NCBI GenBank assembly: GCA_002238505.1 | Contig: MPMM01000028.1 | Location: forward strand, 1-33,015 | Direction of reading: 5' to 3' | From: SAR202 cluster bacterium bin22 | GTDB taxonomy: Bacteria; Chloroflexota; Dehalococcoidia; Lucifugimonadales; UBA3495 | DNA length: 33,015 nucleotides | Shown here: positions 1 through 33,015 of the stretch, in pieces | Position numbering within the stretch: the first letter of the stretch is position 1 | Layout of the letters: each line of letters begins with the position of its first letter | The notes under the pieces: model-generated | Told to the model about the DNA's origin: nothing | The model's database searches: none | What the model saw: only the letters and a program-made list of their open reading frames with translations | Made by a program: the position numbers and the translations under genes

Positions 1-83
1 TGGCGCTTAGTGTATCCCTGCTCACGTAAACTGGCCAAACTACACCGCTCTTCAAGGGTGAGGTGCTGATATACATTTCCCAT
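1..83 (-). CDS. IS30-family transposase, N-terminal part (runs off window)
   Basis: Reading leftward from the ATG at 83-81, the first 27 codons give M-G-N-V-Y-Q-H-L-T-L-E-E-R-C followed by S-L-A-S-L-R-E-Q-G-Y-T-K-R. The Y-x-H-L-T-L-E-E-R-C and Q-G-x-x-x-R pattern is the N-terminal helix-turn-helix start typical of IS30-family DDE transposases. The gene continues beyond position 1, so the catalytic DDE domain is not visible. It would bind the element's inverted repeats and catalyse its movement. The call rests on the N-terminal motif only. The frame and the position just inside an element end that breaks a permease gene support it. Confidence 0.72.
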   Translation of the reverse strand, partial: MGNVYQHLTLEERCSLASLREQGYTKR

Positions 84-122
84 GGCAACACTCTAACCAA
101 GTGTTGCACTTCGTTTGTGAGT
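1..122 (-). mobile_element. End of an IS30-family insertion sequence
   Basis: The element end lies near 120-126, where the permease reading frame on the minus strand abruptly stops matching its family. Between this edge and the transposase start is a perfect 8-bp inverted repeat: GCAACACT at 85-92 and AGTGTTGC at 100-107, with a 7-nt spacer. The GTGTTGCACTTC sequence at 101-112 resembles terminal repeats I associate with IS30 elements. The exact terminus and the target duplication cannot be fixed because the other end is outside the window. Confidence 0.65.
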
Positions 123-302
123 CTAGCCAACGGCCAGGCCGAAGTTCCAGCCGAAGAAGTCGCCGGAAATGACCGCCCCCACTCCCAGGGCCCAAAGCGA
201 CCAGACTCCGGCATATCGCCGCAGACGCCGCCGCCTGAAATAGGGGTCACCCACCACGTTGTAGGTCACCAACCCGGGGCCTGCCCGCCGTTCACTGTTC
301 AT
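123..302 (-). pseudogene. Ethanolamine/amino-acid permease, N-terminal fragment cut by IS30
   Basis: The minus-strand frame starts at ATG 302-300, preceded by AAAGGT, and reads M-N-S-E-R-R before the segment W-A-L-G-V-G-A-V-I-S-G-D-F-F-G-W-N-F-G-L. That segment is the first transmembrane helix signature of APC-superfamily permeases of the ethanolamine permease type. After A-V-G the frame hits TAG at the junction with the insertion sequence. Only about 59 codons remain of a gene that normally has around 450. An upstream TTG at 341 in the same frame is a weaker start. The fragment cannot make a functional transporter. The rest of the gene may lie beyond the insertion, outside the window. Confidence 0.75.
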
Positions 303-461
303 GATAGTCTTACCTTTAGCCGGATTAAGAAAAGCGGTCAATCAAATCTTCAGCTTAAAGCATAACAACTCAGGAATGCGGAGCGACTTGTTCCTGCCCT
401 TCAAAACCTCCCTGGCGGTGTGAAGGATTCGTAAAATTTTTGCCACTAACCGGTAATACTC

Positions 462-483
462 GATTAACGTATTTGCGTTAATC
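462..483. promoter_or_regulatory. 8-bp inverted repeat upstream of the ATP-grasp cassette (operator candidate)
   Basis: GATTAACG (462-469) and CGTTAATC (476-483) are perfect inverted arms around the 6-nt spacer TATTTG. The site lies in AT-rich DNA 46 nt before the ATP-grasp start codon, a usual position for a repressor or activator binding site. TTGCCA at 440-445 could act as a -35 with a -10 inside the repeat, but the -10 match is poor. No regulator gene is adjacent. Confidence 0.4.
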
Positions 484-529
484 TCTATTCAGAAGTCGAA
501 ACAATGTCATCAGCGCGAGACAACTGCTT

Positions 530-1909
530 ATGTTCCCGGAAACAGCCAACCCGCCAGAACATCCCAGGGAGTACCTGGATTCAAAGCGCGAAATTCGCCC
601 AGAATACCGGGAAGCCTTCCAGTTGCTCGAATCCCTGGGGAAGGAAAGGCTGGGCGAACTGTGGCAGCGGGGAAGACGGGAGGCCCAGCTGGACGCTTTC
701 TCGTTCCTGCTGGACCCCAGCGTTTACCGTACTGTGCCCACAGACTGGATTCCCCGCATCATTCGCCAGCGGGAGTGGGAGGCAATCAGTATCGGCGTTG
801 CCCAGCGCCTTAGAGCTTTGAATTTGTTCCTGATGGACCTGTACAACGGCCAGCAGACCACCGTCCCCCAGGACGTCGTTTATTCATCCCAGTACTTCTA
901 TCCGGAGTACCAGGGCTTCCGGCCAGCCGGGGAGGTCTTCGTTCACATCTACGGGGCGGACCTGGTGCATTTGGAAGATGGACGTTACGTGGTCCTGGAA
1001 GACAACCTGCGCATCCCCTCGGGAATCACTTACCAGCTAAAGGCCCGCGACATGTTGCAGCAACTGCTGCCGGAACTCGCTTCGGCCTACGACATAGTGC
1101 CCTTCGATATTCGGGAAACCTACCGCGACATGTTTCATTCCCTTTGTGAAAGGGAGGATCCGGTATGCGTACTGCTGACGGACAGCAAGCTGGGCGCCGC
1201 CTTCTTCGAGCATCGATACCTGGCTGAATTGCTGGGCATTCCCCTGGTGGAGGGCTCGGACCTGTATATTGGTCGGGATGGCCGGGTGATGTTGAAAGGT
1301 CTTGGCGGCGACACGGTGGTTGACCTGGTATATCGCCGGGTTGAAGACCTGGAGATTTTCGTTCCGGGCCTCACCGACGCCTACCTGGCTGGCAAGGTTG
1401 CGCTGGTAAACGGAATGGGCACCAGCGCAGCTGATGACAAGCTGGTCTTCAAATGGGTTCCGGATATAATACGCCACTACCTGGGCGAGGAACCCATTCT
1501 GGACCAGGCAGTCAGCTACGACCTTCAGGATGCCGAAATCCGCAGGTATGTAATGGAAAACCTGGACAGGATGGTGATAAAGACGCGGCAGGGCTACGGA
1601 GGCCTGGGAGTTTACGTGATGCCCGACCTGGACGAAGAGTCTCGCACTCGTCTGGGGCGGAACATTATCGAGCAGCCGCGAATGTTTGTCGCCCAGGAAA
1701 CCCTTGACTTTTCCAGGCATCTGATATTCGATGAAGAGACGGGCGAATTCGAGGACAGGTACGTGGACCTTCGGGTATTCGCCGTACAGAATGGCCGGGG
1801 TGAGACTACCGCCTTCCCCGGTGGCCTGACCCGGGTTTCCCAGGCCAACAGCCGCATAACTAATAATTCATCGGGTGGCCTATGCAAACCGACCTGGGTG
1901 GTTCGTTAA
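530..1909 (+). CDS. Circularly permuted ATP-grasp ligase (CP_ATPgrasp_2, DUF404/DUF407 type)
   Basis: This 459-residue protein matches the circularly permuted ATP-grasp family, which is predicted to form amide bonds between amino acids or peptides using ATP. Visible family features are the segment V-H-I-Y-G-A-D-L-V near residue 141, V-V-L-E-D-N-L-R-I-P-S-G near 155-166, the ATP-binding glycine-rich stretch K-T-R-Q-G-Y-G-G-L-G, and the C-terminal P-G-G-L-T-R-V and N-N-S-S-G-G motifs. The length is close to the usual ~480. The ribosome site before ATG 530 is weak, so the start is uncertain by some residues. The 3' end overlaps the transglutaminase gene by 28 nt, which argues for one transcript. 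In many bacteria this ligase sits beside alpha-E and transglutaminase genes, as here. The substrate is unknown. Confidence 0.85.
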   Translation: MFPETANPPEHPREYLDSKREIRPEYREAFQLLESLGKERLGELWQRGRREAQLDAFSFLLDPSVYRTVPTDWIPRIIRQREWEAISIGVAQRLRALNLFLMDLYNGQQTTVPQDVVYSSQYFYPEYQGFRPAGEVFVHIYGADLVHLEDGRYVVLEDNLRIPSGITYQLKARDMLQQLLPELASAYDIVPFDIRETYRDMFHSLCEREDPVCVLLTDSKLGAAFFEHRYLAELLGIPLVEGSDLYIGRDGRVMLKGLGGDTVVDLVYRRVEDLEIFVPGLTDAYLAGKVALVNGMGTSAADDKLVFKWVPDIIRHYLGEEPILDQAVSYDLQDAEIRRYVMENLDRMVIKTRQGYGGLGVYVMPDLDEESRTRLGRNIIEQPRMFVAQETLDFSRHLIFDEETGEFEDRYVDLRVFAVQNGRGETTAFPGGLTRVSQANSRITNNSSGGLCKPTWVVR

Positions 1910-2784
1910 GCGACACGACCATCGTCGCCGCCTATGGGTATGCCGCCCGATACATTTACAGCGACGAGGTCGTCCAAAACGACAACTTCCTCCGGTTGAC
2001 GGCGGCGGCGGACCCTTATCAAACTCCCATTTCCGCCGATGTCCTTACTCGACCGGTCAGCCGTCGCGCTCGCTTCCATGACTCCTACGGAAACGTTACC
2101 CACCGCAGCCGGATAACGGCACCCCACCACGAACTTACCATCCTCTCCATCGGCACGGTACGCTTCGAAAGCCCCTTCGCTTACCCCGTCGAAGTTGCCC
2201 TTGAGTCGATTTCCAGCGACTGGGTTCTCGAGCAATACCTTACCTCCACGGCCCTGGTTCACCCCGACCGCCTCGTGGAGCATGCCAGCAGCATCGCAGA
2301 AGGAGGCGGCGGCCTGGTGGAGACGGTGGAAAGGGTTACGGACTGGGTGTATCGGAACATCCAGTACGTGAAGGAGAGCACCACGGTAAACACCACCGCG
2401 GAGGAGGTCCTGGGCACGGGCGCGGGAGTTTGCCAGGACATGGCCCACCTGGCCATGGGACTGCTTAAAGCCCTGGGAATCCCCTGCAGATATGTTTGTG
2501 GCCTGTTGACGACGGAAGTGGGCGAGACCCATGCCTGGCTCGAATTCTGGCACCCGCAACTGGGCTGGATACCATCGGACCCGACTCGAGGGCAGGCAGT
2601 GTCCGGCCACGGCGAACTGCTGAAATTTGCCGTAGGCCGCGACTATGCCGAGGCGGCCCCCGTGGAAGGCTCCTTCGTGTCCAGGGGAACCGGGTGGCTA
2701 CATTCCGCCGCGGCCCAGGTGCATTTTGACCGTGACAACATCACCTTTGATGACGCCATCCGTTTGATTGATTTTGGACAATAG
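1882..2784 (+). CDS. Transglutaminase-like cysteine protease family protein
   Basis: This is a 300-residue protein with an N-terminal bacterial transglutaminase-associated beta domain (Y-x-Y-S-D-E-V-V, residues ~20-110) and a papain-like transglutaminase core. The expected catalytic triad is present: Cys184 in G-V-C-Q-D-M-A-H, His217 in E-T-H-A-W and Asp233 in P-S-D-P-T. Such proteins may cut or re-form peptide/isopeptide bonds. Next to an ATP-grasp ligase and an alpha-E protein it belongs to a predicted peptide-synthesis/modification cassette. There is no signal peptide, so it should act in the cytoplasm. The ATG at 1882 lies 28 nt inside the preceding gene with only GGGTGG upstream, so translational coupling is likely. 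The molecule processed is not known. Confidence 0.85.
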   Translation: MQTDLGGSLSDTTIVAAYGYAARYIYSDEVVQNDNFLRLTAAADPYQTPISADVLTRPVSRRARFHDSYGNVTHRSRITAPHHELTILSIGTVRFESPFAYPVEVALESISSDWVLEQYLTSTALVHPDRLVEHASSIAEGGGGLVETVERVTDWVYRNIQYVKESTTVNTTAEEVLGTGAGVCQDMAHLAMGLLKALGIPCRYVCGLLTTEVGETHAWLEFWHPQLGWIPSDPTRGQAVSGHGELLKFAVGRDYAEAAPVEGSFVSRGTGWLHSAAAQVHFDRDNITFDDAIRLIDFGQ

Positions 2785-2805
2785 CAGGCAGAGGCAGGTT
2801 TTCTT

Positions 2806-3333
2806 ATGACAGATCCCAGGTCCCTGGCGGCGGGGAATGCTGCATGGCTGACCGATTCGCGGGTGTACAATCTCATCTGGCTGGGGCGGTGGCTGGAACG
2901 GGCAGAGGCCATTACTCGAGCCATCAACTCCGCAGCCCGACAGACCGCTGCCAGCAGTACGGGACCAATGGGTTTACGTGACGCGCTGGTCCCGGTTGCC
3001 CACATGGCAGGCATGCGGGTTGAGCAGAAGGAGACCCTGGCCGCAGACATCCTGCTGCACGATACCACTGCCTCCGCTCTTCACTGCCTGACCAACGCCC
3101 GAATGAACGCCACCCAGGTAGCGCCGGTGGAATTGATTCGCGCTATTGCCGCCGCTATCCTGGACCTTCAGGAGACTGACGCTTCGTCTCTAGAAACTCC
3201 GGAACAACTCCTTGCCATAACCGAAGGAATCTCGAACCACCTGGCGCAGATCAATTCGACCATCGAGGACCAGTGGTTCAGCCGGGAGTCCCTGACCGAA
3301 GAGGAGGTCTTCCACCGTTTCGTGCAGCAATAG
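2806..3333 (+). CDS. Alpha-E domain protein (DUF403), short form
   Basis: The N-terminus contains N-L-I-W-L-G-R-W-L-E-R-A-E at about residues 22-34, the signature of the all-helical alpha-E family that accompanies circularly permuted ATP-grasp ligases. The protein is 175 residues, whereas the family usually has about 310, so the middle or C-terminal half of the helical bundle is missing or condensed. The frame ends cleanly at TAG with no obvious frameshifted remainder: the next gene starts 32 nt on and is unrelated. It follows the transglutaminase by 21 nt with AGGCAGG upstream of ATG 2806. The family's biochemical role is unproven; co-occurrence suggests it helps the ligase/transglutaminase pair. 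Confidence 0.78.
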   Translation: MTDPRSLAAGNAAWLTDSRVYNLIWLGRWLERAEAITRAINSAARQTAASSTGPMGLRDALVPVAHMAGMRVEQKETLAADILLHDTTASALHCLTNARMNATQVAPVELIRAIAAAILDLQETDASSLETPEQLLAITEGISNHLAQINSTIEDQWFSRESLTEEEVFHRFVQQ

Positions 3334-3365
3334 CAGCACGCCAATCGGTGTTGGAACGTGAGCCA

Positions 3366-3866
3366 ATGAGCGTTTACAAGTTTGAAGCTGCGCTGGAAAG
3401 ACCTGATATGCGGGGCGCATGGACTTTTGTGCGAATACCTTTCAGCGTGGCAGAGAAATTCGGAGTAAAAGGCCGGGTGCCCGTAAAGGGGACCATCAAT
3501 GGCATCGCATATGAAAACTCGCTGCTGCCCCAGGGTGAAGGAGTCCACATCCTGGTGGTCAAGAAGGACATTCGCGACCGAGCAGGTGTTGACGCGGGAG
3601 ACGTTGCCGAAGTAACGCTGGAACGGGAATCGGGGCCTCGTACGGTGGAAGTGCCGACTGAGTTGGCGGAGGCTCTGCAATCCCGGCCCGGCGCCCTGCA
3701 GATTTTCGATGACCTTTCCTACTCCCACCGGAAGGCGTATTGCGACCACGTCGGCCAGGCCAAGAAGGCCGATACTCGCGTCCGCCGTGCATCCAGGTGC
3801 GTGGAACTGCTGCTGGATTCAGTGGCCGCCGGAGTTACGCCGGGCTTTCGCCGCTCGCCCAGTTGA
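3366..3866 (+). CDS. DUF1905 / YdeI-OmpD-associated domain protein
   Basis: This 166-residue protein has a DUF1905 beta-barrel (Y-K-F-E-A-A-L-E through V-K-G-R-V-P-V-K-G-T-I-N-G, residues ~4-90) followed by a C-terminal YdeI/OmpD-associated helical segment with the typical F-D-D-L-S-Y-S-H-R-K-A-Y motif. The start at ATG 3366 is chosen because the family begins right there; upstream in-frame codons overlap the alpha-E gene and look non-native. The family's function is unclear. It is 32 nt downstream of the alpha-E gene, so it may be cotranscribed, but a link to the ATP-grasp cassette is not established. Confidence 0.8.
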   Translation: MSVYKFEAALERPDMRGAWTFVRIPFSVAEKFGVKGRVPVKGTINGIAYENSLLPQGEGVHILVVKKDIRDRAGVDAGDVAEVTLERESGPRTVEVPTELAEALQSRPGALQIFDDLSYSHRKAYCDHVGQAKKADTRVRRASRCVELLLDSVAAGVTPGFRRSPS

Positions 3867-3878
3867 AAGGTCAGGCTG

Positions 3879-3894
3879 CCCTGAAGTTTCAGGG
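3879..3894. terminator. Hairpin after the DUF1905 gene (weak terminator candidate)
   Basis: CCCTGAA (3879-3885) and TTCAGGG (3888-3894) form a perfect 7-bp stem with a 2-nt centre (in practice a 4-nt loop), 12 nt after the stop. No T-run follows, so classical intrinsic termination is doubtful. Confidence 0.3.
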
Positions 3895-4041
3895 GCGAAG
3901 TGGACTCAGTCCCGGCTTCCTTAAGCACGAAACCGACGCGAGCAGTGCGGGAATTGGCAACACTGACGGCATTGAAAAAGCCGGCAAAACGCAACGGCAA
4001 CTAAACGTAGAAAAGCACGAGGGGAAAGAGTAGAGGAGAAA

Positions 4042-4394
4042 TGGTGGAGACGGGGGAGAGTCGAACTCCCCGTCCAAAAGGCCCCTTGGCTAGATATACT
4101 ACAAGCTTGTCCGACGATTAATGTCTCACCTGATGGCGCTTCCGCCGGCGAAATTTCCTTCAGGCCAGCCGAAAAGTCTTAGACAGCCCCTATCGGCTTC
4201 GGGGCCATAGCATCCCGGTCTGTTGGCGCCCGTATCCCCGCATCCGGGAGTAGCAGGGTACGGACGTAGCCGCACTAGGCGGCTAGAGCGAATTCACGTT
4301 CGCCAGTTATTTGTGTGCCACCTGATTAACGAGGGCGGTGGCGCCTCGGCTTGCGATCTGCCACAGGACGCTCCTGTCGAACCCGCGCGTCCCC
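4042..4394 (-). ncRNA. ssrA: tmRNA (transfer-messenger RNA)
   Basis: The tRNA-like ends are visible on the minus strand. The 5' end GGGGACG (4394-4388) pairs with CGTCTCC just before the encoded ACCA at 4045-4042, and a T-arm with GTTCGA lies near the 3' end. Near the 5' end GGTTCGACAGG is the conserved tmRNA segment. The tag reading frame runs from GGC at 4304 to the TAG at 4277-4275 and encodes G-E-R-E-F-A-L-A-A. The 353-nt length is normal for a one-piece tmRNA. It rescues stalled ribosomes and tags the product for proteolysis. The gene is convergent with the DUF1905 gene. The L-A-A end matches protease recognition tags in general, and the GERE start resembles the tag I recall for Dehalococcoides. 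Confidence 0.95.
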
Positions 4395-4406
4395 ATAACA
4401 CTTCTT

Positions 4407-4412
4407 ATTATA
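4407..4412 (-). promoter_or_regulatory. -10 box of the ssrA promoter
   Basis: A perfect TATAAT lies on the minus strand 12 nt before the mature tmRNA 5' end. This suits a short precursor leader removed by processing. The -35 region is poorly conserved (GGGACA near 4433-4428). Confidence 0.5.
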
Positions 4413-4658
4413 CCATTCCACCCTCCCTGTCCCCAATAGCGATATCCGCACGGAAGCCCCCCAATTTGGGAGGTTGGTGATAGCCTGCAATCAATGCCCA
4501 GGGCAGGGGCGGTTAGCGACTCCATATGGGCGCCACGGCCATCTGTAGGGCGCCCTGCCTGATCGGCCAGGGTCTTGCCTGGGCCAGTTCACCGGCGAGA
4601 CCACGGGCCTATAATTGCAGCCAGGACCACCAAATTCTGCCGATACGTGAGGGCCGCT

Positions 4659-4883
4659 ATGAAACGCAGCGCTTCCAGGATTCTTACAACCCATACCGGC
4701 AGCCTGCCCCGGTCTCCGGAACTCCAGGAGTTGCTCCGCCAGCGAGAGGAGCAGCAGGACTTCTTTGAAGGCACATTCCAGGCCAGTGTCGGCGAGGCCG
4801 TGGCGGGGATTGTCGACTGCCAGCAGTCGACGGGAATAGCGTTCCATAACAGGACATGGATCTGCAGGGCTGATTATCCTTAA
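4659..4883 (+). pseudogene. Fragment of a MetE-like (cobalamin-independent methionine synthase family) gene
   Basis: From ATG 4659 the frame reads M-K-R-S-A-S-R-I-L-T-T-H-T-G-S-L-P-R-S, the N-terminal barrel start of the MetE C-terminal-domain-like family. It continues with a helical region ending A-V-A-G-I-V-D-C-Q-Q-S-T-G-I. At that point the family would read G-I-D-I-V-N-D-G-E, but here it passes into unrelated residues and stops at TAA. Only about 60 of roughly 370 residues are family-like, and no remainder is found downstream before gltB. TATAAT at 4610-4615 with TTCACC 16 nt upstream may be the old promoter. It is a decayed remnant, not a functional enzyme. Confidence 0.6.
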
Positions 4884-5094
4884 TCGAACCTTTACCTGCG
4901 GGGCTATTCCCCACATAGCCCGGCGTGTATAATGCGTATTTCCTTCACATTTATATTGTGATATATTTAACAAATCGCCGGGCTGGGGCCCGGTAATTGA
5001 ATTGTCAATACTTTTTATCAAAATATTTGACAGGTTTTGTGAGTCTGAAAGCCCCATGCTGACACCTAATGACCACGAAGCGGGGGTTGTGTAA
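4884..5094. other. AT-rich leader/promoter region of gltB
   Basis: This is the most AT-rich stretch between ssrA and gltB. It holds TATAAT at 4928-4933 without a good -35, a GC-rich hairpin (CCGGGC/GCCCGG, about 4979-4993), and inverted TGTCAA (5003-5008) and TTGACA (5027-5032) motifs. It very probably carries the gltB promoter and perhaps a regulator site, but I cannot assign one precise promoter. GGGGG lies just upstream of the gltB ATG as ribosome site. Confidence 0.35.
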
Positions 5095-9631
<4,537 letters not shown>

Positions 9632-9639
<8 letters not shown>

Positions 9640-11086
9640 ACCTACTGGATTTATGGAATCCGGGCGCCAGCCTCCCAGGCGCCGCCCGGTGGCGGAACGG
9701 AAAGGAGACTATCAGGAACTGTACCTGGACTGGCCCGAGGCCGATGCCCGGGAACAGGGTTCCAGGTGCATGGACTGCGCCGTGCCCTTCTGCCATATGG
9801 GTTGCCCCCTGGGCAACGTAATACCCGAGTTCAACCACCACGTTTACATGGGCGACTGGCAGAAAGCCCTTGAAGTGCTTCTCAGCACCAACAACTTTCC
9901 CGAGTTTACCGGCCGCATTTGCCCCGCCCCCTGCGAGGCGTCCTGCGTCCTCAGCATAAACGAAGACCCCGTCACTATCGAGTACATTGAGAAGGAAATC
10001 TCCGACCGCGGCTACAAGGAAGGGTGGATCAAGCCCCAACCCCCTGAAGAGCGTACCGGCAAGAAGGTTGCGGTGGTTGGTTCCGGCCCTGCCGGCCTCG
10101 CCGCTGCCCAGCAACTGAACCGCGCGGGACACTCGGTTACTGTCCTGGAGCGCGCCGACTACATCGGCGGCCTGCTCATGCTGGGCATCCCTGATTTCAA
10201 ACTCGACAAGGACGTAGTCCGCCGCCGTGTTCAACTGATGGCCGACGAAGGTGTGGATTTCCGCACCGGCGTCAACGTGGGCGTGGACTATCCCGTCAAA
10301 GACCTGCTGGCCGAGTACGATGCCGTTTGCCTGACCGGCGGTTCCACCCAAGCCAGGGATCTCCCCGTACCGGGGCGGGACCTGGAAGGCATACACCTGG
10401 CCATGGAATCCCTCCCCCAGCAGAACAAGTTGCTGGCCGGCGAGGAAATGAACCCTGACGAGCAGATTACCGCCGAGGGTAAGCGCGTGGTCATACTGGG
10501 CGGTGGCGACACCGGAGCCGACTGCCTGGGCACTGCCCACCGCCAGGGCGCCGAAGTGGTTTACCAGTTTGAACTTCTGCCTGAGCCCCCGGAGGAACGT
10601 CCCGACAACAATCCCTGGCCCCAGTGGCCGATGATTCTGCGCTCGTCCCCGGCCCACGAAGAAGGGGGCATCCGCGATTACAACATCCTCACCAAGTCCT
10701 TCTCCGGCAGCAACGGCCAGGTGGAAAAGCTCCACGCCGTGCGGGTCGAATGGACCGCCGGGGAAGATGGCCGCTTCAATATGAGCGAGGTTCCCGACAG
10801 CGAAATGGAAGTGGAGACCGACCTGGTCCTGCTGGCAATGGGCTTCGTCCACCCCGAGCATGAGGGTATGCTGACCGACCTGGGCGTGGCACTGGACGGG
10901 CGGGGCAACGTGCAGGTGGATACGAACAAGATGACCAGTGTCCCCGGCGTTTTTGCCGGCGGCGACATGGCCCGAGGCCAGTCCCTGGTAGTCTGGGCCA
11001 TCGCCGAGGGCCGCGAGGTAGCCCGGGGCGTTGACCAGTACCTTGTGGGCAGCTCAAAACTTCCAAGGTCCATGCCAACGCATTAG
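9632..11086 (+). CDS. gltD: Glutamate synthase, small (beta) subunit
   Basis: This 484-residue FAD and NAD(P)H oxidoreductase feeds electrons to GltB. The N-terminal region carries the low-potential 4Fe-4S cysteine motifs C-M-D-C-A-V-P-F-C-H-M-G-C-P and C-P-A-P-C-E-A-S-C. The FAD-binding site is G-S-G-P-A-G-L-A-A-A near residue 150, and the NADPH-binding site is G-G-G-D-T-G-A-D near residue 289. Both dinucleotide folds and the final G-D-M-A-R-G-Q-S-L motif are intact. The ATG lies inside the last codons of gltB. The subunit could also serve as a general electron donor, but the adjacent gltB makes the assignment clear. Confidence 0.97.
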
Positions 11087-11143
11087 TCACCTGTTTCTCG
11101 AACAGGCACGAACATCCACTAACTGGTAACAAACAGAAGAGGC

Positions 11144-11165
11144 GCCAAGTTTGGCTCCCCTTTTT
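11144..11165 (+). terminator. Candidate intrinsic terminator after gltBD
   Basis: GCCAA (11144-11148) and TTGGC (11151-11155) form a short stem, followed after TCCCC by TTTTT (11161-11165). The stem is only 5 bp. A second hairpin, CCTGTT/AACAGG, lies at about 11092-11107 directly after the gltD stop. Either may end the operon transcript. Confidence 0.35.
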
Positions 11166-11272
11166 CCTTGAAGACTGCTTTGGTCAGTGCAGATCGTGAT
11201 ACAGACCAGCAGCCAATGCCGCAACAAGATCCTTGCAGTTGGTGAAAGGAACTTTCTAACCCCCTTGTTCCC

Positions 11273-12715
11273 CTACACCACCGCCGCCGCTTCTACCATT
11301 TCCGAGTAGCGGGACAGGTATTCCTGGATGTCCAGTACCTGAATGGTGTTGGTGGTGCCTGAGACGCCGGTAAGGTTGCCGTGGACAATGGTTACTATGT
11401 CGGACTCAGTGACCAGGCCGGTTGACAGGGCCCGGCCTATAAGCATGGCCACCAGCTTGGCGATGTCCTGTTCCGGCGGTATCACTCCGCTGGGTTGCAG
11501 GCCCCAGCCCAGGCTGAGCCGGCGCAGGGTGGCCTCTTCGTGGGCAAAAACGATGATGTCGCCTTCGGGACGATAGCGGGAGACTTCGTTGGCAGCCCGG
11601 CCGGTGCTGGTTACCACGATGGGCTTGGAATCCAGTTCCCTGGCCAGTCGGCTGGCGCCAGCGGCAATGGCCTGGGTGCGATCCCGGGACCGGAAATCCT
11701 TGTAGTACGGATAAATCTTCTCCGCCTCTCGGATGGTAATGTCCGCCACCTTGACCGCCTCTACCGGATAACCCCCGACGGCAATTTCATCGGACAGCAG
11801 GATGGAATCGCAGCCGTCCAGCACCGCGTTGCTGATGTCGGACACCTCGGCCCTGGTCGGCGTGGGCGAAACAACCATGGAACGCAGCATCTGGGTGGCG
11901 ATGCAGGAGGACTTGGCCGCCTCGTTGGCCTTGCGGACAATCTCCTTCTGGACCAGGGGCACCCGCTCCATGGGAATTTCCACGCCCAGGTCGCCGCGGG
12001 CCACCATAACCCCGTCCACTTCCAGGAGTATTTCGTCCAGGTTATCGATGCCCTCACTCCGCTCCAGCTTGGCCATTACCGGGGCCTGGCTGCCGATGCT
12101 CTCCAGGAAAGCCTTGGCTTCCCGTACGTCCTTGCCCGTGCGGACAAAGGACACAGCAACCCAGTCCACATCTTGCTCCATGCCAAAGCGGAGGGCGGCT
12201 TTGTCCTCCTCGGTGAGAACCGGCATATCAATGGAAACACCGGGCAGATTGACGCCTTTGTATGAGGATATAGTTCCGCCATTCCGTACCCGCGTCCGGA
12301 CTTGAAGGCCATTGGTTTCCACCACTTCCAGGCAGACTATGCCGTCGGAAATGAAGACCAGGTTGCCATCGCGCAGATTCCGCAGCACCCCTGGTTCGGG
12401 GAATGGAATGACGGTGGGGTCGCTGGATGCTTCCTCAGCCGTCAGCAGGTATTCCTCGCCGTGGTTCAGGCTAAGGCCTTCGTCCAGGCGACCCAGGCGC
12501 AGCTTGACGCCGCCCAGGTCCTGGAGGATGCATACGGGACGGCCATGCTTTTCCGACAGGCGCCGGACGTTGTGGATTACCTCTTCGTGTTCGGGGAATG
12601 TGCCGTGGGAGAAATTGAGCCTGGCGCAGTCCATACCGGCCAGGATCAGTTGTTCCAGCGTATCCTGGTCCCGGGAAACCGGGCCTATGGTTGCGATGAT
12701 CTTGGTCTTGCGCAT
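11273..12715 (-). CDS. pyk: Pyruvate kinase, divergent type
   Basis: This 480-residue enzyme should convert phosphoenolpyruvate and ADP to pyruvate and ATP. The start at ATG 12715 follows GGGGGGAG with good spacing and gives the normal N-terminus M-R-K-T-K-I-I-A-T-I-G-P; an in-frame extension to 12835 overlaps the upstream gene. Conserved residues include R32, N34, S36 and H37 (A-R-L-N-F-S-H-G), K216 and E218 (M-A-K-L-E), and D242 (A-R-G-D-L-G). Two usually strict motifs differ: D-L-G-G-V-K-L-R replaces D-x-x-G-P-x-I-R, and L-S-D-E-I-A replaces L-S-G-E-T-A. The C-terminal domain (about 350-480) is present. It follows the LLM oxidoreductase by 29 nt in a likely two-gene transcript. Overall fold and catalytic lysine support activity, but it may have altered regulation or substrate. 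Confidence 0.88.
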   Translation of the reverse strand: MRKTKIIATIGPVSRDQDTLEQLILAGMDCARLNFSHGTFPEHEEVIHNVRRLSEKHGRPVCILQDLGGVKLRLGRLDEGLSLNHGEEYLLTAEEASSDPTVIPFPEPGVLRNLRDGNLVFISDGIVCLEVVETNGLQVRTRVRNGGTISSYKGVNLPGVSIDMPVLTEEDKAALRFGMEQDVDWVAVSFVRTGKDVREAKAFLESIGSQAPVMAKLERSEGIDNLDEILLEVDGVMVARGDLGVEIPMERVPLVQKEIVRKANEAAKSSCIATQMLRSMVVSPTPTRAEVSDISNAVLDGCDSILLSDEIAVGGYPVEAVKVADITIREAEKIYPYYKDFRSRDRTQAIAAGASRLARELDSKPIVVTSTGRAANEVSRYRPEGDIIVFAHEEATLRRLSLGWGLQPSGVIPPEQDIAKLVAMLIGRALSTGLVTESDIVTIVHGNLTGVSGTTNTIQVLDIQEYLSRYSEMVEAAAVV

Positions 12716-12744
12716 GACACTCCCCCCACTGCAACCGGCAGATA

Positions 12745-13923
12745 TTACTCGCGATTGGCGTAATAGGAATCGGTGGCCTGGCGAAGGCCCGCAACCCGAT
12801 TTTCCTGCAGGGCCACCCGTCGATTGGAGGCCCACTGGTTTGAGGTCTGGATTCCCACCAGGCTGCCCTGGAAATGGGGCATAACGTAGCGGGCCAGCAA
12901 TTCGTAGCTGTGGAGAATCTTTTCGCGGGGCGCCCAGTCTTCTACCCGTATCATAAAGCTGCCGAAGCCGCCGCTGATTTCCTGCAGGCGCTCAATACCG
13001 GCAATGCAGTCGTCGGGAGTGCCGACAATCCACTGGTTGTGTTCCATCATGAAGTCCACGATCTGGTCCTGGGGCACATTGGGGACTTCGTTGCCCAGGG
13101 TGTTGCCAAAGTATTCGGTAACCAGGCGGCCGCCGCCCACCCGAATGTCTTCAATAGCCTCTTTCTTGCTCTCGGCCAGGTGCAGGCCCACCACCAGGCC
13201 CCAGTCCTCCCGGTGGACTTCCTTGCCGTGCTCCGCCGCCGAGTCCTCGGCAATGGACCACAGTTCCTTCAAGCTGGTGGACCGAACCGTGTCCCGGGGG
13301 ATGCTCATGGACAGCACTGCCGCGCCGTGCTTGCCAGCCAGGGTGACGCCGGCCGGAGACTGCACCGAGGCCACGGCCACCGGCAGGTGCGGCAACTGGT
13401 AGGGGCGCAGCTGGAGAACGGCTTCGTTAAGTTCGAACCAGTCACTCTTGTAGGTAATGGGTTCAGTCTCATTGAAGAGCCGCAGGATGATGCCCAGGGA
13501 TTCGTCCATCATCTCGCGCTGGCGGGCAGGGTTGATGCCCAGCATCAGCGCATCCGAGGCCAGGGCGCCGGGACCCACGCCAAGGATGACGCGGCCACGG
13601 GTCAGGTGGTCCAGCAGCACCATCCGGTTGGCGACCATCAGGGGATGGTGGTAGGGCAGGCTGATTACGCCGGTGCCCAGCCGAATGTTGCGCGTGCGCT
13701 CAGCGGCGGTGGCGATAAAAACCTCCGGCGAGGCAATGGTTTCCCAGCCCGCCGAATGGTGTTCGCCAATGTAGGCCTCGTCAAACCCCAGCATGTCCAG
13801 CCACTGGAGCAATTCCAGGTCCCGCTCCAGGGCCAGGGTGGGATTCTCCCCGACCCGATGGAAAGGGGCCATGAACACGCCAAACTTCATACGTTGGGAC
13901 TTTCCGTTACTTGAGCCTGCCAT
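12745..13923 (-). CDS. LLM-class flavin-dependent oxidoreductase (luciferase-like monooxygenase)
   Basis: This 392-residue TIM-barrel flavoprotein has bacterial luciferase-like features: M-K-F-G-V-F-M-A-P-F-H at the start of strand 1, I-G-E-H-H-S-A-G-W near residue 53, the stretch R-L-G-T-G-V-I-S-L-P-Y-H-H-P, and D-H-L-T-R-G-R-V-I-L-G-V-G-P-G. The insertion and the C-terminal W-I-V-G-T-P-D-D-C fit the alkanal/limonene-type subgroup. It would use reduced FMN supplied by a reductase and O2 on an unknown substrate. ATG 13923 is preferred because GGGAGG stands 8 nt upstream; the alternative M12 lacks this. Such monooxygenases are abundant in SAR202-type Chloroflexota. The pyruvate kinase gene follows on the same strand. 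Confidence 0.93.
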   Translation of the reverse strand: MAGSSNGKSQRMKFGVFMAPFHRVGENPTLALERDLELLQWLDMLGFDEAYIGEHHSAGWETIASPEVFIATAAERTRNIRLGTGVISLPYHHPLMVANRMVLLDHLTRGRVILGVGPGALASDALMLGINPARQREMMDESLGIILRLFNETEPITYKSDWFELNEAVLQLRPYQLPHLPVAVASVQSPAGVTLAGKHGAAVLSMSIPRDTVRSTSLKELWSIAEDSAAEHGKEVHREDWGLVVGLHLAESKKEAIEDIRVGGGRLVTEYFGNTLGNEVPNVPQDQIVDFMMEHNQWIVGTPDDCIAGIERLQEISGGFGSFMIRVEDWAPREKILHSYELLARYVMPHFQGSLVGIQTSNQWASNRRVALQENRVAGLRQATDSYYANRE

Positions 13924-14460
13924 GCTTCAGTCCTCCCTCTCTTCGATGCCAGCGAAACACGTCGCTTGCCCACACCTTGCGACGTCCTTTGGGCCATTCT
14001 AACACGGCGGGCCGGGCCTTTGGTATAGACGCAACGCGAAGGGCAAGGCAAAGAACCTCTGCAATGGCGGGTCGGCTTAAGGGTTCAGCATTGTATCGCC
14101 CGAATCGGTCGATTGCTCTGACACAACCCTCTTGCGGGTCTGCATAACTCACGCCTACCATGGATAATTATAGAGAAGACTATGCGGTGCCTGAGAGTGT
14201 CCGCCATCCCGGTTTCCTGCCTGAAGAATCCCTTCCAGAGCGGCGGCGGACAACCCTGTCATCGGGCTTTCACATGAAGAAAAGCTCAGATACAAAATAG
14301 AAGGATTTGAGGGGGTTTGACTGGAGAAAAACTTTTTCAGATTTGCAAGGCATCTCCAGGGTGCAATTTCCCTGCCCGTTGGACCCCTCAGAGTAGCGGG
14401 CCGGAACCAAAAGTGGTATCTTGACTCGTACCAAGCATCAGTGAAAAAGGGAGGAAAAGT
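13924..14460. other. Intergenic region between divergent genes, no gene seen
   Basis: This 537-nt stretch separates the minus-strand LLM gene from the plus-strand VOC gene. Open frames on both strands lack family resemblance and ribosome sites. It should contain both promoters: TTGACT at 14421-14426 lies upstream of the VOC gene without a clear -10. An A/T palindrome, GAAAAA-C-TTTTTC, lies near 14324-14336. Confidence 0.4.
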
Positions 14461-14886
14461 ATGCCTCAGATCAAGCACATCGCCATCGCCACCAATGACG
14501 CCGAAAAGACGGCCAGGTTCTACTCCGAGGTTTTCGGCCTCCGGCAGGTAGCCCAGCTGGACAGCGGCAACGCCATCGGGTTCATGCTCAGCGACGGCAA
14601 CGTCAACATGGCTATCCTGGACTTCCAGAACGACGCCGTAGCCGGAGAACGGGGCAAGGACTGGGAAGGCATCCATCACATCGGCTTTGAGGTCGAGAGC
14701 CTGGAGGAGATCGAAGCCCGACTCCTGTCTGCCGGCTCCGAGGAAATGAAGTCGGTCAACGAAGCCCTCCACGCCGGCAACACCGGCCCCCGTGAGCAAA
14801 ACGTCGAAACCAAGTACGAGGGCCCCAACGGCGAAATGATCGACGTCTCCCAGGTAGGCTGGGTAGGCACCCGCGGCCTGGACTAG
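14461..14886 (+). CDS. VOC-family protein (glyoxalase/bleomycin resistance/dioxygenase fold)
   Basis: This 141-residue single-module vicinal-oxygen-chelate protein has two beta-alpha-beta-beta-beta repeats. Likely metal ligands are His6 (I-K-H-I-A-I-A-T), the histidine in I-H-H-I-G-F-E-V near residue 72, and the glutamate in P-N-G-E-M-I-D-V-S near residue 123. GGGAGG precedes ATG 14461 with correct spacing. Members include lactoylglutathione lyase, methylmalonyl-CoA epimerase and many uncharacterised isomerases or lyases; the sequence alone does not pick a substrate. It is monocistronic, with a strong hairpin behind it. Confidence 0.88.
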   Translation: MPQIKHIAIATNDAEKTARFYSEVFGLRQVAQLDSGNAIGFMLSDGNVNMAILDFQNDAVAGERGKDWEGIHHIGFEVESLEEIEARLLSAGSEEMKSVNEALHAGNTGPREQNVETKYEGPNGEMIDVSQVGWVGTRGLD

Positions 14887-14924
14887 ACCTTACCGCTCAC
14901 ACACCTCTTTGCCAGTCAAGAATT

Positions 14925-14955
14925 GAGACCCGGTGGGCCCTTCCCACCGGGTCTC
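14925..14955. terminator. Perfect 13-bp hairpin after the VOC gene
   Basis: GAGACCCGGTGGG (14925-14937) pairs perfectly with CCCACCGGGTCTC (14943-14955) around a 5-nt loop, 39 nt after the stop. The downstream sequence starts TCATGG, without a T-run on either strand, so it may act as an mRNA 3' stabiliser or a factor-dependent stop signal. It sits between convergent genes and could serve both. Confidence 0.55.
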
Positions 14956-15012
14956 TCATGGTTGCCGGGCAATGTCTTTAGGCCGCTTAGAATAGGCGTT
15001 TGACCGGATGGC

Positions 15013-15420
15013 TTACCTAAGCTCTGCCAGTGCACCGACGGCATCAACGGCCGGGACAGGAGATTCTTCGTAGTCCTTCAAATTCCTGGTGACGATAAGC
15101 CTGGCGCCGCCCGCCCTGGCAGCGGATACCTGCAATGCGTCTTCAAAGTCCGGCATGGGTAGTTCAGCGGCGTACCTGACTCCCCCAGTGTCGGTGGTCG
15201 CGACACTTACGAAACGGGTCAGGTCTAGGATAAAGTCTCGAGCGTCCGCATCCCCGTGGACCGAGTTCATGAGGTAGTAGAGGTTTGAAACGCTGTGCCA
15301 GGCGATGCAGGCGCCCTCGATACCCTGCTCCAGGCGGTTCAAGAGTTCTGAGGCCGGACCGGAAAAGGGAATGCGATCAAGGGCAATGTCAAGAAGTACG
15401 TCAGTATCCAGGAGAATCAT
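15013..15420 (-). CDS. PIN-domain ribonuclease toxin (VapC-like)
   Basis: This 135-residue PIN protein has acidic residues placed for metal binding: Asp5 and Asp7 in L-L-D-T-D-V-L-L-D, Asp91/Asp94 in M-P-D-F-E-D-A-L-Q, and Asp116 in T-R-N-L-K-D-Y. VapC-type toxins cut specific tRNAs or rRNA and are held inactive by a cognate antitoxin. Its ATG overlaps the stop of the preceding small gene (15417-15420), a classic toxin-antitoxin arrangement. The length matches VapC proteins. Confidence 0.85.
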   Translation of the reverse strand: MILLDTDVLLDIALDRIPFSGPASELLNRLEQGIEGACIAWHSVSNLYYLMNSVHGDADARDFILDLTRFVSVATTDTGGVRYAAELPMPDFEDALQVSAARAGGARLIVTRNLKDYEESPVPAVDAVGALAELR

Positions 15421-15644
15421 GCCAGGTATTTTCTTGCCAAGGCATCGTAACGGGGATCATCCTGCCGTTCCGCTGCCTTAAACTTGCCTCTCCACTTCTC
15501 GGCAAAGGTGGGTGTTTCTTCCTCAGCCAGTTCTCTAAGGGCCCTTTCAATAAGTAAGGAAAGCGAAATGCCTTGAGCCCTGGCGTATTGCTTCGCCAAC
15601 GGCAGCAATTGGGCATCAACGGTGATGGTAAGTTTCTGTTTCAT
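15417..15644 (-). CDS. Antitoxin of the VapC-like pair (DUF6364-like ribbon-helix-helix)
   Basis: This 75-residue protein starts M-K-Q-K-L-T-I-T-V-D-A-Q-L-L-P-L-A-K, the N-terminal strand-helix of ribbon-helix-helix antitoxins related to DUF6364, followed by G-I-S-L-S-L-L-I-E-R-A-L. The charged C-terminal tail would bind the PIN toxin. The ATG at 15644 is preferred to an in-frame TTG 9 nt upstream because the family begins there. The 4-nt overlap with the toxin gene makes the pairing firm. It probably represses its own promoter. Confidence 0.82.
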   Translation of the reverse strand: MKQKLTITVDAQLLPLAKQYARAQGISLSLLIERALRELAEEETPTFAEKWRGKFKAAERQDDPRYDALARKYLA

Positions 15645-15710
15645 CCCGACCAAAAGCCCCTGAGAATCTAATGCGCCCTGGAGTTAGTATAAGCATTGGC
15701 AACAGCGTCT

Positions 15711-16139
15711 TCAAGAAATCTTGCCAGGGTTAAACAGCACGTAGTTGGCTGTCTTCCAATGCCCCTCAATCTTCGCCCGCTCAATAATCTCCGTTGCCGA
15801 AGGTATAATCGCCAACTGCGTTTCCCCATCCCACCAACGGTAGTCGCCAATCTCCTCCTTAAGCAACTCCACCTCACCTTCGGCCTCCAGGCGGCAAACG
15901 TGGTGGTGCTGGCTAGGACTTTCGTAGTGGAAAAGGTAAGTTGCCGACAGAACCGTCAGTCCGGTTTCCTCGTCCAGTTCGCGGCAGGCGGCCGTAACCG
16001 GATCCTCGCCCTTCTTCATCCCGCCGCCGGGGAGGCTCCAATGCCTGGCTCCCCGCTCCCGAACCAATAGCAACCTGCCCTCGTTCATCACGAGGGCAGT
16101 GGCCCGGTTGCGCTTCTTCCTGGCCTTCTTCTCAACCAT
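15711..16139 (-). CDS. Nudix hydrolase
   Basis: The Nudix box is complete: G-G-M-K-K-G-E-D-P-V-T-A-A, then C-R-E-L-D-E-E-T-G-L, matching G-x5-E-x7-R-E-x-x-E-E-x-G. Such enzymes cleave nucleoside diphosphates linked to another group, often for housecleaning. I place the start at ATG 16139 (142 residues) because upstream in-frame codons to 16196 translate a dispersed repeat sequence. The ribosome site is weak (GGATA, 6 nt before ATG). The substrate cannot be told from sequence. Confidence 0.87.
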   Translation of the reverse strand: MVEKKARKKRNRATALVMNEGRLLLVRERGARHWSLPGGGMKKGEDPVTAACRELDEETGLTVLSATYLFHYESPSQHHHVCRLEAEGEVELLKEEIGDYRWWDGETQLAIIPSATEIIERAKIEGHWKTANYVLFNPGKIS

Positions 16140-16152
16140 TTGTTTATCCAAA

Positions 16153-16226
16153 CATGGATATACAGGATAGGTCTGATCGGTCAGCCAGAATGACATCCAC
16201 TATCCTGTTCATCCTGTCTATCCATG
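16153..16226. repeat. Inverted copies of a CATGGATA...ACAGGAT repeat
   Basis: CATGGATATACAGGATAG (16153-16170) recurs as an inverted, slightly longer version from CTATCCTG at 16200 to TATCCATG at 16226. The motif with ATCCTGTTCATCCTGT is a dispersed repeat seen in many environmental genomes. It lies between the Nudix start and the DUF35 stop and can fold into a long hairpin. Confidence 0.6.
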
Positions 16227-16232
16227 CAAGTT

Positions 16233-16646
16233 CTACGCAGGCACAAAAGCCAAGGTGGGACGGTCCCTGTCCTGGTCTTCCACTTGCAGGGTAAGGGCTA
16301 TGCCGGTGCCGATGTTCTGGGGATTGGCGGCGTCCACGCCCAGAATGAGGGCGCTGATGCGAGGGCCCTCGTCAAGGGTCACGATGCCGGAACAGTAAGG
16401 GTTGTTGCGTCCGAAACCCTTCTCGCCCATAGCATTGGGCACCACCGAAATACAGGTGAAGGCGCTCAACTGCCCGCGCCCGCTGAAGGCGAACCACTCC
16501 ACGTCCCGGCCGTGGCAGGACTGGCACATGGGCCGGGCCTCGGCGGACAACTTACCGCACCCGCGGCACCGCACTCCCATTAGTTGCCCCTCCTTCAAAT
16601 AGGCATAGTAGGAGGCGGCGTTGAATGCTCGAGTATCTTCGGCCAT
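16233..16646 (-). CDS. Zn-ribbon and OB-fold protein (DUF35), thiolase partner
   Basis: This 137-residue protein has an N-terminal rubredoxin-like zinc ribbon with the four cysteines of C-R-G-C and C-Q-S-C (about residues 27-45), then an OB-fold with G-R-G-Q-L-S-A-F-T-C. DUF35 proteins form complexes with thiolases and often bind acyl-CoA or aid catalysis; the archaeal HMG-CoA synthase/thiolase complex is a known example. It starts 6 nt after the thiolase stop, so the two are cotranslated and very likely one complex. Confidence 0.92.
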   Translation of the reverse strand: MAEDTRAFNAASYYAYLKEGQLMGVRCRGCGKLSAEARPMCQSCHGRDVEWFAFSGRGQLSAFTCISVVPNAMGEKGFGRNNPYCSGIVTLDEGPRISALILGVDAANPQNIGTGIALTLQVEDQDRDRPTLAFVPA

Positions 16647-16652
16647 GGCTGC

Positions 16653-17939
16653 CTAACCCCTCCGCAGGATGTTGACGACACAGGTGCCGCCGGTGCCACC
16701 CACGTTATGGGTCAACCCCAGTTCCAGGTTGGTGTTGGGTACCTGGCGGGGTCCAGCCTCGCCTCGCAATTGGTGGAAGGTTTCGATTACCTGAGCAACG
16801 CCCGAGGCTCCCACGGGGTGGCCCTTGGCTTTGAGGCCGCCGGATGTATTGATGGGACGGTCGCCGGTTAAGGCGGTTCGGCCCTCGTCAACGGCCCGGG
16901 GCCCTTCTCCAGGCCCAAAGAAGCCCAGGTCTTCGGTGGCGATGATTTCGGCGATGGTGAAACAGTCGTGGACCTCAGCCACCTGGATGTCGTGCGGGGT
17001 GACGCCGGCCATGGCGTAGGCCTGGGCAGCAGCTTCCCGGGCGGCGGAAAGTGATGTCAACTCCTCGGCATCGTGGAGGGGACGGCCGGAAGCCTGACCC
17101 GTGCCCACTACGTGTACCGGCTTGTCGGTAAAGTTGTTGGCGATCTCCGAGGAGACCAACAGCACACAGGAAGCGCCGTCGGTGATGGGGGCGCAATCGT
17201 AAAGTCGCAGCGGCCAGGCGATCCACGGATTGGCCCTGGGGTCGTTGAGGAAGTCCATCTCGTCCCGCCAGTCGGGGACAGGCTGGCCCTGCTGTTCGGC
17301 GCGGGCTTTCCGTCGCTCCATCATATCCAGCAAGGTAGTGTTGAACTGAGCCTTGGGATTCAAGGCCCCGTTAGTGTGGTTCTTGATTCCTACCTTGGCC
17401 AGGTGGGCAAGGCTGGTCTCGTAGCGATCCATGTGGGCCTTGGCCAGGGCGCCGTAAATTCCGGGGAAGGTGAGGCCAGCGGGAACCTCGTAGAGACCGT
17501 CCGCGGCGGAGGCAAGCACGTCAGTGACGCCCTCGGTGGGCAGGTCGGTCATCTTCTCTACGCCGCCCACCAGCACTACGTCGTACATGCCGGACGCGAT
17601 GGCCATTACACCTTCGCGAAGGGCGCTGCCGCTGCTGGCGCAAGCGTTCTCAATGCGGGTGATGGGGGTAGGAGTCATGCCCAGCCAGTCGGCCAGAATG
17701 GGCGCCGTGTGGCCCTGTCCCTCGAACAGATCCGAGGAGTAATTGCCGATGTACCCGCACTCAATGTCCTCGACGTCGATGCCTTGGTCCATGTGGTCAA
17801 TGAGGTCCTGGAATGCCTCGACAAACAGGTCGCGGGTAGTCATGTCTCGGAAGGCGCCAAAGCGAGACAAGCCAGCGCCCACGATGGACACCGGTCGGCC
17901 AAGGTGGCGGCGTTTGGCGGAAGAAATCGTAGCTGCCAT
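16653..17939 (-). CDS. Thiolase-family protein (SCP2/acetyl-CoA acetyltransferase-like)
   Basis: This 428-residue thiolase has the nucleophilic cysteine in E-N-A-C-A-S-S-G, the region E-V-H-D-C-F-T-I-A-E, the G-H-P-V-G-A-S-G loop and the C-terminal N-V-G-G-T-G-G-T-C. The start at ATG 17939 is supported by TTGGAGG 9 nt upstream; an in-frame extension to 18029 has no such site. The H-D-C-F motif is typical of SCP2-type or DUF35-associated thiolases, not the classic degradative type. It probably cleaves or condenses acyl-CoAs together with the DUF35 protein. The acyl substrate is unknown. Confidence 0.92.
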   Translation of the reverse strand: MAATISSAKRRHLGRPVSIVGAGLSRFGAFRDMTTRDLFVEAFQDLIDHMDQGIDVEDIECGYIGNYSSDLFEGQGHTAPILADWLGMTPTPITRIENACASSGSALREGVMAIASGMYDVVLVGGVEKMTDLPTEGVTDVLASAADGLYEVPAGLTFPGIYGALAKAHMDRYETSLAHLAKVGIKNHTNGALNPKAQFNTTLLDMMERRKARAEQQGQPVPDWRDEMDFLNDPRANPWIAWPLRLYDCAPITDGASCVLLVSSEIANNFTDKPVHVVGTGQASGRPLHDAEELTSLSAAREAAAQAYAMAGVTPHDIQVAEVHDCFTIAEIIATEDLGFFGPGEGPRAVDEGRTALTGDRPINTSGGLKAKGHPVGASGVAQVIETFHQLRGEAGPRQVPNTNLELGLTHNVGGTGGTCVVNILRRG

Positions 17940-18135
17940 GGGAGATTGCCTCCAAGGGAGTAATGTGCCTGCCATTATGGTGGGGAGGCGGAATTGCGTC
18001 AATGTTGCGTAATGCCCAAGGCCCGTCACCCAGTTAATGGTCAGGCGGCTTGCCCGTTATTTGCGCCCTCAATATACTGGGGCGGCACCGCACCGTGTAT
18101 TCCAAACTGCTTTCAACGCCCGGGAGCAACCGCCC

Positions 18136-19368
18136 TTGCATCGAGCTGAACCAGCCCTCGTCCCCGACCGTACACACCTGGCCCTGGGTGGAAAGACCAT
18201 CCTGCCCGGGCTGTCGGCAGGCCACGTGGTGTACCACTGGATTGTACAGAGCTTCGTGGTCTTGCTGCCGGAAATCCAGGCCGCCTTCAGCCTTTCCGCC
18301 ATCGGCGTGGGAGGTCTGGTCACGGCCAGGGAGATTGCCGCTGGGTTGGTCGCCCTTCCAGGGGGTGTTGCCACGGACGTGGTGCGGCGTTACTGGGGGC
18401 GTCTGCTGGTGACCTGTCTGCTGGCCTCGGCCCTGGGCGCCATCGTCATGGGTGTTTCGCCAGTGTATTTGCTGCTTCTGGCAGGCATTGCCATTCTGGC
18501 CGCGGGCCACTCCATCTGGCACCTGGCAGCCTCAGGTTCTCTCTCCTATCACTACGCCCGGCGGCGGGGCACGGCCCTTTCCCTGCACGGTGTTGGCGGC
18601 AGCATCGGCGACGTGGCAGGGCCCCTGGTCACCGGCGCCTTGCTGCTCTTCCTGACCTGGCGGGATATCATCAACATCTATGCCGCCGTCCCCCTGCTCC
18701 TGGGCCTGCTGGCGATCTGGGCCTTTCGCAACATCGGACACACCGCCGAGCCGGCCGCATCAGCCGACGTGTCAGGCAGGGTTCGGGCCACCCGTGCATT
18801 GTTGAAGAGTCGCGCCCTGTGGGGCCTGACGGCCGTGCGTGGTTTCCGGGCCATGGCCCTGGTGGCCCTGGTCACCATCCTCCCCCTGTACCTGAGCAAT
18901 GACCTGGGTATGAATGAGTGGAGCAGGGGCTTTCACATTGGATTGCTTATCGCCGTGGGGCTGGTGGCAAAGACGGGCGCCGGGTACCTGTCTGACCGGT
19001 GGGGACGCAAGCAAGTGCTGGTTCCCGGCCTGGTCTGGTCCTGCGTCGTTGCGCTGGGTCTGACAGCATTTGACTCGGGGATAATGCTGACCGTCACCAT
19101 AGCCCTGCTCGGACTGTTCCTTTATCCCGACCAGCCTATTCTCACAGCCGCCATCTACGACACCCTGGGCAGGGAGGTAGCCACCAGCGGCCTGGGAGTG
19201 GTGGCATTCGCCAGCTTTCTGATGGCAGCCGCCTCGCCAGTAATCGCGGGAGCGCTGTACGAGTCAATTGGGTTCGACGCGGCGGTCGGGTACGTCGGCG
19301 CACTGTTCGCCGTAGCAGCGCTGGTGTTCGCAGCGCTGCCACTGCCCAAGGGTGAAGAGCAGGGTTAA
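18136..19368 (+). CDS. MFS transporter
   Basis: This is a hydrophobic protein of about 410 residues with roughly 12 membrane segments. The inter-helix MFS motif appears as G-Y-L-S-D-R-W-G-R-K-Q between segments 8 and 9, and H-V-V-Y-H-W is in the first segment. The substrate is unknown; no metabolic partner is adjacent, though the divergent thiolase pair is close. The start is uncertain. TTG 18136 has GGGAG about 9 nt upstream and gives a normal N-terminus, whereas ATG 18037 adds 33 poorly conserved residues with no ribosome site. Confidence 0.85.
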   Translation: MHRAEPALVPDRTHLALGGKTILPGLSAGHVVYHWIVQSFVVLLPEIQAAFSLSAIGVGGLVTAREIAAGLVALPGGVATDVVRRYWGRLLVTCLLASALGAIVMGVSPVYLLLLAGIAILAAGHSIWHLAASGSLSYHYARRRGTALSLHGVGGSIGDVAGPLVTGALLLFLTWRDIINIYAAVPLLLGLLAIWAFRNIGHTAEPAASADVSGRVRATRALLKSRALWGLTAVRGFRAMALVALVTILPLYLSNDLGMNEWSRGFHIGLLIAVGLVAKTGAGYLSDRWGRKQVLVPGLVWSCVVALGLTAFDSGIMLTVTIALLGLFLYPDQPILTAAIYDTLGREVATSGLGVVAFASFLMAAASPVIAGALYESIGFDAAVGYVGALFAVAALVFAALPLPKGEEQG

Positions 19369-19447
19369 GTAGCCGGATATGGTTATATCAGACTTGATAC
19401 AGGATGACGGGAATGATGAAGAGACCCTGCACGGCAAACCCACCACA

Positions 19448-19476
19448 TTGACCCGCCTACCTGACGTAGCTATACT
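19448..19476 (+). promoter_or_regulatory. Sigma-70-type promoter of rsfS
   Basis: TTGACC (19448-19453) and TATACT (19471-19476) are separated by 17 nt. Transcription would begin near 19483, leaving a leader of about 32 nt before the rsfS start. Confidence 0.65.
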
Positions 19477-19514
19477 ACAAATTGAGAATCTAAATAAAGC
19501 AGCGAGGTGTTAGT

Positions 19515-19859
19515 CTGAACTCAGCAGAAGTTGCCCAACTGGCAGTGGAAGTGGCCTCGGAGAAACTCGCCGAGGATATTGTAATGCTGGACTTGAGGGA
19601 CCTTGCTCCCTTTACCGACTATTTCGTGATTATGTCCGGCAATTCATCACGCCAGATAGAAGCACTGGAAGGGGACATTACGGAAGCGATGAAGAAGGCC
19701 GGGGTGCGCCGGTTTCATCGAGAGGGCACGCCGGCCTCGGGCTGGATTCTGCTAGACTTCAGCGACATCATCGTCCACATTTTCGGGCCCGAAGAGCGCG
19801 AATACTTCCAACTGGAACGCCTGTGGTTCCAGGCTCCCCAGGTAGTCCGCGTCCTCTAG
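19515..19859 (+). CDS. rsfS: Ribosomal silencing factor RsfS, CTG start
   Basis: This 114-residue RsfS/Iojap-family protein binds ribosomal protein L14 and blocks subunit joining under starvation. Conserved segments are D-I-V-M-L-D-L-R-D-L, F-T-D-Y-F-V-I-M-S-G-N-S-S-R-Q, G-W-I-L-L-D-F-S-D-I-I-V-H-I-F and R-E-Y-F-Q-L-E-R-L-W. The family usually begins about 10 residues before the first GTG at 19545. The only suitable initiator there is CTG at 19515, with GAGG 7 nt upstream and a stop (TAA 19491) further back. CTG initiation is therefore inferred. Its stop is immediately adjacent to the stop of ndk on the other strand. Confidence 0.9.
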   Translation: MNSAEVAQLAVEVASEKLAEDIVMLDLRDLAPFTDYFVIMSGNSSRQIEALEGDITEAMKKAGVRRFHREGTPASGWILLDFSDIIVHIFGPEEREYFQLERLWFQAPQVVRVL

Positions 19860-20312
19860 TTACTCCACAATCCAGGGTTCCATGGCCCGTTCGTAGCTGA
19901 GAAGCTCCTCGGGCCGGAAGAACAGGTTCACTTCCCGCTCGGCCGACTCCGGGCTGTCGGACCCGTGCACCAGGTTGCGGCCAATATCTATGCCCAGGTC
20001 GCCGCGAATGGTGCCGGCGGGTGAGTTGGCGGGGTTGGTCTGGCCCATGGTGCTCCGCACAATTTCCGCCGCATTGTTGGCTTCCCAGGCCATGGCCACT
20101 ATGGGCGAAGAGGTAATGAACTGGACCAGGCCTCCGAAGAAGGGGCGGTCCACGTGTTCACCGTAGTGCTGGCGGGCCAGTTCGTCCGAGACCTGCATCA
20201 GCTTCATCCCAACCAGCTTCAATCCCCGTCGTTCCAGTCGGGTGATTACTTCCCCGACCAGTCCCCTCTGGACGCCGTCGGGCTTTACCAGTACCAGTGT
20301 TCGTTCTGCCAT
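19860..20312 (-). CDS. ndk: Nucleoside diphosphate kinase
   Basis: This 150-residue kinase transfers the gamma-phosphate from ATP to NDPs by a ping-pong mechanism. The phospho-histidine is His116 in N-L-V-H-G-S-D-S. The N-terminus [13 protein letters not shown] and the D-R-P-F-F motif are intact, and the length is standard. GGAAGGAA stands upstream of ATG 20312. It ends directly against rsfS with no spacer, so the transcripts must overlap at their 3' ends. Confidence 0.98.
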
Positions 20313-20425
20313 TCGGTTAAATTCCTTCCTTCCTTCACGGTTCCACGAACTTGCACAAACCGGGGCAAATTCATGGGGTTATTGGCATACGGATGATTGA
20401 GTTCAAACTTGGGGGCTTCACCCCA

Positions 20426-21112
20426 CTACCCCTGCCGCACCCGGTCCCGCCGTTTGGGGCCACCGATGGTGGGCATGCGCAGGTAGTTTGGCTGCAGAGT
20501 CGCAACATCATCGGTTTCGTTGGAGTCCAGCCTTTGCTGACCCAGTTCCGCCAGCGCCCACAAGCGGGATGCCGGTGAGTGGCCAGCCAGGACAGCGTTG
20601 CTTCCCAGTCGTTCTCGAAGTATTTCCGCGTGCGACCGGGCTCCCTCACCGCAAATCAACAGCTGCCCTGCCAGTTCTTCTGCCAGTTCCTCCGGCGGAC
20701 AAATACGGTCTTCTCTCAGGCGCTGGCCGTCGGCGCCGAAGTAGCCTGAGGATACTTCGCTGCGACCGGCATCCAGCAACGCGCACACTGGCAGACCAGA
20801 CTGCAGATAGGGCTGGGCTTCGGCATCCAGGGTGCCAATGCCTGCCAGAGGCTTGCCGGTGGCGATGGCCAGTCCTTTGGCAACGCTCATGCCAACCCGC
20901 AGGGCGCTGAAACCGCCAGGGCCCAGGGCCACGACAAAGCCATCAAGGTCATGAACCTTCAGGCCCGCTCCTTCCAGCAGGTAAGACACCGCAGGCATTA
21001 GCTCCGAAGTGTGGTTTACTGCCGAGCGCCAGGAACGGGAGGAAATCACCCTGCCTTCCTGGGCCAGGGCTACCCCGGCGTTGCGGGTTGACGTGTCAAT
21101 GGCCAGAATCAT
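20426..21112 (-). CDS. tsaB: tRNA t6A biosynthesis protein TsaB
   Basis: This 228-residue ASKHA-fold protein is a partner of TsaD and TsaE in making N6-threonylcarbamoyladenosine on tRNAs that read ANN codons. The start M-I-L-A-I-D-T-S-T, the segment N-H-T-S-E-L-M-P, and G-P-G-G-F-S-A-L-R-V-G-M-S-V-A-K-G-L-A are diagnostic. It lies downstream of tsaE on the same strand; tsaD is not in the window. The C-terminal Y-L-R matches the usual family end. Confidence 0.95.
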   Translation of the reverse strand: MILAIDTSTRNAGVALAQEGRVISSRSWRSAVNHTSELMPAVSYLLEGAGLKVHDLDGFVVALGPGGFSALRVGMSVAKGLAIATGKPLAGIGTLDAEAQPYLQSGLPVCALLDAGRSEVSSGYFGADGQRLREDRICPPEELAEELAGQLLICGEGARSHAEILRERLGSNAVLAGHSPASRLWALAELGQQRLDSNETDDVATLQPNYLRMPTIGGPKRRDRVRQG

Positions 21113-21192
21113 CGGTTAGTCTTTCCGTTAAGTAATCATCAGTTGGTACGCAGGGTTATTGCGGCTTGCCCCGGCTACGAAACTGTTTTCGC

Positions 21193-21672
21193 TCAATCGG
21201 GCGAATGGCTCTTGAGCGACTCCAGCATGGGCAGGTAACGCGCTGGCGGATCGGTGATGGTGATTACCCGGCCATCGCCGTCTGCCACATACTCCAGATC
21301 GATCCAGAGGCAGTCGGGGGGGAACACTTCCTCGGCCCGCTCCGCCCATTCCACCACGCAAGCGCCATCGCCGAAGAGCTGCTCGTCCAGCCCCAGGTCC
21401 CAGGCTTCCAGAGGATCGTTGATGCGATACAGGTCGAAGTGGTACAGGATCAGCCGCCCAAGGTAGCGAGTCATTATAACAAAGGTAGGACTGCGGGCGT
21501 ATTCCACGACACCCAACCCCCAGGCTATACCCTGGGTGAGGCAGGTCTTGCCGGCGCCCAGGGGACCGGAAAGCAGGAAAACGTCGCCCGGTTGGGCCCG
21601 CTCACCCAGAAGCCTGCCTATGGCCTGGGTCTCTTCCGGCGACGCCGACTGAATGGACAGCGATTCGGTCAT
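21193..21672 (-). CDS. tsaE: tRNA t6A biosynthesis ATPase TsaE
   Basis: This protein of about 159 residues has the Walker A motif G-P-L-G-A-G-K-T, then S-P-T-F-V-I (switch I) and the segment L-Y-H-F-D-L-Y-R, all typical of TsaE, the ATPase that regenerates the TsaBD complex. The C-terminal V-V-E-W-A-E-R motif is present. ATG 21672 is preferred; the in-frame extension to 21750 runs into thiL, which ends at 21692. It is 19 nt after thiL and 80 nt before tsaB. Confidence 0.95.
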   Translation of the reverse strand: MTESLSIQSASPEETQAIGRLLGERAQPGDVFLLSGPLGAGKTCLTQGIAWGLGVVEYARSPTFVIMTRYLGRLILYHFDLYRINDPLEAWDLGLDEQLFGDGACVVEWAERAEEVFPPDCLWIDLEYVADGDGRVITITDPPARYLPMLESLKSHSPD

Positions 21673-21691
21673 TCTCCCCGCCTTTCCGACC

Positions 21692-22699
21692 CTACCCGAA
21701 ATGGTCCCAGCCGGCTCGGCCGATGGCAGTTTCAACTCCGTCCGGCCCAACTATCGAGATATATCCGGGCTGGCCCTCGATGATTTCGCCTACCACTGCC
21801 GCTCCCTCAGGCAGGTCCGAAATCGCTGGCCCCATTACCGTCTCGGGGGCGGTGAAAAGCAGCAGATAGTCCTCCCCGCCGTTCAAAGCCAGGTCCAGGT
21901 GGTCGTCGGGGAAGGCCTCGCGAAGGGCAGAGTGCATGGGAACTTTGTCGGCGAATATACGGGCAGCCACACCGCTGGCCAGGCACAACTTGGAAAGGTC
22001 ATCGGCCAGCCCATCGCTTACGTCCATGGCAGTTACAATGCCAGCTTGGGAAAGTAATTGTCCCTCGGCCACGGCAGGATAGGGACGGCGATGGGCAGCA
22101 CGCAAGAGTTCAGCCACCGACGGCGTCGCTGGCAAGTCTTCCAGCATCAGTTTCAGTCCCCCACCTGACGAGCCTACAAAGCCGGTAACCGCTACCTGGT
22201 CGCCAACCCTAGCGGAGGTGCGCAGCATGGGAGGGCCACTGAGAACGCCGGTCAGGGCCACGGTAATGAAGGCAACGGGGGAACGGACCATGTCTCCCCC
22301 AACTATGGCCACCCCGTAATGCTCGCCGATGTCCAGCATCCCCCTGTAGAGTTCCTCAATGTCCTCTATTTCAGTTTCGGAGGGAAGGCCCAGAGTGATG
22401 AGGGCGTAGAGAGGCAGACCACCCATGGCGGCGATGTCGCTGATGTTGGAGGCCAGGGACTTCCAGCCCAAATCGGCCCAGGGCGTAGTATCGCGGGTGA
22501 AATGGACGCCCTCGACCACGGTGTCGGTGGTGAAGAGTTCGGTGGCTTGGGCAGCGGCCCAGGCGGCAGTGTCGTCACCCGTGTCCACCAAAAGGCGGAA
22601 GTTGTGATGGGCGCCGTTATCCGGTCCACGGCGTCCCCGGGTCACCATGCCGTTCAGCCTTTCAATCAGGCCAAATTCACCCAAATCCTTTATCTGCAT
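21692..22699 (-). CDS. thiL: Thiamine-monophosphate kinase
   Basis: This protein of about 335 residues phosphorylates thiamine monophosphate to the active diphosphate. It has the ThiL/PurM ATP-binding fold: I-K-D-L-G-E-F-G-L-I at the start, F-T-T-D-T-V-V-E-G-V-H-F, the segment S-D-I-A-A-M-G-G, G-G-D-M-V-R-S-P, M-D-V-S-D-G-L and N-G-G-E-D-Y-L-L-L-F. The aspartates for magnesium are in these motifs. ATG 22699 fits the family start; a GTG at 22747 would add 16 residues. It heads the thiL-tsaE-tsaB-ndk string. Confidence 0.96.
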   Translation of the reverse strand: MQIKDLGEFGLIERLNGMVTRGRRGPDNGAHHNFRLLVDTGDDTAAWAAAQATELFTTDTVVEGVHFTRDTTPWADLGWKSLASNISDIAAMGGLPLYALITLGLPSETEIEDIEELYRGMLDIGEHYGVAIVGGDMVRSPVAFITVALTGVLSGPPMLRTSARVGDQVAVTGFVGSSGGGLKLMLEDLPATPSVAELLRAAHRRPYPAVAEGQLLSQAGIVTAMDVSDGLADDLSKLCLASGVAARIFADKVPMHSALREAFPDDHLDLALNGGEDYLLLFTAPETVMGPAISDLPEGAAVVGEIIEGQPGYISIVGPDGVETAIGRAGWDHFG

Positions 22700-22764
22700 G
22701 GTGATCCAATCAGGGGAAAGCTTGCTGGACTGGAGAGAAGGAATCACTCACGGTAAAAGCCTGG

Positions 22765-23232
22765 TCAGCACGCCAAACCCTCGGCGGCCTTGAGTTCTTC
22801 CGCCACCTTGCGGGCCTGCTTCTCGCACTGGCTCCAGCCCAGAGTCTCGGGGATCAGTCCCTTGTCAGTCAGGTGGCGACGGAAGGTAACGATGGTACCC
22901 ATTCGCTTGGCATTAATGCCCAGGTCGCGCACCAGGTGTTCGTTCAGGCTGTCCAGTTCCATGGAGTTCTCTTCAAGCTCAGAGCTCAGGTTAACCACCG
23001 CATCTCCCAGTTCCCACATCTTTCTGGCGGGAATGGGGGTGCGCTTGCTCTTGAGTTGCTCAATGTCGGCCAGCACTTCTCGCATAGCCTCCACCGTGCG
23101 GCCATAGGCATTGCAGGCGCCCTGCAGGCACACCTCAGGCCTTTCACCCAGTCGTTCCAGTTGAGCCAGGGGCACAGAAGCTACAAATCCCTCGTCGCGA
23201 GGTTCCAAGGCTATCATTGCAGGGGAACCCAA
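22765..23232 (-). CDS. Unrecognised 155-residue helical protein
   Basis: I do not recognise this family. The sequence is soluble and mostly helical, with an acidic amphipathic stretch (L-S-S-E-L-E-E-N-S-M-E-L-D) in the middle and W-E-L-G-D, F-R-R-H-L and G-W-S-Q-C-E-K-Q-A-R-K near the end. The basic/aromatic C-terminal third could bind nucleic acid, but this is a guess. The start is TTG 23232, with GGAGG 8 nt upstream; the ATG 15 nt on has no site. It precedes thiL by 65 nt on the same strand. Codon use resembles its neighbours, so it is a real gene. Confidence 0.7.
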   Translation of the reverse strand: MGSPAMIALEPRDEGFVASVPLAQLERLGERPEVCLQGACNAYGRTVEAMREVLADIEQLKSKRTPIPARKMWELGDAVVNLSSELEENSMELDSLNEHLVRDLGINAKRMGTIVTFRRHLTDKGLIPETLGWSQCEKQARKVAEELKAAEGLAC

Positions 23233-23471
23233 ATGTTTTTCCTCCAGGGGTCAGTGCGGGCCAACAGGTACATTGCTGACTGCTTAGCCGCTCTAGTCTC
23301 TCTGTCAAAGGAATTATAGCTTGGGGAGTTGGGGGGGACAAGGTGGAGGGGAAACAAAGGGCCCTGCTCTGCTGGCAAACCTGCCTTAGAAGAGGGCAAC
23401 CCCCTGTGGGCGCCCTCACAATACGGTCATGGCTTCAATGCCTGCTGCACTTAAATGGGCCCTTGAACTCT

Positions 23472-24398
23472 TTACGCCCCAAATAACCGCGCAGCCCCGG
23501 ATTCGGGTATCAAGCCCGAGAAAAGCTCGGGGTGGATCATTTCTGCCATGATTTCGAGCCCGACGACCAGGCGCGGTCCGGAGCGACTGGTGTAGGCGCC
23601 TGCGTCTATGGCATAGACCCGATTGTTCTTCACCGCCGGCAGGCTGGACCATTCCTCCTTTTCGGACAGCAGAGGTACATCATCCAGCGCTCTTCGGACG
23701 TCGAAGCCGCAGGGCATCATGATAATTACTTCGGGCTGGCTGGCCACTATCTCGTCCCATTCCAGGCGGAAGGAGCCGGTCTCCTTGTCGCCAAAACAGT
23801 TTTCGCCACCGGCCATTTCCACCATTTCCGGTACCCAGTGCCCTCCGCACATAAGAGGATCAACCCACTCCAGATGCAGTACTCCCGGACGGCGGGGGAT
23901 ATCGGCAGTTTTGGCAGCGATATTATCAATACGCTGCTGCATCTCCCCGGTTATTCTTTCGGCCGCTGCCTCGGCTCCTGTGGCCTGGCCCACCCGCCGG
24001 ATGTCCTCCAGGACATCGCCGACATACTGGGGGTCCAGTGACAACACCTGGGGCTGCTTGGGAAGGCTTACGCTGACCTCGGCAACCTGCCGAGATGATA
24101 TAGCTCAAACCTCGCAGATGGCCTGGGTCAAAAGGAGGTCCGGTTCCGCCGCCTCCATGGTGGGCTGGTCAATTTCGTAGATGCCCAGCCCCTGTTCCAG
24201 GCGTTCGGAGATAACCCGGCTGATTTCACCGCTGCTGGGTTGAGGATCCATTCCTTCAAAAACGCTGCGGACCACCCAGGGCTTGTTCCTGACCGAGGCA
24301 GGGTAGTCGCATTCATGTGTTACGCCGTAAAGCTGGTCCTCCAGGCCCAGCATGTAGACAATCTCAGTGGCGCTGGGCAAAAACGAGCAAATACGCAT
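23472..24398 (-). CDS. BtuF-like (cobalamin-binding/ABC substrate-binding fold) protein with in-frame TGA; candidate selenoprotein (Sec98)
   Basis: One reading frame of 308 codons runs from ATG 24398 (AGGAGA 6 nt upstream) to 23472, interrupted only by TGA at 24107-24105. Before it: [24 protein letters not shown] and L-L-T-Q-A-I-C-E-V. After it, in the same frame: A-I-S-S-R-Q-V, L-S-L-D-P, then H-L-E-W-V-D-P, G-G-E-N-C-F-G and [12 protein letters not shown]. Relatives I know read C-E-V-C-A-x-S here, so the TGA replaces the second cysteine of a CxxC. A hairpin follows at the spacing of bacterial SECIS elements. No other lesion is present and the total length is normal (~300). There is no signal peptide and no permease or ATPase nearby. 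The alternative is a nonsense mutation giving a 97-residue product. Confidence 0.8.
24076..24107 (-). promoter_or_regulatory. SECIS-like hairpin after the in-frame TGA
   Basis: Right after TGA (24107-24105) and 17 nt, the apical loop GGT (24087-24085) is closed by the perfect 7-bp stem CTCGGCA (24094-24088) / TGCCGAG (24084-24078). A T-G wobble and an A-T pair extend it to 9 bp. A short loop starting with G at this distance from the UGA is what bacterial SelB-dependent SECIS elements need. The E. coli fdhF element carries a GCA-GGU-type tip as well. Confidence 0.65.
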
Positions 24399-24430
24399 TG
24401 TAATCTCCTGACGAAGATGGAAACACGGCC

Positions 24431-24436
24431 ATTATA
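24431..24436 (-). promoter_or_regulatory. -10 box upstream of the BtuF-like gene
   Basis: TATAAT on the minus strand lies 32 nt before the ATG, in the 65-nt gap after the antiporter gene. The -35 region is weak (TATGGG). It suggests the gene has its own promoter. Confidence 0.45.
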
Positions 24437-24463
24437 AACCCGAAAGTCCTTTACCCATAGTGG

Positions 24464-26398
24464 TTAGTCGTCGGAAGGTTCGAATTGCTCGTGCAGGTTT
24501 CCATCGTGAGAGTAGAGGTGGGAGTCATCTGGAAAGTAGTCCCACTGGTGCTCGTCATAACGGTAGTGTTCGGAGGCTCCGAGAAAAGTACGTCGGAATA
24601 CGTCTTCCAGGGTACTGTGAATCTGAAAAGCGGCAAACGCCACCCCTGCTACTATCACCAGCAGAACAATTGCCACCAGCGGGGCAAAGGCTCCTCCTTC
24701 GAGGAATAGATGGATAGTGAATGGCAGGCTCCAAATTGCAGGAAGGACCAGGATGACAATTAACAGGCTATTGCGGATCACCCGTCTCAGGTTCTTCCCG
24801 CTCACGTTGGCCGGCGCGTTTCGCCACGGAGGCAAGATGAAACCCATGACTTCTTCGGTCAGATTTCCCAGGTTGTGCCAGATGGCCAGCACCGACGGTA
24901 TGCAGAGGGCCACCACTGCGCCTCCCAGCATCAGATCCACCAGCCATGGGCTCACTCCTACCAACTGGGATACCTGCTGGGCAAAGTCGTGCCCGATGGT
25001 ACCCGCCGCAATCAGGACCACGATGATGCCAACATTAAGCATGATTCGCTGTACGGCGTGCATCACGTCGTCTGCCAGCCTTGCTCCCAGTATGTGACTG
25101 CGCCTGGTGGATGTAAGCCAGACGAACAGCACGTCAGTAAACTGATGGAGCCAATTGGGAGACACTCTTGATATAAAGTTCGCCAGGGCTACCGGTGACC
25201 GGAATATGAACGGATAAACCAGCGCGGTGATGGCGGTTGCCACGGTGAGGGCCGGGCTGAAGTAGGCGGAAACCGACCCGTGGTCCACGCCCGTCTTGGC
25301 CATGGCCAGCGAGAACTCGCCAAGTTGAGGCATGCCCGTCCCCACCTGCAGGGCCGTGCGCCCGTCCTGACCCGCAAGCAGCGTGCCCAAGGTGTCGGCC
25401 AGCACTTTGCCTACCACGAATACCGCGGAAATCACAAGGGCCGGGACCAGGTAGTCCCCTATTCGTACGACGTCCAACAACATCCCCAGTGAAACGAAGA
25501 ACAACGCCGCAAACATGTCCCGCAAAGGATTCATCAGACGGCTGATCTGCTCGTGATGCTCCGTGTCCCCCAGGATCATACCGATCAGGAAGGCACCTGC
25601 GGCGGCCGACAGCCCCAATTGATGGGCAGCCAGCGCGAGGCCGAAACAAAGGGTCAGGCTCGCTATCAGCACCATTTCTTCGGACTCGAAACGGGCAATG
25701 TAGTTCATCAGCCGGGGCGCCAACAGCGCACCAATTGTCAGCACTGCCACCCCGAAAATGGCCAACCTTGACGCCAAAATTCCGATGTCTCCCAGGCTGG
25801 CGCCACCCGTTGTAGCCACGCCGGCCAGTATGGTGAGGAGTATTACCGCAACAAAGTCCTCTACCAGCAGAATGCCGACGATTAGTTGGCCTCGCAGATG
25901 AAAGAGCGTACCCGTATCCCGCAGCATCTTTATCAGGATGGCGGAGCTACTGATGGAAAGGGCCGCCCCCAGGAAGATTCGTTCTGTTTGGGTCCAACCC
26001 AGCCAGTGGGCCAGTTCATACCCCACCGCGAACATGGTGGCCATTTCCACCACGCCGATGATCACTACCTTGATACCTACTTGCCGGATTCGCTGCCACC
26101 CGATTTCCAGGCCTATCCCAAACAACAGAAGCACCAGGCCCAACTCGGCCAACACACGAATGGTTTGCAGGTTTTGCACCGGCCCCTGTATATTGGCCAG
26201 GGGACCGAAGTTAATGGCAGCCAGGGTAAAGGGTCCAATTATGACGCCGGCCAACAGATAGCCCAGCACCGGTGGCATGTTGATAGCGCGGAACAGCACC
26301 AAAGCCGTCCCGGCCACCGCCATGGTAATGGCAAAGTCGCGGATCAGGCCGATGCTATCGGCGGAGTCGACGCCGGCCAGTGCAAGCAGGGTTTCGAT
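24464..26398 (-). CDS. KefB-type cation:proton antiporter (CPA2 family)
   Basis: This is a membrane protein of about 620-645 residues with some 12 segments of the Na+/H+ exchanger (CPA2) fold: P-P-V-L-G-Y-L-L-A-G-V-I-I-G-P in the first part, L-L-L-F-G-I-G-L-E-I, S-I-S-S-S-A-I-L-I-K, L-L-V-E-D-F-V-A-V and the segment F-F-V-S-L-G-M-L. There is no TrkA-N domain; the C-terminal part adds further membrane helices and an acidic, Tyr/His-rich tail. ATG 26323 begins inside the first helix and has no ribosome site. In-frame family-like codons (E-T-L-L-A-L-A-G-V, G-L-I-R-D-F-A-I-T) extend upstream to an ATC at 26398 preceded by GGAGGGA, so initiation is probably at a rare codon there. The transported ion is likely K+ or Na+. 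Confidence 0.85.
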   Translation of the reverse strand: METLLALAGVDSADSIGLIRDFAITMAVAGTALVLFRAINMPPVLGYLLAGVIIGPFTLAAINFGPLANIQGPVQNLQTIRVLAELGLVLLLFGIGLEIGWQRIRQVGIKVVIIGVVEMATMFAVGYELAHWLGWTQTERIFLGAALSISSSAILIKMLRDTGTLFHLRGQLIVGILLVEDFVAVILLTILAGVATTGGASLGDIGILASRLAIFGVAVLTIGALLAPRLMNYIARFESEEMVLIASLTLCFGLALAAHQLGLSAAAGAFLIGMILGDTEHHEQISRLMNPLRDMFAALFFVSLGMLLDVVRIGDYLVPALVISAVFVVGKVLADTLGTLLAGQDGRTALQVGTGMPQLGEFSLAMAKTGVDHGSVSAYFSPALTVATAITALVYPFIFRSPVALANFISRVSPNWLHQFTDVLFVWLTSTRRSHILGARLADDVMHAVQRIMLNVGIIVVLIAAGTIGHDFAQQVSQLVGVSPWLVDLMLGGAVVALCIPSVLAIWHNLGNLTEEVMGFILPPWRNAPANVSGKNLRRVIRNSLLIVILVLPAIWSLPFTIHLFLEGGAFAPLVAIVLLVIVAGVAFAAFQIHSTLEDVFRRTFLGASEHYRYDEHQWDYFPDDSHLYSHDGNLHEQFEPSDD

Positions 26399-26933
26399 CC
26401 CGGTCCCTCCACGGAGGAATAAGGTGCTGGATTATCCGGCGAGTCAATCTGAAAGGTCACACTTCCAGCGGATGCAGGAAGCGCTAATCTCCGGGGAACG
26501 AGGAGGACGACAGTCGGTTGGAACTCGCGAGGGTTTATGCTTCTATTGATTCTACAGCGTTTTTACATAAGCTGCCTAGCTGTGAACTCAGGACTATTAA
26601 CCACTTCTTATGTCTGGTGGTCAAACCATTCCACCGCGGTCGCCAATACGCTAGACACCACAAAATTCAGGTATATTCTTGACACCGTATAAACCACGGT
26701 TTAAACTCCCATTTAGAATTGCTCAGGTGGCAGGAGATGCCAGCCAAACGCCTGATTAGAACAAACTTCGTTGCAAGGGACCCAACGGGTCCTGGATATA
26801 GTGTGCGGCGACCTGCAGACTTCCCTCCCAACCCGCAGCGCTGGACTAACGAAACCTTGCGGCCTTCCTGACCTTATTAAGCAAATTTTTCAAATCTCGC
26901 TGCGGTTCCCGCTGCTTCAAACCTGGGGTTGCC
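26399..26933. other. Divergent promoter region between antiporter and phn operon
   Basis: No gene is seen in these 535 nt. The left part should carry the antiporter promoter, the middle the phn promoter (26679-26707), and the right part is a leader of about 220 nt with a small hairpin (GGACCC 26778-26783 / GGGTCC 26787-26792). I found no known riboswitch pattern in it. Confidence 0.4.
26679..26707 (+). promoter_or_regulatory. Promoter of the phn operon with an internal palindrome
   Basis: TTGACA (26679-26684) is 17 nt from TAAACT (26702-26707). Between them, TAAACC (26690-26695) and GGTTTA (26698-26703) form a palindrome with a 2-nt centre that overlaps the -10, a typical repressor position. 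Confidence 0.6.
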
Positions 26934-27842
26934 TTGAATATCACCTACCATGTCAAATGGGGCAAGTGTGCCCTGCTCATCCTTGTTCTTTGCCTGCTGG
27001 TCGTTTCACTGGCGTGTAGCTCTTCATCAGAGAGTGAGCCTGTGCTGAAAGTGGGTGGAATACCTGACCAGGACACCGAACGCCTGGCCAGAAGGTACAG
27101 TATTTTTTCGGACTATCTGGAGAAGGAGCTGGGCGTGAATGTTGAGTACGTGCCCAGCGCGAATTACGCGGCAGTGGTAACTGCCTTCGGGCAAGGGGAG
27201 TTGCAACTGGCCTTCTTTGGAGGACTGACGGGGGTGCAGGCCAGGCAACAGAATCCCGGGGCTGTGGCCATCGCCCAGAGGGAGAACGACGCTACCTTCC
27301 ATTCCAAGTTCATTGCCCGCGCTGACCTGGACCTGGAATCTTTGGAGGATGTGAAGGAGCAGGCTGGTGAATACACCATAACCTTCGGCAGCGAAAGCTC
27401 CACGTCTGGACACCTGATGCCCCGCCACTTCCTGGTACAGACGGGAATAGAGCCGGACGAAGATTTCCGCACGCCGCCCAGCTATTCCGGCTCCCACGAC
27501 AATACCTGGCTGCTGGTCGAATCCGGGTCTTACGATATCGGCGCGCTGAACGAAGAGGTATGGGACCGTGCCGTGCAGGAAGGCAAGGTTGACACTGGAA
27601 GGGTAAGGGATTTCTACACCACTCCCGACTACTTTGATTATAACTGGACGGCACAGGGTGACCTGGACGAAGTGTATGGCGATGGCTTTACCTCCCGGGT
27701 GCAGTCGGCCTTGTTCAGGCTGAACCCTGAGGAGCATGGCAAGATACTGGAACTGTTCAGCACCGAAAGGTTCATTGAAACGAACAACGCCAACTACGAC
27801 GCCATCGAAGGGGTTGCCCGGGAACTGGGTATGATCAAGTGA
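26934..27842 (+). CDS. phnD: Phosphonate/phosphite-type ABC transporter substrate-binding lipoprotein
   Basis: This 302-residue PhnD-family protein has an N-terminal signal (basic residues, then L-L-I-L-V-L-C-L-L-V-V) ending in the lipobox L-A-C with Cys28 as lipid-anchored residue. The core shows V-G-G-I-P-D-Q-D, Y-V-P-S-A-N-Y-A-A-V-V-T-A-F, the stretch L-Q-L-A-F-F-G-G-L-T-G-V-Q-A-R, and F-G-S-E-S-S-T-S-G-H-L-M-P. It would capture phosphonate, phosphite or a related oxyanion outside the membrane. The start is TTG 26934 with only GGGG upstream. It is first in the operon and its stop overlaps phnC by 4 nt. The ligand cannot be told from sequence. Confidence 0.92.
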   Translation: MNITYHVKWGKCALLILVLCLLVVSLACSSSSESEPVLKVGGIPDQDTERLARRYSIFSDYLEKELGVNVEYVPSANYAAVVTAFGQGELQLAFFGGLTGVQARQQNPGAVAIAQRENDATFHSKFIARADLDLESLEDVKEQAGEYTITFGSESSTSGHLMPRHFLVQTGIEPDEDFRTPPSYSGSHDNTWLLVESGSYDIGALNEEVWDRAVQEGKVDTGRVRDFYTTPDYFDYNWTAQGDLDEVYGDGFTSRVQSALFRLNPEEHGKILELFSTERFIETNNANYDAIEGVARELGMIK

Positions 27843-28675
27843 CCGCCCTGGAGACCGGATTGAAGGACTTGCCCGATAGCAACCCCCGCACGGTGGGACC
27901 GGCAGACGAAACTGCTCCGCTGGCGGTGGTGGACAACGTCACCAAGACATTCCCGCGGGTTACCGCCCTGGACCAGGTTGGCCTGACTATCAACGCTGGC
28001 GAACGGGTAGCCCTGGTGGGCCCGAGCGGCAGCGGCAAGACCACCCTGCTGCATCTCCTGTCCGGCATGGCGCAGCCCGACTCGGGCTCAGTTACCGTGG
28101 GAGGAAGGGAACTGTCCCATAACCTGCCCAGGCGGGAACTGTCGTCCCTGGTGGGGATAATCCACCAGCAACTGGACCTGGTGCCCCAACTGCCGGTTGT
28201 ACACAATGTGCTGGCCGGACGGTTCGGACATTGGGGCGTCTTCCGTTCATTTCTCTCCATGCTGTGGCCGCAGGACTATCCCCTGGCCGTTTCGGCCCTG
28301 CACCAGATGGGCATTGCCGACAAGATCCAGGAGAGGACCGCTCACCTATCAGGAGGGGAGCAGCAGCGGGTGGCAATCGCCCGCACCATGGTGCAGTCCC
28401 CACTGCTGGTGCTGGCCGACGAGCCTGTCTCTTCGGTGGACCCGGGCCGGGCCCAGGAGATTCTGCATCTGCTGGTAGGGCTGACTGAGGATTCGGGAAG
28501 GGCCCTGGTAGCCAGCATGCATACCCCTTACCTGGTGCGGCAGTTCTTCAGCAGGGCCGTTGGACTGAAGGACGGCCAGGTACACTTTGACATTCCAGCA
28601 CCTGAGTTGACTCAGGCCATCCAGTCGGACCTTTATGGCCTGGGCCAGGAAGAGTCCGCCCTCCACCACGGCTAA
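27839..28675 (+). CDS. phnC: Phosphonate-type ABC transporter ATP-binding protein
   Basis: This 278-residue ABC ATPase has Walker A G-P-S-G-S-G-K-T, the Q-loop H-Q-Q-L-D-L-V, signature L-S-G-G-E-Q-Q-R and Walker B L-L-V-L-A-D-E-P. The segment V-L-A-G-R-F-G-H is typical of PhnC. It starts with GTG within the phnD stop (GTGA) and has an N-terminal extension of about 25 residues before the ABC fold. It energises the PhnE permeases. Confidence 0.94.
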   Translation: MTALETGLKDLPDSNPRTVGPADETAPLAVVDNVTKTFPRVTALDQVGLTINAGERVALVGPSGSGKTTLLHLLSGMAQPDSGSVTVGGRELSHNLPRRELSSLVGIIHQQLDLVPQLPVVHNVLAGRFGHWGVFRSFLSMLWPQDYPLAVSALHQMGIADKIQERTAHLSGGEQQRVAIARTMVQSPLLVLADEPVSSVDPGRAQEILHLLVGLTEDSGRALVASMHTPYLVRQFFSRAVGLKDGQVHFDIPAPELTQAIQSDLYGLGQEESALHHG

Positions 28676-28692
28676 AGGCCGGATCGAACTCC

Positions 28693-29493
28693 ATGAGACC
28701 GGCTCGTCCCCTCCTGGAGAGCCCCCACTTCCTGAGCCTGCTGCTGCTCGGGGCGGTAGCGTGGAGCGTTACCGGAATTGGGTGGGGAGAGCCGCTGCTT
28801 CATACGGGCGGTGGCGACTCGGCCCTCGACTTGCTGCTGGCGTTGTTCCCGCCGGACCTGTCCCCCTCCTTTCTGCTGGTCTGTTTGCAGGCAGCCTGGC
28901 AGACGCTGTCCATAGCCCTTGCGAGCATTACCGTGGCCGTCCTCCTCGGCTTTCCCCTCGGAGTGATGGCTTCGGGGGCGCTGGTTTCGCCCAACTCCCG
29001 CTTGCGGGCCCCCCTGATGATCTCCTCCCGATTCGTCCTGGGGACATTGCGGTCCATCCACGAACTGGTATGGGCGGTGCTGCTGGTGGCGGCGATCGGA
29101 CTGTCTCCTCTGGCGGCCATAGTGGCCCTGGGTTTGCCTTACGCCGGAATCCTGGGGCGCATCTACGCCGAGTTCCTTGAGGATACGCCGGAGGATCCAT
29201 TGACCGCCCTGCGGTCAGCCGGGGCGTCGTCGTGGCAGACGCTGATCTTCGGGCGTTTGCCCATGAGCACTCCCGACCTGGTGAGCTATACCTTCTACCG
29301 GTTTGAGTGCTCCATACGGTCGGCAGCCATACTCAGCTTTGTGGGGATTCGGGGCATAGGCTACGAGATTCAGCTCTCCCTGGGCGAACTGCTGTTCAGC
29401 CAGGTCTGGACCCTGCTGCTGATACTGCTGGCAATTGTCGCACTGGTGGACTTCTGGAGCGGACGGGTTCGGCAGAGCCTGGTGGAGTCATGA
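28693..29493 (+). CDS. phnE: Phosphonate-type ABC transporter permease 1
   Basis: This 266-residue PhnE-type integral membrane protein has about six segments. The ABC-interacting loop appears as S-A-G-A-S-S-W-Q-T-L-I-F-G-R-L-P, and R-S-I-H-E-L-V-W-A-V-L is typical of PhnE. It is 17 nt downstream of phnC and overlaps the second permease by 4 nt. Confidence 0.92.
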   Translation: MRPARPLLESPHFLSLLLLGAVAWSVTGIGWGEPLLHTGGGDSALDLLLALFPPDLSPSFLLVCLQAAWQTLSIALASITVAVLLGFPLGVMASGALVSPNSRLRAPLMISSRFVLGTLRSIHELVWAVLLVAAIGLSPLAAIVALGLPYAGILGRIYAEFLEDTPEDPLTALRSAGASSWQTLIFGRLPMSTPDLVSYTFYRFECSIRSAAILSFVGIRGIGYEIQLSLGELLFSQVWTLLLILLAIVALVDFWSGRVRQSLVES

Positions 29494-30371
29494 TAGAGAC
29501 GAGAGAACCAACCCGGTACACGGAGAGGCGCAGGCGGAAACCCCCCTTCGCCCGCCTGTCGTTCTACACCTTCCTGGGGCTGATAGCGGTTGCCTGGGGG
29601 TACATCTTCATGGCCGGGGACAGTGGCTTCACGATGCTGCTGGAAGGGCGGACCTGGGAGAATGCCTGGCAGTTCCTGATGAGGCTGGCCGGAGCTGACC
29701 TGGACGAAGGGCCTGCGTTCCTGCAGGCGGAGCAGTGGTGGGCCACCGGACGGCTGGCCTACAACACGCTGGCCATGAGCGTGCTGGCCATTGGCATAGC
29801 CGGGTTTGGGACCTTTCTGACCTTCATCTTCGCCGCCCGCAACATGAGCTCGGGAAGCCTGGGCGGCACACCGTCGCGGCTGGGCGCGGTGGTCTATTAC
29901 CTGCTGCGAATCTTCTATGCCTTCACCAGGGCGGTCCCGGAGCTGGTGTGGGCAATGCTGATCGTCTTCTTCCTCTCGCCGGGCATTTTACCGGGGGCGA
30001 TTGCGCTGGGGATACACAACCTGGGCATTATGGGCCGACTGGCGGCCGAGGTGGTGGAGGACATGGACCCGGCGCCGGCACGAGCAATGAGGGCTTCGGG
30101 GGCGGGCATCTTCCAGATATTCCTGTACGCCATCCTGCCCCAGACGCTGCCTCACTTCATTACGTACCTGCTGTACCGGTGGGAGGTGGTGATCAGGACG
30201 ACGGTGGTGGTGGGGTTTGTCAGCGCGGGCGGGCTGGGGCTGGAGATGCGGCTGAACCTGAGCTTCTTCCACTATGACCAGGTGACGCTGCTGATATTGT
30301 GGTACCTGCTGCTGGTTATCGGGGTGGACTTCCTGAGCGCCTGGATGCGCAAGCTGGCCCGTTTTGACTGA
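29490..30371 (+). CDS. phnE: Phosphonate-type ABC transporter permease 2
   Basis: This 293-residue PhnE-type protein starts at ATG 29490 inside the stop of the first permease (ATGA). It has R-A-V-P-E-L-V-W-A-M-L and the coupling loop R-A-S-G-A-G-I-F-Q-I-F-L-Y-A-I-L-P. The two permeases probably form a heterodimeric pore. No C-P lyase or phosphonatase genes follow, so the phosphorus compound is handled by enzymes outside the window. Confidence 0.92.
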   Translation: MIETREPTRYTERRRRKPPFARLSFYTFLGLIAVAWGYIFMAGDSGFTMLLEGRTWENAWQFLMRLAGADLDEGPAFLQAEQWWATGRLAYNTLAMSVLAIGIAGFGTFLTFIFAARNMSSGSLGGTPSRLGAVVYYLLRIFYAFTRAVPELVWAMLIVFFLSPGILPGAIALGIHNLGIMGRLAAEVVEDMDPAPARAMRASGAGIFQIFLYAILPQTLPHFITYLLYRWEVVIRTTVVVGFVSAGGLGLEMRLNLSFFHYDQVTLLILWYLLLVIGVDFLSAWMRKLARFD

Positions 30372-30457
30372 GGGGGGCACTTCCCCCGGATTGCATTGCG
30401 GGGCGGGATGAGCGTGGTTGCCCTCCCACAACTGAGATGCGAGCGCCCCGTTTCACC
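30372..30457. other. Short spacer before the repeat array
   Basis: It contains no gene or clear terminator. The 437-nt gap between the convergent phnE and DUF3800 genes is mainly taken up by the repeat array. Confidence 0.4.
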
Positions 30458-30756
30458 CCCATCCTAGCCTTCCCCCTTCGAGGGGGAAGGGACTCTTGTG
30501 CCCATCCTAGCCTCCCCTGTCGAGGGGGAAGGGACTCTTGTGCCCATCCTGGCCTTCCCCGGTCGAGGGGGGAAGGGACTGTTGTGCCCACCCTAGCCTT
30601 CCTTGTCGAGGGGGAAGGGACTTTTGTGCCCATCCTAAACTTCCCCTGTCGAGGGGGAGGGGATTTTTGTGCCCATCCTGGCCGCCCCCTTCGAGGGGGA
30701 AGGGGCTGTTGTGCCCATCCTGAACTTCCCCGGTCGAGGGGGGAAAGGGCTGATGC
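30458..30756. repeat. Seven tandem copies of a 42-44 bp palindromic repeat
   Basis: Copies start with CCCATCCT (CCCACCCT in the fourth) at 30458, 30501, 30543, 30587, 30629, 30672 and 30714, so the periods are 43, 42, 44, 42, 43 and 42. Each contains a palindrome of the type CTTCCCC-xxTCGA-GGGGAAG followed by GGGACTnTTGTG. The copies differ by several substitutions. One more copy lies at 31687. Both strands are open through the array, but the periodic peptides are low-complexity artefacts. Confidence 0.92.
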
Positions 30757-30808
30757 CATCGTCTTGGGATGGCAGCGGCGGGGAGGGATTCTGGAGGCGG
30801 GCGCCTGG

Positions 30809-31576
30809 TCAGAACTGGACGGAGTACACGACCTGGATAACGCGGCCATCGCGCAGGGCGTCGAAGTAGCCGTGGGCGCCGGAGGGGTTCTGAAGCCAGC
30901 GGCGGGAGAAGTAGGCGCAGATGTTGGATAGCTGGGTGCAAACGGACTCGGCTGCGCCGGTATAGCAGAAGTTTTCCAGAACGATGGGCGTGGGAATTTC
31001 CACCTCGGAGTGGAGGAACCGGGACATGTAGCTCGGCTCCACGGACTTGCCGGTTTCCGCCACCACCAGGGCAAAGTCCTTGATGGGGCCGGTGTCGTCC
31101 ATAATATTGTCGGCCGGGATGTCCGCGATGGCGGCCTCATCCATGTACATATTGAGGGCGAAGAGGAACTTGGCGACGATGGCCTCGGAAGGGGTGTTCC
31201 AGCCGGCTGCAGTGGGATTTTCGTTTTCACGGGCCTGGTCCAGCTGGGCCTTATCCACATAAGTGACGATGACGGGAGTCTCACGCCGGATCAGGACATT
31301 GAGGCAGTCCTGGATCAGTTCGGCGCGGCGGGCGGGGGACCAGGAGCGAAAGAAACCACGACCCTGGTAAAGGTCGGCGGGACGGAGCCGGTCGGGGGTA
31401 TCGTCGGAGCCGAGGGGCGCGCCGAAATGGCGGCGGCACAGGGCGTTGAACTCCCCGTTGATGGCAACGTACTGGTTTTCGTGGACTACGAGGCCAGTGT
31501 AAACCTGATGCTGCTGGTTGGGGTCGTTGCGGCTGCTGCCCGTGTCCCCTGACTCACCGATATAAACGAGAAACAT
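30809..31576 (-). CDS. DUF3800 protein with altered first motif
   Basis: This 255-residue protein of the DUF3800 family has a predicted RNase H-like fold. The N-terminal strand reads F-L-V-Y-I-G-E-S-G-D-T-G; the family normally has Y-x-D-E-S-G-D, so the first aspartate is Gly7 here. Other parts include G-L-V-V-H-E-N-Q-Y, A-D-L-Y-Q-G-R-G-F-F, V-I-V-T-Y-V-D-K and the C-terminal D-A-L-R-D-G-R-V-I-Q-V-V-Y. AGGAGG stands 7 nt before ATG 31576. The family is often found in mobile or defence neighbourhoods, but its function is not settled. Loss of the Asp may reduce metal binding. Confidence 0.85.
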   Translation of the reverse strand: MFLVYIGESGDTGSSRNDPNQQHQVYTGLVVHENQYVAINGEFNALCRRHFGAPLGSDDTPDRLRPADLYQGRGFFRSWSPARRAELIQDCLNVLIRRETPVIVTYVDKAQLDQARENENPTAAGWNTPSEAIVAKFLFALNMYMDEAAIADIPADNIMDDTGPIKDFALVVAETGKSVEPSYMSRFLHSEVEIPTPIVLENFCYTGAAESVCTQLSNICAYFSRRWLQNPSGAHGYFDALRDGRVIQVVYSVQF

Positions 31577-31686
31577 TTTGCGGCCTCCTGCAAGTCTCGG
31601 GGTTTGTGCAACAGTCTATGGGCCTCAGCTATGGGCTTGAGCGCCTGGATCTCTCCAGCAGCGGTGACATCCGGCCGAACGTCATC

Positions 31687-31725
31687 CCCATCCTGAACTT
31701 CCCGGTCGAGGGGGGAAGGGACACC
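31687..31725. repeat. Solitary copy of the 42-44 bp repeat at the 3' end of rplY
   Basis: It begins with CCCATCCT, like the array copies, and carries CTTCCCGGTCGAGGGGGGAAG-type arms (the motif spans 31698-31719). It lies 7 nt beyond the L25 stop codon, where its hairpin could work as a transcript end. Confidence 0.8.
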
Positions 31726-31732
31726 GGAATGG

Positions 31733-32392
31733 CTACGAGTCTTCGCCGTCCTCTTCTGCTGCGGGGGCTGCCTGAGCATCTTCCGCAGCGGCCTCGCCCT
31801 CGGCGCCTTCCACGCGGCCAATGGCCAGACGACCGGCATCTACCCGTACTACCATAGCCTCCGGGTCGGTCAGCATGGTTACGTTGGAGTCCAACTCCAG
31901 TTCACCGGCACGGACGACGGAGTTTGAATCCACCAGAATCGAAAGGTCGATAACCACTTCGTTGGGGATCTCCAGGGGAAGGGCCTCGACATCCAGGTTA
32001 TACAAGGCCTGGGCCACGGAGCCACCGGTTTCCCTGGCGGCCGGGGACTCGCCAACCAGGTTGATGGGAACCTGGGCGGTAACCTTTTCGGTGGCCGACA
32101 CGGCGAGAAAGTCCACGTGAAGTATCTGGCTGCGTATGGGACTCCACTGGATTTCGCGGGCGAAGGCCAGGCTTTCGCCGGACTCCCCGGAAACTGAGAG
32201 GTTTATGGGGTTGGTGCTGCCAGCCAGGGAAAGCACGCGGAGAAGCTGTCGGTTTTCGCACTGGAGGGAGCGGGGTTCTATGCCCGGGCCATACAAATGG
32301 ACGGGAATAGTGCCTTCCCGGCGGAGTTGCTTTACCTTTTTGCCCAGAACTGTGCGGGGTTCCAGTTCCAGCCTGATGGATTCGGTGGTCAT
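31733..32392 (-). CDS. rplY: Ribosomal protein L25 (CTC/TL5 family)
   Basis: This 219-residue L25 of the long general-stress CTC type has an N-terminal 5S rRNA-binding L25 domain (L-E-L-E-P-R-T-V-L-G-K-K-V-K-Q-L-R-R-E-G-T-I-P, then H-V-D-F-L-A-V near residue 90) and a C-terminal TL5 beta domain (V-P-I-N-L-V-G-E-S-P-A). An acidic Ala/Glu tail ends the protein. The start at ATG 32392 is supported by GGAG just upstream and by the family N-terminus; the in-frame extension to 32518 covers repeat-like DNA. A solitary palindromic repeat follows its stop. Confidence 0.95.
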   Translation of the reverse strand: MTTESIRLELEPRTVLGKKVKQLRREGTIPVHLYGPGIEPRSLQCENRQLLRVLSLAGSTNPINLSVSGESGESLAFAREIQWSPIRSQILHVDFLAVSATEKVTAQVPINLVGESPAARETGGSVAQALYNLDVEALPLEIPNEVVIDLSILVDSNSVVRAGELELDSNVTMLTDPEAMVVRVDAGRLAIGRVEGAEGEAAAEDAQAAPAAEEDGEDS

Positions 32393-33015
32393 GAGTCTCC
32401 AATCTCCTTGATTGTGAAGCAACCCAAGGGTTGCCGCCTGATGGCTTACGGTGCAACGCCGGTGGCTTACGGCAGGGCGGAGCCTGTGGCGTAACCCTCT
32501 AATAATAGCACCGACCATAGAGAAAGGGAAACCGGGGGAATGGCCTCGGGGCGGGGAGCCCTCACCCCCGGCCCCTCTCCCATAGGGCGAGGGGGGAATT
32601 TTGTTTTTTCCTGTTATTTCCTTTCATTTCCGGTTGTTTTGTAGCTGGGGGTGGGGATGGGTGACAGGGTGGTGACAGGGTGGGGCGCCGCTGTCCAGCT
32701 TGCCCAGCAGTGGGCGTGAAAGGGGTTGCCCTCACCCCCGGCCCCTCTCCCATAGGGCGAGGGGTGAACTTCGGTTTTGATGTTGGTTGAGGTTTGCTGG
32801 GCATGGTTTATGGTATGGATTTTAGATCCTTCGGCTTCGCTCAGGATGACATGGTTTGGTGGGTGACAGGGCTTGCCCTCACCCCCGGCCCCTCTCCCAT
32901 GGGGCGAGGGGGGAGTTTGGTTCTGGGTGTTGCGCTGTTGGCGGCGGCGCCAGGCGCGGGAGGTCTGGTGGGTGTTTTCCTGGCGCGGGGCAGCGACGGA
33001 TGCAGCGGATGCAAC
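32393..33015. other. Repeat-rich right end without a recognisable gene
   Basis: Beyond the L25 start I see short GGCTTACGG repeats (about 32440-32480), probably with the rplY promoter, then three copies of a CCCTCACCCCCGGCCCC repeat. Open frames here are translations of repeats. The last 100 nt are GC-rich and could be the tail of a gene lying outside. Confidence 0.4.
32558..32912. repeat. Three dispersed copies of a CCCTCACCCCCGGCCCC repeat
   Basis: Near-identical copies of about 38 bp occupy 32558-32595, 32728-32765 and 32875-32912. Each ends in CCTCTCCCAT-(A/G)-GGGCGAGGGG, which can fold into CCTCTCCC/GGGCGAGG arms. Between copies 2 and 3 lies another hairpin repeat, ATCCTTCGGC-TTCGCTCAGGAT (32826-32847). 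Confidence 0.85.

Follow-up and report, generated by a model that had tools for sequence, protein, structure and literature searches.

A BtuF-like protein of SAR202 bacteria with a probable selenocysteine at an in-frame UGA codon

Does the single UGA inside a BtuF-like gene of SAR202 cluster bacterium bin22 interrupt that gene, or is it read as selenocysteine? The gene occupies positions 23472-24398 on the minus strand of the window, by which we mean the whole stretch of 33,015 nucleotides analyzed here. The window makes up a single contig of a draft genome of 4.39 Mb, estimated to be 97% complete; in the named collections, the near relatives of this genome belong to the SAR202 / Dehalococcoidia MAGs of the Chloroflexota. 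A sequence-only reading of the window had proposed that residue 98 of the encoded protein is selenocysteine. We consider it probable, at roughly nine chances in ten, that UGA-98 is decoded in this way; the evidence is comparative and comes from genomes.

Reading frame and selenocysteine machinery

Translation of the minus strand from 24398 to 23472 yields 308 sense codons closed by TAA, with a single TGA at codon 98 (24107-24105). Residues typical of the family stand on both sides of this codon in the same frame, so the frame and its unshifted continuation are as the sequence-only reading had described them. The genome contains the entire set of selA, selB, selC and selD. The tRNA-Sec scores 67.5 bits and is also recovered by ARAGORN, with the anticodon UCA, while SelA, SelB and SelD score 542, 348 and 386 bits, respectively. 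The selD gene (L087, G000:C57:40142-41065) itself carries an in-frame TGA followed by a SECIS-like, G-tipped hairpin, AGGACCTG-GTA-CAGGTCCT, and is an internal positive control for selenocysteine decoding in the bin22 genome.

A TGA at a cysteine position could in principle be decoded as cysteine, and one may also think of a suppressor tRNA, of a reassignment to tryptophan or of a regulated partial stop. We regard this group of readings as very improbable. TGA ends 7 of the 25 ORFs counted in the window and is therefore not globally reassigned; general reassignment is rejected on this ground, TGA serving here as an ordinary stop. The complete selABCD set speaks against the other variants as well, as does a hairpin of the bacterial SECIS (bSECIS) type that is specific to the TGA copies of the gene.

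The hairpin downstream of the UGA

The hairpin, CUCGGCA-GGU-UGCCGAG, lies at 24078-24094 on the minus strand, with the 5' arm at 24094-24088, the loop at 24087-24085 and the 3' arm at 24084-24078. The 7-bp stem and the GGU tip had been recognized before, but the start assigned to the stem, 17 nt after the UGA, is in fact that of the loop: the stem begins at 24094, 11 nt after the UGA, and the loop at 24087, 18 nt after it (UGA-loop spacing of 16-17 nt). No other 24-nt stretch of the coding sequence is as stable, and synonymous recoding matches the energy of the hairpin with p = 0.003. The published bSECIS rules (PMC13188914) specify a loop of 3-9 nt with a G in the first two positions, a stem of 4-16 bp, a distance of 16-37 nt from the UGA and an MFE of at most -7.5; the window hairpin conforms to them, with -12.2 kcal/mol.

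Comparison of homologues ties the hairpin to the UGA codon. The same rules are satisfied by 47 of the 52 distinct TGA segments, as against 2 of the 53 Cys segments; five TGA copies miss the strict version with a perfect stem. In the synonymous-codon control, TGA copies have a median z of -2.0 and Cys copies one of +0.8. Four pairs of the stem (13-25, 14-24, 15-23 and 16-22) are formed in all 51 distinct TGA segments of the main clade, and compensatory changes occur at pairs 12-26, 14-24 and 15-23, one of them T-A to G-C and the others, at two pairs, G-C to A-T. Among the Cys homologues, pairing at these columns is limited to 13-50% of the sequences.

Conservation of the codon

We compared codon 98 across 149 homologous loci and found TGA in 95, a cysteine codon (TGC or TGT) in 54, and nothing else. 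Many of these loci are the same genes taken from two collections, and they reduce to 52 distinct TGA and 52-53 distinct Cys segments of DNA. The earlier statement that relatives have cysteine at this place thus holds for 54 of 54 loci without TGA. Copies with the single TGA are present in 47 of the 99 genomes searched, which comprise the window genome and its relatives, at identities down to 53%. The codon is kept in nearly the whole SAR202 family to which the window genome belongs; the five genomes of this family that lack a TGA copy are only 56-75% complete. When 393 genomes of the class were surveyed, close full-length TGA orthologues fell, among the matches listed, exclusively in the family of the window genome; the survey of relatives adds TGA copies in another two families within the order.

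This distribution also bears on the simplest suspicion, that the TGA is a nonsense mutation in a decaying gene or a fault of sequencing or assembly. The window does stem from a draft assembly, one of 58 contigs. The same TGA, however, recurs in 47 separately assembled genomes, in proteins as little as 53% identical, and is never replaced by TAA or TAG; the changes that separate close relatives downstream of it are mostly synonymous, and the hairpin covaries. Since the TGA is conserved between genera and even between families, we reject a pseudogene or an assembly error, which we find scarcely credible. The selenocysteine genes, the cysteine of the relatives and the persistence of UGA plus hairpin in other genomes all agree with selenocysteine at residue 98, as had been proposed.

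The bin22 genome holds two more BtuF-like paralogues, L081 (G000:C55) and L082 (G000:C16), both with cysteine at the selenocysteine place. Some relatives (G009, G010 and G013) have two or more UGA copies each.

Origin of the selenocysteine codon

In the gene tree, the SAR202 selenocysteine copies form one clade (99/96) nested among cysteine copies. The arrangement is what a change from cysteine to selenocysteine in the ancestor of the SAR202 family clade would leave behind. A homologue from Planctomycetota also has UGA at the place of codon 98, in a genome with tRNA-Sec, and two relatives of this homologue, at approximately 70% identity, retain the UGA. The three planctomycetotal copies (L179, L180 and L181, from genomes G474, G476 and G475, respectively) carry hairpins of 7-8 bp with a GGGU or AGGU tip, located farther from the UGA, and they fall outside the SAR202 selenocysteine clade. 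A single origin of selenocysteine for SAR202 and Planctomycetota is disfavored, though not firmly rejected (AU p = 0.069). A second, independent change from cysteine to selenocysteine has probably taken place in Planctomycetota.

Protein fold and the four cysteine or selenocysteine positions

Pfam identifies the protein as Peripla_BP_2 (PF01497) with 87 bits. An AlphaFold2 model with a pLDDT of 93.7 superimposes with Z 24.5 and 2.5 A on E. coli BtuF (1n2z) over nearly the full length. Proteins of the same fold that bind haem, siderophores or nickel reach scores similar to that of BtuF in this comparison, and the fold therefore does not fix the ligand. NCBIfam has no model that reaches its cut-off for this protein; the best cobalamin-specific model, the BtuF equivalog NF002894, gives 34.8 bits, far short of its cut-off of 234.

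The protein has no export signal. Its first strand starts at residue 3, the conserved family start falls at residue 1-2, and only about 10 open codons precede the ATG; the relatives likewise begin directly with the first strand, from which the lack of a signal peptide follows. We therefore class it as BtuF-like and not as BtuF proper.

Four alignment columns, 30, 95, 98 and 230, contain cysteine or selenocysteine in 51 of 51 aligned members. In the window, the codons of the three invariant cysteines are found on the minus strand at 24309-24311 (Cys30, in T-H-E-C-D-Y-P), 24114-24116 (Cys95, the first residue of C-E-V-U) and 23709-23711 (Cys230, in M-P-C-G-F-D). In the AlphaFold2 model, columns 30, 95/98 and 230 sit in the loops after strands 23-27, 88-91 and 224-227. 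Loops that follow the beta strands in a BtuF-type fold face the ligand cleft. By this analogy of fold, we infer that the four residues line the ligand cleft.

Possible function and gene context

How might such a protein work? Translation would rely on SelB and Sec-tRNA(Sec) decoding UGA-98 under the direction of the GGU-tipped 7-bp hairpin, the stem of which begins 11 nt after the codon. The product would be a cytosolic protein of the BtuF/Peripla_BP_2 fold with Sec98 as one of four invariant chalcogens (C30, C95, U98 and C230). It may bind an intracellular corrinoid or a similar metal-containing ligand, with the selenolate serving as a ligand of the metal or as a reductant or nucleophile acting on the cofactor.

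Gene neighborhoods offer some guidance. A cysteine orthologue from a Methylomirabilis genome has CobQ and a BtuB-like receptor as neighbors, and one from a Dadabacteria genome is likewise adjacent to a BtuB-like receptor. The window genome itself encodes B12-binding domains and also a cobalamin adenosyltransferase of the PduO type. These neighbors, together with the B12 genes of the genome, favor binding of an intracellular corrinoid (or a similar metal ligand) with selenocysteine at the ligand site, a suggestion that we hold tentatively and at somewhat below even odds. Around the SAR202 gene we found no operon with B12 genes; its usual neighbors are an antiporter of the CPA2 type, which lies upstream, and a protein with a LON-substrate-binding domain on the other strand.

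Other features of the window are mentioned here for completeness. Just downstream of the BtuF-like gene, an ORF of 154 aa (22765-23232) matches nothing in Pfam or NCBIfam at E 1e-5. Four consecutive plus-strand ORFs at 26934-30371 resemble, by eye, a phosphonate-type ABC importer (a binding protein, an ATPase and two permeases). A tandem array at 30458-30742 consists of 6.7 copies of a 42-base unit and can also be seen as 3.3 copies of 85 bases.

Two alternatives accept the selenoprotein and differ in what the selenium does. The CxxU arrangement is frequent in known selenoproteins as a redox motif, and C95 and U98 might form a thiol/selenol pair that reduces disulfides or peroxides instead of holding a cofactor or metal. 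The sequence-only reading had leaned on this classic role, which stands as one option; the additional invariant cysteines, C30 and C230, are at least equally compatible with a site for a ligand or metal. The catalogued motif of the family is simply CxxU (PMC13188914), in line with a redox pair, but the fold is that of a two-lobed binding protein and not of thioredoxin, and CxxU by itself leaves cysteines 30 and 230 unexplained. We see the redox pair as possible and lean against it. Alternatively, the four chalcogens might hold a metal or metalloid (for example, a Hg, Ni or Co ion) and no corrinoid. The four invariant columns suit such a site, and the fold is shared by nickel-, haem- and siderophore-binding proteins; the CobQ and BtuB-like genes beside cysteine orthologues point to corrinoids instead, and we rate the bare metal as rather unlikely.

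Returning to the corrinoid or metal ligand, a more ambitious picture can be drawn of a selenoprotein for intracellular corrinoid or metal handling. The selenolate and three invariant cysteines would come together within the cleft of the BtuF-like fold, selenium would act directly on the bound cobalt or metal as a ligand or as a dealkylating or reducing group, and cysteine would have given way to selenocysteine on two occasions, one in SAR202 Chloroflexota and one in Planctomycetota. Taken as a whole, this picture is doubtful. Should a corrinoid or metal indeed be bound by the four chalcogens, selenium would be linked to intracellular B12 or metal handling.

Comparison with known systems

The sequence-only reading knew of no described selenoprotein of this family, and here the literature contradicts it. 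A table of 2022 (PMC9312934) lists "Cobalamin-binding protein BtuF, cd01144, CxxU" as a predicted selenoprotein family under accession RUA21600.1, and a table of 2026 (PMC13188914) has the same entry under MDE0719563.1. Both reviews credit the family to Peng et al. 2016 (PMC5029168), an attribution that rests on PMC9312934 and PMC13188914: BtuF goes unmentioned in the body of the article by Peng et al. 2016, and in the deep-Sep paper. The catalogued family shares with the SAR202 protein the named fold and a C-x-x-U motif with one selenocysteine (here C95-E-V-U98). It is known by name, motif and one accession per table, and the two likely belong to the same orthologous group.

The BtuF proteins of E. 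coli and Vibrio cholerae (1n2z, 1n4a and 5ysc) have the same two-lobed fold over the full length, with Z of about 24 and 2.4-2.9 A, but share only 18-22% identity with the SAR202 protein. E. coli BtuF is periplasmic, bears an N-terminal extension (the signal peptide) and lacks both the CxxC/U motif and the cysteines at 30 and 230; the alignment to it is gapped over the CxxU loop. SaoB and SaoX (PMC13188914) are likewise named ABC-transporter substrate-binding proteins and contain selenocysteine, yet their motifs, CUxxT and UxP, and their separate NCBIfam families set them apart by description. SelD of the same genome has in common with the BtuF-like gene the in-frame TGA and the downstream G-tipped hairpin, and presumably the decoding machinery; its protein is unrelated, and its selenoprotein family has long been known.

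The SAR202 gene adds a well-supported member to a family that had already been predicted, rather than founding a new one. For a family catalogued only by name and motif, the comparisons supply strong evidence of selenocysteine, a trait kept across nearly all of one family of this ocean lineage, in which ordinary annotation would yield truncated genes. Relative to the literature found, the set of four chalcogens, the missing signal peptide, the planctomycetotal lineage and the covariation of the hairpin are new.
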